In this document: piece after piece, positions 1-64,000 of the stretch | Layout of the letters: each line of letters opens with the position of its first letter | Numbering within the stretch: the first letter of the stretch is position 1 | From: Phycisphaerae bacterium | GTDB taxonomy: Bacteria; Planctomycetota; Phycisphaerae; UBA1845; PWPN01 | Direction: 5' to 3' | Assembly: GCA_012729395.1 (NCBI GenBank) | Contig: JAAYDF010000142.1 | Coordinates: 1-64,000 of the forward strand | Length of the DNA stretch: 64,000 nucleotides | Position numbers and translations under genes: made by a program | Notes under the pieces: model-generated | What the model saw: the letters and a program-made list of their open reading frames with translations, nothing else | What the model was told of the DNA's origin: nothing | The model's database searches: none

Positions 1-23
1 GATGCACCCTGACGACCATACGC

Positions 24-29
24 TATAAT
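24..29 (+). promoter_or_regulatory. Possible -10 element before the receiver-domain gene
   Basis: A perfect TATAAT lies about 130 bases upstream of the first gene. Any -35 element would fall at the very left edge of the window, and no good match is visible there, so this is only a suggestion. Confidence 0.25.
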
Positions 30-160
30 CGCCCACCGTTCCGTGCGGCAGTCGTCCCCGTGGACGTCTGGGCCGACTGGTGCGACAATCTCCGCGGCAC
101 AACCCCCCGGGCCAACGCCCGAGGGCGAATACCCCGCTGTTTCAGGCATGGAGGACTATC

Positions 161-631
161 GTGAACGCTGATCAAGACCGACCCCTCGGCCCGGCCACAA
201 TTCTGGTGGTGGATGACAACCCCCAAAACCTCGAGCTGCTCATGGCCTACATCGAGGAACTGCCCAACGTCACCATGATCGCCGCCGCCGACGGCATCGA
301 GGCTCTCGCCAAAGTCCACGAGCAGAAGCCAGACCTGGTCCTGCTCGATGTCATGATGCCCAAAATGTCCGGGTTCGAGGTCTGCCGCCGGCTCAAGAGC
401 TACCCCGAGACACGAGACGTCCCGGTCATCATGGTCACCGCTCTCAACGAGGTTGGAGATCACGAACGAGCCGTCGATTGCGGTACCGATGAGTTCCTGA
501 CCAAGCCGGTCGATCGTGTCGAACTCATCACGCGCGTCAAAGGCTTGCTGCGGGTGGGACAACTCAAACGTCAATCCGCACAGTCCGAGAAAATCGCCGG
601 TTCTGCCGGCCCACTGGAGCCCCTCTCATGA
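161..631 (+). CDS. Single-domain response regulator (CheY-like receiver)
   Basis: The protein is a 156-residue phosphoacceptor receiver domain with almost nothing after it, so it should signal by protein contact rather than by binding DNA. The receiver signature is complete: acidic pair DD at 18-19, phosphoacceptor Asp63 in LLDVMMPKMSG, Thr93 in MVTAL and Lys115 in LTKP. The GTG start at 161 was chosen because GGAGG sits six bases upstream and the domain begins soon after. An in-frame ATG at 80 would add 27 unlikely residues. The stop overlaps the start of the M16 protease gene (ATGA), so the two should be translationally coupled. No histidine kinase is visible nearby. Confidence 0.9.
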   Translation: MNADQDRPLGPATILVVDDNPQNLELLMAYIEELPNVTMIAAADGIEALAKVHEQKPDLVLLDVMMPKMSGFEVCRRLKSYPETRDVPVIMVTALNEVGDHERAVDCGTDEFLTKPVDRVELITRVKGLLRVGQLKRQSAQSEKIAGSAGPLEPLS

Positions 632-3372
632 TGACTTTGCAAGTCTGGATCAGACCGGCCTGGGGCTTGGTCATCGTCTCGCTCTGCGCCGCGGCTACCT
701 TGTACGCAGAGCAGCCAGCGCCGGACCAAACCCCTCTCGAAGTCTCCCGGCTTATCGTCGATCGGCCCGACCAGCGAGTCTGCACGCTCAACAATGGCCT
801 CACCGTCATTCTCCAGGCCCATCGTACCGCCCCCGTCGTCTCCGTGCGCATGTACTGCCGTACCGGTAGCATTTATGAGCAGGAGTACCTCGGCAGCGGC
901 ATGAGCCACTTGTTCGAGCACCTGCTCCACGGGTCAGCCACGGCCACCCGCGGCGAAGAGGAATCGCGCCGCCTGCTCGACGACATCGGCGGAAACACCA
1001 ACGCCTACACCAGCTTCGATGTCACCTGCTACTTCATCAACACTGGACGCGAGCACCTCCAGACCGCCGTCAATCTGCTCGGCGACTGGATCACCCGGCC
1101 GACTTTTCCGCAAGAAGCCTTTGACCGGGAGTGGGGCGTCGTGCAGCGAGAACTCGAACGAGACCTCGACGACCCCGATCGTCAGATGTTCTACCTAACC
1201 ATGGAGACCATGTACATCGAGCATCCCGCAAGGTACCCGATCATCGGTCATCAACCCATCGTCCAGACGCTGACCAAGGAGGACATCGTCGGCTACCATC
1301 GCCGGATGTACGTGCCGGACAACATTGTTATCGCCATCGTCGGGGACATCGACCTTGACGCTACGCTTGACTGTGTGCGGCGCGAGTTCGCATCTTGCCC
1401 CCGTCGTCCGGTACCCATGATCACTCTCCCAGCCGAGCCCGAGATGACCACCCCGCGATCTGCCACCAAACGCATGGAGGTGCAGGCGGCCATGCTCACC
1501 CTCGCTTGGCCCTCCATCCCTTTGACGCATCCGGACCTCTATGCCCTCGACGTGCTCAGCTACATCCTCACCGAGGGTGACAGCTCGCGGTTGGCCCGAT
1601 CCGTTCGCGACCAAGGGCTCACGTACACACTGGACAGCGTCAGTTGGACGCCGGCCTGGGCACGCGGGGTCTTCTGGCTCGCGGCCCGGCTCGATCCAGA
1701 TAAGCTGGATCAGGCCACCGCGGCGATTCTCGAACAGGTTCGCCTGTTGCATACCGAGCTGGTAACCGTCGAGGAACTCGAAAAGGCAAAACGCCAAAAG
1801 GCCGCCGAGCACGTCTTCGCTTCCCAGACCGCCGATCAGGTCGCCGGTCTGTTGGCTCAAGACTTCCTGGCCACGGGAGATGTCGAGTTCAGCCAGGCCT
1901 ACGTGGCCAACATCCAAAAGGTGACCGCCGAGCAGATCCGCGAAGTCGCCGCTCGCTACCTGCTGCCACAGCGGCTTGCCACCATCACCGTGTTGCCTAA
2001 GGAACCCCAAGCCCAAGCAACCGCCCCCGGGCAGGGGCCTGAACCCCAGCCTGTGCGTAAGGTCACCTTGCCCAACGGCCTGCGATGCCTGATCCGGCAA
2101 GATCCCACCACCCCGCTGGTTGCGATGCAGTCCTTTTCGCTGGGCGGGGTGCTGTTCGAAGATGAGCAGACCAACGGGCTCAGCCGCCTGGCCGCGCAAC
2201 TTGCTCCACGAGGCACATCGACCCGGTCCGCCCAGGATATCGCCCGCTTCTTCGACTCACGGGGCGGGACGCTCAGCGGTGCCTCGGGGAACAACACCCT
2301 CTTCCTCACCGCCCAGGTTCTCAGGGACGATTTCGTCGAGGCCCTCGAAATCTTCGCCGATGTCGTATGCCGCCCGGCATTCCCCCCAGAAGAGCTTGAG
2401 ATCTATCGTGCCCGCCAGTTGGACCAGATTGCTCGCCTCAACGAAACCTGGCGCAGCGAGCTGCTGGCCTACTTCCAACCGAAGATGTTTCCGCAAAGCC
2501 CATATCGCTTCCAAGCGGTTGGCAGCCGGGATGTTCTCGCAACGGTGACCAGCGAGCAGCTAGGGGACTTCTACCGTCGGCATGTGACCGCCCCGCATAC
2601 CGTGGTGGCCATCTTTGGCGACGTGGATGTCGATCAGGCCGAGGCCCTTGTCCGAAAGCACTTCGGGGCATTGCCCGCAGGCTCGCCGCCGATGCCCTCC
2701 GCGACTTCGGACCCAGCCAGCACCGAGCCCTCGCTGTACATCAAGCGTAAGCCCCCGACGCGGGGAGCCGCCGGGCTGTGCCTCGGCTTTCCCGGCATGA
2801 GAATCGCTGACCCACGCGACACGGTCCGCATGGCTGTCCTCGATACCATCATCAGCGGCTACCGCTATCCCACCGGCTGGTTGCAGGACAGTCTTCGCGG
2901 CGGTGACCGCAGCCTGGTCTACGAGGTTCACGCCATCAACCAGCCCGGCTTGATTCCAGGCACTTTCTTCATGTACGCCGCCTGCCAGCCGGATAAGGTC
3001 AGCGAAGTGTACGCGATTATCACCCAGCAGCTTGAACGGGCCAGGGCGGGCGAGTTCTCACCGGAGGAACTAGAACGGGCCAAGAGGATCATCACCACCA
3101 CCGAGTTGATGGAGAAGCAGACCAACAGTGACTGTGGCATGCAGGCGGCCCTCGACGAACTTTATGGGTTGGGCTACGACTACCGTGATGGCTTCGCCGA
3201 TGCGGTGCGGCAGGTAACACTGGAGGACGTGCGCGAGGTGGCCCGACAGTACTTGACCCATCCCGTCATCGCGGTCGTGACCCCGCAGCCGGACGAAGTG
3301 CGGTTTGGGCTCGAGCCGACCGCCGTGGAGAACGACAAGGCGATGGAACCGGAAGCGGGCGAGGACAAGTGA
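628..3372 (+). CDS. M16 family (insulinase-like) zinc metallopeptidase
   Basis: This is an exported peptidase of 914 residues with an N-terminal hydrophobic signal (about residues 10-27). It is built of two M16 halves. The first half carries the inverted zinc motif HLFEH at residues 94-98 and the downstream acidic stretch VVQRELERDLDD, which supplies the third ligand. The second half (from about residue 475) lacks an HxxEH, as usual for the non-catalytic partner half that closes the clam-shell chamber. Likely role: degrading short peptides in the periplasm. It overlaps the receiver gene upstream by four bases and is followed directly by the cyclodeaminase-like gene, so a co-transcribed unit is likely. 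Confidence 0.92.
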   Translation: MMTLQVWIRPAWGLVIVSLCAAATLYAEQPAPDQTPLEVSRLIVDRPDQRVCTLNNGLTVILQAHRTAPVVSVRMYCRTGSIYEQEYLGSGMSHLFEHLLHGSATATRGEEESRRLLDDIGGNTNAYTSFDVTCYFINTGREHLQTAVNLLGDWITRPTFPQEAFDREWGVVQRELERDLDDPDRQMFYLTMETMYIEHPARYPIIGHQPIVQTLTKEDIVGYHRRMYVPDNIVIAIVGDIDLDATLDCVRREFASCPRRPVPMITLPAEPEMTTPRSATKRMEVQAAMLTLAWPSIPLTHPDLYALDVLSYILTEGDSSRLARSVRDQGLTYTLDSVSWTPAWARGVFWLAARLDPDKLDQATAAILEQVRLLHTELVTVEELEKAKRQKAAEHVFASQTADQVAGLLAQDFLATGDVEFSQAYVANIQKVTAEQIREVAARYLLPQRLATITVLPKEPQAQATAPGQGPEPQPVRKVTLPNGLRCLIRQDPTTPLVAMQSFSLGGVLFEDEQTNGLSRLAAQLAPRGTSTRSAQDIARFFDSRGGTLSGASGNNTLFLTAQVLRDDFVEALEIFADVVCRPAFPPEELEIYRARQLDQIARLNETWRSELLAYFQPKMFPQSPYRFQAVGSRDVLATVTSEQLGDFYRRHVTAPHTVVAIFGDVDVDQAEALVRKHFGALPAGSPPMPSATSDPASTEPSLYIKRKPPTRGAAGLCLGFPGMRIADPRDTVRMAVLDTIISGYRYPTGWLQDSLRGGDRSLVYEVHAINQPGLIPGTFFMYAACQPDKVSEVYAIITQQLERARAGEFSPEELERAKRIITTTELMEKQTNSDCGMQAALDELYGLGYDYRDGFADAVRQVTLEDVREVARQYLTHPVIAVVTPQPDEVRFGLEPTAVENDKAMEPEAGEDK

Positions 3373-3978
3373 TTGAGCGCTCACAAGGACTATCTGGCGT
3401 TACCATTGCGTGAGTTTCTCACCGACTTGGGCGAGAAGAGTCCAACCCCGGGCGGCGGGAGCGTCGCGGCATTGACTGGGGCCCTGTCGGCCTCGCTGGC
3501 GAGAATGGCCGTGGCGTATACCCTCGGTCGCAAGGACGCCAGCCAACACCAGAGCCGGCTGGAGGAACTGAGCGGCGAGCTTCACGACACCATGAAGAGT
3601 TTCTGCCAGCTTGTGCAAGAGGACATGGCGGCTTACGAGACATTTGCCGCGACGCGCAGGACCGGCAAGCCTGCCGAGCAGCAGCAGGCCATCCTGCGAG
3701 CCATCGCCGTCCCCATGGAGATCATCGTACTCGCCGGCGCCGTGGCCGCTTGGGCAGACGAGATCAAGAGCTTTGTCAACCGCTATCTGCTGAGCGACCT
3801 CCAGGCCGCCGTGGAACTGGCCATGGCAGCTGCCCGGGCGGCTTCGACAAGTGCCCGATCGAATCTCGCTGCCCTGGACGATCAGCGCGAAGCCGAGCAT
3901 CTGCAGGATAAGCTCGGCCTGCTCCTGGCTCGCATCAACCAGCACCGCGATCTGGTTGTGCAGTACCAGCCCGCGTGA
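3373..3978 (+). CDS. Formiminotransferase-cyclodeaminase C-terminal family protein
   Basis: The 201-residue protein matches the stand-alone cyclodeaminase/cyclohydrolase fold (FTCD_C). PTPGGGSVAALTGALSASL near residues 20-39 is the family's folate-site signature, and NRYLLSDLQAAVELAMAAAR near 135 matches the second conserved helix. Known members convert 5-formimino- or 5,10-methenyl-THF, so a role in one-carbon folate metabolism is expected. The exact substrate cannot be told without the formiminotransferase half, which is absent here. The start is TTG, immediately after the TGA of the protease gene, with GAGG about eight bases upstream. A folate link to the glycine cleavage operon further right is plausible. 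Confidence 0.85.
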   Translation: MSAHKDYLALPLREFLTDLGEKSPTPGGGSVAALTGALSASLARMAVAYTLGRKDASQHQSRLEELSGELHDTMKSFCQLVQEDMAAYETFAATRRTGKPAEQQQAILRAIAVPMEIIVLAGAVAAWADEIKSFVNRYLLSDLQAAVELAMAAARAASTSARSNLAALDDQREAEHLQDKLGLLLARINQHRDLVVQYQPA

Positions 3979-4040
3979 GTCCTTCGCGAGATCGGGGGCC
4001 GTCCGAGGCTTCAACTTCTCCGCAACGACAGCCGATGTAA

Positions 4041-4319
4041 ATGGCAAGGAAGATGTCCGACGACCCCGCATACATCGTGGAACTCAGCGGATCGGCCGAC
4101 GCCACCGAGCCCGATAACCCGACCGCCGATGAGAACAACCCCGCCGGCGGCCAACGCCGCTGGATCGGCGTTCGCTTCGAGTGCTGCGGCGTCTATGCCC
4201 GCATCTACCGCAACCCCAACGCAACCGCCTACACAGGATATTGCCCCCGTTGCCAACGCCGTCTGTCGGTGCCCATCGGCCCCGGCGGTACTGATCAGCG
4301 GATCTTCCGAGCACAGTGA
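4041..4319 (+). CDS. Small Cys-rich (zinc-ribbon-like) hypothetical protein
   Basis: A 92-residue protein with one cysteine pair in FECCGVYARIYR and a second in GYCPRCQRR, about 25 residues apart. This arrangement could bind a zinc ion. The N-terminal 35 residues are acidic and probably disordered. ATG at 4041 and ATG at 4053 are both possible: AAGGA lies just before the second but very close to it. It follows the cyclodeaminase gene by 62 bases and converges with the membrane protein gene on the other strand. Similar short proteins are, as far as I recall, common in planctomycete genomes, but no function is known to me. Confidence 0.65.
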   Translation: MARKMSDDPAYIVELSGSADATEPDNPTADENNPAGGQRRWIGVRFECCGVYARIYRNPNATAYTGYCPRCQRRLSVPIGPGGTDQRIFRAQ

Positions 4320-4328
4320 TGTGAACGG

Positions 4329-5321
4329 TCACCGCGGCTTGATCGCGGCAGGGGGCTCCGGGCGCACCTGAGGCCGTCCTTGCAACACAACCAGCGCACC
4401 CGGCAGAGACCACGCCAGTTGGATAAGCCGGCCGAGAAAAGAGAGCGAAATCGCGGCTTCCGGCGTGCCCAGATGTGCCGCCTCGGCCAGGAGTTGGCTG
4501 AACGTCACCTCCATGACGCCGATGGGCAGGGCACCGGCCAACAGACAGATCGGCGTGTACGCCAGGTAAACCGGAAACGCGTGCCATCCCATGTCGCCGA
4601 CGAGGTTTAACGCCCATCCCGCCAGAAAGTAGGAGACCACACAGGTGGCGTGCAGAAGAACGGTGATCGCCATGCATGCCGCCAGCCGTCGCGGGTGCCG
4701 CCGAAACAGCAAGACCGCACGGTCGATGCGTTGCAGGTGGCTGGCCAGCGGCAGAAGGGCGACCAACTGGTCAAACCGTAACACCCGACGAATCCGCGTG
4801 GAGAAGTACACGCACGCCCCGCTGGCCAGGGCCAGCAGCGTTAGCCCGATCACCCATCGCCAGCGGTTGAAGGCAGGGTTGCCCCAGTCGATCAGAACAA
4901 TCACCCCGGACATCAGCAGCAGGCCGAGCACACCGATCACCCGGTCGAAGAACACAGTCATCACCGCCTCATGCTTGTGAGGGGTGTCGCGGGCGATGTA
5001 ATAGGCCTTGGCCGTGTCACCTCCGCCCGTGCCCACCGGCAACGCGAAGATGAGGAAGTTGCCCGCGAACGTGACCTTGATCGCCTGCCACACGCTGATG
5101 TGGATGCTCTGCACCGTCAGAAGCCATTTGATCCGCAAGGAGATCAGCAGGGGGGCCGGCCCGAACACCAACAGGGCTACGAGTACCAACCGCCAATTCG
5201 CCATTCCCAGGACTTGGCGGAAACGCTCCCAGTCCGTGTTGAACGCAAGCCAAGTGACCGCCGCGGCGCACATGCCGTAGTGCACCAGACGCGAAAGCCA
5301 TACTCTGGATCGCGGACTCAT
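4329..5321 (-). CDS. Flippase-like / lysylphosphatidylglycerol synthase TM-region family membrane protein
   Basis: An integral membrane protein of about 330 residues with roughly eight hydrophobic segments. It belongs to the UPF0104/AglD-like family, seen in PVGTGGGDTAKAYYI, the conserved Gly-rich turn between two membrane helices, and in FFDRVIGVLGLLLMSG. Members share the membrane half of lysylphosphatidylglycerol synthase and are thought to move lipids or lipid-linked sugars, but few have been tested. The ATG at 5321 is preferred over an upstream in-frame start at 5450 because GAGG lies just before it and the extra 43 residues are unlike a membrane protein. The region upstream holds heptad repeats rather than a gene. 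Confidence 0.8.
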   Translation of the reverse strand: MSPRSRVWLSRLVHYGMCAAAVTWLAFNTDWERFRQVLGMANWRLVLVALLVFGPAPLLISLRIKWLLTVQSIHISVWQAIKVTFAGNFLIFALPVGTGGGDTAKAYYIARDTPHKHEAVMTVFFDRVIGVLGLLLMSGVIVLIDWGNPAFNRWRWVIGLTLLALASGACVYFSTRIRRVLRFDQLVALLPLASHLQRIDRAVLLFRRHPRRLAACMAITVLLHATCVVSYFLAGWALNLVGDMGWHAFPVYLAYTPICLLAGALPIGVMEVTFSQLLAEAAHLGTPEAAISLSFLGRLIQLAWSLPGALVVLQGRPQVRPEPPAAIKPR

Positions 5322-5821
5322 GTCGCCTCGTTTCACCCGTGATTGTATCGGCCACAACACGTTTGGCCAGCCGCCCACGACAAGCTCGGCCAAGACGCCA
5401 CGATACGCTCGGCCAAGGCGCGACCGGACGCGCCACTGCCAGTTGCTCACGCCAATCCGCTAGTACAAATCCCGCATGCCAACTTCAAATCTCGACCCGA
5501 AATCTTAAATCTCGAATCTCAGATCCCCAATCTCGAATCTCAAATCCCCGATCTCAGATCTCGCATCTCAAATCTCAAATCTCAAATTCCCAATTCCAGA
5601 TCGCGTCAGCCCCCCGGCGACACTTTCGCCTTCCCACCTTGCATCAGACAACCGCCTCAGAGCACCCCGCAGCAGAGCATCAGTGCCCACCTGGCCTGCA
5701 AGGCCATGGTGCCCGTCGCTCCCGAGGCCACCACATCGCCGTGTCTTCCTCCCCAGACAACAAGAACATTGCGCCTTATACGCCAACCGGCTGCAACACT
5801 CTCTGCGCTCGCGAAGCGGCC
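5322..5821. other. 500-bp intergenic region with heptad repeats
   Basis: There is no convincing gene here. Open frames exist on both strands but are low-complexity Ser/Ile/Asn/Pro strings produced by the repeat. The central part (5486-5602) is described separately. The right half (5603-5821) shows no recognisable element. Confidence 0.7.
5486..5602. repeat. Degenerate heptad repeat (AAATCTC / GAGATTT type)
   Basis: About sixteen imperfect copies of a seven-base unit, mostly AAATCTC, GAATCTC or AGATCTC, run head to tail with occasional CCCC interruptions. Read on the minus strand the unit is GAGATTT or GAGATTC, related to the GATTGGA tandem repeat at 49576-49748. All three frames translate into repetitive peptides, so it is not coding. 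Confidence 0.85.
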
Positions 5822-7069
5822 TCAGTACGCTCGTCTCAGACGCGAAGTGGGGTAGTAATGCCTGAGGATTTCGCCGGCGGTGCGTCCCCGGCGGGCGAAG
5901 ATCTCAGCCCCCGCCTGGCACAAACCCACACCATGCCCGAACCCCCGGCCATCCTCGAACCGCACCTCAGAGTCATCGTCCACAAGCGAGAAAAGAGTGC
6001 TGCGTAGCCGCCGGCCGGTCGGGTCGATCGCTAGTCGAAAGTTCTCAGCCTCGATGCTGAGCTCCTGATCGGAATCGTTGCCCACCGTCAGGGTGATCGG
6101 CCGACCGCTCTCGGTGGTCTCCCGTACGGAAATGCGGCTGATCGTCCCGAGCGATTCAAGTCGGCTGTAGCGGCCGTGGAGTTGGCTGGTTACGAAGGAC
6201 TTGGTCAAAGACAGCGGCCCCCACGCACAGTGTCCCTCTTCGCAGCAAGGGCACGCGACATTGCCCGCCAGCGGGGGGATGGCTGAGCCGTTACGAATCG
6301 CGTCCGCCGACTGAGTCGAGCCTCCACAGGCGGAGCTGTAGTACGTGCAGAAGATCCGCCAGCCGTCGGGCGACTCCCAGGTGCACACCAAGCCATACGT
6401 GTCGCGCACCGCTCGGCCCGCCAGGGGAACCTGCTCAAGCCGGCTCAGTCCGGGATACACTTGGGCACTCTCGGTAGCGGTCACGTCCCAGAGGTTGCGA
6501 GGATTGCCTGTCCCGCGGCGGAACCATGCGTACGTGCGGGCCACGATGGCCTGGGCACGGAAAGTCTCAAGGTGATACCGGCGGTCCAACTCGGCCGCCA
6601 CGACCGAGGCCAGATAGTCCTCGATGTCCACGACGTTGACCAAGTGGCCAACGCCCGGTCCTACGCGGATGAACCGCATGCGACCGGGAAAACGCTCCGG
6701 CGACTGCCCCGACCACGCTGCGGTGCACGGCTTTGCGTCCCGCGGTACCAGATCCAGAATATCGAGCGCCTCCGCATCGGGGAGATCGTCCGTCCCGATC
6801 CCGGCATCAGTGAAGTAGACAGAAAGAGACCGGCCCGTGGGTACCTCGGCGACAACCTCGCCCGTGGCGGGATCCACCCACGCGGCAGGGCACGCGGTGG
6901 TGATCGTGAAGACTGGCTTGTCTGCCGCCAGCAAGACACGGATCAGCCGATCCTCTGGAGCCGGCACCGCCGGCTGCGACGACGATGCCGCGGGCGCGGT
7001 GGCCGGCCCACGCTGACAGCCGATAGCCAGGGCAAGTCCCACCGCCACCGAGACGGAAATTCGCAGCAT
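5822..7069 (-). CDS. SpoIID/LytB-domain lipoprotein
   Basis: A 415-residue lipoprotein. The start at 7069 gives a signal peptide ending in the lipobox LAIGC; an upstream in-frame ATG at 7108 would bury it. The SpoIID core is clear in VNVVDIEDYLASVVAAEL and FRAQAIVARTYAWF (about residues 155-190), followed by the conserved YYSSACGGST and, near the C-terminus, GFGHGVGLCQAGAE. In sporulating Firmicutes SpoIID is a lytic transglycosylase acting on denuded glycan strands. In a planctomycete a general peptidoglycan remodelling or septal role is more likely. A second SpoIID protein lies at 28529-29923, and an amidase that could make denuded glycans lies at 12930-14006. Confidence 0.88.
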   Translation of the reverse strand: MLRISVSVAVGLALAIGCQRGPATAPAASSSQPAVPAPEDRLIRVLLAADKPVFTITTACPAAWVDPATGEVVAEVPTGRSLSVYFTDAGIGTDDLPDAEALDILDLVPRDAKPCTAAWSGQSPERFPGRMRFIRVGPGVGHLVNVVDIEDYLASVVAAELDRRYHLETFRAQAIVARTYAWFRRGTGNPRNLWDVTATESAQVYPGLSRLEQVPLAGRAVRDTYGLVCTWESPDGWRIFCTYYSSACGGSTQSADAIRNGSAIPPLAGNVACPCCEEGHCAWGPLSLTKSFVTSQLHGRYSRLESLGTISRISVRETTESGRPITLTVGNDSDQELSIEAENFRLAIDPTGRRLRSTLFSLVDDDSEVRFEDGRGFGHGVGLCQAGAEIFARRGRTAGEILRHYYPTSRLRRAY

Positions 7070-7316
7070 GGTCGTTTGGCGAGGCCTCAACGCATCGTCC
7101 GGAATCATACGGGCAGGATCAAGTCGCTATCCAGCAACCACAAGGCGTCCGGCCGTCAGAAGGCAGCGTAGCCTTCGGGACAGGCTCTTTTCTGTCGGCC
7201 TGGAGGCTGTCCACACGGATTCGTCACTTGACGGCACGGCGACACCGTCGTTGCCAGAAAGGCTTCAAGGCAGAGAAGCGCCTCTCCCCTTTCTCAGGCA
7301 TCGCAGCCTCGGCAAA

Positions 7317-8276
7317 CTAGCTCGGCTTGCGAAGCGACAGGTTGAACTCGGCCAGCTTCGCCTTGACTTCCGAAAGCGAGGTCTGCCCGAAGTTCTTGAT
7401 AGCCAGCAGTTCGGCCTCGGTCCGCACGACCAAGTCTCCCAGCGTGACGAGGTTAAGCCGTTCGAGGCACTTGCGGGCCCGGCTCGAAAACTCGATCTCC
7501 GAGAGCACGCGGTTGAGGATCTCCGGGGCTCCGTCGGGGAGCGGCCGTCTGGATTGCGGCGGTCGCGCCGGTCGCGGGGCTTCCTCCTTCATCTGCCCAA
7601 GCTGCAACCCCTTCTCGGCCAGCATGGCCTTGATTTCCTGCAACGAAGTCTCGCCGAAGTTCTTGTAGGCCATCAGCTCCGGCTCGCTGATTCGCAGCAG
7701 ATCGCCCAGGGAGTGAATGTTCATCTTCTTCAGGCAGTTCCTCGCGCGAACGCTGAGCTCGAAGTCGGCGATCGGGGTATCCATGATCGCGCTTCGCTTG
7801 ACGCGGGAACGCTCCTGGTTCTCGTCGTAGAACATGTTCATCGAGCTCTCAATGTCCTTGAGGAACATCCGGGCTCGCGGGTGGTTCGGGTACTCCGACA
7901 GAACACGATCCACACAATTCAATGCTTCTTCATGGCGACCGTGGTCCTCGTAGATGGAAGCCAGATTCAACAGCACGTTGACGTGCGTTGGCATCTTGCG
8001 GGCAAGCGACTCGTACAGCGGCAGAGCTTCGGCCTCCTGGCCGTGCAGATCGAGCTGATACGCTAAACGGAAGGTCGCCTCGCTGTGTTCCGGGGTGATC
8101 CTCAGTGCCTGTCGGTACTCGGCTACCGCCTTGGGCGTATCGCCCTGGGCCTCCAGGAGACGCCCCCGCGCGTAATGCCAATCGGCGCTCGTGGCCGCCT
8201 CTGCCTCACGTTGCTGGAGCTCACGCTCAATCTCATCAATCCGGCCTTCACGAATCATCGTGGCGACGTTGTCCAT
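7317..8276 (-). CDS. TPR protein with two RNA polymerase alpha-CTD-like domains
   Basis: A 319-residue protein. Residues 30-135 form three to four tetratricopeptide repeats. Two domains closely resembling the C-terminal domain of RNA polymerase alpha follow at about 170-227 and 258-316, joined by a Pro/Arg-rich linker. Domain 1 keeps equivalents of E. coli R265, N268, G296 and S299 (VRARNCL, NFGETSL) but has Thr where K298 sits. Domain 2 keeps Arg and Ser but has Lys for N268. These residues contact UP-element DNA in E. coli. The ATG at 8276 was chosen because AGG lies just upstream and the TPRs start soon after. It could be a DNA-binding transcription adaptor; there is no RNAP core sequence. 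The gene stands alone. Confidence 0.9.
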   Translation of the reverse strand: MDNVATMIREGRIDEIERELQQREAEAATSADWHYARGRLLEAQGDTPKAVAEYRQALRITPEHSEATFRLAYQLDLHGQEAEALPLYESLARKMPTHVNVLLNLASIYEDHGRHEEALNCVDRVLSEYPNHPRARMFLKDIESSMNMFYDENQERSRVKRSAIMDTPIADFELSVRARNCLKKMNIHSLGDLLRISEPELMAYKNFGETSLQEIKAMLAEKGLQLGQMKEEAPRPARPPQSRRPLPDGAPEILNRVLSEIEFSSRARKCLERLNLVTLGDLVVRTEAELLAIKNFGQTSLSEVKAKLAEFNLSLRKPS

Positions 8277-8676
8277 TGCGACCTGCCTTGGTTTGACGAC
8301 CCTTTGTGAGTGCCACCGTCCCGGCCCTGCCGGGGTTATCGGCACCGGCCCACGGCGAGTGGAAGCGCCATTCGCGCCGCCGGGCCCTTCCCGTCTACAG
8401 TCGAGCGGCTTTGCTGAGGGGGTGCCCCGCCTTCGTCCGGCTCGCACCTGCCGCCTCTCGGCGACAATCGGGCAAAGTGTAACCCAACGCGGTGCCATTG
8501 CAAGTCCCGCCCTCCGCCGATCGCGCCTCCCGGGAGAAAAATGGTGTCAGGATGATTTTTGCGGGGCCGCGGGGCGGGTCCGGAAAGCTGAGCTGCGTTC
8601 CGTGCCCGCAAAAATCATCCTGACACCATTTTTCCGCCTGGCGGGCTGGGGGCGACGGGTTATAGTACCACGGTCG
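8277..8676. other. 400-bp divergent intergenic region
   Basis: This separates the minus-strand TPR gene from the plus-strand lipid kinase-like gene. It contains the long inverted repeat at 8537-8633. A TATAGT at 8661-8666 ends eleven bases before the ATG at 8677 and could be the -10 of a nearly leaderless transcript. The rest (8277-8536) shows nothing recognisable. Confidence 0.6.
8537..8633. repeat. 29-bp perfect inverted repeat (REP/MITE-like palindrome)
   Basis: The arms 8537-8565 and 8605-8633 are exact reverse complements of 29 bases, beginning AAAAATGGTGTCAGGATG and ending in CATCCTGACACCATTTTT. The 39-base spacer contains further pairing (GCGGG..CGGAA against TTCCG..CCCGC), so nearly the whole element can fold into one long hairpin. 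The AT-rich outer arms are unlike the surrounding GC-rich DNA. It looks like a single copy of a mobile or dispersed palindrome; no transposase is nearby. Confidence 0.9.
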
Positions 8677-9603
8677 ATGCGTATCGTGGCGATCATCAAT
8701 CCGATTTCGGGGGCGAGCAAGGCGGCGGGGGGGCTGCGCGCCCTGTTCGGGCGGCTGCGGGCGGCAATGTTTCGCGTGGAACAAAGGGCCACCACGGGCC
8801 CGGGCAGCGCCACAGCCCTGGCCCGGCAAGCGGTTGCGGAGGGCGCGGACGCGGTGCTGGCGGTCGGCGGCGACGGGACGGTGTGCGAAGTCGCGGACGG
8901 TTTGGTGGGTTCGGCGGTCCCCCTGGCGGTGTGGCCGAGCGGTACCGAAAACCTGGTCGCCAAGTCGCTGGGTTTCCGGGCGGAGCCGGCCCACACGGCC
9001 GAGTGTCTGGCCCACGGCAAGCGGGTCCGCCTGGACACCGGCCGGTGCAACGGTCGGACGTTCCTGGTGGTCGCGGGGGTGGGGTTTGACGCGGAGGTGG
9101 TCTACCGGCTGACGCGGATGCGGATGGGACATATCACCCATCTGACGTACTTCTGGCCGTTGTGGCGGACGTTCTGGGAACATCGCTGGCCGGTCTTGCG
9201 GGTGACGGCGGAGACGGCGTCAGGCCGGTGGGCTTGGCATGGCAGGGGGATGATTTTCGTGGGCAATATGGCCCGTTATTCGCTGGGTTTGCCGGTAGTC
9301 CGCGACGCGCGGCCCGACGACGGGTTGCTCGATCTGTGCATCATGGAGTGTGCCGGGGTGACGCGGCTCGTGGGGCATGCGTTGCGGACGGTGCTGGCCA
9401 GACACGTGGAGCATCCGGCCGTGCGGTACACGCGGGTGACGCAAGTGCGGGTAGAATCAGCGGCGGCGGTGCCGGTGGAGATTGACGGAGACTATGCCGG
9501 AGGCCTTCCGGTTGAGGTGTCCATCCAGCCGGCAAGCCTTTGGGTACTGGTTCCCGGTGGCGGGGCGGCGGCGGGTTACGATAGGCCGTCTGGTGGAGCG
9601 TGA
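8677..9603 (+). CDS. Diacylglycerol kinase / sphingosine kinase family protein
   Basis: A 308-residue cytosolic enzyme of the DAGK catalytic family. It begins with the nucleotide-binding strand IVAIINPISG, has the ATP-site motif AVGGDGTVCEVADGL at about residue 68, and a C-terminal beta-sandwich ending VPVEIDGDYAG, the usual position of a conserved Asp. Members phosphorylate lipids such as diacylglycerol, ceramide or sphingosine; substrate cannot be read from sequence. An in-frame extension back to 8191 is rejected because it crosses the inverted repeat and lacks family similarity. It is followed by kdsA after one base, suggesting a joint envelope-lipid operon. Confidence 0.88.
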   Translation: MRIVAIINPISGASKAAGGLRALFGRLRAAMFRVEQRATTGPGSATALARQAVAEGADAVLAVGGDGTVCEVADGLVGSAVPLAVWPSGTENLVAKSLGFRAEPAHTAECLAHGKRVRLDTGRCNGRTFLVVAGVGFDAEVVYRLTRMRMGHITHLTYFWPLWRTFWEHRWPVLRVTAETASGRWAWHGRGMIFVGNMARYSLGLPVVRDARPDDGLLDLCIMECAGVTRLVGHALRTVLARHVEHPAVRYTRVTQVRVESAAAVPVEIDGDYAGGLPVEVSIQPASLWVLVPGGGAAAGYDRPSGGA

Positions 9604-9604
9604 C

Positions 9605-10447
9605 ATGGAAAAGTCGGATGAGCGAGCGACAGAGGTCGTGACGGTGGGGTCGGTGCGTATTGGGCCGGGCTGCCCGTTGGCGTTGCTGGCGGGCCCGTGC
9701 GTGATCGAATCGCGGGAGCACACGCTGCGGCTGGCGGAGCGGATCGCGGCGATTGGCGAGGAGGCGGGGCTGCCGCTGATTTTCAAGGCGAGTTTCGACA
9801 AGGCGAACCGGTCGAGCCTGCACGGTTTCCGTGGGCCGGGGCTGTCGGAAGGTCTGCGGATCCTGGAAGAGGTGCGGGCGACGCTGGGTTTGCCGATCGT
9901 GTCGGACGTGCATACCCCGGACCAAGCGGCCCCAGCGGGGGAGGTTCTGGATTTGTTGCAGATTCCGGCATTTCTGTGCCGGCAGACGGATCTGCTGGTG
10001 GCGGCGGCTCGGACGGGGCGGCCGGTGAACATCAAGAAGGGGCAGTTCGTTTCGCCGGAGCAGGTGTGCCTGGCGGTGGAGAAGGCGCGGGCATCCGGGC
10101 CGGGCGGTGTCTTGCTGACCGAGCGGGGGACGTTCTTCGGGTACGGCCGGTTGGTGAACGACTTCACGGCTATTCCGCGCATGGCGGCATGGGCTCCGGT
10201 GGTTTTCGACGCGACGCACTCGTGTCAGTTGCCGGGCGAGGGGGGCACGCAATCGGGCGGCGTACGCGAGATGGTGCCGGTGCTCGCACGGGCGGGTGTC
10301 GCGGCTGGGGCTCACGCTCTCTTTCTGGAAGTGCACGATCGGCCGGACCAGGCCAAGAGCGACCCGGCCACGGTGTGGCCGTTGGATCGGCTGGCGGACC
10401 TGCTGGAGGCATGTTGTCGGGTGTTCGAGGCGGTGCACGGCGAGTAG
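9605..10447 (+). CDS. kdsA: 3-deoxy-8-phosphooctulonate synthase (Kdo-8-P synthase)
   Basis: The enzyme condenses phosphoenolpyruvate with arabinose 5-phosphate to Kdo-8-phosphate, the first committed step to Kdo in lipopolysaccharide. Length (280 residues) is normal. Diagnostic stretches are LLAGPCVIESREHTLRLAE, the substrate-binding FKASFDKANRSS, VNIKKGQFVSP, and the C-terminal FLEVHDRPDQAKSD. A Cys after LAGP and the His/Glu/Asp set allow the metal-dependent class, but this was not checked by alignment. The ATG at 9605 lies one base after the stop of the lipid kinase-like gene, so translation is probably coupled. Its presence supports a Gram-negative outer membrane with Kdo. Confidence 0.95.
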   Translation: MEKSDERATEVVTVGSVRIGPGCPLALLAGPCVIESREHTLRLAERIAAIGEEAGLPLIFKASFDKANRSSLHGFRGPGLSEGLRILEEVRATLGLPIVSDVHTPDQAAPAGEVLDLLQIPAFLCRQTDLLVAAARTGRPVNIKKGQFVSPEQVCLAVEKARASGPGGVLLTERGTFFGYGRLVNDFTAIPRMAAWAPVVFDATHSCQLPGEGGTQSGGVREMVPVLARAGVAAGAHALFLEVHDRPDQAKSDPATVWPLDRLADLLEACCRVFEAVHGE

Positions 10448-10532
10448 AGACGAATTGAGAGGTAAGAGGGTTGCGCTAAACTGCTTTGCCGGGACGACTG
10501 CCGAGCGGTTTGGTTCAAGTTGATGCGGGGGG

Positions 10533-11867
10533 ATGAGGAGTTTCCGGTTGCTTATGGATGATTCCCGATTTCCTGACAGGGCGATGGCCGGCATGAGGGC
10601 GTTGTGGACGCGGCGGCGGGTGTTGGCGGGGGCGATGGGGGTAGCGGCGGGGGGAGTCGTGCGACGGTTTGCGGATGCCGCGGCCGAGAGCCAGCCGGCC
10701 TTTCCTCCCGCGCTGGCGGTCAGCCGTGGGCCGGAGAGCCACTTCTTCGGCTACTACGACAAATGCCCGTGGGACAAGACGGGACGGTACCTGCTGGGGA
10801 TGCGCGTCGGCTTCTTCGACCGCGATCCGCAGCCCGGCGAGCGGCTGGTCTTGGGAACGATCGATCTTCGCGACGGCAGCCGCTTCAAACCGTTTGATGA
10901 GACGGCGGCCTGGAGCTGGCAGCAGGGCACGATGCTTCAATGGGTAGGGTCGGCGGCGGATCGCGAGGTGATCTACAACAGCCTGGAGGGCGATCGCTAT
11001 GTGTCGATCATCCGGGACGTGCACAGCGGAGCGTCGCGCAAGTTGCCGCGCCCGATCTATGCCGTCAGCCAGGATGGCACGCAGGCGGTGACACTGGACT
11101 ACGAGCGGGTGAATCGGTTACGGCCAGGCTACGGCTACATCGCTTTGCCGGAGAAGGGGGCGGAAGATCCCGCGCCGCGGGACCGCGGGATCTACCGGAT
11201 GGATCTGCGCAGCGGCGAGAGTCGGCTGATCCTGGACCTGCGCTGGGCGAGCGAGCATCGGCGGGACGAGCGCTTCGAGGATGCCGAGCATTGGTTCAAC
11301 CATTTGCAGTTCAATCCCTCGGGGACGCGTTTCATCTTCCTGCACCGCTGGCGGAAGCGAGGGGAACGCCCCTGGCACACGCGGCTGTACACCGCAGCGC
11401 CGGACGGTCGCGAACCGCGTTTACTGTCGGACGTGGGAATGGTGTCGCATTTCGACTGGCGCGACGACGGCACCATCCTCGCGTGGACGCGGACCGAGCA
11501 GCACGGCCCGCGGTTCTACCTGATCGACGACGTGACCGGCGAGCATACCGTCGTGGGCGAGGGCGTGTTGACCCACGATGGGCACTGTTCGTATTCGCCG
11601 GACCGCAAGTGGATCATCAATGACACTTATCCGGACCGGGACGGCATGCAGACCCTGATGCTGTTCCGCGTGGCGGACAGTGAGCGAATCGTGGTCGGCC
11701 GATTCTTTCAGCCCGAAGCGATCCGCGGCAAGCCGTACCGCTGCGATCTGCACCCGCGCTGGAACCGTGACGGCACGGAGATTTGTATCGACTCGACGCA
11801 TGAGGGCAGTCGGCAGTTGTATGTGATTGACGTCAGCGGGTGCACCCGTGGTCAAGGTCGGCAATAG
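10533..11867 (+). CDS. Exported beta-propeller (PD40/TolB-like) protein
   Basis: A 444-residue protein with a twin-arginine-type signal, TRRRVLAGAMGVAAGG at about residues 26-41. The mature part has propeller-blade features: HFFGYYDKCPWDKTGRYLL, QFNPSGTRFIFLHRW, HFDWRDDGTILAW, HCSYSPDRKWIINDTYPD and HPRWNRDGTEICIDS. Blades of this PD40 type resemble TolB and oligogalacturonate lyase; the conserved His and Asp positions could form a metal or substrate site, but catalysis is not established. The start at 10533 is uncertain: ATGs at 10554, 10584 and 10593 are also in frame, and 10593 would give the most typical Tat signal. It lies 85 bases after kdsA with no obvious functional link. Confidence 0.75.
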   Translation: MRSFRLLMDDSRFPDRAMAGMRALWTRRRVLAGAMGVAAGGVVRRFADAAAESQPAFPPALAVSRGPESHFFGYYDKCPWDKTGRYLLGMRVGFFDRDPQPGERLVLGTIDLRDGSRFKPFDETAAWSWQQGTMLQWVGSAADREVIYNSLEGDRYVSIIRDVHSGASRKLPRPIYAVSQDGTQAVTLDYERVNRLRPGYGYIALPEKGAEDPAPRDRGIYRMDLRSGESRLILDLRWASEHRRDERFEDAEHWFNHLQFNPSGTRFIFLHRWRKRGERPWHTRLYTAAPDGREPRLLSDVGMVSHFDWRDDGTILAWTRTEQHGPRFYLIDDVTGEHTVVGEGVLTHDGHCSYSPDRKWIINDTYPDRDGMQTLMLFRVADSERIVVGRFFQPEAIRGKPYRCDLHPRWNRDGTEICIDSTHEGSRQLYVIDVSGCTRGQGRQ

Positions 11868-12338
11868 GGCTGGACGGGTTGGCCCTGCCGGGGTGGTTCT
11901 CCGTTTTCACGGGGAAGCGGGGGGATGGCCAAGCCGGATGGGAACATCGGGCCGGTGATCGATAGATGCGGTGATGTGGATATGGTAACATCCGCTTGTC
12001 ATCGTGAGTTCCGCAGCTTGTGATGTGTGACCGAGCGCCCGTAGCTCAGTTGGATAGAGCACGGGATTTCTAATCCCGCGGTCGCAGGTTCGAGTCCTGC
12101 CGGGCGTGTTTGATGCTTGTTCGCGAATCGGGTGGCGTGTGGGTGTGTAACGAGAGGGGCTGTTGAATCGCGGAGCAGGCGTCGTCCCGCCGGAATCGAC
12201 GGGTTCGGGCTCTTGGCTGCGGGGCTGGAGTCCTCGGTAAGTCAGAGGGACGGCTGATACGAGCCCGGCCGAACCGTTCAAGCCATGCTCCTGGTGCAGA
12301 AGCCGGGGCCGTACAGGGGTTGACTCAGGATCTCAGGA
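11868..12338. other. 470-bp intergenic region around the tRNA
   Basis: Apart from the tRNA at 12035-12108, nothing recognisable is present. The stretch 11868-12034 probably holds the tRNA promoter, but no clear -35/-10 pair stands out, and 12109-12338 lacks a convincing gene. Confidence 0.5.
12035..12108 (+). tRNA. tRNA-Arg (anticodon UCU)
   Basis: A full cloverleaf can be drawn by hand: 7-bp acceptor (GCGCCCG with CGGGCGT, ending in a G-U pair), D arm GCTC/GAGC, anticodon stem CGGGA/TCCCG with loop TTTCTAA, and T arm GCAGG-TTCGAGT-CCTGC. The anticodon at 12069-12071 is TCT, reading AGA/AGG arginine codons. The 3' CCA is not encoded, which fits the presence of a CCA-adding enzyme at 59945-61177. 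No integrase or duplicated 3' end is seen beside it. Confidence 0.97.
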
Positions 12339-12902
12339 ATGATTCTTATCCAGCATAGTCTGTCGTCGGAGAGCGTACTGCTTTCGGACCAGGTTGCGAC
12401 GGTCGCGGAGGCGATCGGGCACCTGGCCCGGGCGTTGGCAACCCGCCTGGGGGTTGAGCCGGAGATGATTGAGCGGGCGGTGTTGGAGCGGGAGGCATCG
12501 CGGACGACGGCTTTCGCCAATGGAGCTGCGATTCCGCATTGCCGCTTGCCCGGGCTGGACCGATTTGCGGCGGCACTGATGATTCTTCGGCGTCCGGTGC
12601 GTTGGGACAACGATGGGCACACAGTGGATACGGTGTTGATGCTGGCGGGGCCGAGCGGGGAAGTGAGCAGTCATCTGCGGATTCTGGCGAATGGCAGCCA
12701 GTTACTGGATAGCCGGGGGCTGCGAGCGGTGTTGAAGCGTTCTCCGGACGCGGAGTCGGCGTGGCGGCTGATTGAGGCGGCGGAGCAGGCGATCGAGGAG
12801 CGCCGAAGTCGAGAGGGCGTTCTGCGAGAGCTGCACCGCGATCAGGGCTCGGCGGAGCAGGCCGATCATTTGGCGGAGGTTGCGTCGCGGTTCAACTGGT
12901 GA
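12339..12902 (+). CDS. PTS EIIA type-2 (fructose/nitrogen-type) domain protein
   Basis: The 187-residue protein is a stand-alone EIIA of the mannitol/fructose/Ntr type. NGAAIPHCRLPGLD at residues 61-74 contains the phosphorylatable His67 in the family's IPH context, and the C-terminal part SSHLRILANGSQLL matches the HL(x)LLA.. helix seen in PtsN-like proteins. No EIIB or EIIC is nearby, so a regulatory role such as in PTS-Ntr is more likely than sugar uptake. It follows the tRNA region and is separated from the amidase gene by only 27 bases, so the two may be co-transcribed. Residues after 150 form a charged helix. Confidence 0.82.
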   Translation: MILIQHSLSSESVLLSDQVATVAEAIGHLARALATRLGVEPEMIERAVLEREASRTTAFANGAAIPHCRLPGLDRFAAALMILRRPVRWDNDGHTVDTVLMLAGPSGEVSSHLRILANGSQLLDSRGLRAVLKRSPDAESAWRLIEAAEQAIEERRSREGVLRELHRDQGSAEQADHLAEVASRFNW

Positions 12903-12929
12903 TGGTTGATGCGTTGACCGGAGGTCGTA

Positions 12930-14006
12930 GTGCACATCGGATTGTCATGGACGCGGCGTATGTTAGCGATCGGGTTTGTGGGAGCCGCGCTCTTGGGGCT
13001 GCCAGGCTGCGAGGAAGAGCCGGCGCCTGTGGTTCCGCTTCCCCGTCCGGCGTCGGAAGTACCTGGATATGCGAAGTACCTGCAAGGGCTGAAGATTTGT
13101 GTGGACCCTGGGCATGGCGGTTGCGGCGCCCGGCCGGGCTACAAGCGTGGGCCGACCGGCGTGCGCGAGGCGGAAGTCAATCTGCGGGTGGCTTTGTTTC
13201 TGCGTGATATGCTGGAGGCGGCGGGGGCCGGCGTGGTGATGACGCGGACGGAGGATGTGCACCTGCATCCGGACGATAGCGAGGATCTGCGTCGGCGTGC
13301 CGAGGTTGCCAACACCAGCGGGGCCGATCTGTTGCTCTCGATTCACCACAACGCGAGCAGCCGGCCGGAGGCGAACTTCGTCACGGTCTGGTACCACGGG
13401 GAAGTGGATCACAGCCCGGCAAGCCTGGACGTTGCCCGTTACGTGAGCACAGCGCTGATTGACGAGCTGAATTTGCCGGAACACATCGGCTGCCCGGTGC
13501 TCAGCGATTTTCAGATGTACTCGGGGCGGGGTTTCGCGATTCTGCGGCATACCCGGATTCCAGCGGTGTTGACCGAGGCGTCATTCTTCACGAACCCCGA
13601 GGAAGAGCAGCGGCTGACGGACCCGGAGTACAACCGGCGGGAGGCACAGGCTTTGTTCGTCGGGCTGGCGCGGTATGCGTACGGCGGGGTGCCGCGGGCG
13701 AAATTGATCGAGCCGGCCGACGGGACGGTGTCGAGGAGTGGCGAACGACGCGTGGTGTTCGAGCTGGATGACGGGTTGCGAGCGAGGAAGAGCTGGGGGT
13801 GGGAACGAAACCTGATTCTCGGGGGCAGTATCCACGTGCGGGCGGGGGATCGGGACATCGGCCATGTCTACGAGCCCAAGGACCAACGGCTACTAGCGAT
13901 CCTGCCACCAACGTTGCCGTCGGGGCCAACGACGCTTAAGGTGCAGTTCGAGAACGTGTTCAAGCACTCGAACACGCATCCGACTTTCAGCGTGCATATT
14001 CCGTAG
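12930..14006 (+). CDS. N-acetylmuramoyl-L-alanine amidase (Amidase_3) lipoprotein
   Basis: A 358-residue cell-wall amidase that removes stem peptides from peptidoglycan glycan strands. The zinc-site residues are visible: His62 in VDPGHGG, Glu80 in TGVREAEVNL, and His139 in LLLSIHHNA; the catalytic Glu lies in PAVLTEASFFTN. A lipobox LLGLPGC at residues 21-27 predicts outer-envelope anchoring. The start is GTG at 12930 with GGAGG five bases upstream; the ATG at 12960 would shorten the signal. The C-terminal 100 residues (LIEPADGTVSRSG onwards) form an extra beta-rich domain of unknown role. Its product, denuded glycan, is the known substrate of SpoIID-type enzymes, two of which are encoded in this window. 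Confidence 0.92.
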   Translation: MHIGLSWTRRMLAIGFVGAALLGLPGCEEEPAPVVPLPRPASEVPGYAKYLQGLKICVDPGHGGCGARPGYKRGPTGVREAEVNLRVALFLRDMLEAAGAGVVMTRTEDVHLHPDDSEDLRRRAEVANTSGADLLLSIHHNASSRPEANFVTVWYHGEVDHSPASLDVARYVSTALIDELNLPEHIGCPVLSDFQMYSGRGFAILRHTRIPAVLTEASFFTNPEEEQRLTDPEYNRREAQALFVGLARYAYGGVPRAKLIEPADGTVSRSGERRVVFELDDGLRARKSWGWERNLILGGSIHVRAGDRDIGHVYEPKDQRLLAILPPTLPSGPTTLKVQFENVFKHSNTHPTFSVHIP

Positions 14007-14056
14007 TGGTTTCTGGAGGTTCCAGGCTATTTCAGGCGATGGGGGCGTAAGGCATT

Positions 14057-14132
14057 CGCCGGTCGCCGCGGGGGGCGACCGCTACCCAGTCCCCATTGTT
14101 CCTCGCCGGTCGCCGCGGGGGGCGACCGCTAC
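14057..14132. repeat. Two direct copies of a GC-rich palindrome (GGTCGCC..GGCGACC)
   Basis: Copies at 14057-14085 and 14104-14132 are identical over 29 bases and 47 bases apart. Each can fold as GGTCGCC against GGCGACC and ends in GCTAC. Related copies occur at 30021-30048, 50501-50529, 50561-50590 and 55163-55191. Here they lie between the convergent amidase and ilvD genes and may also act as a transcription stop for both. Confidence 0.88.
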
Positions 14133-14149
14133 GATGCTTGTGAACGGGC

Positions 14150-15979
14150 CTAGTCCCATTTGAGGACGGCACCGGTGGCGGCACTGGTGGCCATGCCGAT
14201 GTACTTGGCAAGGTAGCCGGTCTTGAATCGCGGGGCGGGCGGCGTCCATTCTTTGCGCCGCTCGGCGAGTTGGGCATCGGACAGGCGGACATTGAGCTTG
14301 CGGCCGGGGATGTCGATCTCGATGATGTCGCCGGCCTTGAGCAGGCCGATGGCTCCACCGCGAGCGGCTTCCGGACTGACGTGCCCGATGCAGGCACCCG
14401 CGGTACCGCCGCTGAACCGGCCGTCGGTGATGAGCGCGACGGACTTGGCGAGTTCGGGGACGGCCTTGATGTAGCTGGTAGGGGCGAGCATCTCCTGCAT
14501 GCCCGGTCCTCCTTTGGGCCCTTCGTAGCGGATGACGACCACGTCACCGGTCTTGACCTTGCCGGCAAGGATACCTTCGCAGGCTTCTTCCTGGCTTTCG
14601 AAGATGATCGCGGGCCCGGAGTGGACGAGCATTTCCTTGTCGACTCCGGCGGTTTTGACGACCGCGCCCTCCTGGGCGATGTTGCCGTAGAGAATGCTCA
14701 GTCCGCCCTCAGGAGAGTAAGCCCGCTCGACGGAGCGGATGCAGTCGTCCGGATCGAATTTATTCTGATCGAGGACAGAGAGGACGACGGCACCACCGAT
14801 ACCGGCGTTGGCGGTGTGGCAGCTCAGTTCGCTGCGGGCGGCGGTGCTGATACCGTCGAGCCGGATCTTGTCGCCACGGGTGCGGATATCGTGCTCGCGG
14901 ATGTTCTCGGCAAGAGTGTGGCCGGTGACAGTGACGCAGTTCTCGTTGAGCAGGCCGGGGCGTCCGCGCAGGAGTTCGCCGAGGATGGTCATGATGCCGC
15001 CGGCCGCGTGGCAATCCTCGACGTGGTAGATGCGTCCCTGGTCGCCAGCGGATGGAGCCAGACGGCATATGTTGGGGGTTTTTCGAGAGAGCGCGTCGAT
15101 ATCCTTCATGGTGAACTGTACGCCGGCCTCGTGTGCAATGGCGAGGATGTGCAGGACGGTATTGGTCGAGCCGCCCATGGCCATGTCGAGGATCATGGCG
15201 TTTTCGAAGGCCTCGCGGGTCATGATGTCACGGGGCAGTGGGCCGCCTGCCTTGGCGAGTTCGACGATCCTGCTGGCGGCGGCATGGTAAAGCCGCTTGC
15301 GGTCCTCGCTGGTGGCGAGCATGGTTCCGTTGCCGGGCAGGGCGATGCCGAGGGCCTCAGCAAGGCAGTTCATGCTGTTGGCGGTGAACATACCGGAGCA
15401 GCTTCCACAGGTCGGGCAGGCGTGGTTTTCGATATCGGCGAGTTCGGCGTCGCTCATATTCCCGGCGGTGTGCTGGCTGACGGCGTAGAAGGCGCTGATG
15501 AGGTCGACTTTCTTGCCGGCGGATGTCTTTCCCGCCTCCATCGGCCCGCCGCTGACGAAGATCGCGGGGATGTTGCACCGGGCGGCAGCCATCATCATGC
15601 CGGGGACGATTTTGTCGCAGTTGGGGATGCAGATCATGGCATCGAAGCGATGGGCTTCGATCATGGACTCGACACAGTCGGCGATCAACTCGCGGCTGGG
15701 CAGGGAGAACTTCATGCCCAGGTGTCCCATGGCGATGCCGTCGTCGATGCCGATGGTATTGAAGATGAACGGCACGCCGCCAGCCGCCCGGACCGCGTTC
15801 TTGACGTAGTAACCGACCTTATCGAGATGGGCATGTCCGGGAACGATCTCGACGAAGGAGTTGACCACCGCGATGAACGGCTTGTCGAGGTCGGCGTCGG
15901 TGTAGTTCCCGGTGCCCTTGAGGAGGCTGCGGTGGGGAGCTCGCTCAACACCGCGCTTCACCAGATCACTTCGCATCAT
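14150..15979 (-). CDS. ilvD: Dihydroxy-acid dehydratase
   Basis: IlvD dehydrates 2,3-dihydroxy-isovalerate and -methylvalerate to the keto acids of valine and isoleucine synthesis. At 609 residues the length is on the long side of normal. Cluster and active-site signatures are present: [17 protein letters not shown] with Cys121, and [20 protein letters not shown] with Cys188/191/194; the C-terminal [12 protein letters not shown] and [20 protein letters not shown] complete the family pattern. Whether the cluster is 2Fe-2S or 4Fe-4S was not resolved. The gene is monocistronic, with no other ilv gene in the window. Confidence 0.96.
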
Positions 15980-16094
15980 GGGTCATCTCCTTGGGTAGCT
16001 CAAAGACTCGTGTCTCACGGTTCGGTACGTAGCCGCGGGCGGCGACGCGTCGGGTACTTGCCGTGGTGTGAGCACAATGATAGCTCACAGCGGT

Positions 16095-19000
16095 TCAGCG
16101 CCCTTCATCCAGTAACAGGCGGATGCCCACGTCAATGTTCTGAGCACCCGCGGTTTGACGGCAGTGGACGGCGACGACGTTACGACCCGCCCGTAACGCG
16201 TTCTTTGCCTCGGGGCCAAACGGCACGTTGATGTAGTTGCGAGTGTATCCCTTTCGTTCAAGGACCTTCTGGCCGTTGAGGTAGATCACCACATCTTCGT
16301 CATGGTAGAGCCGCCAGTAGGCGCTGCGTATGTCGGCTGCGTTCTCAAGGAATACCTCCGTGCGGAGCCAGATTTCGGGCGTGAGCCAGGCGGTTTTCAC
16401 GATGGCGTCGGGGGCATGGGGGCCGCCGAAGCCGCCGGCGCCCACTTTCCAGGTCACCGCGTCGAAGTCGGGACGCGTCCAGGTGTCCTGCGGTTGATCG
16501 GTCGTGTAATACCAGTCCTTAGGGGCGTCTTCGGCACAGGGCAGCAGAACATGCCAGCGATCGCGAATGCGATGGGTGGCCACGAGTTTGTCGGAGGAGT
16601 CACCGGGCGTAAGGCCGTGTGGGTGACGAAGGGCGATCAGGCAGGTCGGCTCGACGGTGTATCGTCCCATGGTCTCACCGAAGATCGCCAGTCCGCCGCG
16701 ATGGGCAGCGGATTCGGGAACTTCGAATCGCAAGCGGATGATGCGGTCGTTTTCGGCGGCCTTGAGGATCTGAGCGAGGCGGTCGCCTTCGACCATCAGC
16801 GTTGCCAGCTGGCCATAGGTACCAGGATGGAGGCCTCGATGGTGGCTGAGGACACCGCGGGCGTCAGCGGGGTCGTCGGGCAGTGTCTGCGTCGCGACGG
16901 GCACCCCGTTGACCAGCACGGTGAGATCGGTGGGCCATTTGCGGGTGTCGGTCTGCGGATGGTGTCTACGAGCTTGGTCGCGATATCGGGCCGGCCAGTC
17001 CAAGCGTTCACCATCGGCCCTGCTGGAAAGCTCAGCCATCAGCAGCAGGCCGGAAACTCCATCCAGTTGCAGGCCCTTGGGCAACTCGAGGTGGTATTCG
17101 ACCGCTCCAGCTCCATACCCGCTGATCTTCTGCGACTCCGCGTTGGCCAGGAAGGGGATGTCCCCGTCGAAGGTCCACTCGGCGAAGTCGGCGGGTTCGA
17201 ACCGCAATATGGCAAGGCCGTGCTCGCTCACTTCGAAGCGCGGGGCCGGCTCGCGCTTGACGAGGAGGTTCACGTAGTTGCGGGTGATGACCTCGTCCCC
17301 GTCGCGCAGTTCGACGAGCAGGGTTCCCACTGTACCGGTGCCGTCGGCGCGAACCTCGATGGGTTTGTGGGCGACGACGCGATAGGCCTCCCATGTGGCG
17401 GGCCCGCAGAACCAGCTTCTGAGGGCACCTTCGATCTCCTCGGGGATCAGGGGATCCTGCCAATCGATACGCCAGCAGACTTTCAGGTCTCGGGCATCTC
17501 GCTGCGAGAAATGGCTGATGAAGACGGGGACATTTCGCGTCTCGCCCGGCTTCAACTCAACTACCGGTGGGGCATCGAGCACGACGAAGTCGGGATTGTT
17601 CAGGTCTTTGAGCGAGAGGCCCGGATGCCAGGAGTCGTAGCCATACTCCTTGGGTGAGCGATCGTAGTTGACGAATCCGTTATGCTCCCACTCGATGTCC
17701 GAAAGCTCGGTGTACACGTATCCGCAGATCTTGTCGTGCTTGCGTAGTTCGTTGGTGAGGTACTTGAAACACCAACTGATGTCCATATCGCCGCTTCCGG
17801 CCCCGATGCCGCCGTATTCGCTGTTGATGAGCGGGGCATCGGTCTGCTTGTGGCCTCCGGTGTAGTTGAAGGTCGAACCCGGGAAGGTCTTGTCAACGAC
17901 CTCCTGGATATGGCGGCGCGCCGCGTCGTAGTCATTGATGTAAAAATGCCACGAGTTGATGTCGGTAATCACATGGTCATAGTTGCAGGGCGAGTTGTCC
18001 TCGATGAGACGTGTGGGGTCGAGTTTCTTGGCGTGATGGTACATGTCGGCCACCCACTGATGTCGCTCGGGCGAGTATCCGCCGGACCCGATGCCCCAGG
18101 TTTCGTTGAACAGGCACCAGGAGAAGACGGCGGGGTGGTTGTAGTCGCGAGCGATGGCTGCTTCAGCGTGTTGCTGCCACCATTGCTGAGCTTGAGGGCT
18201 GTGCGTCCAGTAGTTGGGGATGTCCTGCATGATGAGCACGCCGAGGCGGTCCGCCCAGTACAACTCGCGGGGAACGGGCGTCTTGATGTGGATGCGCAGG
18301 AAGTTGAGACCAATGCGCTTGCACAGCTCGTAATCGCTGCGCAGAACGGCATCGTCGGGGTATTGGTAGATTGAATCGGGATGGAATGACTGGTGCAGGG
18401 CCCCGATGAGGTAAATGGGTTTGCCGTTGAGGAAGATGTACTGGTAGTCACGGCCTGGTGCCTTGCCGACCGACACCTCGCGGAGCCCGAAGTAGCTTTC
18501 GACGCGATCGGTGATGTTGCCCTGGTCATCGGCCAGCTCGATGTGGATGTCGTAGAGCGACGGGGAATCAGGGGACCACAGTTTGGGCTCCTTGACGGTG
18601 ACTTCGCCGACGATCGGCGTTTCTCCCTGAGGGATGACGACTTCGACGGTATCGAACTGCTTGCTGGGGCTTCGCAGGATCAGGCGTCCGGGGGGGCGGT
18701 GTGAGGTCGTGACTTCGTAGGCCATCTTGCCGGCGCGAATGTCGGGGCGGCCGCGCAGAGCCTGGATAAAGCTCTTGCCTCTGGGCTCGAGGTAGACGGT
18801 CTGCCAGATACCGCTGGTGCGGGTGTACCAGTGGACCTGCTTGCCGGTAGGCTGCTGATCGTTGGTTGTATCCATCGCACGGATGGTGACGGTGACCTTC
18901 TCGCCCGGTTTGGCGAAGGGGGCGAGGTTCACGTCAAAGGGCGTGTACCCGCCCACGTGCTCGGCGGCAGGCTGCCCGTTGACCCAGACCTTGGCTTCGA

Positions 19001-19361
19001 AATCGCAGGCGCCCACGACCAGCCAGACATCGCGTCCGTCCCATTGCGATCCGGAAGGCAGGGTGATATCGCGGGAGTACCAGGCAGCACCTTTGTACTC
19101 TGTATCGCCGATACCGCTCAGTCGGCTTTCCCAGGGAAAGGGGACGACAATCCGACGGTCGAACGCGTGGCGGCCGGGGGTGAACCATTGGTCCTTCTCA
19201 CCGGCGTCCTGGGGATCAAACGCGAAAGACCAGGGGCCGTTGAGATTGACCCACGGCGTGCGGGCGAGGTCCGGGCGTGGGTGCTCGGGCCAGGGGACAT
19301 TGTCGGTCGCCAGCATGCTCATGCATCCGATGGTCGCGAAGAAAGTCAGTGTAGTCATCAT
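16095..19361 (-). CDS. Exported glycoside hydrolase family 2 enzyme
   Basis: A 1088-residue secreted glycosidase. After a short signal peptide, residues 35-200 form the GH2 sugar-binding domain (WVNLNGPWSFAFDP, FEAKVWVNGQPAAEHVGGY), 205-295 the immunoglobulin-like domain, and 300-620 the TIM barrel. The acid/base is predicted as Glu420 in FSWCLFNETWG and the nucleophile as Glu515 in LINSEYGGIG. The C-terminal 450 residues carry two further beta-rich modules; the last (WRLYHDEDVVIYLNGQKVL) is a jelly-roll seen in many planctomycete hydrolases. Beta-galactosidase, glucuronidase or mannosidase activity cannot be separated from sequence alone. It sits beside Gfo/Idh/MocA genes, a common planctomycete polysaccharide-use setting. 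Confidence 0.92.
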   Translation of the reverse strand: MMTTLTFFATIGCMSMLATDNVPWPEHPRPDLARTPWVNLNGPWSFAFDPQDAGEKDQWFTPGRHAFDRRIVVPFPWESRLSGIGDTEYKGAAWYSRDITLPSGSQWDGRDVWLVVGACDFEAKVWVNGQPAAEHVGGYTPFDVNLAPFAKPGEKVTVTIRAMDTTNDQQPTGKQVHWYTRTSGIWQTVYLEPRGKSFIQALRGRPDIRAGKMAYEVTTSHRPPGRLILRSPSKQFDTVEVVIPQGETPIVGEVTVKEPKLWSPDSPSLYDIHIELADDQGNITDRVESYFGLREVSVGKAPGRDYQYIFLNGKPIYLIGALHQSFHPDSIYQYPDDAVLRSDYELCKRIGLNFLRIHIKTPVPRELYWADRLGVLIMQDIPNYWTHSPQAQQWWQQHAEAAIARDYNHPAVFSWCLFNETWGIGSGGYSPERHQWVADMYHHAKKLDPTRLIEDNSPCNYDHVITDINSWHFYINDYDAARRHIQEVVDKTFPGSTFNYTGGHKQTDAPLINSEYGGIGAGSGDMDISWCFKYLTNELRKHDKICGYVYTELSDIEWEHNGFVNYDRSPKEYGYDSWHPGLSLKDLNNPDFVVLDAPPVVELKPGETRNVPVFISHFSQRDARDLKVCWRIDWQDPLIPEEIEGALRSWFCGPATWEAYRVVAHKPIEVRADGTGTVGTLLVELRDGDEVITRNYVNLLVKREPAPRFEVSEHGLAILRFEPADFAEWTFDGDIPFLANAESQKISGYGAGAVEYHLELPKGLQLDGVSGLLLMAELSSRADGERLDWPARYRDQARRHHPQTDTRKWPTDLTVLVNGVPVATQTLPDDPADARGVLSHHRGLHPGTYGQLATLMVEGDRLAQILKAAENDRIIRLRFEVPESAAHRGGLAIFGETMGRYTVEPTCLIALRHPHGLTPGDSSDKLVATHRIRDRWHVLLPCAEDAPKDWYYTTDQPQDTWTRPDFDAVTWKVGAGGFGGPHAPDAIVKTAWLTPEIWLRTEVFLENAADIRSAYWRLYHDEDVVIYLNGQKVLERKGYTRNYINVPFGPEAKNALRAGRNVVAVHCRQTAGAQNIDVGIRLLLDEGR

Positions 19362-19603
19362 GGGGGATCATGATACGCAGGGCGTGGGCTTCCGCAAGGC
19401 TGCGGAGTCGTGTACCATGACCCGAGAGATTGGCCTGACAGCACTGGATGGCGTCTTCGGGGAAGGAGCGTTTCCCGATGATGGCCGTGGTTGGCCCCAT
19501 CGCTGTGCCAGGTTGCGGCGATCGGGGCGAGCGCACCGGGGCTGGGTTGTCGGCGGGGACGGTATAGCGATTTCCTGACAGAGGCCATACGGGAGGAAGG
19601 TTC

Positions 19604-20638
19604 ATGATTCGAGTGGGGTTGATTGGTGCTGGCTTCATTGGGCGAAATCACTTCAACCAGTATGAGAAACTTACCGAGCGAGCCCGGGTCGTGGCTCTGT
19701 GCGACAAGGAGGCGGATCGGCGGGCGGGTGACTGGTCCAAGGTCGGCGGCAATCTTGGGGACGCCCAGGGCACGAAGCGGGATCTGGGGAGTATCAAGCC
19801 CTACACCGCGTGGCAGGATCTCGTGGCTGACCCGGGGATTGATCTCGTAGATATTTGCACGCCCACGTTCACGCATCGCGAGATTGTGACAGCGGCCTTG
19901 CGTGCGGGTAAACACGTGCTTTGCGAAAAGCCGATGGCGTTGAATCTCGATGATTGCGACGCGATGCTCGCGGTGGCCGAAGGGGCGAAGGGGCAATTCA
20001 TGATCGCCCAGTGCATCCGCTTCTGGCCGGAGTACGTCTATCTCACCCAGGTCTTTCAGGATCGTCGCTTCGGCGATCTGCAGGCACTGCAACTGCGACG
20101 GCAGGCTGAGACGCCGGCGTACTCGCTGAACAGTTGGGTACTCAATCCGGAACTGAGCGGGGGAGCGATCCTCGACCTGCATGTGCACGACGTGGATTAC
20201 GCCCTGGGTTTGCTGGGCCGGCCTGAGGCCATCACCGCCCAAGCGTGCATTCAAGCCAACGGGGCGTCCGACCGGGTGCATGCCCTATGGCACTACGCCA
20301 AGCCACAGGTGGTGCAGCTTGAAGGCTTCTGGGATATGCCTGCGGGCTTCGGCTTCAACATGGGGTATACCGCGGTATTCGAGCAGGCGGCGGTGCAGTG
20401 GGATCTCTCGTCGGGCAAACCGGTGACCGTCTATCGCCGCGGCCAGCAACCGGAGAGCCCCGAATTACCGCCGGGCGGCGATGGGTACTTCAACGAGATC
20501 GACTACTTCCTGGGGTGCGCCGAGCGTAACCAGCGACCCTCTGTCAGCACGCCCGAGGAAAGTCGACACGCGGTGGCAATCGGTTTGGCCGAGAAGGAAA
20601 GCGCCCACAAAGGCACGCGTGTGGCGGTTCAGTTATGA
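19604..20638 (+). CDS. Gfo/Idh/MocA family NAD(P)-dependent oxidoreductase
   Basis: A 344-residue cytoplasmic oxidoreductase. The Rossmann start VGLIGAGFIGRNHF binds the dinucleotide, and CEKPMALNLDDCD at about 106 has the EKP motif with the catalytic-site lysine. The second domain carries GGAILDLHVHDVDYALGLLG, the typical acid/His triplet region. No Tat or Sec signal is present, unlike the second family member at 23404-24843. The start at 19604 follows GGGAGGAAGG. Substrate (inositol, glucose, amino sugar or similar) is not readable. Its divergent neighbour is the GH2 enzyme, so it may process the released sugar. Confidence 0.9.
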   Translation: MIRVGLIGAGFIGRNHFNQYEKLTERARVVALCDKEADRRAGDWSKVGGNLGDAQGTKRDLGSIKPYTAWQDLVADPGIDLVDICTPTFTHREIVTAALRAGKHVLCEKPMALNLDDCDAMLAVAEGAKGQFMIAQCIRFWPEYVYLTQVFQDRRFGDLQALQLRRQAETPAYSLNSWVLNPELSGGAILDLHVHDVDYALGLLGRPEAITAQACIQANGASDRVHALWHYAKPQVVQLEGFWDMPAGFGFNMGYTAVFEQAAVQWDLSSGKPVTVYRRGQQPESPELPPGGDGYFNEIDYFLGCAERNQRPSVSTPEESRHAVAIGLAEKESAHKGTRVAVQL

Positions 20639-20750
20639 GCAACAAGGGTTCAAAGGCACCGCCAAGGACCCGTCGTTGAGCCGTTCCGCGGAACGTATCA
20701 TCGTGCGCGCTTCTCTTTGCTGATCTGTCCCGCTCTGGAACGGGAGCGGC

Positions 20751-21230
20751 TCACTTTCCCGAGGAATCGGGGGAGGTCGCCTGGTCTTTCTGTTGGCCTT
20801 CGATTTCACTGATCTTGCGAAGCCGGCGTTCGTGTCGTCCGCCCTCGAATCGGGCCTTCAGCCACACGTCGACGATCCGCCGGGTGAGCTCCTCGCCGAT
20901 CAAATCCGCGGGCAGACAAAGCACATTGGCGTCATTGTGGCGTCGCGACAGCTCGGTCGTGACTTCGTCGTGGCACACGGCCGCGCGGATGCCTCGAACC
21001 TTGTTGGCGGAGATGGACATGCCAATCCCCGTTCCGCACAGCAGGATGCCGGTCGACGCCTCGCCGTCCACCACCGCCTGGCAGGTCGGAACAGCGGCGT
21101 CGGGATAATCGAAGCTGGCAGTCGAGTTCGTCCCGAAGTCCATGACTTCGTAGCCCATGGATGTGAGCAGGGCCTTGACCTTCTCCTTGGCTTGGTAGCC
21201 GCGGTGGTCGGCTCCGAGGGCGATCTTCAT
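20751..21230 (-). CDS. rpiB: Ribose-5-phosphate isomerase B
   Basis: RpiB interconverts ribose 5-phosphate and ribulose 5-phosphate in the pentose phosphate pathway. The 159-residue protein opens with MKIALGADHRGYQAKEKV and has the active-site loop GILLCGTGIGMSISANKVRG with the catalytic-base Cys, then CHDEVTTELSRRHNDANVL. Start at 21230 is set by family similarity and by its overlap with the stop codon of the upstream Sua5/phosphatase gene (TGATG), which predicts translational coupling. The C-terminal 20 residues are charged and variable. Confidence 0.95.
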   Translation of the reverse strand: MKIALGADHRGYQAKEKVKALLTSMGYEVMDFGTNSTASFDYPDAAVPTCQAVVDGEASTGILLCGTGIGMSISANKVRGIRAAVCHDEVTTELSRRHNDANVLCLPADLIGEELTRRIVDVWLKARFEGGRHERRLRKISEIEGQQKDQATSPDSSGK

Positions 21231-22351
21231 CAAAGTGGTATCTCCTCCAATTGGTGCCGCAAGGCTTGCTCGATGCGTTTTGCACAAAGGGCATAGGTGG
21301 CGGTATCGCCGCCCATCGGATCGTCGACGTCGGCCTCATCGACCAGGCGGCAGCGATCCAGAGCCGCGGGAAGGATAGCTCCTACGGTAGCGCGGTGCCC
21401 TGCGGTCATAGCGAGAATGTAGTCCGCACGAAGCAGAGCTTCAAGGGTCAGCGGGGTGGATCGATGGTACGACAGATCGATCCCTCTGGCGGCGAGGGCG
21501 TTGATGGCTTCGGTCGAGGCAGGGGCCCCCTCGCAGGCCATGGTGCCGGCGGATTCGACGACGTAGCCGCTTGAGGTGAGGGCGTCTTCGTCGCAGCCGA
21601 CATGTTCGGCAAGGAGACGCCTGAGGATGGCCTCGCCCATGGCGCTGCGGCACGTGTTGCCGGTGCAGACGAGCAGGAAGCGAAGCTGGGCCAGGCGGCG
21701 GATGGTGCGTGCGTCCAGCACTCCTTCGCGCAGGATGTCATACCCCTTCGAGGTGACGCGAACGATCGTGGAGGCCTTGCCGTAACGACAATGACCGGCG
21801 TCAAGAACCAGGTCGACCTGACCATCGAGCGCCTTGCGGGCTTGGTCGCCGTCAGTCGGCGCGGGCTCGCCGGCCGGGTTGGCGCTGGCGGCGACTACCG
21901 GAAATGGGCAGGCTTCCAGCAGTTGGGCGGCTACGGAGTCATCCGGACAGCGGATGCCGATGGTGCCGGCGTGGTACATCGCGTCGATGTGCTCGGGAGA
22001 AGTGTCCCGAATAACCTGCGCCTGTTCTGGATGAGGCACATCGAATATCAGGGTCAGGGGCCCGGGCCAAGCCTTCTGCACAAGTCGGCGCCCTACGCCA
22101 GCGAGGTCGGGTACGAAGCGGTCGACGGCCCAGCGCGAGCCGATGTGCACGGTGAAGGGCTTGGTTTCCGCCCGTCCCTTGAGTTCACGAAGGCGGGCCA
22201 AGGCTTTGGGGTCGGCGGCATTGGCCCCGACGCCGTAGACGGTTTCCGTCGGAAAGGTCACCAACCCGCTGCCGGCCAGGCAATCCACCGCCTTGCGGAT
22301 GGCGTCCGCGTCGGCTCTGCCGGGGTCGATCTGATGGATGGTGGTAAGCAT
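21230..22351 (-). CDS. Threonylcarbamoyl-AMP synthase (Sua5/YrdC) fused to low-molecular-weight protein tyrosine phosphatase
   Basis: The 373-residue protein has two complete domains. Residues 1-215 are Sua5/YrdC/YciO, with TFPTETVYGVGANAADP and KAWPGPLTLIF, and should make the threonylcarbamoyl-adenylate used for tRNA t6A. Residues 223-373 are a low-molecular-weight phosphatase with the catalytic loop Cys229..Arg235 (CTGNTCRSAMGEA) and the DP loop VDDPMGG near 344. The two activities have no known mechanistic tie; similar arrangements may be a planctomycete feature. The start at 22351 matches the domain start; longer in-frame extension is unlikely. The stop overlaps the rpiB start. Confidence 0.92.
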   Translation of the reverse strand: MLTTIHQIDPGRADADAIRKAVDCLAGSGLVTFPTETVYGVGANAADPKALARLRELKGRAETKPFTVHIGSRWAVDRFVPDLAGVGRRLVQKAWPGPLTLIFDVPHPEQAQVIRDTSPEHIDAMYHAGTIGIRCPDDSVAAQLLEACPFPVVAASANPAGEPAPTDGDQARKALDGQVDLVLDAGHCRYGKASTIVRVTSKGYDILREGVLDARTIRRLAQLRFLLVCTGNTCRSAMGEAILRRLLAEHVGCDEDALTSSGYVVESAGTMACEGAPASTEAINALAARGIDLSYHRSTPLTLEALLRADYILAMTAGHRATVGAILPAALDRCRLVDEADVDDPMGGDTATYALCAKRIEQALRHQLEEIPL

Positions 22352-22630
22352 TGAACTGACCCAGTATCCGGAAGAAGTCGACGGGGCCGAAGCCCTACCC
22401 GACAAGCCAAGCGAACAACTCGCGTGAAACGGACACCCCATTCGTTGGTCCGGCTGAGTCCATCCTCGCGAACAACCGCAAACACCGTCAGTGTATGCGA
22501 TCCAGCGGGGTATGCAAAGTCGGTTGCTGAGCCGCCGAAGCCAAGGCAACATCGCCGGACGGCTATCGCGTTACAGGTGGCCCGTATCCGTGGGCGCGGT
22601 TCTCCCGCAGTGCGGTTCAGGGACGCCGAC

Positions 22631-23407
22631 TTACCCCGTAGCGTCGTCCTGTCCGGCCTTGTGAGCAGCGTGGGAAGCGGCTTTCGTGCGGGCGTCCTCT
22701 GTCTCGACAGGCTTGTCGTCAGGCTTGTCCTCGTCGGCTGCCGGGCTGGCTGGGCCCAAACCCAGCACCTGCGAGAGGATCGCCCCGGCGGTCAGGACAA
22801 ACGCCAGGACAAGCCGAATCACCCACTTGACGCCGCTCTGCTTGGGAACCAGGGACGTGGTGTGTGGGCTGAAAATCCGCGGGCATTCGAGTGCTTGGCC
22901 GTTCAGGCTCCAACGGACGAAGCCGGGCAGGCCACCGGGAGGATGGTGAGTGGCCAGCAGGTTGAGGAAGTTCTGCCGCGTCTCGGATCGCAATTGGGAG
23001 ATCTGATCAGGAGTGAACGAACGGTGAGCGAACGTCTGTCGCACACAGGTGGTGGCATCTCCGTCGACGGAATGCCATTGCCAGCCCTGCGTCCCAGGGA
23101 ACGGGAGGTCGTATCCTCGGACGTTGTAGTACTCGCCCACCAGACTGACGAAGCAGACGCAGGCGGCTACCGCCAAGCCGACCAGCCAAAGCGTGGGGCG
23201 GGCGAAGGGCTTGCCGGGGGCGGCCACGCGGAAAATGACCGCCCCGATCAGCAAGCCCAGGAGCATACAGAAGAAGAGCCCGAGGAAGAAGGGCAACAGA
23301 ACCAGCGTGGCCAGGAGCCAGCCGACAGGCAGGGCACAGAGGCAGCCCGCCCCCAAGGCTCCGAGCAGACGCCACGACAATGGCACGGCGGCGTTGGTGT
23401 CGTTCAT
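22631..23407 (-). CDS. Hypothetical membrane protein
   Basis: I do not recognise this 258-residue protein. It has three to four N-terminal hydrophobic segments between about residues 12 and 95 (for example LLATLVLLPFFLGLFFCMLL), a soluble middle part of about 100 residues with few conserved-looking motifs, a further membrane segment (VIRLVLAFVLTAGAILSQVL), and a charged Asp/Lys/Glu-rich tail. Its start overlaps the stop of the upstream exported oxidoreductase gene (ATGA), so the two are likely co-expressed and the protein may sit with that enzyme at the membrane. Confidence 0.75.
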   Translation of the reverse strand: MNDTNAAVPLSWRLLGALGAGCLCALPVGWLLATLVLLPFFLGLFFCMLLGLLIGAVIFRVAAPGKPFARPTLWLVGLAVAACVCFVSLVGEYYNVRGYDLPFPGTQGWQWHSVDGDATTCVRQTFAHRSFTPDQISQLRSETRQNFLNLLATHHPPGGLPGFVRWSLNGQALECPRIFSPHTTSLVPKQSGVKWVIRLVLAFVLTAGAILSQVLGLGPASPAADEDKPDDKPVETEDARTKAASHAAHKAGQDDATG

Positions 23408-24843
23408 ACGGTCTCAGGCACCACGAATGGCTGGCGGTAGTTCCCGATGAGCATGCGGTTGGCCTCATCGTCGTTTGTGATCGTCTCTGCTTTGGCGTCC
23501 ACCTCGATCCTGCGTCCGAGCCGGTAGTTGAGTCCTTCGAGCTTGATCTCGTTGCTCTTGAGGTGATCCTCCATGCGTGCGAGGGTTTCGTAGGCGTCCT
23601 TGTTATCGCCGAAAGCCCCGGTCCGCGGCTCGAAGGGGACTTCCTCGCCAAGCCGGTAGGAGATATTGGCCAGATGGCACAACGCGCTGGAGTAGTGACC
23701 TTCGAGGATGTCCGCATTGAGATCGCTGACCTTGCGACTGCGAACAGCCGCGATGAAGTTCTTGAAGGGGCTGGATCCCGGCCCGCGGGATTCGTCGATC
23801 TTGGGTAGCGGGGCGGGCTCCTTACTGCCGGCGGGGTAGAACTTGTTGTCCACGATGGTGCCGCCTTCGAGGTGGAAGATGTTGCCGACACCGACACCCA
23901 TATGGCGGTCGGTTTTGAGGCCGCGGACCTCGAAGATCAACTGGGTCTGCCCGAAGTCCATGACGGTGATCTGGGTATTGGCCGTCTGTCCCTGATCTGA
24001 GTATCCGAAGCGTCCGCCCAGACTGATCACGCTCTTGGGCAGGGTCGCGCCCTCGATTCCCCAGCGGGCGATGTCCATCTCGTGGACGCCTTGGTTGCCG
24101 ATGTCGCCGTTGCCGAAATCCCAGAACCAATGCCAGTTGTAGTGCACGAGGTTCTCGTGATAGGGCCGGGACGCGGCCGGTCCAAGCCAAAGGTCGAAGT
24201 CAAGCTCCGGCGGTGGGGTGGCGGGGCTCTTGAAGCCGATGCTGTCGCGCTTCTTGTAGCACAGACCGCGGGCGATCAGGAGCTTGCCGAGTTGGCCGGA
24301 CTTGATCACCGCCATCACGTTTGCCCATGTTCGGCTGCTGCGGTTCTGGGTGCCGTGCTGGACGATGCGGTTGTATTTGCGGGCGGTGTCGACGGCGATG
24401 CGGCCTTCGTGCACGTCGTGGCTGAGCGGTTTCTCGACGTAAACGTCTTTGCCGGCCTGGCAGGCCAAGATGGTCATCAGGGAATGCCAGTGGTTTGGCG
24501 ATGCGACGGAGAGAACGTCGAGGTTCTTGTCTTCGAGCGCGCGCCTGAGATCCTCGACCACCTGGGGCGCCTTGCCGCCCTTGTCCTGCACCTGTTTGCT
24601 GCGGTGTTCGAAGAGTCGCCGATCCGGATCAATCAGGTAGGCGACCTCGACATCTTTGATGCCGGAGAACCCGTTGATGTGTGCGCTCCCGCGACCATTG
24701 ATGCCGGCGACGGCGATGCGGATGCGCTCGTTGGCCCCCAGGGCTGCCCGTGCGGCTTTGGGCAGCGTTCCTGTCGCCAGCGCGGCCGCGCCGATCACGC
24801 CATTCTTCATCAGTCGCCGTCGAGTCCATTTTCTGCTTGCCAT
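23404..24843 (-). CDS. Tat-exported Gfo/Idh/MocA family oxidoreductase
   Basis: A 479-residue oxidoreductase with a twin-arginine signal KWTRRRLMKNGVIGAAALATG. The mature domain shows the Rossmann motif IAVAGINGRGSAH, YVEKPLSHDVHEG with the EKP lysine, and the C-terminal domain GNGDIGNQGVHEMDIARW. Export of an NAD(P)-binding oxidoreductase is typical of planctomycete GFO_IDH_MocA proteins, where cofactor is folded in before Tat transport. The ATG at 24843 is preceded by AAGGAG. It is coupled to the downstream membrane protein and is divergent from the six-hairpin glycosidase-like gene. Confidence 0.9.
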   Translation of the reverse strand: MASRKWTRRRLMKNGVIGAAALATGTLPKAARAALGANERIRIAVAGINGRGSAHINGFSGIKDVEVAYLIDPDRRLFEHRSKQVQDKGGKAPQVVEDLRRALEDKNLDVLSVASPNHWHSLMTILACQAGKDVYVEKPLSHDVHEGRIAVDTARKYNRIVQHGTQNRSSRTWANVMAVIKSGQLGKLLIARGLCYKKRDSIGFKSPATPPPELDFDLWLGPAASRPYHENLVHYNWHWFWDFGNGDIGNQGVHEMDIARWGIEGATLPKSVISLGGRFGYSDQGQTANTQITVMDFGQTQLIFEVRGLKTDRHMGVGVGNIFHLEGGTIVDNKFYPAGSKEPAPLPKIDESRGPGSSPFKNFIAAVRSRKVSDLNADILEGHYSSALCHLANISYRLGEEVPFEPRTGAFGDNKDAYETLARMEDHLKSNEIKLEGLNYRLGRRIEVDAKAETITNDDEANRMLIGNYRQPFVVPETV

Positions 24844-25246
24844 GGATTGGGTTCTCCTTCGAGTTAGAGCGGCATTCTCCGTCTCACTTGTGGTGATACC
24901 CGCGCTCTGGGGCATTCGACGCTCACGCCAGTGTACCCGCCCCCGGGCAGGACGCCAACCCTTGACCGGCTCGATCGTTGCCGACCGGGTGCATCCACCG
25001 AACCCTGGCGGCTGGCGGGGCTGGCACGCGTCGTCGTGTGCGACTGCTGTATCAGCAGTGCCTCTCCCCGAAAAACACTGCTCACAGAGCAGTGCCACAC
25101 GGCGGCTACTGAGCGAGGGATTCTGCCTTGCTGAACGGGGTAGGATCACTGATAGTGATGGCGGAAACCGACCTGGATCGGGCAGGCTTTCAGCCGGTGC
25201 CGGTCGGTGTATGATTCATCGTCTCGACGTGCATGGAGAGTGCATC
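24844..25246. other. 403-bp divergent intergenic region
   Basis: This separates the exported oxidoreductase from the glycosidase-like gene. The only recognisable structure is the pair of hairpins at 25043-25107. Open frames crossing it are extensions of the flanking genes without coding character. Confidence 0.55.
25043..25107. repeat. Two small hairpins; the second is shared with 55140
   Basis: The first hairpin is ACTGCTG-TAT-CAGCAGT (25043-25059). The second, ACTGCTCACAGAGCAGTG (25077-25094), is followed by CCACACGGCGGC. The same hairpin and nearly the same trailing bases recur at 55140-55168, 30 kb away, so this is a dispersed element rather than a gene-specific signal. Confidence 0.8.
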
Positions 25247-28200
25247 GTGAATACTCTGCTTTTGGCGGGAACCTTGGGGCTGGGGTTAGCCGCGGTGGAT
25301 CGGTCCATCAACCTGGCCGACTTCGGTCGCGTCGTGCAGTTTACGGGGGACGACGCCAGAACCCTGGAGGTCAAGCAACTCGACCGGGGCGAGGACGGCT
25401 GGCAAGCATGGCAGGGCGAAGGCGGCCAGTGGATGATCGGTCTGGAGTGGGATGAACCCCGCGACGTGGCCCAGGTGGAGATTGAGTTTCGTCATGCCAT
25501 TGCGGATCGGGACCAGATCGCGGTGCAGTACTTCAAGAATCATTGGCCGCACTCGTACCAAGGAGGTTGGGCTCCGCTGGATGATCCGTTCCACGGCAAG
25601 TGGTTGACGGCCAAAGCGGAGTGGTGGGCAGGGGATCGCGATGTGGGTTTCGCGTTCGCACCGTACAACGAGGAGCAACCCGGCGACGAGGCTCCGAAGA
25701 TGGAGTTCCGCCGCACTTATCGATTGCGTTTCCTGCTGGGCAAGCGAGATGAGGCGTTGCCGGCGGTTCGTTACCTGCGGGTTTACGGGCCAACCCCGCC
25801 CACGGAGGCGGCGTTCGAGTTGCGGTTTGATCCCCGAGCACGGCTCAAGCCGCCGCTCGATATGGCCGTTCTGAACGGCTATCTGCTGAACGCGGACGAC
25901 CGAACGACAACGCGAAGCGCCAGTCTCGATGAGTCGTCGAAGCGATTGCGTGTGCGTTTCGTCACGCAGGATGTCGATTCTCCCAATCGCACGATTGTGA
26001 CGCTCCGCGATCAGCGGGATGCGCGGATCGGCATGTCCTTCCTCCCTGCGGAGGTGGTCGAGCGAGGGCTGATTCGGGTGCCGGCGTGGGGCGTGGCCAT
26101 CGCACACGTCGGCAGTCAGAAGGACTTCGGCGCGGACCCGCGGCCGGGCATGAGCGTCTTCGACCGTGTGGCGACGGAGGCGGAGCAGACCTTCGAACGG
26201 GCTCGCCGAGAGATCCCCTCGCTGCGAAAGACGGCCCAGACGCCGGTGCCTTTCTATATGCCGCTGGCTCCCCCGGACACTCGCCAGGAGGTGGCGGTCT
26301 CATACGACGGCAGCGTCTACCTCGAGCGCAGCGCGCTGAAGGTGCCGGCCGATGACAGCGAACGACTGCATTGGCCCGCGGACAGATGGAGGGTTCGCCT
26401 GGGGAGCGGCGAGCCAGCCTTTGACCACCTTGCCGAGGGCGCGGTTCGGCAGCGACGGCTGGAGGGTTACCTGCCGATCGTGATCAACGAATGGGAGCAG
26501 GGCGGCGTTCGTTATGAGCAGACATGTGTAGGGACCTTCCTGGCCGGTGATCCTGCCCCTCTTCGCGGGGATGAAACGGTGGTGTTGCTGTCGCGACTTG
26601 TGGCGACGGCGAGCGGGGCCGGGCCAGCAACGGCGACGGTAAGGTTGTGGCCCGAGCCGGGCGAGCCACTGTCGCTGGAAGCCGGGCACGTTCGAGCGCT
26701 GGGGGCGACCACCGAGGAGGGCGTCAAACCCTATGAACAACCACGGCATCGGTTTCATGTGCAAGCGGCACGAGGCGAGCTGACCCTCAAGCCGATCGCG
26801 GATGGCTTGGGTCAAGAGGTGGCTTGGCGTTGCGACGTACGGCCGGGTGAGCCGGCGATTCTCGAATGGCGGGTGCCGTTCGTCACCCTGGCGGAATCCG
26901 AGGAGTTGAGGCAGCTCGCCGGGTTGAACTTCGACCAAGTGATGGAGCATGAGGCGGAGCGATGGCGTCGGCTGATCGCATCGGCGGCGACGATTGAGGT
27001 TCCTGAGCCGCTGCTCAACGACTTCTACAAGGCCCAGCTGGCGAATATCCTTATCACCGCGGACCGTGATCCCTACACGGGCTGGGCGGTGTTGCCGGCG
27101 GGCACCTATCAGTACGGGGTGTGTGTCAACGAGTCGTGTCATCAGATCCGCTCGCTGGAGATCCGCGGGCTGCACGGCTTGGCGGAGCGGTATCTGGCGG
27201 CGATTCTGGATGGTCAGTCGAGCCGGGCACTGCAGGGCCGGTTCACCAGCGTGGAGGGCGTGTTTCACGGATTGCCGACGCGGCACGGAGATTACCAGCA
27301 GTTCAACTACAATTTGGACCACGGCTTCGCGTTGTGGATGCTCAATGAGCATTATCGGTTCACGCGGGACCGCCGCTGGCTGATGCAGGTGGCGGACAAG
27401 CTGATTGCGGCGTGCGATTTCATCACCCGTGAACGGCACACGGAAACTGAGGCGAACACGCTGGGGCGTGGAGACCGACTGTGGGGCGAGGGGTTGCTGC
27501 CGCCGGGACATCTGGAGGACCCGCCGGAATGGCTGTGGTGGTTCGCGGTCAACGCGTACGCGGCCCGGGGCATGCGCATGACCGCGGAGTCACTGGCCGA
27601 GATCGAGGATCCCGACGCGGCCCGCATCGCGGTGGACGCGGCGGAGTTCGACCGTTGTTTGCGTGCCTCGTGCAGGGAGGCGATGCTTCGCAGTCCGGTG
27701 GTCGCTCTACGTGACGGTGTACACGTTCCGCACCAGCCGACGCGGAGCCGGTCTCGCCATCGCGATCTGGGCTGGATTCGCGACGCTCTTTATGGCGCGG
27801 TGCACTTGATCGACTGCGGAATCTACGAGCCCGATTCGCCGGAGGCGGAGTGGATTCTGCGGGATACCGAGGACAACGTGTTCATCAGCGCCGATCGCGG
27901 GCGAAAGCTGACCGACTTCGACAAGCAGTGGTTCAGTTGGGGAGGGATTACGCTGCAATCGAATCTTCTGCCGAACCCCCTGATTTACCTGCGTCGGAAC
28001 CAGCCCAAGCATGCTCTGCGGGCGTTCTGGAACAGTCTGGCGGCCAACGTATATGAGGACGTGCGGGTATTCGCGGAGCATCCGATCGAAGCGTACGGCA
28101 TCGGGCTGGGGCCTTTCTACAAGTCGCCGGACGAGTCGGCTTTCATCGTGTGGCTGCGGCACCTGCTGGTGATGGAGAGCGGCGACGAACTCGACCTGCT

Positions 28201-28501
28201 GGCGGGGGTTCCGGCCGGCTGGCTGGCCAAGGGGCAGGTGGTGACCGTTCGCGGGGCGGCGACTTGGTTCGGGCCGATGGATATCGAAACCCGGTCTGAG
28301 CCCGACCCGCGTCGTGTTCTGGTTCGTCTGGCGGCCCCGGAACGCAATCCGCCCAAGTGTATTCGCCTTCATATCCGCGTGCCCGCACCGATCGGGGCCG
28401 TTACCGTCAACGGGCAGCGTCTCTCGACCTTTGATCCGGGGAGCGGTATCATCACTTTGCCCGGCAACGTGGGTCGGGCTGACGTGGTCATTTCGTACTG
28501 A
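25247..28501 (+). CDS. Large exported six-hairpin glycosidase-like protein
   Basis: A protein of about 1084 residues starting with a hydrophobic signal (MNTLLLAGTLGLGLAAVD). The first half is beta-rich, including a sugar-binding-like module near residues 15-180. The region from about 590 to 1000 has the alternating helical pattern of an (alpha/alpha)6 toroid: YQYGVCVNESCHQIRSLEIR, YNLDHGFALWMLNEHYRFT, RGDRLWGEGLLPPGH, EWLWWFAVNAYAARGM. Acidic residues in these segments could be catalytic, but I cannot place it in a GH family. Start GTG at 25247 has GGAGAG six bases upstream; in-frame ATG at 25211 is possible. Next to Gfo/Idh/MocA and GH2 genes, it probably degrades a complex glycan. Confidence 0.78.
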   Translation: MNTLLLAGTLGLGLAAVDRSINLADFGRVVQFTGDDARTLEVKQLDRGEDGWQAWQGEGGQWMIGLEWDEPRDVAQVEIEFRHAIADRDQIAVQYFKNHWPHSYQGGWAPLDDPFHGKWLTAKAEWWAGDRDVGFAFAPYNEEQPGDEAPKMEFRRTYRLRFLLGKRDEALPAVRYLRVYGPTPPTEAAFELRFDPRARLKPPLDMAVLNGYLLNADDRTTTRSASLDESSKRLRVRFVTQDVDSPNRTIVTLRDQRDARIGMSFLPAEVVERGLIRVPAWGVAIAHVGSQKDFGADPRPGMSVFDRVATEAEQTFERARREIPSLRKTAQTPVPFYMPLAPPDTRQEVAVSYDGSVYLERSALKVPADDSERLHWPADRWRVRLGSGEPAFDHLAEGAVRQRRLEGYLPIVINEWEQGGVRYEQTCVGTFLAGDPAPLRGDETVVLLSRLVATASGAGPATATVRLWPEPGEPLSLEAGHVRALGATTEEGVKPYEQPRHRFHVQAARGELTLKPIADGLGQEVAWRCDVRPGEPAILEWRVPFVTLAESEELRQLAGLNFDQVMEHEAERWRRLIASAATIEVPEPLLNDFYKAQLANILITADRDPYTGWAVLPAGTYQYGVCVNESCHQIRSLEIRGLHGLAERYLAAILDGQSSRALQGRFTSVEGVFHGLPTRHGDYQQFNYNLDHGFALWMLNEHYRFTRDRRWLMQVADKLIAACDFITRERHTETEANTLGRGDRLWGEGLLPPGHLEDPPEWLWWFAVNAYAARGMRMTAESLAEIEDPDAARIAVDAAEFDRCLRASCREAMLRSPVVALRDGVHVPHQPTRSRSRHRDLGWIRDALYGAVHLIDCGIYEPDSPEAEWILRDTEDNVFISADRGRKLTDFDKQWFSWGGITLQSNLLPNPLIYLRRNQPKHALRAFWNSLAANVYEDVRVFAEHPIEAYGIGLGPFYKSPDESAFIVWLRHLLVMESGDELDLLAGVPAGWLAKGQVVTVRGAATWFGPMDIETRSEPDPRRVLVRLAAPERNPPKCIRLHIRVPAPIGAVTVNGQRLSTFDPGSGIITLPGNVGRADVVISY

Positions 28502-28528
28502 CCATCGAAGATAGAGGGTGTGCCTCGA

Positions 28529-29923
28529 ATGAGCGACTGCTGCGATCTCTCAGTTTGGGACATGGATGTGCGTCAGGAGCCGACGATCCGCGTGGGGGTC
28601 GTTCTGCCCGAAGATGACATGCAACAAGTGCGTCTGACGATACCCGCCGAGCCTTATGTGATTGGGTTGGACGACATGGCCGGCCCAACCGTGGACTCGA
28701 CCACGCTGGACGCGACGGTCGAGGGTGAGCGGGTAGTGGTTCAGGTCGGGGATCAGCGGCTTGGACCCGCCTCGGTGGTGCGACTCGCCCCTCGGGATGA
28801 GCAACCCCTGGTCCGTGGGGCAGGCATCCACGTACGAGGGGTGGTGACCGGGCGCGGGTTCCACTGGCAGAAGCGCATCCATCCCGCGTTGGCGGGGCCG
28901 CTCGAAGTGCGCGTCCACGACGGTCTGCTCCTCGTGGTGAACGAGGTGCCGCTCGAGCATTACCTGGTGGGGGTGGTCACCGGCGAAATGAGCGGCGATT
29001 GCCCGCTGGAGTTTCTCAAGAGCCAGGTCGTGGTTGCCCGGTCGTGGGTACTGGCCCTCACGGAGAACAAACACCCGGGCCTGCCGATTCACCGCTGCAA
29101 CGACGACGACTGCCAGCGGTACCACGGCACGACTCACATCACCGCGCGGGCGATCGAGGCGGTGAATAGTACTCGTGGCCAGGTGCTCGTGGATAACCGG
29201 CGGGAGATCATCGACGCCAACTACTCGAAGAGCTGCGGCGGCATCTCGGAGACGCCGGAGAACGTCTGGTCCGTCTCGAAGTCGGGGTTGACGGCTGTGG
29301 TCGATGCCCCGGCCGACTCGTCGGCCCGGCGTTTCTTCCCCGTGACCGCGGACAACCTGCATGAGTACCTGACGGGTGACTGGCTCAGTAGCACGGACAT
29401 CTTCTGCAGCCCCGCGGTGGTGTCCGAGGACGACATCCTCCGCCACCTTGGCAAAGTCGACGAGGCCGGCCGGTATTTCCGATGGAAGGTGCGTTACGAC
29501 CGGGAGGATTTGGAGCAGATCCTGCGAGATAAGTTCTTCGCCCGTTTGGACTCGTCGCATGTGGCCGCGTTGACGACGCTGGTCGATCTGCGGGTGAGCC
29601 GGCGGGGTGTTTCCGGGCGGGCCATCGAGATCGACATCCAGTACCTGGACCCGATGAGGCAGACGCGGTTCGTCAAGATCGCCGATCAGCACAGAATCCG
29701 CGACGTTCTGCACGAGAAATTCCTTTTCAGCAGCGCGTTCGAGGTAGACATCGAGCGTGACGAGGCGGGTTTGCCCCGAACAATCACCCTGACGGGGGCC
29801 GGGTGGGGCCACGGGGCGGGAATGTGCCAGATCGGCGCCCTGGGGATGGCCATTCGCGGCTATTCGTGCGAGGATATCGTCAACCACTATTTTGACGGCA
29901 TAAACATCTACGCCTGCTACTAG
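28529..29923 (+). CDS. SpoIID/LytB-domain protein without export signal
   Basis: The 464-residue protein has the complete SpoIID core: VNEVPLEHYLVGVVTGEM and SQVVVARSWVLALTENKH at about 135-180, YSKSCGGISETPENVWS near 235, and GWGHGAGMCQIGALGMAIRG near the C-terminus. An inserted segment with CNDDDCQRYHG is unusual. No signal peptide is obvious (the N-terminus is MSDCCDLSVWDMDVRQEP), unlike the lipoprotein copy at 5822-7069, so its site of action is unclear. ATG at 28529 is chosen because AGAGGG lies about ten bases upstream; the GTG at 28520 is too close to it. It follows the glycosidase-like gene by 27 bases and may be co-transcribed. Confidence 0.85.
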   Translation: MSDCCDLSVWDMDVRQEPTIRVGVVLPEDDMQQVRLTIPAEPYVIGLDDMAGPTVDSTTLDATVEGERVVVQVGDQRLGPASVVRLAPRDEQPLVRGAGIHVRGVVTGRGFHWQKRIHPALAGPLEVRVHDGLLLVVNEVPLEHYLVGVVTGEMSGDCPLEFLKSQVVVARSWVLALTENKHPGLPIHRCNDDDCQRYHGTTHITARAIEAVNSTRGQVLVDNRREIIDANYSKSCGGISETPENVWSVSKSGLTAVVDAPADSSARRFFPVTADNLHEYLTGDWLSSTDIFCSPAVVSEDDILRHLGKVDEAGRYFRWKVRYDREDLEQILRDKFFARLDSSHVAALTTLVDLRVSRRGVSGRAIEIDIQYLDPMRQTRFVKIADQHRIRDVLHEKFLFSSAFEVDIERDEAGLPRTITLTGAGWGHGAGMCQIGALGMAIRGYSCEDIVNHYFDGINIYACY

Positions 29924-30020
29924 GTTGCTTCACGACTCGTGGCGATTGCGCCCTCTTCCGCTGCCTGCCCGCCGTGGCGGGGCGGACAGGTTGTGGCGAC
30001 CGAGGAATTCGCAAGAACAC

Positions 30021-30048
30021 GGCGGTCGCCACAGGGGGCGACCGCTAC
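30021..30048. repeat. Copy of the GGTCGCC..GGCGACC palindrome
   Basis: The sequence GCGGTCGCCACAGGGGGCG followed by ACCGCTAC matches the 14057 repeats with two central changes. It lies between the convergent SpoIID and lipoate transferase genes, again in a gene-free gap. Confidence 0.85.
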
Positions 30049-30094
30049 GTCGCCGACCACGCGGGAAGGGGGCTTGCCGGCCCAACACGCGGGC

Positions 30095-30862
30095 TCAGCG
30101 TCGCTGTGTCCAGGCGGGATCGCCGTACTTGGATCGCAGTTGCAGGGCGAGGTTCTCTTCGGCGAGAGAGAAGCTGCCCATCTCGATGGGCAGCGGGAAC
30201 ACGATCCTCTCGGCCAAGCCGCACAGTTCGCCTTCGATGTCCATGGCTGTGTAATCGCGGACGGCGGCACACTTCTGCTGTTCGAAGCGTCGCCCCAATA
30301 CCAGGGAGCCGTGTTGCAGCACGGCGTGGGCGGTTCGTCGCTGGGCGCTGCCCATGAGTTTGCGGCCGTCGGCGAGCAGGTCGAAGCAACTGTGCCGCTC
30401 GAAGCAGAAGAACGGCCCACCGTGAGAGCACCCGCCTCCACCGACCGGACCGCGGGAGACCGGAACGCCATGACGGCGAAGCAGATCGGCGACCACACCG
30501 TGGACGTGATTGTACAGTCCATTCGGCCCGTCAGAGCCAATCAGCGGATGCCCGTGGGGTAGAACCAGCGAGTACGTCAGCTCGATATCGTGCAGGATGG
30601 CCCCGCCGCCGGTTTGCCTACGCACGACGGCCAACTCGCTTGCCGGCGGTCCGATCCGCTCGAAGTCCGCGAAGACCTGGAAGTAGCCCAGCGAAACGGT
30701 CGGGGGGGTCCAGCCGTAGAACCGCAGGGTGGGCGGCGACTCGCCTTGGCCGACGAGCTGCAAAAGGGCCTCATCGCGAGCCATGTTGCTCACGCCGTCG
30801 AGCGGTGGGTCAGTCAGCCAGCGCACACCTGGGGTCCTCCTTGCCCGGCGGGATGAATGCAT
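30095..30862 (-). CDS. Lipoate/octanoate protein transferase (LplA/LipM-like)
   Basis: The 255-residue enzyme has the family core: WLTDPPLDGVSNMARDEALL at the N-terminus, RRQTGGGAILHD binding the acyl chain, and LLADGRKLMGSAQRRTA with the conserved lysine. The extra C-terminal domain of LplA is missing. The CFERHSCFDLLADGRK segment has a Cys at a position like the catalytic Cys of LipM octanoyltransferase, so it may load octanoate from acyl carrier protein rather than free lipoate. It is the last gene of the glycine cleavage operon (30 bases after gcvPB) and its natural target is the GcvH protein encoded at 34277-34663. Confidence 0.87.
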   Translation of the reverse strand: MHSSRRARRTPGVRWLTDPPLDGVSNMARDEALLQLVGQGESPPTLRFYGWTPPTVSLGYFQVFADFERIGPPASELAVVRRQTGGGAILHDIELTYSLVLPHGHPLIGSDGPNGLYNHVHGVVADLLRRHGVPVSRGPVGGGGCSHGGPFFCFERHSCFDLLADGRKLMGSAQRRTAHAVLQHGSLVLGRRFEQQKCAAVRDYTAMDIEGELCGLAERIVFPLPIEMGSFSLAEENLALQLRSKYGDPAWTQRR

Positions 30863-30892
30863 GGGGGCCGCAACGCATCGCCGGTACCGCGT

Positions 30893-32395
30893 TCACGATT
30901 GCGTCGAGGGTTCATCCGGCGGATTCCATCGCAGGTCGGGTTTGCGGGCCGCCGTCACTTCGTCAAGTCGTTGAACGGGCATGGTGAGCGGCGCGTGGTG
31001 CAGCCTGTCCGGTGTTGTCTTGGCCTCCTCGGCAATCGCGATCATCGCGTCGGCGAACTCGTCCAGCGTGGCCAGCGACTCGCACTCGGTCGGCTCGATC
31101 ATCAGGCAGTGAGCGACGGGCCAGCTCATGGTCGGGGGGTGGATCGCGTAGTCGATGAGCCGCTTGGCCACGTCGAGTTCGGTCACCCCGTGCTCGCGAA
31201 ACTCGGGCACCATGATGAACTCGTGTGCGAAGGGGGGCGTGAAGGGCAGGCGGTAGTGATCTTTCAGGAGAGCGGCGAGGTAGTTGGCTGACAGGACGGC
31301 CTTCTCGCTGACCTGTCGCAGCCCGTCGGCCCCCAGCGCCCGAATGTATGCGTACGTGCGAATGAGCACGCTGATTTGCCCGTAGAACGACCGTACCCGA
31401 CCGATCGATAACGGGCCTGGCGAAGCCCACCCGAAAGAGCCGTCGTCGTGTTTCACCACTTGGGGCCCGGGCAGGAAAGGCCGCAGATGCTCGGCCACGG
31501 CCACCGGGCCCGCGCCCGGACCACCACAGCCGTGCGGTGTACTGAAGGTCTTGTGTACGTTGAAGTGCATCACATCCACGCCGAAATCACCCGGCCGAGT
31601 GATGCCCAGGATGGCGTTCATATTCGCGCCGTCCAGGTAGAGCAGGGCACCTTGATCGTGGAGGATACGAGCCATCTCTGCGATCTGCGGATCGAACAGC
31701 CCGACGGTGCTCGGGTTGGTGATCATCATCGCGGCGGTGCTGGAATCCACTTTGGCTCGCAGGTCGGCCATGTCCACCCGGCCGTCCGGACCCGACGCCA
31801 CCGTCGAGGTATGCCGGCCGCACATCGCACAGGTCGCGGGGTTCGTCCCATGGGCCGAGTCGGGCGTCAGAATCTTCGGGCGATCTTCGCCGCGGTGGCG
31901 ATGGTACGCGTTGATGATCATCACGCCGGTCATCTCGCCGTGCGCGCCGGCACAGGGCTGAAGGGTAGCCTCCGCCAGCCCGGCGATCTCCTCCAGAAAC
32001 ACCCGCGTATGGTAAAGGAGCTCGAGGATGCCCTGCAGGTCCGCTTCCGGCTGCAAGGGATGCAGGTGGCACAGGCCCGGCATGGCGACCGCCCGTTCGT
32101 TCACCTTGGGGTTGTACTTCATCGTGCACGACCCCAGGGGATAGAAGTTGCTGTCCACGCTGAAAAGCCGGTGGGCCAGTCGCGTGAAGTGCCGCACCAA
32201 GTCCAACTCGCCGACTTCGGGTAGGGGGGGGGAGGATTGCGCCAGCAGCTCCGCGGGCAACACTCGCGCGGGGGGCGCAGCAGGTACGTCGCCATCGGCT
32301 AGGGAGACCGCGGTCAGCCCCGGGTGGCTCAGTTCAAAGATCAGCTTCTCGGGCGGCACCAACCCGGCACCGGCAATCTTGTCTGTTGCGTTCAT
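30893..32395 (-). CDS. gcvPB: Glycine dehydrogenase (aminomethyl-transferring) subunit 2
   Basis: The C-terminal half of the split P protein of the glycine cleavage system; it binds pyridoxal phosphate and decarboxylates glycine onto GcvH. The PLP lysine is Lys282 in HFNVHKTFSTPHGCGGPG. Other family stretches are GSCTMKYNPKVNERA and PDSAHGTNPATCAMCG. At 500 residues it is typical for subunit 2. Its partner gcvPA lies upstream, separated by a 127-residue hypothetical gene. Predicted to be cytoplasmic. Confidence 0.97.
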   Translation of the reverse strand: MNATDKIAGAGLVPPEKLIFELSHPGLTAVSLADGDVPAAPPARVLPAELLAQSSPPLPEVGELDLVRHFTRLAHRLFSVDSNFYPLGSCTMKYNPKVNERAVAMPGLCHLHPLQPEADLQGILELLYHTRVFLEEIAGLAEATLQPCAGAHGEMTGVMIINAYHRHRGEDRPKILTPDSAHGTNPATCAMCGRHTSTVASGPDGRVDMADLRAKVDSSTAAMMITNPSTVGLFDPQIAEMARILHDQGALLYLDGANMNAILGITRPGDFGVDVMHFNVHKTFSTPHGCGGPGAGPVAVAEHLRPFLPGPQVVKHDDGSFGWASPGPLSIGRVRSFYGQISVLIRTYAYIRALGADGLRQVSEKAVLSANYLAALLKDHYRLPFTPPFAHEFIMVPEFREHGVTELDVAKRLIDYAIHPPTMSWPVAHCLMIEPTECESLATLDEFADAMIAIAEEAKTTPDRLHHAPLTMPVQRLDEVTAARKPDLRWNPPDEPSTQS

Positions 32396-32491
32396 TATCA
32401 GTCTGTCCCCATTCCCCGTGTGGCAGCAAAAGGCCCATGCGACGCCGGCTCTTGGCCCACACCGGCACCGACTGCGAGCCGGGCCACGGCC

Positions 32492-32875
32492 TCACAAGGG
32501 TCGTGACCACCACTCGGCGTAGCTTGTCGCGTCGTGCAGCCGTCCGTTCTGAAGGTCCAGGATCAACAGATCGGGCAGCGTGTCGAGCAAGTGACTGTAG
32601 ATCTTCAGTAGCTCCTTGCTGTTGAGGTTGTTGTCCACGTGGATCGCCGTCTTCCGCACGAACAGTCTTGCGTAGCTGAGCCCTTGCCCGAGGTAGTCAA
32701 CGGTCTCGTTCGGTCCCAGTTTGGCCCCGGGCAGTCGCAGCAGCGTGGTACGCACCAAGTCCGGCTGGTCGATGGGCAAGGCGCGGCGGACGAGGGCCTG
32801 AGCCGCGCCGACCTCAATCGGGAGGCTTTTCCCGCCCTGATGGGGAACTCGGACGAAATCCACGTCGTAGCCCAC
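32492..32875 (-). CDS. Hypothetical protein inside the gcv operon
   Basis: A 127-residue soluble protein that I do not recognise. It starts with GTG eight bases after the stop of gcvPA and ends 96 bases before gcvPB, so it sits between the two halves of the glycine dehydrogenase. The N-terminus MGYDVDFVRVPHQGGKSLP is followed by a helical region and a hydrophobic core strand TLPDLLILDLQNGRLHDATS. Codon choice is like its neighbours, which supports it being real. Conserved association with gcv genes would suggest a helper or regulator, but that is inference from position only. Confidence 0.8.
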   Translation of the reverse strand: MGYDVDFVRVPHQGGKSLPIEVGAAQALVRRALPIDQPDLVRTTLLRLPGAKLGPNETVDYLGQGLSYARLFVRKTAIHVDNNLNSKELLKIYSHLLDTLPDLLILDLQNGRLHDATSYAEWWSRPL

Positions 32876-32883
32876 GTTACCGC

Positions 32884-34221
32884 CTATGCCTCATTCAAGG
32901 CCGCCGCCAGTCGATCGATCTCGTCGCGCGTCCGCTTCTCCGTGACCGCGACCAGCAGGCAATCCGAAAGCTCCGGATACCACGGCCCCAACGGCACACC
33001 GGCCAGTATCCCGCGGCGGCGCGCATGCCCGAGGACCGCGTCCACGTTCTTGGTCGTGCGGACCACGAACTCCTTGAAGAATGGGGCCGCGAACCGCAAT
33101 TCAAACCCGGTCAGTCCCGCAATGCGTTCGGCGGCGTAATGAGCCTTGTCCAGGCACAACCGGGCGACCTGGGCCAATCCGCCTCGGCCCAGCGCGCTGA
33201 GGTGGATGGCCACGCGCAGGGCGCACAAGCCCTGGTTCGTGCAGATGTTGCTCGTGGCTCGCTCCCGACGAATGTGCTGCTCGCGGGTCTGCAAGGTCAG
33301 GCAGAAAGCCCGTCGCCCACTGCGGTCCGTCGTCGCCCCGACCAGTCGCCCGGGCATCCGCCGCATGTGCTCCCGCTTGCACGCCATGAACCCCAGCGAC
33401 GGCCCGCCCAACGACAGCGGAATACCCAGTGCCTGGGCATCACCCACCGCGATGTACACTCCGAGGCTGCCCGGCGTTTTCAGCAAGCCGCAACTCACCG
33501 GATCGACCGAGGCGATGACCATAGCCCCGCAGTCGTGAGCGATGTTGCTCAGCAGGTCCAGTCGCTCCACACATCCGAACACGTTGGGCGTCTGGATGAG
33601 CACCGCGGCCGTTTGCTCGCCCACATGGGCGCGGAGAGCCTCCGGCGAAGTGACCCCGGCGGGGGCCTCCACCGTCACGATTTGCATCGGTAGGGCGGCC
33701 AGGTAGGTTGCCAGGGTCTCCCGAGTATGTGGATGCACGGTTGCCGAGACCACAACCTGCTTTCGTCCGGTGGCTGCCCGAGCCATGAGTACCGCTTCAG
33801 CGGCCGCCGTGGCTCCCTCATAGAGCGAGGCGTTGGAGACATCCATGCCGGTCAACAGGCAGATCAGCGTCTGGTACTCATAGAAGGCCTGCAACGCACC
33901 CTGCGAAGCCTCAGCCTGGTAGGGCGTGTACGCGGTGACGAACTCACTCTGCGAGGCCAATTCATCCACCACGGTCGGGATGAAGTGATCGTACATGCCG
34001 CCGCCAAGAAAGCAGGTGAGCTCGTCAAGCCCATGGTTGGCGTTCGCCAGTCGCTGCAAGTCGGCCAGCAGTTCCATCTCCGACAACGGCCCCGGCAGGG
34101 CGAGGGGATGATCAAGCCGGCTCGCCGCGGGAATATCGCGGAACAGATCCGCCACACGCTCGACCCCCATGGCGTTGAGCATGCGCTGGACATCAGAATC
34201 ATTCAGTTGCAGGTAGTTCAT
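32884..34221 (-). CDS. gcvPA: Glycine dehydrogenase (aminomethyl-transferring) subunit 1
   Basis: The N-terminal half of the split P protein. Characteristic stretches are FLGGGMYDHFIPTVVDEL, AYTPYQAEASQGALQAFYEY and QTLICLLTGMDVSNASLYEG; the last parts include NICTNQGLCALRVAIHLS. It has no PLP lysine, which is carried by subunit 2. Start is placed at 34221 (MNYLQLNDSDVQRML) from similarity, although an ATG at 34242 is in frame and no strong ribosome site distinguishes them. Length of 445 residues is normal. It works with gcvPB, gcvH and gcvT in the same operon. Confidence 0.96.
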   Translation of the reverse strand: MNYLQLNDSDVQRMLNAMGVERVADLFRDIPAASRLDHPLALPGPLSEMELLADLQRLANANHGLDELTCFLGGGMYDHFIPTVVDELASQSEFVTAYTPYQAEASQGALQAFYEYQTLICLLTGMDVSNASLYEGATAAAEAVLMARAATGRKQVVVSATVHPHTRETLATYLAALPMQIVTVEAPAGVTSPEALRAHVGEQTAAVLIQTPNVFGCVERLDLLSNIAHDCGAMVIASVDPVSCGLLKTPGSLGVYIAVGDAQALGIPLSLGGPSLGFMACKREHMRRMPGRLVGATTDRSGRRAFCLTLQTREQHIRRERATSNICTNQGLCALRVAIHLSALGRGGLAQVARLCLDKAHYAAERIAGLTGFELRFAAPFFKEFVVRTTKNVDAVLGHARRRGILAGVPLGPWYPELSDCLLVAVTEKRTRDEIDRLAAALNEA

Positions 34222-34276
34222 CGTTGCTATGGCTAAAGGCAAAAGGCTGAGGGCTCCAGATTGAGACGCGGCGGAG

Positions 34277-34663
34277 CTAGCTCCCCGCCAACATCGCCTC
34301 GTACGCCACCGCGTCCATCAGTCCCGCCAGCGGTGCGGCATCCTTGACCCGGACCTTCAGCATCCAGCCTTGGCCGAAGGAGTCCGTGTTCACCAGACCG
34401 GGATCGTCCGCCAGAACGCCGTTCACCTCGACGACCTCGCCTCCCACCGCCGACCACAACTCACTGGTCGCCTTGACAGATTCGATTTCGCCGAACGCTT
34501 CACCGGCCGGGACGCTCGAACCCACGGCCGGCAGGTCGACGAAGGTAATGTCGGTCAACTGATCGGCGGCAAACTTCGTAATCCCGATGGTGACCAGGTC
34601 GCCTGCGGGCAGGAACCACTCGTGTGTCGGGCTGTACTTGCGATCCGTGGGAACGGTACTCAC
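34277..34663 (-). CDS. gcvH: Glycine cleavage system H protein
   Basis: A 128-residue lipoyl carrier that shuttles the aminomethyl group between P, T and L proteins. The lipoylated lysine is Lys64 in GEIESVKATSEL. Other features are YSPTHEWFLPAGD and VDLPAVGSSVPAGE. Start is GTG at 34663, with AAGGAG ten bases upstream. The lipoate/octanoate transferase at the end of the operon should modify it. No L protein (dihydrolipoyl dehydrogenase) is in the window. Confidence 0.97.
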   Translation of the reverse strand: MSTVPTDRKYSPTHEWFLPAGDLVTIGITKFAADQLTDITFVDLPAVGSSVPAGEAFGEIESVKATSELWSAVGGEVVEVNGVLADDPGLVNTDSFGQGWMLKVRVKDAAPLAGLMDAVAYEAMLAGS

Positions 34664-34702
34664 GATTGCATCTCTCCTTGTCTGGTCAGAAATCTCCGGA
34701 TG

Positions 34703-35794
34703 TCAGGCGGTCTTGCGGCGATAAAACGGTAAGGCGACGATCACGGCCGGGACCACCCGGCCGCCGAGATCTACGGCGATACGCGAACCGGGCTTGGCCA
34801 GGTCGGATCGCACATATGCCATGGCGATGCTTTGCTGCAGCGTAGGCGAAAACGTGCCGCTGGTGACTTCGCCCACCGGTTTGTCAGCCTGCACAACGGT
34901 TGCGCCTTGACGGGCGATACGACGGCCTTCCAGTGCAAGCCCCACGAGTCGGCGTGCCGGCCCGTCAGCAGCAATCTGACGCAGGCGGTCCCGGCCGATG
35001 AAATCCTTGTTCAGATCCACGCACCACGGCAGGCCGGCCGAGAGCGAATCTGTCGCCTCATGCAGCTCATGGCCGTACAGCGGCATGCCCGCTTCCAGCC
35101 GCAGGGTATCGCGGGCACCCAGGCCGGCCGGACGCAGCCCTGATTCGCCGCCGTCTCCACCGCCAAGCAAGCCGGTCAGCAGGGGGGCAACGCTTGCCGG
35201 CAGAATCAGCTCCGCACCGTCCTCCCCGGTATACCCGCTGCGGAAGATCGTGTATCGCGTGCCAAAGTAGCTGCCCGCCAGGAAGCGATAACGCTTGAGT
35301 CCGGCGATCGGGAAGGGCAGCTTGCGACTGAGCATATCGAGCGAGGCCGGGCCCTGAATGGCCACCATGAGCGTGGATTCGGTGATGTCGTCAATCTGAA
35401 CGCCGGTCTGGGGAGCGTGCTGCCGAAGCCAGGCCAGAACGCGATCCCGGTTCGACGCGTTGCACACCATCAGCCAGCGATCCTCGTACCGCGAAATGAT
35501 CACGTCGTCGAGAATGCCGCCGTCTTCGTTGCAGACGTGACCGTAACAGCATTGCCCGACCTCGGCGGTGCCGAGTTGGCGAGTGCAGACTCGCTGCAGG
35601 AGGCCCTTGGCCTCGGGGCCGGTGAATATGATCCGCCCCATGTGCGACACGTCAAATACCGATGCCACCCGCCGGGTGTGCTGGTGCTCTTCCACAATGC
35701 CGGTATAGAGCAACGGCATCTCCCATCCGGCGAACTCCACCATCCGTGCACCGCGTTGCACGTGGTAACTGTGTAGAGGTGTCTTTTTCAGCAT
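34703..35794 (-). CDS. gcvT: Aminomethyltransferase (glycine cleavage T protein)
   Basis: The T protein transfers the one-carbon unit to tetrahydrofolate and releases ammonia. The start at 35794 gives MLKKTPLHSYHVQRGARMV, the usual N-terminus; the in-frame ATG at 35815 adds seven residues without similarity. Family stretches include VFDVSHMGRIIFTG, DDVIISRYEDRWLMVCNASN, SGYTGEDGAELILP and LRLEAGMPLYGHEL. At 363 residues it is of normal size. It lies 63 bases downstream of rnr. Confidence 0.96.
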   Translation of the reverse strand: MLKKTPLHSYHVQRGARMVEFAGWEMPLLYTGIVEEHQHTRRVASVFDVSHMGRIIFTGPEAKGLLQRVCTRQLGTAEVGQCCYGHVCNEDGGILDDVIISRYEDRWLMVCNASNRDRVLAWLRQHAPQTGVQIDDITESTLMVAIQGPASLDMLSRKLPFPIAGLKRYRFLAGSYFGTRYTIFRSGYTGEDGAELILPASVAPLLTGLLGGGDGGESGLRPAGLGARDTLRLEAGMPLYGHELHEATDSLSAGLPWCVDLNKDFIGRDRLRQIAADGPARRLVGLALEGRRIARQGATVVQADKPVGEVTSGTFSPTLQQSIAMAYVRSDLAKPGSRIAVDLGGRVVPAVIVALPFYRRKTA

Positions 35795-35857
35795 GCCTGT
35801 CCCGTGATGAATCACCGCGTGCCGCCGGCGTACAAACCGCCAGCCAAAGGGGGCACG

Positions 35858-38071
35858 TTATCTGTGCTTCTTGCTCTTGTCAAACCGTTTGCCGGAATCC
35901 TCGATCAGGGACAACACAAGCTCCCTCGCCGGCACGTTCACGGCCGCGATTTGTACCCGAGCCAGATCCCCGATCGCGATACGCCGCCCGCTGTGCTGGC
36001 CTCGCACACACCCGCCGGCGGTGTCGATGTCCCACCAGTCGTCCGGCAGATCGCGGAACCGGATCAACCCGTCCACCAGGTAACGGCGCAACTGGACATA
36101 CAGCCCGACGCCAGCCACGCCGGTCACCACGCCCTCCTCGACGTCGCCCAGCCGCGATTCCAACAGCCGAAGAATCTTGATAAGCCGCAGTTCCCGCTCG
36201 GCGGTTTCGGCCCGCTGCTCGCTGTAGGTGCAGTGCTTGCCCACGGCGGCCAGGGCGTCCCGCCCGGGTGCCTTCTGGCGGCCACGCGAGCCGGTCAACC
36301 GCTTGTGCAGGTACAGGTCCAGCAGCCGGTGCGCCACGAGATCCGGATACCTCCGGATAGGCGAGGTGAAATGGCTGTAGTGCTCGCTGGCCAACGCGTA
36401 ATGCCCGATCGGACGCGTCGTGTACTCCGCCCGAGCCATCGAACGCAGCACGGCGAGATTCACCGCGAAAGCCTCAGGCCGGCCTCGCACCTCCGCGAGA
36501 AGCTTCAGCAGATCCTCGCGTGTGTACGGCGGTCGCAGGGATCGCTTCAGCACCCGCAGGAAGGTGGCCAGTTTCTTCTGCGCGTCGGCAGGGGGGTCCG
36601 CATGGGTTCGTCGCAGATGGGGCACGCCCTGACGAGTGAACAGCTCCGCCACCACCTCGTTGGCTTCGACCATGAACATCTCGATGATCGTGTGCGGAAA
36701 GCTCGTGTCCGCGGGCTCCACGTCCGTCACGTTGCCCTCGTCATCGAGCACCAGTTCGACCTCCGGCAGGTCAAGCACGATCATGCCTCGCGCCAGACGC
36801 CGTTTCTGGATACGCCGGGCCAGCCGATCCATACGCTTGAGCAGCGTGACTACCTCGGGGGCGTATCCGTCGGTCTTTCCCCCGAGAATGGCATCCGCCT
36901 CCCGATAGGTGAGCCGCCTGCTCGAACGGATCACTGTATTGGCAAACCGCGTGCGCTGACGGTTGCCCTGCGCGTCGTAGGTGATGAAGGCACTCTTGGC
37001 CAACCGGGGCTCACCCTCCTGCAAGCTGCATAACCCGTTGCTGAGCACCTCCGGCAACATCGGGATGACGTGCCTCGGCAGGTAGACGCTGTTGCCGCGC
37101 TGGGCCGCCTCAGTATCGAGCGCACCACCCGCGGGAACCATTCGCGCTACGTCGGCGATGTGCACACCCAACTCGTAGCCGCCCTTGCCCGCAGAACGCA
37201 CGGAGATCGCGTCGTCGTAGTCTTTCGCGTCGTCAGGGTCGATGGTGACGATCACCTCTTCGCGAAGATCCTCGCGCACCGCCAACTCCTCTTCGAGCTT
37301 GTATCCCGCCACGGTTTCCCTTGCTTCGTTGACCACCTTTTCGCTGAACCCTTCGGGAAAGCCGTGCTGCCGAATGATGCTCAGGGTATCGATGCCCGGG
37401 TCGCCGTGCCGGCCGAGAACCTCGACGATCACCCCTCGGCCGGGCTCCTCCGCGGCCGGGTACTCCGTCAATTCCACCACCACTTGGTCGCCTTCACGGG
37501 CTCGGCTCGAGCGGGCGTCTGGGATTACGATCGGCTGCAAGAGAACATGGCCCTCCGGTCGCACCAGCCAGCGCCGTCCGTCCTTGACCAACGCGCCCAC
37601 AAACCGTCGGTCACTGCGTTCCAGAATCTCGATCACTTCGCCCTCGACGCGCGACTGGCTTTCGCCCCGGCCCCGGCGGGTGATCCGAGCTACGACTTTG
37701 TCCCCGGTCATCGCCTGCAGCGTCGCTTTGGGCGGGATGAACAGGTCGCCGTGCTCGGTCTGGGCGTCCGGCACCACAAAGCCGAAACCCCGAGCGTGGC
37801 CGCGAAAGCTGCCCACGATCCGATCCTTGGCGTCCGGCAGCATGACGCAGTTACCGCCGCCTTGGACGATCCGGCCGGCCCTCATCAACTCCTTGACCGC
37901 CGCCCGAAATGCGGGGTACTCCCGGTCCGCCACGCCCATAGCGTGGGCCAGACGCCGTGGCTTCTGCGGGCGGTATCCGCCGGACGTGACGTGTCGCAGG
38001 ATCTTCTCCGGAATGCCCTGTGGCGAGGGTTTACGTGGCACGGTAGGGGACCTCCGACGGGGGTATGTCAT
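35858..38071 (-). CDS. rnr: Ribonuclease R (RNB-family 3'-5' exoribonuclease)
   Basis: A 737-residue exoribonuclease of the RNase II/R family. It has an N-terminal winged helix-like segment, two cold-shock/OB-fold domains (for example RIVGSFRGHARGFGFVVPD near 85), the RNB domain with metal-binding IDPDDAKDYDDAIS at 277-290, and a C-terminal S1 domain (GVVTGVAGVGLYVQL near 655). The basic tail KRFDKSKKHR is typical of RNase R. It heads the run of genes that includes the gcv operon; whether that is functional or accidental is unknown. The region upstream has no glycine riboswitch that I can recognise. Confidence 0.95.
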   Translation of the reverse strand: MTYPRRRSPTVPRKPSPQGIPEKILRHVTSGGYRPQKPRRLAHAMGVADREYPAFRAAVKELMRAGRIVQGGGNCVMLPDAKDRIVGSFRGHARGFGFVVPDAQTEHGDLFIPPKATLQAMTGDKVVARITRRGRGESQSRVEGEVIEILERSDRRFVGALVKDGRRWLVRPEGHVLLQPIVIPDARSSRAREGDQVVVELTEYPAAEEPGRGVIVEVLGRHGDPGIDTLSIIRQHGFPEGFSEKVVNEARETVAGYKLEEELAVREDLREEVIVTIDPDDAKDYDDAISVRSAGKGGYELGVHIADVARMVPAGGALDTEAAQRGNSVYLPRHVIPMLPEVLSNGLCSLQEGEPRLAKSAFITYDAQGNRQRTRFANTVIRSSRRLTYREADAILGGKTDGYAPEVVTLLKRMDRLARRIQKRRLARGMIVLDLPEVELVLDDEGNVTDVEPADTSFPHTIIEMFMVEANEVVAELFTRQGVPHLRRTHADPPADAQKKLATFLRVLKRSLRPPYTREDLLKLLAEVRGRPEAFAVNLAVLRSMARAEYTTRPIGHYALASEHYSHFTSPIRRYPDLVAHRLLDLYLHKRLTGSRGRQKAPGRDALAAVGKHCTYSEQRAETAERELRLIKILRLLESRLGDVEEGVVTGVAGVGLYVQLRRYLVDGLIRFRDLPDDWWDIDTAGGCVRGQHSGRRIAIGDLARVQIAAVNVPARELVLSLIEDSGKRFDKSKKHR

Positions 38072-38422
38072 CTTTGCGCGGCATCACACATGCAGACCAT
38101 ACTTCAGGAGCCGGATTCCCGCAAGTGCCCGCTCCTCGATCCCAGGGCCGCGGCTATGGCGATCAAGAAACGCTCCTTGGTGAGGCCGCCCACGTCACCG
38201 CCCTTCCGTAAGCACAATAATATGATATCCTGTAATAATGTTATTACATTATAATGCAATTATGCCATCCGCGCGCGCCACTGTGCAGGGAAGTGTCCTG
38301 TGGCGACCGGTATCGGCCCGACCGGGTCGCGAAAAAGGAAGACTTCGCGGCTTGCCTCCCGGCCAAGAGCCGCTACAACAGATGGTTACGGCGGCCCAAT
38401 GGCCGTCGAGAGGAGGTTCTTG
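38072..38422. other. 351-bp divergent intergenic region
   Basis: This separates rnr from the winged-helix regulator gene. Most of it is ordinary GC-rich DNA. The stretch 38211-38268 is conspicuously AT-rich and holds the palindromic promoter described next. No RNA switch or small gene was recognised in it. Confidence 0.6.
38231..38255 (+). promoter_or_regulatory. AT-rich palindromic operator next to a perfect -10 box
   Basis: TGTAATAATGTTATTACA at 38231-38248 has perfect 8-base arms around a TG centre. A perfect TATAAT follows at 38250-38255. The -35 is weak. A dimeric repressor on the palindrome would cover the promoter core. The winged-helix protein encoded 168 bases downstream is the obvious candidate to bind it. 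Such AT-rich palindromes are typical of ArsR-type operators. Confidence 0.6.
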
Positions 38423-38947
38423 ATGCCCACCAGACGACAGGCCAAACCGAATCACCGGCCGGCTCGAAACGCCCCGGCGGGGCGATCCACAACCCGATCG
38501 CAGGCCGGGCTCGCCGTGGAACTGACTGTCCGGGCGGATGCTGACTTCGCCGGACCCGCCGACCGCGGACAAATCACGCTGACCGGATTCGCTGCCAGGC
38601 CCCGACGCCAGAATCACGATGATCCGTTCCCCGGAGTCGCGGCCCAACTGGCCGTCGCCCGCCAGATCACCCGCGGCACCCGTCCGGAGCGGCTCAGCCG
38701 GCTTCTGGCGGCGCTGGCCCATTCGCAGCGTCTAGCCATCCTGACCAAGCTGCTGGCGGGCGAGGCAACGCACAAACTCCTATCGAACGCAACGGGGCTC
38801 AAAGCGGGTCCGTTGTATCATCATCTTCGCGAGTTGCGCGGAGCGGGCCTGCTGGGACCGAAAGTCCGCGACGTGTATGTGCTTACGCCCAAAGGGCGGC
38901 GAGCCATCCTGGCCGCGATGGCTTTGGACCGATTGTGCGCCAAGTGA
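38423..38947 (+). CDS. Winged-helix (ArsR-like) transcriptional regulator
   Basis: A 174-residue protein whose C-terminal 85 residues form a winged helix: RLSRLLAALAHSQRLAILTK, LLAGEATHKLLSNATGLKAG (recognition helix region) and PLYHHLRELRGAGLLGPK (wing). This pattern is close to ArsR/PadR-type repressors. The N-terminal 85 residues are basic, low-complexity and probably disordered. The start at 38423 is chosen because AGGAGG lies six bases upstream. No metal-binding Cys pair is seen, so the ligand is unknown. Autoregulation through the palindrome at 38231-38248 is likely. No obvious target gene follows it. Confidence 0.8.
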   Translation: MPTRRQAKPNHRPARNAPAGRSTTRSQAGLAVELTVRADADFAGPADRGQITLTGFAARPRRQNHDDPFPGVAAQLAVARQITRGTRPERLSRLLAALAHSQRLAILTKLLAGEATHKLLSNATGLKAGPLYHHLRELRGAGLLGPKVRDVYVLTPKGRRAILAAMALDRLCAK

Positions 38948-39148
38948 AGAACTGCAGGTCCGGGCCGGATGCCGAAAACCAAGGCGAGCGGGCTTGGCGT
39001 AACCCATCTGAACCGCCCTACTGCAACGTCCGATAATATGTGTTATGTTGCGTTCGACCTTGGATCGTGCATCGCGGGCGGGATCCCGGCCAGTTTGGCT
39101 ACTCTGTCGCTGCCGTCCGACGGTCAACTTGGATTGCCTTGGCCGGGG

Positions 39149-40375
39149 TTACCGCACGGCCTGTAGGACGACGGCGGCCAAGTGACCGCCGAAGCCCAGG
39201 GACAGTTTGACGATGGCCCCCGGCCGCAAGTTGATGCTTTCGCGTGGCAGGCAGAGACCCGCGAACTCGGGATCGCATTGCAGAAGTGTGGCGTTGCCCG
39301 GGCTTCGGCGGGCTTGGCAAGCTCGGACCACAACGGCCAGTTCGACGGAGCCCGCGGCGCCGAGAAGATGACCCATCGCACCTTTGATCGATACGACAGG
39401 CACCCGCGGGGCGGTTGCATTGAGAAAACCGCGGATCGCGCGGCCCTCGATGCGGTCGTTCTCCCGGGTTCCGGTGCCGTGGGCGTGAATGCAGGCGATG
39501 TCCTCGGGACCGACCCCGGCACGGTCACAGGCCAAGGCGAGCACATGCCGCAACGATTCGCCGGCAGGATCCATGGCGGTGAGCCCCGCCGGGTCGGTGC
39601 CGGTCGCCCAAGCCGCCAGGGTGGCCAGCGGCTGGGCATTTCGCTTTCGGGCATGCGCTTCGGACTCCAGGATCAACGCGGCGGCACCCTCGCCGAGCGC
39701 GAAGCCTGTTCTGGCCTCGTCGAATGGTCGGCAACTGTAGCCCGCACCACGAGTTACGTGTTCCTCTGCCAGCACGCCCATCCGTTCGAAGGCAGCGAAC
39801 CAGAGCGGATGCAGACAGGCATCGCTGCTGCCGCAGATGACCAGGTCTGCCTGGCCGTCCGCGATCCACTGGGCAGCGCGGATGACGGCCAGGCTACCCG
39901 TGGCGCAGGCCGCCACAGTGGTATGGACTCCACCCGTGATGCCGAGTTGTTGAGCGACGTATCTGGCTGGCGCGTCGGGCAGAAGATCGGCCCAGGGGTT
40001 GGGAAGACGACGGTCGCCGGCTGCCCATGCGTCGGCCCACGCGGCGAACGACAGGACGCCGCCTTTGCTGGTGCCGAGGGAAACGCGCGTTCGAGGGCCC
40101 GCGAGCGAAGGCTTACCGGCGTTGTTGAGAGCTTCTTGAGTGGCCGCCAAGGCGAAGCGGCAAACGCGATCGACGGAGCCGGGTGCCGCCGGGTCGTGGG
40201 GGGCGAAGCCGGGGACTCTTGCCGCAGGCCAGGGTTTGTGCGACGAGTCGGCGCCTGGTTCAAACCGCCCTACCGCACGGCAACCGGCCAGCAGTGACGA
40301 CCAAGTCGCGTCGGCCCCACAGCCGGCGGGCGAGATGATGCCGATCCCGGTGACAAGCACACTTTTGTGGGGCAT
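39149..40375 (-). CDS. Beta-ketoacyl-ACP synthase II-like protein
   Basis: A 408-residue condensing enzyme of the FabF type. The catalytic triad is visible: Cys157 in TTVAACATGSLAVI, His299 in HAHGTGTREND and His336 in KGAMGHLLGAAGS, with Lys331 nearby. The family opening VLVTGIGIISPAGCGADATW is present. It ends the unit that begins with bioB, three bases downstream of it. A KAS next to bioB might elongate the pimeloyl precursor of biotin; equally it may be a general fatty-acid or polyketide enzyme. No acyl carrier protein or ketoreductase is nearby. Confidence 0.9.
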   Translation of the reverse strand: MPHKSVLVTGIGIISPAGCGADATWSSLLAGCRAVGRFEPGADSSHKPWPAARVPGFAPHDPAAPGSVDRVCRFALAATQEALNNAGKPSLAGPRTRVSLGTSKGGVLSFAAWADAWAAGDRRLPNPWADLLPDAPARYVAQQLGITGGVHTTVAACATGSLAVIRAAQWIADGQADLVICGSSDACLHPLWFAAFERMGVLAEEHVTRGAGYSCRPFDEARTGFALGEGAAALILESEAHARKRNAQPLATLAAWATGTDPAGLTAMDPAGESLRHVLALACDRAGVGPEDIACIHAHGTGTRENDRIEGRAIRGFLNATAPRVPVVSIKGAMGHLLGAAGSVELAVVVRACQARRSPGNATLLQCDPEFAGLCLPRESINLRPGAIVKLSLGFGGHLAAVVLQAVR

Positions 40376-40378
40376 GAC

Positions 40379-41395
40379 CTACGCCTGTTGCGCAACCCGG
40401 CGCGGCACCGGCGGTTCGACGAGTTCGAGCCCCAGGTCGCGGACCATTTGCCGATCCGCGTCTGCCGCTCGGCCGCAGGTGGTGAGGTAGTTGCCGATCA
40501 GGAAGCTGTCGGCCCCTGCCAGAAAGATCCAGCTTTGCAGATCGCGCAGGTGGGTTTCGCGTCCGCCGGCGATCCTGATCTCCTTGCCGGGCAGCAGGAA
40601 GCGATAGAGCGAGACGATCTTGAGGCATTCCATGGTTTGCAGCGGTTCGGTCTCGGCCAGGGGCGTGCCCTCGATGGCGATCAGGAAGTTGAGCGGGACG
40701 ACGTCGGGGTTCAGGTCGCGAAGCTCGAAGGCCAGATCGAGGCGGTCCGCCCAGGATTCGCCCATGCCGAACAGCGCCCCGCTGCAGACGCTGATGCCGG
40801 CCGATTGCACATGCCTCAGGGTGGCGAGTCGGTCATCGTAGCTGTGGGTGCTGATGATCCGCGGGAAGTGCCGCCGCGAAGTCTGGAGGTTGTGGTTGTA
40901 TCGCTGCACGCCGAACTCGGCGAGGCGTCGGGCTTGGGCTTCGCTCAGCACGCCGAGCGAGGCGCAGACGCGAACAGGCGTTTGTCGGCGGATCTGCTCG
41001 ACCACCGCCCCCCACTGCTCGACCTCGGCGTCGGTCGGTCCGAGGCCGCTGTTGACGATGCCGAACGAATCGGCCCCGTTGGCCGACGCCTCACGGGCCG
41101 CCTCGATGACCTGCTGCGAAGTCAGGACGGTCAGGCCGGCCACATGCGTCTGGTGGTGGGCCGACTGGCTGCAGAACGCGCAGTCCTCACTGCACCGCCC
41201 TACCTTGCTGGCCACGATGCTGCAGCAGCGGACCCGGCGTCCCAGGAAGTGCTCGCGAACGCGTGTCGCGCCGCGGAAAAGGTCGAGCAGACAGGCATCG
41301 TCGGCGTGACTGACAAGCCACTCGGCCTGCTCGCGGTCGAGCGGTATGCCGGCGATGACCTGGTCGGCAAGCGAACTGATGCGATCCGCGATCAT
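40379..41395 (-). CDS. bioB: Biotin synthase
   Basis: BioB inserts sulfur into dethiobiotin. The radical SAM cluster motif is Cys68-x3-Cys72-x2-Cys75 in GRCSEDCAFCSQS. Further family stretches are YNHNLQTSRRHFPRI and SVCSGALFGMGESWADR, and the extra conserved GRETHLRDLQ. At 338 residues it is of normal length. It overlaps no other gene and is directly followed by the ketoacyl synthase. bioA, bioD and bioF are not in the window. Confidence 0.96.
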   Translation of the reverse strand: MIADRISSLADQVIAGIPLDREQAEWLVSHADDACLLDLFRGATRVREHFLGRRVRCCSIVASKVGRCSEDCAFCSQSAHHQTHVAGLTVLTSQQVIEAAREASANGADSFGIVNSGLGPTDAEVEQWGAVVEQIRRQTPVRVCASLGVLSEAQARRLAEFGVQRYNHNLQTSRRHFPRIISTHSYDDRLATLRHVQSAGISVCSGALFGMGESWADRLDLAFELRDLNPDVVPLNFLIAIEGTPLAETEPLQTMECLKIVSLYRFLLPGKEIRIAGGRETHLRDLQSWIFLAGADSFLIGNYLTTCGRAADADRQMVRDLGLELVEPPVPRRVAQQA

Positions 41396-41544
41396 AGACG
41401 TAAGTCATCCCTATCTCGCCGCGCGTTTCACGACAGGTTACCCCCCTGCCGCCGTTCTGGTCGGTCAGGCAATCGTCCGCGGGCGGATGAATAAGCGTAG
41501 CTAGCACTGATGAGCGATGGCGTCACGGCGACATATTGCCGGGG

Positions 41545-41883
41545 CTACCGTCGGCGTTCCCTGGGCGACCGGGGGGCGACCCTGGCCGTGAGGCGCTCCA
41601 CGTCCAACTGGCGAATGAGGACGATCTCCCCCCGCCCAACGTCGTAGGCGTAGACGTTCATCAACTTGGCGTCGCTGTCGAAGATCGCAAGCAGCTCGGC
41701 GGAGTTGTCCAGTTGCGCGGTAGCGAGTTGAAAGCGGCCGGTCATGGCGGTCTGAGCAAAAGCCATCGCCTGCTGCGGAAGCAAAGCCTGCAGGAATAGA
41801 AAGGCCGCCAGCAGCACGACGGCGGTGACGCTCAGCACGCCGATCGCGAAGTCTTTAGTGGTGACGGTATGGTTTTCGCTCAT
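41545..41883 (-). CDS. Small single-pass membrane protein (hypothetical)
   Basis: A 112-residue protein with one membrane segment near residues 12-35 (VTAVVLLAAFLFLQALL) after a short N-terminus MSENHTVTTKD. The soluble part contains GRFQLATAQLDNSAELLAIF and MNVYAYDVGRGEIVLIRQLD, which reads like a propeller-type strand pair. The upstream in-frame ATG at 41931 is not used, as the true start overlaps the previous stop (ATGA). It belongs to a set of three small genes; the second gene has a similar layout. Function unknown. Confidence 0.72.
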   Translation of the reverse strand: MSENHTVTTKDFAIGVLSVTAVVLLAAFLFLQALLPQQAMAFAQTAMTGRFQLATAQLDNSAELLAIFDSDAKLMNVYAYDVGRGEIVLIRQLDVERLTARVAPRSPRERRR

Positions 41884-42227
41884 CGCGTTCGGCCCTCCTG
41901 TCGCTGGAACTCGCGGCTCAGGTCTCGCCATCCCGCGTAGGTCACGTCCACTGGCTGTCCGGCCATTCGGGGAAACGGTGTTCGGAACGCGTGGAGGATC
42001 ATGTTTCGCGAGTCGAAGAGGTAGATGACGTCGTTACTTGCGTCGGCCTGGACGGCGATAAGGACGGTCTCCGGCCCCGGGCTCGCGGGTGCGGGAGCCA
42101 TCTCCTCGTTGTCCTCGGCCATCTGGGCGATGGCCGCCGGCGGCGTGTAGGAGGACAGGAGTACCGCCGTGAGCAGCACGACGTTCAACAGCACCAGGGC
42201 GGCGATCAGCATCCGCTTTGAGGGCAT
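41880..42227 (-). CDS. Small single-pass membrane protein (hypothetical), second of three
   Basis: A 115-residue protein with an N-terminal anchor MLIAALVLLNVVLLTAVLLSS and a soluble domain that includes ETVLIAVQADASNDVIYLFD and RNMILHAFRTPFP. Its soluble pattern (a strand reporting on a value, then a strand with Tyr/Phe and Asp) resembles the neighbouring 41545-41883 protein, so the two may be paralogues. The start at 42227 has GGAGG eight bases upstream. I recognise no known family. Confidence 0.75.
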   Translation of the reverse strand: MPSKRMLIAALVLLNVVLLTAVLLSSYTPPAAIAQMAEDNEEMAPAPASPGPETVLIAVQADASNDVIYLFDSRNMILHAFRTPFPRMAGQPVDVTYAGWRDLSREFQRQEGRTR

Positions 42228-42264
42228 GTGCACACCTCCGGGCACGCGTCGCCCGGTTCCGGGG

Positions 42265-42459
42265 CTATCTCATATTCGCTCGCTTGGCGGGCTTGAAGGC
42301 CACGACCAGGCATCCGACGAGGAACACGCCGGCGTAGAGCCACTCCCACGTCGTGGAACGCTCGGACATCGAGCTGGCGGCCGGCTCCTCGTACACTTGC
42401 GCAAGGGCCGCACCGCTGAGCATCAGCACGGCCGCCAAGCTGGTGATCCAATGTCGCAT
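42265..42459 (-). CDS. Tiny exported membrane protein, first of three
   Basis: A 64-residue protein with a signal peptide (MRHWITSLAAVLMLSGAALA) and a single later membrane segment WLYAGVFLVGCLVVAFKPAK with a basic C-terminus. The ATG at 42459 is preferred to the one at 42471 because GGAG lies six bases before it. It is first in the run of three small genes transcribed leftward. It could be a small subunit of an envelope complex, but function is not known. Confidence 0.65.
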   Translation of the reverse strand: MRHWITSLAAVLMLSGAALAQVYEEPAASSMSERSTTWEWLYAGVFLVGCLVVAFKPAKRANMR

Positions 42460-42624
42460 CGTCTTCTCCATGCCGCACGGTTTGTGCGTACCGGCACCAT
42501 TATAGCCGCCGTCACCCGGCCGTAAAGCCGTCCCCGCCGCCGGAGCAGCACCCGTGCCGCCCCGGGCTCTGAGGCCCCTGCTCGGCGCCGCGGGGCGCAG
42601 GCAGTACTCAGCGGAAGCCAGCGC

Positions 42625-42654
42625 TTGTATCTCGGCGGCCTTGGTAGCTATGAT
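42625..42654 (+). promoter_or_regulatory. Probable promoter of the MmeI-like gene
   Basis: TTGTAT (42625-42630), an 18-base spacer and TATGAT (42649-42654) lie 26 bases before the ATG at 42681. The spacing and -10 are good. The leader would be about 20 bases. Confidence 0.4.
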
Positions 42655-42680
42655 GCGGCCGACCAGATTGATGGATCAAC

Positions 42681-45620
42681 ATGACCCCACAGCAGTTCAT
42701 CAGCAAATGGCAGCGCAGCACACTGACCGAACGGTCGGCGTGTCAGCAGCATTTCCTCGACCTGTGCGAGCTTCTCGGTCAGCCCAAGCCCGCGCAGGCC
42801 GACCCCCAAGGGGCCTGGTACACCTTTGAACGCGGCGTGCACAAGACCGGCGGCGGCGACGGGTGGGCCGACGTGTGGATGCGCGGGCATTTCGGCTGGG
42901 AGTACAAGGGCAAGAAACGCGACCTCGTCGAGGCCTACAAGCAGCTCCTCCTCTACCGCGAGGACCTCGAAAACCCGCCGCTGCTGATCGTCTGCGACAT
43001 GGACCGCTTCGAGGTCCACACCAACTTCACCGGCACGGTCAAGCGAGTCTATGCCTTCGATCTGGCGGGCCTCTCCGACCCGGTCAACCTCGACGTGCTA
43101 CGCAAGGTGTTCACCGAGCCGCACACCCTCCGCCCCGAGCAGACCAGCGTCGGCATCACCGAAGCCGCCGCCGCCTCGTTCGGCCAGATTGCCGACGCCC
43201 TCCGCGGGCGCGGCGTCCCCGCCCCGCAGGCCGCCCACTTCCTCATGAAGCTCATCTTCTGCTTCTTCGCCGAAGACATCCGCCTGCTGCCCAAGGATCT
43301 GTTCACCTCGCTGCTGGCCAAGTGCAAGGACGATCCACAACGCCTCAGCCGCCTGCTGCGGCAGCTTTTCGAGGCCATGACGCGCGGCGGCGACTTCGGC
43401 GCGGATACCATCTCGTACTTCAACGGCGGGCTCTTCGCCGACGCCCAAGTGGTCGATCTGGCCGAGACCGACATCGAGGCCTTGCTCCGGCTGGCCGCTT
43501 ACGACTGGTCGCAGGTCGAGCCGTCGATCTTCGGCACGCTGTTCGAGCGCACGCTCGACCCGGCCAAGCGGGCCCAGATCGGCGCCCACTACACCAGCAA
43601 GGAGGACATCCTCACGCTCGTCGAGCCGGTCCTCATGGCCCCGCTGCGCCGCGAGTGGGCCGAGGTACGCCGGCGGTGTGACGCCCTGTGGCCCAAGATC
43701 ATCGCCGCCCCCGCCCGCACGCGCCGCCGGGGCGTTGACTCGAAGGAACGCCGCAAGCACGACCGGTTGATCCAGGACTTCATCGAGCGCCTGGCCCAGG
43801 TCCGCGTGCTGGACCCGGCCTGCGGGTCGGGCAATTTTCTCTACGTGTCCATCCAGCGGTTGCTGGACATGGAGAAGGAGGTCATCGCCTACGCCGCCGA
43901 CCGTCAGCTCCCCCTGCTCCCGCACGTCCGCCCGACGCAGCTTGCCGGCATCGAGATCAACCCCTACGCCCAGGAACTCGCCCAGGTGGTCATCTGGATC
44001 GGCTACCTGCAATGGATGCACCACAACGGCTTCAGCCCGCCCCGCGACCCGGTGCTCGACCCCATCCAGAGCATCCGCTGCATGGACGCCATCGTGGACC
44101 TCTCCGATCCCAAGCACCCCCAAGAGCCCGACTGGCCCGAGGCCGACGTGGTCGTGGGGAATCCGCCGTTCCTGGGGGGCAACCGCGTACGGCAGGGGCT
44201 CGGTGATGATTATACAGAGACCATGTTCGCACTATGGAAAGACCGGGTTCCTGCCTTTGCGGACCTGTGCTGCTACTGGTTCGAGCAGAGCCGGGCGATG
44301 ATCCAGGCCGGCAGACTCAAGCGAGCAGGCCTGCTCGCAACCCAGGGCATACGGGGTGGGGCCAACCGCGAAGTGCTCAGGCGGATCAAGGAGACCGGTG
44401 GCATCTTCTTCGCCATTTCGGATCGGGATTGGATTCTCGACGGAGCCAATGTCCATGTGTCGATGATCGGCTTCGACGATGGAAGGGAAACCGAGAGAGT
44501 TTTGGATGGTACCGCTGTAGCAGCGATTACTCCCGACCTACGGTCTGGTCAGGATCTGACGACTGCGCGAATCCTGCCTGTCAACTCCGGCATTCAAATG
44601 GAGGGGGTGAAGAAGGGGGCGAAGTTCGACCTGGACGAAAAAACAGCCCGACAATTGCTATCGCGACCCAATCCCAACCGGTTTCCGAACTCCAATGTCA
44701 TTCGGCAGTATGTCAACGGGGAGCAACTGTACAGGTCGCGCGCCATGGGCTGGCTGATCTGTTTTCCCCCAGACGCAGACCTGTCTGAAGCGGCGCAATA
44801 CGAGGGACCGTTTGAATACATCAAGACCCACGTCTTTCCGAAGTACGGAATAACGAGGCGCAAGTGGTGGGTGCACGAGCGGCCGCGACCGGAAATGGCC
44901 CGAGCACTCGCAGGCGTGTCACGTTACATCGCAACCGTGCGCCATTCGAAGCACCGCCTCTTCGTATGGCTCGACAGATCTGTGGTTTGTGACAGTGCAA
45001 TTGTCCTGTTTCCCCGCGACGACGACTACTTCTTCGGCGTGCTGCACTCGGCGGTTCACGAGCGGTGGTCGCTCCGCATGGGGACGGCCCTTGAAGACCG
45101 GCCCCGTTACACGCCGACGACGTGTTTCGAGACGTTCGCGTTTCCGCCGCTGGCCGGGGGCATCGCCAAGGATGTGCCGGCGGCGGACGACTTTGCCGGC
45201 GCACCGGCGGATTACGACCCGGAGCGGGCACGGGCGTTGCGTACGCGGATCGCGACCGCCGCCGCACGGCTCAACGAACTGCGCGAGAACTGGCTCAACC
45301 CCACCAACCCGGACGGCTCGCCCGCCCTTTCCGCCGCCGAGCTCAAGAAGCGAACGCTGACCAACCTCTACAACCAGCGTCCGACCTGGCTGGAACTCGC
45401 CCACCTGGAACTCGATCGCGCCGTCCTGGCCGCCTACGCCTGGCCCGAGGCCTGGGCCGAGGCCCTCCAGCCCAACCGCGACCCCGGCGGCAAAGTCAAC
45501 CCCATCCTCGGCGTCGCCGACCCCGCCGTCGAGCAGGAAACCCTCGCCCGACTGCTGGCGCTGAACCTGGAGATGGCAGACCCGCCGCGCAACGACAGCC
45601 TGCTTGCACCTAAGACTTGA
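42681..45620 (+). CDS. MmeI-like type IIL restriction-modification enzyme (nuclease, methyltransferase and target recognition in one chain)
   Basis: A 979-residue protein. The N-terminal nuclease has D64-x9-E74-Y-K76, the same D-x9-ExK spacing known for MmeI. The adenine methyltransferase has SAM motif I DPACGSGNFLY near 378 and catalytic NPPF near 494. A target-recognition region follows (about 620-850), with WWVHERPRPEMARAL and YIATVRHSKHRLFVWL typical of MmeI-family enzymes. One chain would both methylate and cut, so no separate specificity subunit is needed. Codon use changes abruptly near 44170 and back near 45050, marking the recognition part as a probable swapped segment. The BREX-like YeeA family is an alternative, but the PD-ExK N-terminus favours MmeI. 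Confidence 0.9.
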   Translation: MTPQQFISKWQRSTLTERSACQQHFLDLCELLGQPKPAQADPQGAWYTFERGVHKTGGGDGWADVWMRGHFGWEYKGKKRDLVEAYKQLLLYREDLENPPLLIVCDMDRFEVHTNFTGTVKRVYAFDLAGLSDPVNLDVLRKVFTEPHTLRPEQTSVGITEAAAASFGQIADALRGRGVPAPQAAHFLMKLIFCFFAEDIRLLPKDLFTSLLAKCKDDPQRLSRLLRQLFEAMTRGGDFGADTISYFNGGLFADAQVVDLAETDIEALLRLAAYDWSQVEPSIFGTLFERTLDPAKRAQIGAHYTSKEDILTLVEPVLMAPLRREWAEVRRRCDALWPKIIAAPARTRRRGVDSKERRKHDRLIQDFIERLAQVRVLDPACGSGNFLYVSIQRLLDMEKEVIAYAADRQLPLLPHVRPTQLAGIEINPYAQELAQVVIWIGYLQWMHHNGFSPPRDPVLDPIQSIRCMDAIVDLSDPKHPQEPDWPEADVVVGNPPFLGGNRVRQGLGDDYTETMFALWKDRVPAFADLCCYWFEQSRAMIQAGRLKRAGLLATQGIRGGANREVLRRIKETGGIFFAISDRDWILDGANVHVSMIGFDDGRETERVLDGTAVAAITPDLRSGQDLTTARILPVNSGIQMEGVKKGAKFDLDEKTARQLLSRPNPNRFPNSNVIRQYVNGEQLYRSRAMGWLICFPPDADLSEAAQYEGPFEYIKTHVFPKYGITRRKWWVHERPRPEMARALAGVSRYIATVRHSKHRLFVWLDRSVVCDSAIVLFPRDDDYFFGVLHSAVHERWSLRMGTALEDRPRYTPTTCFETFAFPPLAGGIAKDVPAADDFAGAPADYDPERARALRTRIATAAARLNELRENWLNPTNPDGSPALSAAELKKRTLTNLYNQRPTWLELAHLELDRAVLAAYAWPEAWAEALQPNRDPGGKVNPILGVADPAVEQETLARLLALNLEMADPPRNDSLLAPKT

Positions 45621-45713
45621 CGGTGGCATACTCTCAATGGCCAGGCTGTTGTCGAACTGGCCACACGAACGGTTTCTGAGCGCTTGTTGCGTACGGCATG
45701 TGAGGCCTGGCCG

Positions 45714-47855
45714 GTGAAAGACGAAACCAATCTTCAGATTACCATTGCCGCAGTCCGCGCGGATCACCCCGGCGTGAACGACGTTATAAGACTCGCCGAT
45801 CAGAATTGCGGCCGACTCGGCTTTGTACCGGCAGAAGCCCTCCGCAGGGCAGCCGGGCAAAGGAAGATCCTCGTCGCTATCGGCGCGGAGAATCAGGTTC
45901 TCGGATACGTATGGTACAGCGTGACTCAATCGACGGCGGAAGCCCGGATTCACCATTTGTGTGTTGCTTCAGACCACCGGAAGGGCGGAGTTGGTCGGAG
46001 GCTTGTCGACGCAATAAAGCATTGCACAATGAATCTGCGCGGCATTGTGCTGCATTGTCGCAGGGACTATGAGGATTCGTCCAGGTTCTGGCGAAGTGTT
46101 GGCTTCGTGCCCCTCGCCGAGATACGTGGGCGCGGTAGGGATGAGACGCGTCTCACGTGCTTTCGGTTTGACCATGGGCATGCCGACCTGTGGACCGACC
46201 ATCGTGCGCACCTTGCACAAACCAAGGCTGTTGCAGTACTGGACGCGAACGTCTTCTTTGATTTGGCTGGCGAGTCCAGCTCAACCCACAACGAATCTCA
46301 AGCACTCAGGGCGGACTGGGTTGCCGAGTACGCTGTGCTCTGGATAGCCGATGAGCTGTACGCGGAGATCGATCGGCATTCTGACCCAATCCGGCGACAC
46401 AAACATCGCGATTTCGCTCGTGGATTCCATCGTCTGTCGGCCACCGTGCCGGAGAATGATGCGGCACTCTCAGTTCTTGAACAGATCTTGCCGACTGCCC
46501 GCTCCGAGTCGGACCAATCAGATCGCAGGCACTTAGCAACGGCCGTGGCGGGAGGGGCGCATTTCTTCATTTCACGAGACAGGGTGCTACTCCAGCACGC
46601 TCCACAGATCGCCGAGCGGTATGGGCTGAGCGTCGTGTCACCGCTAGAGTTTATTCTTAGCATCGATGAACTTCAGCATGGGTGGCACTATCAACCAGCC
46701 CGTTTGGCGGGTTCAGGGCTGGCCATCCAGATGATCTCGGGCAAGGATGTACGGACACTGAGCGATGAGTTCTTGAACTACGGCGATGGCGAAACCAAAG
46801 CAGAGTTCGAGAGGCGACTGCGCACACAGCTTGCAGACGTGGGGAATACCCGAGGGTATATCGTCCGCGACGGAACTCGAAGTCTGGCGCTCATGGTCTT
46901 GTCCCGCAGACCCGACTCTGCAATGGAGATTGCTTTCCTTCGTGTACGGCCATACCCACTCGGGCCAACTCTAGCCTGTCACCTGGCCTGTAAGGCCATC
47001 CAGATTGCAGTCGGCGATGCAGCTCCTGTGACCATTCTCTCCGATGTCCGTTGCCAGGACTTTGTCCGAACTACTTGCGGCGAGCTTGGGTTTGTGGTTG
47101 CTGGCGACCATTTGGCCAAGATCAGCCTCCAAGGTCTTTTCGCCCCGGACGCGATCCTTCAGAAGATTGAGGACCTGCACACAACACAGCCTAAGTTGAA
47201 GGCAGAAACCGAGCCGATCGCAGACGCGGTATCCCGGTATCACCTACCAGACTGCTCTGCTGCCGAACTCGCCCGCGTTGAGAAGTTGCTCTGGCCAATG
47301 AAGCTTGATACTGAGCGGTTGCCCGCGTACATGGTTCCGATCAAGGCCAAATGGGCTACACACTTGTTCGATGAGAATCTCGCCGCTCAGGAACTCTTTT
47401 CCGTGGACACATTTCTCTCGCTTCAGCATGAGAATGTATACTATCGGGCGGCCCGCCAGCGTATCGTCACTGCCCCCGGACGGATTCTGTGGTACATTAG
47501 TGAGACCCGAGATTACGACGGGACCGCTCAAATTCGTGCCTGTTCGCGGGTCGAAGAAGTTGTTGTCGCACCAGCACACACACTGTTCAAGAGGTTTAGT
47601 CGACTTGGCGTATTCGGTTGGCGCGACGTGTTATCGACGGCCAGGAACAAACCGAACGCGGACATTATGGCGATCCGGTTTGCCGGGACTGAATTGCTGT
47701 CCTGCCCGGTTCCGCGGGGGGAGGTGCGCCGGGTGCTGAGCGAGGAACGCGAAGGCAAGACACCTCAGTTTACGACTGCCCTGGAACTCTCACACCGTGA
47801 GTTTGCCCGTTTATACGTACTCGGCCAGGGAATCACGACTGGAGGTTCCGCATGA
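45714..47855 (+). CDS. GNAT - PIN - GNAT-like - PUA-like multidomain protein
   Basis: A 713-residue protein that I cannot name. Residues 8-150 are a GNAT acetyltransferase with the acetyl-CoA motif VASDHRKGGVGRRLVDA. Residues 172-315 are a PIN nuclease domain with Asp177 (VLDANVFFDLA), Glu214 (ELYAEID), Asp270 and Asp289 (FFISRDR), the full acidic set. About 340-475 is a second degenerate GNAT-like fold. About 540-700 is a PUA/EVE-like barrel (GRILWYISETRDYDG, RFSRLGVFGWRDV). GTG at 45714 has GAGG eight bases upstream. Its stop overlaps the ASCH gene (ATGA). GC content is visibly lower than the flanks. It likely senses and cuts or modifies RNA. Confidence 0.82.
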   Translation: MKDETNLQITIAAVRADHPGVNDVIRLADQNCGRLGFVPAEALRRAAGQRKILVAIGAENQVLGYVWYSVTQSTAEARIHHLCVASDHRKGGVGRRLVDAIKHCTMNLRGIVLHCRRDYEDSSRFWRSVGFVPLAEIRGRGRDETRLTCFRFDHGHADLWTDHRAHLAQTKAVAVLDANVFFDLAGESSSTHNESQALRADWVAEYAVLWIADELYAEIDRHSDPIRRHKHRDFARGFHRLSATVPENDAALSVLEQILPTARSESDQSDRRHLATAVAGGAHFFISRDRVLLQHAPQIAERYGLSVVSPLEFILSIDELQHGWHYQPARLAGSGLAIQMISGKDVRTLSDEFLNYGDGETKAEFERRLRTQLADVGNTRGYIVRDGTRSLALMVLSRRPDSAMEIAFLRVRPYPLGPTLACHLACKAIQIAVGDAAPVTILSDVRCQDFVRTTCGELGFVVAGDHLAKISLQGLFAPDAILQKIEDLHTTQPKLKAETEPIADAVSRYHLPDCSAAELARVEKLLWPMKLDTERLPAYMVPIKAKWATHLFDENLAAQELFSVDTFLSLQHENVYYRAARQRIVTAPGRILWYISETRDYDGTAQIRACSRVEEVVVAPAHTLFKRFSRLGVFGWRDVLSTARNKPNADIMAIRFAGTELLSCPVPRGEVRRVLSEEREGKTPQFTTALELSHREFARLYVLGQGITTGGSA

Positions 47856-48310
47856 ACAAGGCGCTCCTGTTGTCAGTCAGAGCACACTTTGCCGAGATGA
47901 TCTTCGAGGGGACGAAGACCTTTGAACTTCGACGGCGTCAACCGAAGGTACAGCGCGGCGACTACCTTATCATTTATGTGCCTGCGCCGTTCAAGCGGAT
48001 CGCGGGTATTGTTGCCGTTGACGATGTGATTGAGGCCCGTGTTCCTACACTCTGGCGGCGTGTGCGGCTGAACTGTGGGATCGCTTATCGCGATTTCTTG
48101 TCTTACTTTTCTGGCTTGTCAGTCGGTTTTGGGATCGTTCTAACCAGGCCAGCTCGGCTTGCGTCCCCAGTGCCATTGGAGGCGTTGCGCGCCCTTGAGC
48201 CGGGTTTTAGCCCGCAGGGATATAAGTACCTGAGCCGAGATGACATTACCGACGCTCTTGTGCGCCTCCGACCTTACGCTGGCCGCCGCGATCAGCGAAT
48301 TCCATCGTGA
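47852..48310 (+). CDS. ASCH-domain (PUA-like) protein
   Basis: A 152-residue protein with the ASCH signature G-x-K-x-x-E-x-R at residues 20-27 (GTKTFELR) in ALLLSVRAHFAEMIFEGTK. ASCH domains are predicted RNA- or nucleotide-binding folds related to PUA. In several known cases they hydrolyse modified nucleosides or accompany acetyltransferases. It is translated from an ATG that overlaps the stop of the GNAT-PIN gene, which suggests a bipartite system made in fixed ratio. Low GC, like its neighbour, suggests joint transfer. Confidence 0.88.
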   Translation: MNKALLLSVRAHFAEMIFEGTKTFELRRRQPKVQRGDYLIIYVPAPFKRIAGIVAVDDVIEARVPTLWRRVRLNCGIAYRDFLSYFSGLSVGFGIVLTRPARLASPVPLEALRALEPGFSPQGYKYLSRDDITDALVRLRPYAGRRDQRIPS

Positions 48311-48810
48311 GGAAGACCGAGGGGTATACCGACTCCATGCTGACCCGGGCATAAACGGCACATCACTGATTATGGACCGGCCGGGCTGATGTGCCGAAGC
48401 TCTCGCCTCTGCAGTCCTCTCCGATCTCTGCGATAAGAAGAAGAGGATGGGTGAGGGACCGGTTGCCCGGCGACGGGATGAGGGATGCCTGGCCGTGGCG
48501 GGATGAGCGACGGCATGAACGGCCCTTTCAGGGCCGAGGCTTGGTGCGGGATGCGGTTCCCAGGCCTTCAGCCTGGGCTGACAGAACGAGCCCTTCAGGC
48601 TCGAAGACCTTGGCCGGCATCCTTCAAACTCGACGACCGCATACCGGGGGCGGCACTGCTGGCCCAGCCTTCCAGCAGATCGATCGCGATGATCGAAGGC
48701 GGAGGTCGCTGCTCATTGGGGCGTGACTGGCAGTCCGCCCGGCTCCGGTGGCAAGACGAATGCCCAAGGCCCAATGACCAATCAATGACCAAGCCCGAAA
48801 CCAGAACTCC

Positions 48811-48891
48811 GGCGGGTGGCATGGGCCTGTACTCAGGCCCGTGGCCTCCCTCGGCGCAACCACGGGTCGGAGTACCGACCCATGCCACCCG
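48811..48891. repeat. GGTGGCATGGG..CCCATGCCACC palindromic repeat
   Basis: Arms GCGGGTGGCATGGG (48811-48824) and CCCATGCCACCCGC (48878-48891) are exact complements, with an inner pair CCCGTGG/CCACGGG. A related copy lies at 55013-55097 with the same arms but a different centre. The element is a dispersed hairpin-forming repeat. Confidence 0.85.
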
Positions 48892-49335
48892 CCGTTCGTC
48901 ATTCGTCATTCGGACTTGATTGGTCATTGGCGCTTCGCCATGGATCATTTCGCCCGCTGAGGGCGAGTTGCGCCCTGCCCATTTCGCTCTGGAGGAGCGA
49001 CGGTGTGTGGCCACGGGTGGAGCGGCGCGACGGCGCAGCCGGCCGACGCGGAACCCGTGGAAACGGGATCCCTCTTTTTGTCTGCCCGCCCCGGCAGGGG
49101 CGGAGGAGGGCGCGTGCGAGGTGTTGATTCGTCGTTGGCCCGCCGGTGCGTGGGCTGATCCGGCAGTCCCATCCTCCACCCCTCCGGGGTGGGGGATAGA
49201 GCGTGGAGCCGTCACCCACGGGTTTCGTTCGCCTGCGGCTCACTCCACCCGTGGCTACGGCCCGGCGCCCCTCCGGGGCGGGGTAACCGCACCGGGGGCA
49301 TAGGGGTTCTTGATCGGGTCCATGCCTGAGTTACA

Positions 49336-49383
49336 GCGAGTTTATCCTGGTTTATCAATCGCTGATAAACTTGCTAAACTCGC
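49336..49383. repeat. Long AT-rich imperfect hairpin
   Basis: GCGAGTTTATC..GGTTTATCA (49336-49357) pairs with TGATAAAC..TAAACTCGC (49363-49383) around a five-base loop. The stem is 17-21 bp with one internal mismatch bubble. Its AT-rich sequence stands out in GC-rich DNA. It is not followed by a T run. Confidence 0.8.
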
Positions 49384-49575
49384 TCGAATCTCCTGAAGGG
49401 TTGTGGCATGTGGTTCCAAGACCTTCGGCCTGGGCTTGCGCAACGTGCCCTGCAGGCTCGGCGTTTGCAGTCACCGATCGCCGAGGATGGGCGAGGCAGG
49501 GAGAGTGCTGAGTGATGAGTCACGGGACAGTCGAGCCGGGGACGCGAGTCCCCGGGTGGGATCGGGGAAGCCGTG

Positions 49576-49748
49576 GATTGGAGATTGGAGATTGCAGATT
49601 GCGGAGGGGGCAGAGATTGGAGATTGGAGATTGCAGATTGCGGAGGGGGCAGGGATTGGAGATTGGAGATTGCAGATTGCGGAGGGAGGCAGGGATTGGA
49701 GATTGGAGATTGGAAATTGGAGATTGCGGAGGGAGGCGGGGATTGGGG
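49576..49748. repeat. Tandem repeat of a GATTGGA/GATTGCA heptad unit
   Basis: Four to five tandem units of about 39-47 bases, each made of heptads GATTGGA, GATTGGA, GATTGCA, GATTGCG and a linker GAGGGGGCAG. Periods are 39, 39, 40 and 47 bases, so the array has been edited by heptad gain. It begins right after the 3' end of the HYExAFE gene. It is not CRISPR-like: there are no unique spacers. Confidence 0.92.
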
Positions 49749-49749
49749 G

Positions 49750-50274
49750 TCAGGATTCGCAGACCATCTCGTCGACGGGGTGGGCGATGTCGCGGAAGGC
49801 GGCGGCGGGGACGCTGACGGTTTGCCAGCGGTCGGAGCGGGCGCGGCAGTGCTGCTGGTAATCGGCCAGTAGGACGGACAGGAAGGCGTAGCGTTGGCCG
49901 TCGAACTCGTGGGCGGGCTGGTCTGCGGGCCAGCGGGCGGGATCGCCCTGGAGGTGGTAGACGAACACGAAGCGTGCCTGGAAGTCGTCGCCGAAGACCG
50001 CCTGCCATTCGGAGAGGCCCTCGATATCCTCGCGGGTGACCCAGTTCTCCCAATATCGTCGGCCGCCGCGCGTGCCGACGTAGGGGAACTGACGGCCCTT
50101 GACGTCCACCAGCCACGGATGCTGGCCGGCAGGATAGACCAGCAGGTCGAAGGATTTGACCTTCGAGCCGGCCAGGATGGCCCGTCGCGTTTCATCGACG
50201 GGGACGTAGGGGATATCGCGGCTTCGCAGGAAGCCCATGAAGGCGTTCTCGTAGTGGCCGTGTCGATGTGCCAT
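49750..50274 (-). CDS. HYExAFE family nuclease-like protein
   Basis: A 174-residue protein with the planctomycete HYExAFE signature near the N-terminus (HGHYENAFM, here with Met for the last Glu). Glu9, Asp43 (FDLLVYP) and the D-x-K of LVDVKGRQF (Asp57, Lys59) form the arrangement of a PD-(D/E)xK nuclease such as a Holliday-junction or Vsr-like fold. I do not know a proven activity. The start at 50274 is the only sensible ATG. The tandem heptad repeat abuts its 3' end. Confidence 0.82.
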   Translation of the reverse strand: MAHRHGHYENAFMGFLRSRDIPYVPVDETRRAILAGSKVKSFDLLVYPAGQHPWLVDVKGRQFPYVGTRGGRRYWENWVTREDIEGLSEWQAVFGDDFQARFVFVYHLQGDPARWPADQPAHEFDGQRYAFLSVLLADYQQHCRARSDRWQTVSVPAAAFRDIAHPVDEMVCES

Positions 50275-50586
50275 GGTGCGGACTCGCGTCAGTGTTCCCC
50301 GGTTCGCATTCCGTACGGCTGGGGAAGTGAGAAGTCAGAGGTGAGAAGTGAGAAACCTTGTCCCCCGCAAGTGCCGCCCGACGTCACCGCCGGTGAGGTG
50401 ACGCGGTACGTGCGGGAGGCGGTTTCTTGTCAATTCTCCATTCCTCATTCCCAATTCCGCCCGCTACAGACTACAACTGCGGGGTGTATTCGACCAGTTC
50501 CGCCGGCCGCTACGGGGGGCGGCCGCAACCCGAGCTTGTCCACTGCGTCGGCGAACCGTTCCGCCGGCCGCCGCGGGGGGCGGCCG
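50275..50586. other. 312-bp intergenic region with REP-like palindromes
   Basis: No gene is seen. The left part has a GAAGTGAGAA-type direct repeat (50324-50354) and a small hairpin CGTCACC..GGTGACG near 50390. The right part holds two palindromes described under 50501-50590. Confidence 0.6.
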
Positions 50587-50590
50587 CTAC
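50501..50590. repeat. Two GGCCGCC..GGCGGCC palindromes; one supplies the hisS stop codon
   Basis: Copies at 50501-50529 and 50561-50590 are variants of the 14057 element, with GGCCGC/GCGGCC arms. The second overlaps the hisS stop codon (the CTA at 50587-50589 is TAG on the minus strand), so the 3' end of hisS lies in the repeat. Confidence 0.85.
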
Positions 50591-51909
50591 GGTGTGGCCG
50601 CAGGCTGACCGACCGGGTCGGCCAGGAAGCTGTCCATTGATCGCTCAACTTGCTCGCCGGTGCCGAGGTTCTTGACCGCCAGGGCTTGGCGTTGCCGGTA
50701 TTCGTCACCGACGATGACCGCCCACTTGGCCCCCTGGCCCGCCGCCTGCTTGAGCTGCTTGCCGAGGTTGCCCCGGCGATAGCTGAACTCCGCACAGTGG
50801 CCCGCCCGCCGCAGTTCCGCCACGATACGGAGCACGACGTGTGACTGGTCACCGGCCGCGTCGATCACCTGGAAGTCCACGTGTTTCGATACGCCGGCCT
50901 CGGCGGGCAGTAGTCCGAACTCGTTGAGCAGATCGAGCATGACCACGTCGCTGGTGCCGAAGCCCAAGCCGGACATCGGCGGCCCCCCTACCACGGTCAG
51001 CAACTGGTCGTACCGCCCGCCCCCGCAGATCGCCCGCCTCAACGCCCCCTGCCCGAAACCCTCGAAGACCACGCCGGTGTAGTACGCCAACCCGCGCACG
51101 ATACTCATATCGAAGGTGCAGTAATCCGCCACGCCCATGGCCGCCAGCAGCTTGAACAACTCGCGAAGCCGCTCGATCTCGGCCTCTGCAGCCTCGTTGC
51201 CGCGGGCCAGCTCGGCAACCTCATCGAGCCCCCCTGCTCCGTGGGCCTGGATCATGCACTCCAAGTCTGATCGCTCCGCCGGCGTGCGAACGACGCTTTC
51301 GAGCTTTTCGGCGTAGACCTCGGGCGGCAGCTTGTCGCGTTTATCCAGGACGGTGTAGATCTCAGCATGCCGGTCGGGCGCAAACCCGCGAGCCGCCAGC
51401 AGGGCCGCCAGCAGCGAGCGCGAGTTGATCTTCAGGGTCGCCTGTTGCGGCGTCAGCCCGACCTCGCGGAAGAAGTCCAGGACCACGAAGATGCACTCGG
51501 CGTCGGCCAGCACGTCATCGGTACCGACGATGTCGGCGTTCCACTGGAAGAACTCGCGCAGCCGCCCGCGCTGGGGCCGTTCCGCCCGGCAAAGGCGCGG
51601 CACGCTGAACCACTTGATCGGCCGGGGCAGCGAGGCCGCCTGGGCGGCGATCATGCGGGCCAGCGTGGGGGTCATCTCCGGCCGGATGGCCAGCTCGCGC
51701 TCGCCGCGGTCGGTGAAGTGGAAGAGTTCCGAGACGATCCCCTCGCCGCTTTTGGCCCGGAAGAGGTCGAGATACTCGAAGATCGGACCGTCGTATTCCT
51801 CGAACCCGTTGCGCAGCGACACCCGTCGCCAGGCATCCACGATCCAGTTGCGGATCGCCATGTCCCTGGGGTAGAAGTCGCGCGTGCCTTTGACTGCGTG
51901 ATACTTCAT
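50587..51909 (-). CDS. hisS: Histidyl-tRNA synthetase
   Basis: Charges tRNA-His; class II synthetase. The start at 51909 gives MKYHAVKGTRDFYPRD; longer in-frame extension is rejected. Motif 2 is visible in RAERPQRGRLREFFQWN, and the His-binding region in RGLAYYTGVVFEGFG. A C-terminal anticodon-binding domain (VLRIVAELRRAGHCAEFSYR) follows. At 440 residues it is a normal bacterial length. The last codons and the stop lie within or against a dispersed palindrome. Confidence 0.96.
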   Translation of the reverse strand: MKYHAVKGTRDFYPRDMAIRNWIVDAWRRVSLRNGFEEYDGPIFEYLDLFRAKSGEGIVSELFHFTDRGERELAIRPEMTPTLARMIAAQAASLPRPIKWFSVPRLCRAERPQRGRLREFFQWNADIVGTDDVLADAECIFVVLDFFREVGLTPQQATLKINSRSLLAALLAARGFAPDRHAEIYTVLDKRDKLPPEVYAEKLESVVRTPAERSDLECMIQAHGAGGLDEVAELARGNEAAEAEIERLRELFKLLAAMGVADYCTFDMSIVRGLAYYTGVVFEGFGQGALRRAICGGGRYDQLLTVVGGPPMSGLGFGTSDVVMLDLLNEFGLLPAEAGVSKHVDFQVIDAAGDQSHVVLRIVAELRRAGHCAEFSYRRGNLGKQLKQAAGQGAKWAVIVGDEYRQRQALAVKNLGTGEQVERSMDSFLADPVGQPAATP

Positions 51910-52027
51910 CGCGGCCGCGATTGTACGAGTCGGCCCCCTGCCGGGCAAGCGGATGCGGATACCCGCCGCATGGCTGCGGCGGCTCGAAGTGGATTGTGTT
52001 GACTCGCACTTGGCTGCGGGTCGTCGT

Positions 52028-53548
52028 TCAGACGCTGGCGGGTACGACGCTGACTGGCCAGCCATTGACGGACGGGTTGCGATCCAGACGTCTGCGAAAC
52101 GCCAAGTGACGCAAGCGGGTGATCTCGACCAGCCCCCGCCACGCGAGCTGGGTCAGGCGGTAACGGACCAGGTAGTACCACAGGCGGTTGGATCGCTTGT
52201 AGAGATAAGACATGGCCAGGTAAGGCATGACCGCGCGCCAGTCTGCCGGGCGACGCTGCCAGATCGATTGATGCGAGAACAGCCGCCGGTAGCACCAGGC
52301 GTAGCCATCCTCGAGCGTCTCGACACTCATCCGCCGTGGCCGAAAGACGACATGGGCCGTGTCGTATCGAGACCAATCTTTGTGGAGCAGTCGTCCCTCG
52401 CTTTCCATCTCGGCGAAGAGCGGCGTGCCGGGATACGGCGTCAGAATGTGGAAGGTGGCGCATTCCAGCTTGTTGCTTTCGATCCAATCAACCGTTCTGG
52501 CGAACACGTCGGGGCCGTCGTGATCGAAGCCGAGTACGAAGCTGCCGTTTACCTGGATGCCGTAGCGGTGCAGGATCTCGACCCGCCGCGCGTAGTCATC
52601 GCTCGCCGGGCTCTTCTTGCGAGCCGCGGCAATGTTGGCGTCATTGAGGGATTCGAAGCCTACGAACACGCCTGTGCAACCTGCCAAAGCCATCTCTCGC
52701 ACGAGGTCCGGATCGTCGGTTACGTCCACCGACACCGCCGCACTCCAGATCTTGCGCACCTCGCGCAGTCCTCGGCAGAGCCGACGAAGGTACTCGGGGT
52801 TGGATCCGAGATTATTGTCGGTGAACACGCCATATGGCTGGCGGTCGGCCTGGAACTCGGCCGTGACCTGCGCGACGTCGCGCATCTGATAGGGCATGTG
52901 CAGGCCACGCGTGGACAGATAGCAGAAACCGCAGCGGTTGTGGCAGCCGCGGGTGGCGATCAGGCTGGTTGTGGTCAAGAACGACCGCCGCGGCAACAGG
53001 TCGCGCCGGGGCGGCGGCTCATCGCGGTAGCAGGACCGGTACGAACCCTCGTAGCGGGAACGCAGCCGCCCCGCTGCCGCGTCGGTGAGAATGCGGCCCC
53101 AGATCCCGACACCCTCGCCGATCGCGATCGCGTCCGCGTGGGCGGCGGCCTCCTCCGGGCACGAGGTCACGTGCAGACCGCCCAGGACGACCTTGGCGCC
53201 GCGACGGCGGTACCACGCGGCAAGCTCATAGGCCCGTTGGGCGAAGGTCAGATGGACCGTGATGCCCACGACCTGTGGAAAGGGCTCACGAGGTGGCGGC
53301 CCCTGAAGCAGGTTCTCATCCCAGCATTCCACGGTCCAATCCGGCGGCGTGGCGGCGGCGATCGAGGTCAGCGCCAGCGTCGGCGTCAAAACATGCTTGC
53401 CGAAGCTGGCGTGCACGTCCTTGGCGTAAAATGGGTTGATGAGCAACACGTGCCGCTCGCGAACGACTTCCGGACGAAACCTTTGATCCAGCGGTGGAGG
53501 TGTGCGGAACGCGGCAAAGGTTGTGCGGTTGAAGCACGAAAGAACCAT
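52028..53548 (-). CDS. B12-binding-domain radical SAM protein
   Basis: A 506-residue radical SAM enzyme with an N-terminal cobalamin-binding-like Rossmann domain (HVLLINPFYAKDVHASFGKH, VVGITVHLTFAQR). The cluster motif is CHNRCGFC in IATRGCHNRCGFCYLS at about 205-220. C-terminal residues (VLGFDHDGPDVFARTVDWIE, TPYPGTPLFAEM) match the B12-rSAM family that methylates or modifies lipids, hopanoids or natural products. No His of the DxHxxG motif is obvious in the B12 domain. The start at 53548 has GGAG seven bases upstream. It lies beside hisS on the same strand, but no link is evident. Confidence 0.9.
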   Translation of the reverse strand: MVLSCFNRTTFAAFRTPPPLDQRFRPEVVRERHVLLINPFYAKDVHASFGKHVLTPTLALTSIAAATPPDWTVECWDENLLQGPPPREPFPQVVGITVHLTFAQRAYELAAWYRRRGAKVVLGGLHVTSCPEEAAAHADAIAIGEGVGIWGRILTDAAAGRLRSRYEGSYRSCYRDEPPPRRDLLPRRSFLTTTSLIATRGCHNRCGFCYLSTRGLHMPYQMRDVAQVTAEFQADRQPYGVFTDNNLGSNPEYLRRLCRGLREVRKIWSAAVSVDVTDDPDLVREMALAGCTGVFVGFESLNDANIAAARKKSPASDDYARRVEILHRYGIQVNGSFVLGFDHDGPDVFARTVDWIESNKLECATFHILTPYPGTPLFAEMESEGRLLHKDWSRYDTAHVVFRPRRMSVETLEDGYAWCYRRLFSHQSIWQRRPADWRAVMPYLAMSYLYKRSNRLWYYLVRYRLTQLAWRGLVEITRLRHLAFRRRLDRNPSVNGWPVSVVPASV

Positions 53549-53656
53549 CGAGTCACTCCATTAGTGTTCTGCCTCAGCCGCAACTCCAAGCGATATTGGG
53601 CCGGAAGTCAAGCACTCCATCAATGGCTGCGTGGATGAAGTCCCCCGGGATGTTCT

Positions 53657-53729
53657 GAACACGGAGCGAACAGAGGCAGCAGAGGAAGTCCGGGCCGGCC
53701 TCTCTGTTTCCTCTGTTCCCTCCGTGTTC
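53657..53729. repeat. Imperfect inverted repeat (GAACACGGAG..CTCCGTGTTC)
   Basis: Arms GAACACGGAGCGAACAGAGG (53657-53676) and CCTCTGTTCCCTCCGTGTTC (53710-53729) are complementary except for one base; the inner bases add more pairing. It lies between the radical SAM gene and the 3' end of the frameshifted lipoprotein gene. It is a dispersed-looking hairpin. Confidence 0.85.
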
Positions 53730-53782
53730 AAACCTCTTTTGCCATCGCGGTATCCGCTGACGTTTTCGCTGGTTCCCCATCC

Positions 53783-54858
53783 TCAGGGTATGTTGATCGG
53801 AAACCGCCGCTCTTGGCCGGTCTCGAGGTCATGCCGGACCAGAACATCCGCCCAGTAATCGATCCAGTAGAGGATGCCCTCCACGATGACGATCGGAGTA
53901 CGGGGCAGCACAAACACTCCCCTGGTATCGGTTGAGACGGCACGGACCTCGCCGTTGTCGATATCGATTGCCTCGATGCGGGAGTAACCATTAAACAGAG
54001 CCGATCGATAGTGCCCAGAGACTGCGCGGGCGGGGTCTCAAGAAAGCTGGCCGACCTCGAATGGAATGGACCCAAGTCAGCTAATACGCGCCACGTCATC
54101 GTCGGAATATGGTAAAGGAGTAGCTGATCGCGGTAGCTGTCCTCGTCCTCGTCCCTGTACGCGGTGACGGCCAGCCACTCCTCGGACAGTTGAGCATGAT
54201 AACTATAGAGGGGCACTGCCTGGTCCGGCGCTGTCGGGAGGTCAATCCCCTCGTCCCTGCTGAGATCAATGAGGTATCCTGCCTCCTTCCAGGAACCGTC
54301 CCCTGTTGGTCTGAAGTAGGACACCAGGCCCCGACGGCCGTCGAAGGCTTCGACGTCCGCATCCGCCGCGGGTACGTCGATCGTCTGGACGATCTCATCG
54401 GCGGCCAGGTCGAAGATCACCAACCCGTCCGCGGTCATCACGGCAACCAGCCCGTTCGCAACCAGGTAGTTGGGCCACCCGTAAGTGTCCGCATCCTCGG
54501 GGAACTCGGCGATCACGGTCCTTCGTCCGGTGCTGATCTGAACAGCGACGATCCGCCTGATGTAATCAGCATCCGACACGTCGGCCGTTACATAGTAATC
54601 GCCACTGACGCGGATCTGTCCCTGTCGAACCGGATCCTGCAGCGGCTGGGCCTCGCCGGTCGCCAGGTTCAACTTCCACAACGCCGATGGCTCGATGACC
54701 CAGCCGCTCCACGATGCGTAGTACTCGACGAAGGCGTCATCCCCTTCGACATTAAGGAGGGTGTAGTCGCTGTCGTCCCACCATCCCACCGGCTGGCAGC
54801 CTACGGCCAGCAACAACGCGATCGCTCCAATACCCAGGACTCGTTCAACGCGGCTCAT
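53783..54858 (-). CDS. Beta-propeller-like lipoprotein, frameshifted near its C-terminus
   Basis: The start at 54858 gives MSRVERVLGIGAIALLLAVGC, a lipoprotein signal with a lipobox. The protein has repeated strand patterns (DYYVTADVSDADYIRRIVAV, YLVANGLVAVMTADGLVIFD). The first frame runs past SASFLETP into sequence without coding character. In another frame the continuation reads PARAVSGHYRSALFNGYSRI, then IDNGEVRAVSTDTRG and VEGILYWIDYWADVLVRHDL, ending at a stop at 53783-53785. The switch lies near 54030-54040. This is a frameshift in the genome or a read error. Without it the protein would be about 358 residues. The GAGGAG upstream supports the start. Function unknown. Confidence 0.75.
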
Positions 54859-55012
54859 GGTGGTGCTCCTCTGAAAGGACCGGTAGGTGGGGAAAGCAAG
54901 GGACACACGTGTCCCGTGTGGTCGCTTCCACTATCCACTGTCCGGCGGCGCGTCAAGGACCACGCCCTCCATTCGCCACGGGTGCGTTGGATGATCGGTG
55001 GCATCGGGCAGA

Positions 55013-55097
55013 GGGTGGCATGGGTCTGTACGGTCTGTACTCAGACTCATGGTCGATGTGGAATCGCCACTGGTCTGGGTACAGACCAGTGCCACCC
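55013..55097. repeat. Second copy of the GGTGGCATGGG..GTGCCACCC repeat
   Basis: The arms GGGTGGCATGGGTCTGTAC and the complementary GGGTACAGACCAGTGCCACC end match the outer and inner arms of the 48811 copy, with a different centre (CGGTCTGTACTCAGACTCAT). The element can form a long hairpin. Confidence 0.8.
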
Positions 55098-55139
55098 AGC
55101 TGGCGCAGGGCTGCCAGCGCGTTGCGGACTCCCAAGCGT

Positions 55140-55191
55140 ACTGCTCACAGAGCAGTGGCACACGGCGGCCGCCACGGGGGGCGGCCGCTAC
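55140..55191. repeat. Shared hairpin plus GGCGGCC palindrome
   Basis: ACTGCTCACAGAGCAGTG (55140-55157) is identical to 25077-25094 and is followed by the same GGCGG stretch. Directly after it lies another copy of the GGCCGCC..GGCGGCC element (55163-55191), so two repeat families touch here. Confidence 0.85.
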
Positions 55192-55246
55192 GGTGTGGCA
55201 CCCGCGTCTCTCCGGTTCCGAGCCGCGACAGTGTGGTGATGTCCGG

Positions 55247-58200
55247 TTACGGACAACTACCGGTGACCGAGTGGTTCAGGTTGTTCCGCGTCATCACCAG
55301 GTCAAAAATGTTAACGAGGCCGTCGGCGGTGGTGTCGCAACGGAAGGTCGTTGCCGTCGGCGCGGTATTCAACTGGTTGCGGATGCTGACCAGATCAAAC
55401 ACGTTGGTGGCTCCGTCGCCGTTGGCATCACCGCCCAGGACGCCGAAGCAGACCACGTCGGGGCTGGCCGTGCTGCCGCCCAGGCCGACGATCCCGGGGA
55501 AGCTGATCGCCAGCAGGGAGCCGTCGGCCACGTCGGACAACTCGACAGCCAGTTGTGGGCCATCGATCGACACGTGGGTCACCGACCCGGAGGACGCGGC
55601 CACGTCGCCGGGATCGAGTCCGCCGAGGCCCTCGATCGGGTCGCTGAAGGTCACAACGACCAACGTCGGACCGTTGGCGCGGCCTTCGATTGCGGTGGAC
55701 ACGTCAACGTCGATGTCGAACGTACCGGCGTCGCCATGGACCTTACGGGAAACCGACGCGATTACCTGGGGAATAACAGTGCAATCCGTGGCCGTCACGC
55801 TGTAGGTGAACGTGCCGCTGGGCTGGCCTTCGTCGTTGCAGCTCTGGATGTGCAGGTACCAGGGGCCGGCTGCAGAGGCTTGCAGCACAAGCGTACCGGA
55901 GTCCCAATGAGACTCCTCGCCGGTAAAGCTATAGGCGGGGGTTTGGTCCCACGCGTAGCGGTAATAAGCCGTGGTGCCGGGCCCAAAGCCGGCCGTCGTG
56001 GACCAGGTCACGCTCTCCCCCATGCACACCTCCGCATTGTCCGCAACGATGGTACCGGCTTCGGGCGGGAGCGACAGAGTACAGGCGGTCGCGGTCTCCG
56101 AGAACGCACCATTGAGCGTGCCGTTCCAGGCCCGCACCTTGCGGGTGTAGACGGTGTTGGCGGTCAGGCCGGTTTCAGTCCACGAGGTGGCCGCGCGGTT
56201 CAGCCAGCCCGCGGCCGGGTACTGCGGGGAGAGGATGGTATTCGCGGTATCGAGTACGTCCCAGCCGAACAGGTTGTTGTCACGGGGCGTGAAGTTCCAG
56301 CGAATCTGGGTGGGGGAGAGTGCGGTGGCCGTTCCGATGATCGGCCAATCCGGAGGCATGGCCTCGAAAGTGATGTCATCCCAGTAACCCTCATACGCCG
56401 AAGTGACGCCGAGGCCCAAGGTGATCCTGCCGATGCCCCAGTTGAAGAAGTCGGGATCGAGGGCCGGCGTCGCCGTCTTAGCACCCGCTCGGTCGGTCAC
56501 CTTCAAGGTGATGGAACCGCCGGCGCCGGGCGCATCGGGCGTAATCGTGGTCTGGAACTGCACCCAGGTCCCTCCGCAATCCGTATTCACGTCCCGGGCC
56601 CCGATCGAGGTGTAGGCACTGGGCCAGCCGCAGCAGAGGTAGCGGTAGAAGTAGTCGCCAGCGCCAACATTCGAGGCTAGGCAGTTGTCGAGGATGAAGC
56701 CGGCTGTACCGCCGGTTTCGCGCAACGACAAAGACTGTCGATACTGCCACCCGCAAGTGCCGGCTTTCCATCCTCCCTTGCCGTCCCAGAAGTAGCCGGA
56801 CGCGGTGCCCTGGGCAAACGGCCGGGTGAAGGTCTTGTACATCTGGTCGGCCTCGCCCGCGGCGACGAAGGCTGCCCCGGCACCGGTGAGCCCGCCACGG
56901 TTAACGGTCGTACTGTACGCGAAGCCCGCGACCTGCTGGGTCCAGTTGTTCAGGTTGCCGTCGAACCCGTCACTGAAAACCGTCGCAAGGGCCGGCGGGT
57001 TGGGGGGCGTGTGTACCGTAACCGACGCGCTCCAGTCGGAGTAGTTCGGCACGGAGTCCCTGGCCCGCACGTCGTAAACGGGATCGGTCCCAGGCGAAGC
57101 GCCGTTGTCGAGATAACTGGCGGTGGCGCTCGATCCGACCACGCTGCCGTTGCGGCGAATGTCGTAGCCGGCCACGCCGACGTCATCCGTCGAGACCGTC
57201 CAGTTCAGTTGCACGCTGGTGGGACTGGTAGCCTGGGCCGTCAACCCGGTCGGGATCGTCGGGGCCTGCGTGTCCGACGGAGTCAGGGCGAAGTTCTTGG
57301 TTGTGGTGTTTCCGCCGGTGATGGTCACGCCGTCGCTGGCCGGGTTGTAGCCTGTCGCGCTGACCGAGACGGTGTAACTGCCTCCGGCAACGGAGTTGAA
57401 CGTGTAAACGCCCGAGCCGTTCGTGGTGGTATTGCCGACACCGGAGAGAGTCACCGCGGCGCCCGGAATCGGGGCGGAGGTAGACGCATTGGTTACCGTG
57501 CCCGTCAGGTCGCCGGTTGGGGAGACCACATTGACCAGGATAAAGGGGCGAGCGCCGAATCGACCCACGCCGTAGCGATCCATTCTGAAGTAACCTTGGT
57601 ACTGGCCGGGCGTCGAGGGGGCAGTGAAGGTCAGGGTCCAAGTCTTGCTTTGGCCCGGTGCGATGGTTTCGCCAGAAGCCAGATCGGTCCAACCGGGGAC
57701 TCCGAATTGGGTGCCGCCGTCGAATGCGAATTTATGATTGCAGTCGCGTGACCAGGTGCTGCTGCCGGTGTTCTGCATCGTCCAGCTCTTGTTGAATACT
57801 TGGCCGGTGAGCACTGTGTCATAATCGTAAGGCCAGCTTTCCCAGGTGCCGATCGCGTCATCGGTTCCGGCGCAGGGATCGGAGGGGTTCAGGATATAGC
57901 CATCGAAGATCCAACTGGCATACCAATACTGTCTTGAACCATAGAAGCCACCACAGCTCTGCTCCGAGACCAGAATCGAGCTGCCGCTGACCTGGAGAAC
58001 CCAGACCACGTGGCCATAGGACGACAGGGTATTGTTGCTGTCACAAGCAATGCTGCCGACGGTGGGCGTGCTCGTGGTCGGGTAGCCGGAGGCCTGGGCG
58101 TTGCCCAGCCACGAGTGAGCGTTGCCCCAACCCGGACAACCCACGCCCCAGTTGCAGCAGGCCGCATGCCAGGCCCACCAAGTGCAGTTGCCGCCGTTGT

Positions 58201-58852
58201 CACAGCAGGGGTAGGGGTTGTTCATGCCGCAAATGCAGTCGTCGTTGGTGCCGCCACAACTGTAGACCTCGGGCTGCAAGTTGCCGCCGGGTGCGGGGTT
58301 GCCGAAGACACGCCCGGTCTCAGCTTGGGTGAGATCGACCTCGACCGGCTCCGCGGCCGCCTTGCCGTCGAGCTCGGGCAGGTAGCTGATGCGGTCGGCA
58401 TTGAGCCAAGTCACCGAGCCGGGAACCGCCTGCACGCCCTCGATCCGACGCGCTTCGCCATCGACCATGCTGTAGATCACCAGGCAGCCGTCGCAGGGCG
58501 CGGACAGCACCGCGGCAATGTGGGACTGGTCAGGCGAGAAGGCGGCCGATGCCAGGCTATGGGCAGGGCGAATGTGGTAAGCCTGCCCCGCGGCGAAGTC
58601 GAGGACGTGTGCGGACGATTCCACCAGTCCCGGCACTTCCCCGCAACGAACCACCGCCAGATTGCCCTGGCGGTCCAACACCGCTTCGATCCCCGCGGGC
58701 ACAGCGGTATCGTCGAACAGCCGCGCATCCAGGTAAGCTTCGATGGAATCACCGCTGGTCACCGGCCAGAGATCGGGGTTGTAGCTCTGGGCCTGGACGG
58801 TCGCTTGAATCAGACACAGCAAACCCGCGACAACCGCGCCTGGATGCCTCAT
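55247..58852 (-). CDS. Large exported CHAP / NBR1-like / carboxypeptidase-reg / Fn3 / dockerin-type protein
   Basis: A protein of about 1201 residues. The start at 58852 gives a signal peptide; GGGAGAA lies before it. From N to C: a CHAP (NlpC/P60-like) cysteine amidase domain with Cys223 (NCTWWAW), His281 (SYGHVVWV) and a Glu297 (VSEQS); an NBR1-like Ig domain (about 350-445); a carboxypeptidase regulatory-like domain (447-525); an Fn3 domain (530-625); a Cys-poor beta module; another Fn3; and a C-terminal dockerin-like pair GDANGDGATNVFDLVSIRNQ and CDTTADGLVNIFDLVMTRNN. It probably cleaves peptidoglycan peptides or acts as an adhesive surface protein. Dockerin-like tails in planctomycetes are often not cellulosomal. 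Confidence 0.88.
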   Translation of the reverse strand: MRHPGAVVAGLLCLIQATVQAQSYNPDLWPVTSGDSIEAYLDARLFDDTAVPAGIEAVLDRQGNLAVVRCGEVPGLVESSAHVLDFAAGQAYHIRPAHSLASAAFSPDQSHIAAVLSAPCDGCLVIYSMVDGEARRIEGVQAVPGSVTWLNADRISYLPELDGKAAAEPVEVDLTQAETGRVFGNPAPGGNLQPEVYSCGGTNDDCICGMNNPYPCCDNGGNCTWWAWHAACCNWGVGCPGWGNAHSWLGNAQASGYPTTSTPTVGSIACDSNNTLSSYGHVVWVLQVSGSSILVSEQSCGGFYGSRQYWYASWIFDGYILNPSDPCAGTDDAIGTWESWPYDYDTVLTGQVFNKSWTMQNTGSSTWSRDCNHKFAFDGGTQFGVPGWTDLASGETIAPGQSKTWTLTFTAPSTPGQYQGYFRMDRYGVGRFGARPFILVNVVSPTGDLTGTVTNASTSAPIPGAAVTLSGVGNTTTNGSGVYTFNSVAGGSYTVSVSATGYNPASDGVTITGGNTTTKNFALTPSDTQAPTIPTGLTAQATSPTSVQLNWTVSTDDVGVAGYDIRRNGSVVGSSATASYLDNGASPGTDPVYDVRARDSVPNYSDWSASVTVHTPPNPPALATVFSDGFDGNLNNWTQQVAGFAYSTTVNRGGLTGAGAAFVAAGEADQMYKTFTRPFAQGTASGYFWDGKGGWKAGTCGWQYRQSLSLRETGGTAGFILDNCLASNVGAGDYFYRYLCCGWPSAYTSIGARDVNTDCGGTWVQFQTTITPDAPGAGGSITLKVTDRAGAKTATPALDPDFFNWGIGRITLGLGVTSAYEGYWDDITFEAMPPDWPIIGTATALSPTQIRWNFTPRDNNLFGWDVLDTANTILSPQYPAAGWLNRAATSWTETGLTANTVYTRKVRAWNGTLNGAFSETATACTLSLPPEAGTIVADNAEVCMGESVTWSTTAGFGPGTTAYYRYAWDQTPAYSFTGEESHWDSGTLVLQASAAGPWYLHIQSCNDEGQPSGTFTYSVTATDCTVIPQVIASVSRKVHGDAGTFDIDVDVSTAIEGRANGPTLVVVTFSDPIEGLGGLDPGDVAASSGSVTHVSIDGPQLAVELSDVADGSLLAISFPGIVGLGGSTASPDVVCFGVLGGDANGDGATNVFDLVSIRNQLNTAPTATTFRCDTTADGLVNIFDLVMTRNNLNHSVTGSCP

Positions 58853-59174
58853 AGTGAGTTCTCCCTTTGTCAACTCTACGGCGGCGAGAGGATGTGGGAG
58901 ACAGACGACGCGCCGGTCGGGCACGACCACCTCACACGCCATAGATGGAACCGGACTCCGCGACTTGCAGGTTCTCCAGCGTGCTCGCCCTTGCACGCTC
59001 GCCCGGGATGCCCCGAACGAGCCGCCCAAGTGAGCCGCTGGTCCTGCTCCCGCATTATACACCACCGCCCCCGTGACGCCTAGCCCCTTGCGCATTCCTT
59101 TCTGGATTTCGTCCTCTATCGCCAATTCCTCGCCCCGGTGTTCCGGCATGTCGCGGCGGGTTATATTGTCCGAC
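58853..59174. other. 322-bp divergent intergenic region
   Basis: This separates the CHAP/dockerin gene from rsmD. On the minus strand TATAAT lies at 59054-59059, a possible -10 for the dockerin gene with a long leader. On the plus strand TATATT at 59162-59167 lies close to the rsmD ATG, suggesting a leaderless transcript. No gene or repeat was seen. Confidence 0.5.
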
Positions 59175-59948
59175 ATGATGCGGATTATTGCGGGGCAATG
59201 GCGAGGTCGTCATCTGGTTGGTCCTCCGGGCGACCAGACGCGGCCGATCCTCGACCGGGCCAAGGCGGTGCTGTTCGATGTGCTCGGGGCGAGGCTCGCG
59301 GAGCCGGGGCGGTTGCCGCCGGTCGCGGTGCTGGATCTTTTCTGCGGCACGGGAACGCTGGGGCTGGAGGCCCTGTCGCGCGGGGCGACCTTCTGCCGGT
59401 TCGTTGAGCGGCACCGGGCGACGGCGGCGGTGCTACGGCATAATCTGGATGACCTGAAGGTGATCAGCGAGGCGGAGGTGATGGAGACGGACGCGACCGG
59501 CTGCGAACTGGCCCCGCCGCCGGGCGGCGATCACCCCGAGCGATTCGAGCTGGTGTTCGTCGATCCCCCCTACCGCATGTTGCCCGCTGACGGTCCCGTG
59601 CCGGCCATTCGCAGACTGCTGGATCGGCTGGCGACCAGCCCGGCAATCGCGGACCGTGCGCTCATAGTGGTCCGGCACGCCGCCGGCCGCCACGGCTCGG
59701 CTGCCTTCGGCTCTGAGGCTCTCTTCGAGCCTGAGCATGAGGCTCAGCCTCAGAGCCGAAGGCAGGCTCGAAGAGAGCTCGCCAAAGTCGGGGAGCGCCC
59801 GCTACCGCTTCATGGCCCGAGCCTGGAGCCGCTGGTGGAGCTGGAATGCCGCGAGGTCGGGAACATGGTATTTCGCTTTATGACTCGGCCGGTTGCTTCC
59901 CTGGCCGACCACACTTCCGCTACCGAGCCTGCCGGGGGGCCGCCATGA
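59175..59948 (+). CDS. rsmD: 16S rRNA (guanine966-N2)-methyltransferase
   Basis: RsmD methylates 16S rRNA. The start MMRIIAGQWRGRHLVGPPGD fits, the SAM site is VLDLFCGTGTLGLEALSRGA, and the catalytic motif is VFVDPPYRML. At 257 residues the protein is longer than the usual 180-200. The extra length includes residues 176-200 (SAAFGSEALFEPEHEAQPQS and onward), which are coded by a perfect inverted repeat. The reading frame survives the insertion. Its stop overlaps the start of cca (ATGA). An in-frame start at 59073 is rejected on similarity. Confidence 0.9.
   Translation: MMRIIAGQWRGRHLVGPPGDQTRPILDRAKAVLFDVLGARLAEPGRLPPVAVLDLFCGTGTLGLEALSRGATFCRFVERHRATAAVLRHNLDDLKVISEAEVMETDATGCELAPPPGGDHPERFELVFVDPPYRMLPADGPVPAIRRLLDRLATSPAIADRALIVVRHAAGRHGSAAFGSEALFEPEHEAQPQSRRQARRELAKVGERPLPLHGPSLEPLVELECREVGNMVFRFMTRPVASLADHTSATEPAGGPP
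59701..59776. repeat. 20-bp perfect palindrome inserted inside rsmD
   Basis: Arms CTGCCTTCGGCTCTGAGGCT (59701-59720) and AGCCTCAGAGCCGAAGGCAG (59746-59765) are exact complements, with a further pair CTCTTCGAGCC/GGCTCGAAGAG (59721-59731 and 59766-59776). The element keeps the frame open and lies in the poorly conserved C-terminal part of the methyltransferase. Confidence 0.9.
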
Positions 59949-61177
59949 GGCGTCGCCCGCCGATGAGCCTGGAGGACGCGGCCCTGGCGGTGGTGCGTCG
60001 GCTTCGCGAGCACGGGCACGAGGCCCTCTGGGCCGGCGGGTGCGTGCGCGACATGTTGCTGGGTGTTGAGCCCGCGGATATCGACGTGGCCACCGATGCC
60101 CCTCCCGACACCATCGTAGAGCTCTTTCGCCGTACGCGCAAGGTCGGTGTGCAGTTCGGCGTGGTGCTTGTCGGCCAGGGCCGGCATTGGATCGAGACCG
60201 CGACTTTCCGCACCGATCTCGACTACCGCGACGGCCGACGGCCCGAGCAAGTGGTCTTCACCACTGCCGAGGAGGACACCAAACGCCGCGACTTCACCAT
60301 CAACGGCCTGTTCTACGACCCGCTGGAGCGCAAGGTGATCGACTACGTGAATGGGCAGGCGGACCTGGACGCGAAGATCATCCGGGCGATCGGCAATCCC
60401 GAGGAGCGATTCGCCGAGGACCACCTGCGGATGCTGCGGGCGGTGCGTTTCGCCTGCCGGTTGGGTTTCACCATCGATGCCGCGACCGCCGAGGCGATCA
60501 CCCGCCATGCCGACCGAATCCAGCGCATCAGTGCGGAACGCGTGCGAGAGGAGCTTGAGAAAATGCTGGCTCATCCGTCGCGGGCGGAGGCGGTCAACTG
60601 GCTGGCCCGGCTTGGACTGCTGGTGTACCTGCCATTGGGGTGCACCTGGCCTGACGGCCGGCTTGCACGGGCTTGCCAGATTCTGACCGCCCTGCCGAAG
60701 GATGCGGACCTCATTCTGGCGCTGGCCGCTCTGCTTGCGGATACCCCCGCCACCCAGGCGGCCCGGATGGCCCGGAACCTGCGGTGCAGCAACCAACAGA
60801 CCGGCGATCTCTCCTGGCTGCTTACTCGTTGCAGCCAGCTTGACCAGGTTGCCGACATGCGGCCAGCCACATTCAAGAAACTTGCGGTGCACCCCCGCTT
60901 TTCGGACCTTCTGGCCTTGCACCAAGCGGTGGGCACTGCGGACGGACGGCCGCTGGAAGCCAATCGGGCAGCCCGGCGGCGACTGGCCGGCATACCTCAG
61001 GATCAGCTTGCCCCCCCACCATTGGTTACCGGCGAGGATCTCATCGCCTTGGGGCTGCAACCCGGGCCGGACTTCAGCCGCATTCTCGACGCCATGTACG
61101 ACGCCCAGTTGGACGGCGAGTTCGCCGACCGCCCCACCGCACTCATCCATCTCAGAGAAGAGGTCGGGGGCCAATAA
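59945..61177 (+). CDS. cca: CCA-adding tRNA nucleotidyltransferase
   Basis: Adds CCA to tRNA 3' ends. The 410-residue protein has the class II nucleotidyltransferase motif LWAGGCVRDMLLG and the catalytic acids in PADIDVATD, followed by TFRTDLDYRDGR, RRDFTINGLFYDP and the neck RAVRFACRLGF. The tail is helical. It supports the tRNA at 12035 lacking an encoded CCA. The ATG overlaps the rsmD stop. The polyA polymerase family is closely related and cannot be fully excluded. Confidence 0.93.
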   Translation: MRRRPPMSLEDAALAVVRRLREHGHEALWAGGCVRDMLLGVEPADIDVATDAPPDTIVELFRRTRKVGVQFGVVLVGQGRHWIETATFRTDLDYRDGRRPEQVVFTTAEEDTKRRDFTINGLFYDPLERKVIDYVNGQADLDAKIIRAIGNPEERFAEDHLRMLRAVRFACRLGFTIDAATAEAITRHADRIQRISAERVREELEKMLAHPSRAEAVNWLARLGLLVYLPLGCTWPDGRLARACQILTALPKDADLILALAALLADTPATQAARMARNLRCSNQQTGDLSWLLTRCSQLDQVADMRPATFKKLAVHPRFSDLLALHQAVGTADGRPLEANRAARRRLAGIPQDQLAPPPLVTGEDLIALGLQPGPDFSRILDAMYDAQLDGEFADRPTALIHLREEVGGQ

Positions 61178-61514
61178 GCTCGATTTGCATGCCCCAAAAC
61201 GGGGTACACCTTCTCCCGGGCGTTTGGCGTGTGCCTCGACAGTGGAACGAGACTCTGGCTGTTGACCCCGGAATTTCGCGGTTTTCTGTCAACAGCACCT
61301 TGACAGGGGCCCGATAGCCCTTTATGATTGGGGTTAGAGAGAGTCTGGGTGCGCCGTGTATGCGGCGCCTTCGGTAAGAGATGGGAGAGAGAGGCCTTGT
61401 CCAGTTGTATCGCACCCTTCTGTCATGCTGATGTTCACGCTTGGCGAGGAACTCGCCGAGTGGTCGGTTGTTGATCTGGGGTGAGGTTGCTGGCTTTTCG
61501 AGGGAGAGAGACAA
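61178..61514. other. Promoter and long leader of the PEP-CTERM gene
   Basis: The 337-bp gap holds the promoter at 61286-61328 and a leader of about 180 bases with no clear hairpin or small gene. A strong ribosome site GGGAGAGAG stands before the ATG. Confidence 0.6.
61286..61328 (+). promoter_or_regulatory. Sigma-70 type promoter with an overlapping inverted repeat
   Basis: TTGACA (61300-61305), a 17-base spacer and TATGAT (61323-61328) form a near-consensus promoter. The arms CTGTCAA (61286-61292) and TTGACAG (61300-61306) make an inverted repeat that includes the -35 box; a dimeric protein bound here would block the promoter. Confidence 0.7.
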
Positions 61515-62825
61515 ATGAGTGCCGCACGCAAATCCCTTTTCGTCGCGATTGTTCTTGGGCTGTCCGTGAGTACGACCTATGGTGTTGTGCTCCAGGATCT
61601 TCTCGCCGGCGAGACGGTAACCCACGGTGACAAGGTCTTCAGCAACTTCTTCGTCATTCCTACGGGAATGGGGACGTACACCTTCGATCCAGCCACGATC
61701 GAGGTGGCGCCCGTGGTGATCGAAGGCAACTTGGGCCTGCTGTTTGCCGGTGTTTCCACCGGCATGTCGATCGTCTCCGCAGGACCCAACAGCTACATCG
61801 ATGTGCTGGTCGGGTTCGATGTCACCGTGACTGATCCGGAGTGGAGCATCAGCGACATTCATCTGTCGTTCGATGCCACGACCCCGGTGGACGGTTTCGC
61901 TCAGATCGTCGAGACCGCCAAGGTTGGCCCGGTGATCGTGGGACAGATCCAGGTCCAAACGCCCCCGCCCTCGATGTCCGCGGAGATGGAGTTCCTGCCG
62001 CAGTCCTACACCACGTTGAGCGTGGTCAAGGATATTCTCGTGTTGGGCGGAGGCAGTGAGTCCAGCGATGTCTGGTCGTTCACGCAGAGCTTCTCACAGA
62101 TTCCGGAGCCGACCACACTGACGCTGCTCGGGTTCGGTCTCGTGGCCTTCTTGCGTCCCCGGCGGCTGAAGAACCTGGGGGCCCCCCTGGCGGTTGCTCT
62201 GGCGGTGGTTGGCGTTCTGGGCGGCTCGCAGAGTGTCCAGGCGGTGCCTCTCCAGACGCTCATCGACACCAACGGAACCATCACGCAGCAAGGTAAAGTC
62301 TTCTCCGATTTCACCTTCACCATCGACAGTGCTCAGGGCCGTTACATCGCCAGTGCCGCGGGGCTCGACGTGTCCGGCGTCACGCTCGGCGATGAGGACG
62401 GTATCCGATTTGCGGGCGCGCTGGCCGCGTTCTCCAACCTGCAGCCGAACTCGGCAGTGACCGTGACCATCACCTACAAGGTCACCGCCCCCGCGGGAGT
62501 CTGGCTCACTGACGCGAGCTTGGGTTTCAACGGCGCCGTCACCATCCCGCAGGCTACTGCGACGGTTGAGGAGGATATTTTCGCCAACGGTCCTCTGGTT
62601 GGCGAACTGGCTGTGGCGGCGCCCACTCCCCTGAGCGACCACACCCTCCTGAACGGCATGTACCAGACGCTCGACGTGGTCAAGACGGTCACCTTGAGCG
62701 GCGGCTCGAACGGCGTCGCGTCGATTTCCTTCATCAACCAGACCTACAGCCAGATTCCCGAGCCGGCCACAGTCGGCCTGCTGGCCTTGGGCAGCAGCTT
62801 CTTGCTCCGCCGGCGAATAGGCTGA
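61515..62825 (+). CDS. PEP-CTERM protein made of two fused units
   Basis: A 436-residue exported protein. Residues 1-23 are a signal peptide. Residues 24-195 are a first domain ending in an internal PEP-CTERM (IPEPTTLTLLGFGLVAFLRP, 196-218). Residues 219-243 read like a second signal peptide (RLKNLGAPLAVALAVVGVLG), and residues 244-412 repeat the first domain (LQTLIDTNG, KVFSDFTFTI vs KVFSNFFVIP) ending in a second PEP-CTERM (IPEPATVGLLALGSSFLLRR). It looks like two neighbouring genes merged by loss of a stop and start. Exosortase should cut at PEP motifs. The in-frame TTG at 62151 could still start the second unit. Confidence 0.85.
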   Translation: MSAARKSLFVAIVLGLSVSTTYGVVLQDLLAGETVTHGDKVFSNFFVIPTGMGTYTFDPATIEVAPVVIEGNLGLLFAGVSTGMSIVSAGPNSYIDVLVGFDVTVTDPEWSISDIHLSFDATTPVDGFAQIVETAKVGPVIVGQIQVQTPPPSMSAEMEFLPQSYTTLSVVKDILVLGGGSESSDVWSFTQSFSQIPEPTTLTLLGFGLVAFLRPRRLKNLGAPLAVALAVVGVLGGSQSVQAVPLQTLIDTNGTITQQGKVFSDFTFTIDSAQGRYIASAAGLDVSGVTLGDEDGIRFAGALAAFSNLQPNSAVTVTITYKVTAPAGVWLTDASLGFNGAVTIPQATATVEEDIFANGPLVGELAVAAPTPLSDHTLLNGMYQTLDVVKTVTLSGGSNGVASISFINQTYSQIPEPATVGLLALGSSFLLRRRIG

Positions 62826-63638
62826 TGCGGGCTTGCTGGATGGCAATGAGACAAACCCCGGGAAGGTCGCTTCCCGGGGTTTTTTGTATGGCCTCGCGCT
62901 TGCTCTGTGGAATCCGCATGGCCCTCATCCACACCGGCCGGCCTACCGCGACTACGCTTGCCCCCTGTGGCCGTCAAGTCCCGTAACCCTATTTCACTGT
63001 GCAGGTTAGAGTGTGTCGTGGGCGGCTTGGTTCAAAGCGGATTGCCGGAGCCCCTGCCAACGAGCCAAAGCGCGACGCAGGCGACTCATGGCAGCGAACG
63101 ATTGCGGACTTTTCCGGGGGCCGGAACCGTCGGTCGTGAATCGCGGCACAACAGGGAGTGCACCTTACACAGGGAGCGTCCAATGGCCACTCGCTTGGAT
63201 TCGTCGCGTCTCACTCAAGCATTCAGCCTACCCCGAAGCTCAGAATATCCTTGACTTGTGATCGGCGGCGCGGTAGTTTACACATTGAGGCTCGAAGTAC
63301 GGAAGGAAGCGTGAGTGGGAAAAGCACAGCCCATTTCGCCCGGAAGTTCTATCCACTCCGCTTGAGTGTTCGGCTTCATCGCTCGGCTCCTCGCGGCCTT
63401 TGGCAAGAAGGACCGTCTGTTGAGCGAGCAATGAGTTCAAGTCTTTTGGGTCGCCTTGGTCTGGAGGCGGGGTCGGCCTTGGGAGCTAGCCTCCTGCGAG
63501 GAGAATCGTGAACGTGGAGGTGGTTGGGGATCCAGGGTGACAGGATCAGTATCTTGGCGGGTCATGTCCAATCCATACGGAGAACCACACCCTGGGATGA
63601 TTGCGTGCGATGTTCTACCTTGATGAAAGGAGCGGAAG
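62826..63638. other. 813-bp intergenic region, no gene
   Basis: After the terminator (62853-62886), the sequence has no convincing gene on either strand; the short frames lack ribosome sites and family features. A weak TTGACT..TAGTTT pair near 63251-63279 might be a promoter, but is only a suggestion. Confidence 0.5.
62853..62886 (+). terminator. Intrinsic terminator of the PEP-CTERM gene
   Basis: AAACCCCGGGAAG and CTTCCCGGGGTTT form a perfect 13-bp stem around GTCG, followed by a run of T. It lies 27 bases after the PEP-CTERM stop codon. Confidence 0.95.
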
Positions 63639-64000
63639 ATGATGTGCAAAAGGTTGTTGCTCGTGAGTGTGGCGGCGTGCTTTCTGGTGAGCGTACCCGC
63701 GGCCATGGCGGTTCCGTACGCCTCCGGTCTTACCCAGTCCGGCAATACGGTAGGCTTCGTCCTGAACGAAAACGCGACGAACGTCTGGGTAGAGCTCGAT
63801 GGAGGAGCGGCCACGCAATCGCTCGGGGCTCTGGCGAAAGGGAGTCACTCGTTCGACATGACGGGTTACTCCTCGTACCAGATCAAGGTGCTCGGCACAG
63901 CGGCGGCCGGCTGGACGCAGTACAGCAATGACGGCGATAACACCAGCAAGTACTACTCGCCGAAAGGTGTGACGGTCGACCGCAACCCGCTGAGCCCGAA
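63639..64000 (+). CDS. Exported protein, cut by the right window edge
   Basis: The first 120 residues of an exported protein. A signal peptide (MMCKRLLLVSVAACFLVSVP) ends in an AMA-type site. The mature part has an immunoglobulin-like pattern (TNVWVELDGGAATQSLGALA, GYSSYQIKVLGTAAAGW) and reads GDNTSKYYSPKGVTVDRNP. AAGGAG lies six bases before the ATG. I do not recognise a family with certainty, but similar secreted propeller-like proteins occur in Phycisphaerae. Confidence 0.8.
   Translation, partial: MMCKRLLLVSVAACFLVSVPAAMAVPYASGLTQSGNTVGFVLNENATNVWVELDGGAATQSLGALAKGSHSFDMTGYSSYQIKVLGTAAAGWTQYSNDGDNTSKYYSPKGVTVDRNPLSP

Follow-up and report, generated by a model that had tools for sequence, protein, structure and literature searches.

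A pair of overlapping genes in the 64-kb stretch of DNA analyzed here (64,000 nucleotides; hereafter the window) is a divergent branch of the (PIN)-GNAT-EVE/ASCH family that is extended by a GNAT domain (Table 1), and it probably constitutes a two-gene, toxin-antitoxin-like pair used by bacteria against viruses. Judging from sequence, the chances are about even that the large protein is an effector that acts on RNA and is kept in check by the ASCH protein, which we infer to be its partner or antitoxin. The effector reading draws on the matches of the two genes to the PADLOC families PDC-M11A and PDC-M11B, the annotation of the phage pair GevT/GevA, the pairing and co-variation of the effector with an ASCH protein, a mostly intact PIN site, the CoA loop of the first GNAT domain (GNAT1), the restriction genes found near relatives, a patchy distribution, and the presence of two divergent copies in one genome.

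Table 1. Coordinates of the gene pair, its domains, and its upstream neighbor in the window
Feature	Coordinates	Strand	Basis or remarks
MmeI-like type IIG restriction-methyltransferase, upstream neighbor	42681..45620	+	Pfam, PADLOC, composition
Effector gene, GNAT1-PIN-GNAT2-ASCH/EVE barrel	45714..47855	+	713 aa, GTG start
GNAT1, residues 8-155	45735..46178	+	Pfam 3e-9; fold match Ard1; conservation
PIN RNase domain, residues 161-325	46194..46688	+	Pfam PIN_3 1.6e-6; PDC-M11A 1.7e-8
GNAT2, degenerate GNAT fold, residues 331-476	46704..47141	+	Structure model, conservation
C-terminal ASCH/EVE-type PUA barrel, residues 533-709	47310..47840	+	ZmASCH Z 16.3; PDC-M11A 2.5e-5
Partner ASCH protein gene	47852..48310	+	152 aa; Pfam, PDC-M11B, ZmASCH matches

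The effector reading frame spans 713 codons and closes with TGA at 47853-47855; a TTG at 45684 is a possible alternative start. The ATG of the ASCH gene overlaps the effector stop codon by 4 nt (ATGA), as described in the initial annotation. The lower GC content reported there was also borne out: the pair region has a GC content of 0.571 (window mean, 0.638; standard deviation, 0.017), the lowest among the 614 segments of its size (2.6 kb) in the 64-kb window. A restriction enzyme had been placed beside the pair, and a type IIG restriction gene does lie directly upstream, though its composition is native-like (GC3, 0.83 versus 0.62). Joint acquisition of the restriction gene with the pair is therefore improbable, and its unlike composition ruled it out as a member of the unit.

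A Pfam search placed a GNAT domain at residues 51-132 and a PIN_3 domain at residues 174-290 of the effector (E values in Table 1) and an ASCH domain in the partner (E value, 3.1e-6), with all three matches exceeding the curated cut-offs; GNAT2 and the C-terminal barrel had no match to any Pfam family, EVE included. The AlphaFold2 model of the whole chain, computed with 67 natural sequences, had a mean pLDDT of 92 and a pTM of 0.68, and its domain arrangement is uncertain. Because matches to GNAT1 swamped the fold search with the whole chain, residues 331-712 were modeled separately (pLDDT, 94.9; pTM, 0.92). In this model, GNAT2 packs against the C-terminal barrel and is nearest to GNAT folds (for example, 3d8p; Z score of 14.9, 135 residues aligned, 2.2 Å), while the best solved match of the barrel is the Zymomonas ASCH structure 5y6c (141 residues aligned, 2.5 Å; Z score in Table 1). 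The barrel is named EVE in the literature; its nearest solved fold is an ASCH domain, the family to which the partner belongs, and the large proteins of a few relatives match PDC-M11B as well. GNAT1 is, at the level of fold only, nearest to the Ard1/Naa50/RimI N-terminal acetyltransferases (Z score of about 20; Ard1, 20.6). Pfam, AlphaFold2, and fold matches thus agree with the initial annotation, which had read the 713 residues as a GNAT, a PIN domain with four acidic residues, a second GNAT-like fold, and a PUA/EVE-like barrel; the last two are the folds predicted for residues 331-712.

Both window genes match the PADLOC candidate PDC-M11 (A + B). The effector matches PDC-M11A at residues 175-328 and 522-672 (1.3e-13), the partner matches PDC-M11B (2e-25), and residues 331-712 match the PDC-M11A models PDLC04421 (2.5e-5) and PDLC04420 (1.4e-4). 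Among 67 relatives, PDC-M11A was matched by 64 and PDLC04420 by 52. The PDC-M11A models matched here are 357 to 501 aa long and start at the PIN domain or the internal GNAT, whereas the window effector has an extra N-terminal part, of which residues 1-159 matched no PADLOC model. Operons of this kind appear in Bell et al. (2020; PMC7641849): in the available text of that article, a toxin-antitoxin or defense function is predicted for (PIN)-GNAT-EVE fusions with ASCH, Iyer et al. (2013) are credited with the first description, and no module of such operons is given as experimentally characterized. As far as that text describes these operons, the window branch resembles them in combining PIN with a GNAT-like fold and a PUA-superfamily barrel at the C terminus of a single chain, and in having an adjacent ASCH gene and restriction or other defense neighbors. 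It differs from them in that a CoA loop is carried by an additional GNAT at the N terminus and is missing from the internal GNAT, in its far-diverged sequence, and in a McrBC-linked clade with a decayed PIN site. A missing N-terminal GNAT is the usual layout and not a criterion of the family, so GNAT1 is an added domain and does not exclude the pair. Both this domain and its odd active site look new, lying outside the PADLOC models and the available text of Bell et al. (PMC7641849). The initial annotation had proposed an undescribed defense or RNA stress system. Its module of PUA/ASCH readers with GNAT and PIN effectors is supported by the PDC-M11A/B matches, the restriction neighbors, and the largely kept active sites; "undescribed" has to be dropped in view of the operons in Iyer et al. 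and in the available text of Bell et al. (2020; PMC7641849), and of GevT/GevA in PV340567.

GevT and GevA, of the lambdoid Escherichia phage PhiR47_2 (PV340567), are annotated as toxin and antitoxin. Like the window pair, they are two overlapping genes, GNAT-EVE followed by ASCH; unlike the window effector, GevT has 357 aa and carries neither a PIN domain nor an N-terminal GNAT. GevT matches the same PDC-M11A models as the window effector. As a single sequence against the C-terminal profile, it gave a weak match (E value, 0.007; collinear over 277 columns), so the link between GevT and this branch rests on the shared PADLOC models instead. The GNAT of GevT (L010:1944-3014) appears to have RGQRFL instead of a canonical RxxGxG/A loop, and the annotated toxin may, from this sequence, not be an ordinary acetyltransferase. 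A literature search found no papers on PDC-M11, GevT, or GevAT. The tRNA-acetylating GNAT toxins TacT and AtaT and the VapC PIN toxins are analogous in domain fold and two-gene layout, but the window partner is an ASCH protein and not an RHH-type (DUF1778) or VapB-type antitoxin, and GNAT1 carries a tryptophan at the inferred site of the usual tyrosine. The effector gene precedes the ASCH gene, which is the less usual order for type II toxin-antitoxin pairs.

The active sites of the PIN and GNAT1 domains are largely kept across the family, one of the points on which the initial annotation could be checked. All four PIN acids are present in the window copy (D177, E214, D270, and D289) and are kept in 53/63 members outside the McrBC-linked cyanobacterial clade. 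GNAT1 carries a CoA P-loop, with R89xxG92xG94 in the window copy and R/Q at position 89, G at 92, and A/G at 94 (R/QxxGxA/G) in most relatives. Its other conserved residues are C115, R116, D118, and W126, with C115 and W126 each found in 74/75 relatives. GNATs normally carry the tyrosine of a YxxxGF motif at the last of these positions. Placed by this motif, W126 would occupy the site of the usual catalytic tyrosine, and only one relative has a tyrosine there (L009; VYEHHGF). GNAT1 therefore likely binds CoA, judging from its loop, while the tryptophan puts ordinary acetyl transfer in doubt and makes ordinary catalysis uncertain. GNAT2 refines the initial annotation, which had reported a second GNAT-like fold: the RxxGxG/A CoA loop is absent from GNAT2, and its R410 is near-invariant (74/75 relatives), suggesting that GNAT2 is probably a structural or binding module. 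In the barrel, Y577, S611, and G632 are near-invariant.

According to the available text of Bell et al. (PMC7641849), the PIN form might instead be a counter-toxin, protective and not toxic, that degrades the acetylated aminoacyl-tRNAs produced by GNAT-EVE toxins of phages. The same text places short GNAT-EVE proteins in prophages and PIN-GNAT-EVE near type I restriction-modification (RM) and other host defense genes, which, along with the lambdoid phage location of GevT/GevA, favors this proposal. We nevertheless consider it quite unlikely for this branch, as its own additional GNAT with a CoA loop would make acetyl groups and not remove them, and the substrate is without sequence support.

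The closest solved relative of the partner is ZmASCH of Zymomonas mobilis (5GUS/5GUQ; 3.5e-12; profile E value, 1.1e-32), which is also the closest solved fold of the effector barrel. Of its residues, Tyr47 and Lys53 are kept in the partner as Y42 (48/48 relatives) and K48 (28/48), but Ser128 is Gly123 in the window copy, with serine in 26/48 relatives. ZmASCH is reported to be a weak RNase (PMC5615036), so the roles of effector and ASCH protein could be shared or reversed. In the effector reading, the ASCH protein would, at rest, bind the effector or its nucleic acid ligand and keep the effector inactive. Infection would alter the ligand (an RNA, in the simplest case a tRNA, that is modified or damaged) or remove the ASCH protein, upon which the C-terminal barrel, with GNAT2 rigidly attached, could dock on the RNA. 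The PIN domain would then cut the docked RNA, and GNAT1 might either acylate an aminoacyl or amino group or gate the activity by acetyl-CoA; translation would stop, and the phage would fail. The branch offers handles for testing this scheme, namely, the near-invariant GNAT signature C115-R-x-D with W126, the intact PIN site, and a partner with a structurally solved relative.

Relatives were sought in 84,980 genomes with a scan built on a five-sequence alignment and one peptide, AP[GAC]R[ILV]LWY[VI], which retrieved 89 sequences, of which 80 were retained. Owing to this design, residues 587-595 necessarily come out as conserved, and the four-domain architecture holds for the clade found and not for the whole superfamily. 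A scan of genome contigs that started from the single protein and a scan of viral contigs each found no relatives. The 80 relatives occur in Planctomycetota, Verrucomicrobiota, Cyanobacteriota, Bacteroidota, Actinomycetota, Pseudomonadota, Chloroflexota, and other phyla, and four records of the plasmid collection contain the pair. The ASCH gene directly follows the effector gene in 76/77 complete chains, at -80 to +25 nt, and the ATGA overlap is the commonest junction. Pairwise distances of the two proteins are correlated (r = 0.85, partly from shared organism history; maximum of 0.16 over 2,000 permutations). The clade of 80 relatives yielded no clear three-domain member. Those appearing to lack GNAT1 were rejected as such: in two (L084:8344-11677 and L088:8381-11698), an intervening sequence, in L084 a transposase-like open reading frame, splits GNAT1 from the rest at about the same position of the chain, and the remaining short chains either start late or are close to the end of a contig. 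Only 4/392 genomes of the phylum contain the pair. The genome of the window contains a second copy (L002; G000:C216:5453-7534), 34% identical to the window copy; an HNH_5 gene follows its ASCH gene, and an excisionase-like HTH gene precedes the pair. L002 is not the closest relative of the window copy in the tree, suggesting independent acquisition of the two copies. Taken with the plasmid copies, the deviant GC content, and the defense neighbors, this patchiness and the two divergent copies make a housekeeping enzyme of RNA turnover or modification very improbable, even though the domains are common in RNA metabolism and the authors of the ZmASCH study propose that ZmASCH controls the amount of cellular RNA (PMC5615036).

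The nearest neighbors of the relatives are enriched in restriction genes and are not mainly housekeeping genes, in keeping with the initial annotation. Recurrent neighbors are McrB and McrC (12 loci each, downstream), an SNF2/PLD helicase (9), Eco57I/N6 methylase-type RM (9), HNH_5 (6), and DUF499 (4). In the Pfam comparison, which is a raw-count enrichment among the top 25 families listed, uses longest-ORF gene calls, and includes the McrBC clade in the near set, 121 nearest genes yielded AAA_5/McrB (9), HNH_5 (6), N6_Mtase (4), Phage_integrase (4), and Eco57I (3), versus integrase (2) and no AAA_5, HNH_5, N6_Mtase, or Eco57I among the families listed for 121 distant genes (same contigs, at distances of >6.5 kb). 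Among the PADLOC matches listed, RM families lie near the pair, and helicases and other defense families lie far from it. An HNH_5-type gene adjoins the pair in six relatives (L061, L063, L008, L013, L026, and L051) and is a possible third component.

The McrBC-linked loci form a single clade of 12 cyanobacterial sequences with a support of 100 (L006, L007, L029, L040, L043, L048, L052, L053, L054, L056, L057, and L087), in which McrBC lies directly downstream, except that L007 showed no McrC. At least one PIN acid is replaced in 12/12 members of the clade versus 10/63 elsewhere (Fisher P value, 2e-8, which is overstated because the clade is a single origin). The replacements vary (A at D177; K, N, Y, or E at D270; N or E at D289; and Q at E214), and the PIN acids are kept in five sister sequences (four DEDD and one DEDE). 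This variety, together with the mostly intact sisters, suggests that constraint may have relaxed once the protein was partnered with a DNA nuclease. In this clade PIN is dispensable, which counts against the effector reading. The clade also favors an alternative in which modified phage DNA is recognized by the barrel and the ASCH protein, and these direct or license a nearby nuclease (McrBC, type I, or IIG), the PIN and GNAT domains being accessory; RM genes adjoin many other loci as well, and the available text of Bell et al. (PMC7641849) suggests that ASCH may bind modified DNA. We regard this alternative as unlikely, since PIN is intact in most members outside the clade, partners there are diverse or absent, the RM gene of the window is unlike the pair in composition, and the best solved match of the barrel is an RNA-cleaving ASCH protein. 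A further, unlikely reading would be a four-domain effector that combines PIN cleavage with the chemistry of a non-canonical, CoA-dependent GNAT (tryptophan for tyrosine) and that in cyanobacteria was co-opted by McrBC as a subunit for recognition or licensing while its RNase decayed, turning an RNA-targeting abortive defense into DNA restriction. As a natural PIN-loss group tied to McrBC, the clade allows the RNA-cutting and recognition roles to be told apart.

Elsewhere in the window, positions 49374-50274 on the minus strand encode a small protein starting MAHRHGHYENAFMGFLRS, with no Pfam match, which lies beside iterated repeats of the QSAISNLQSP type.
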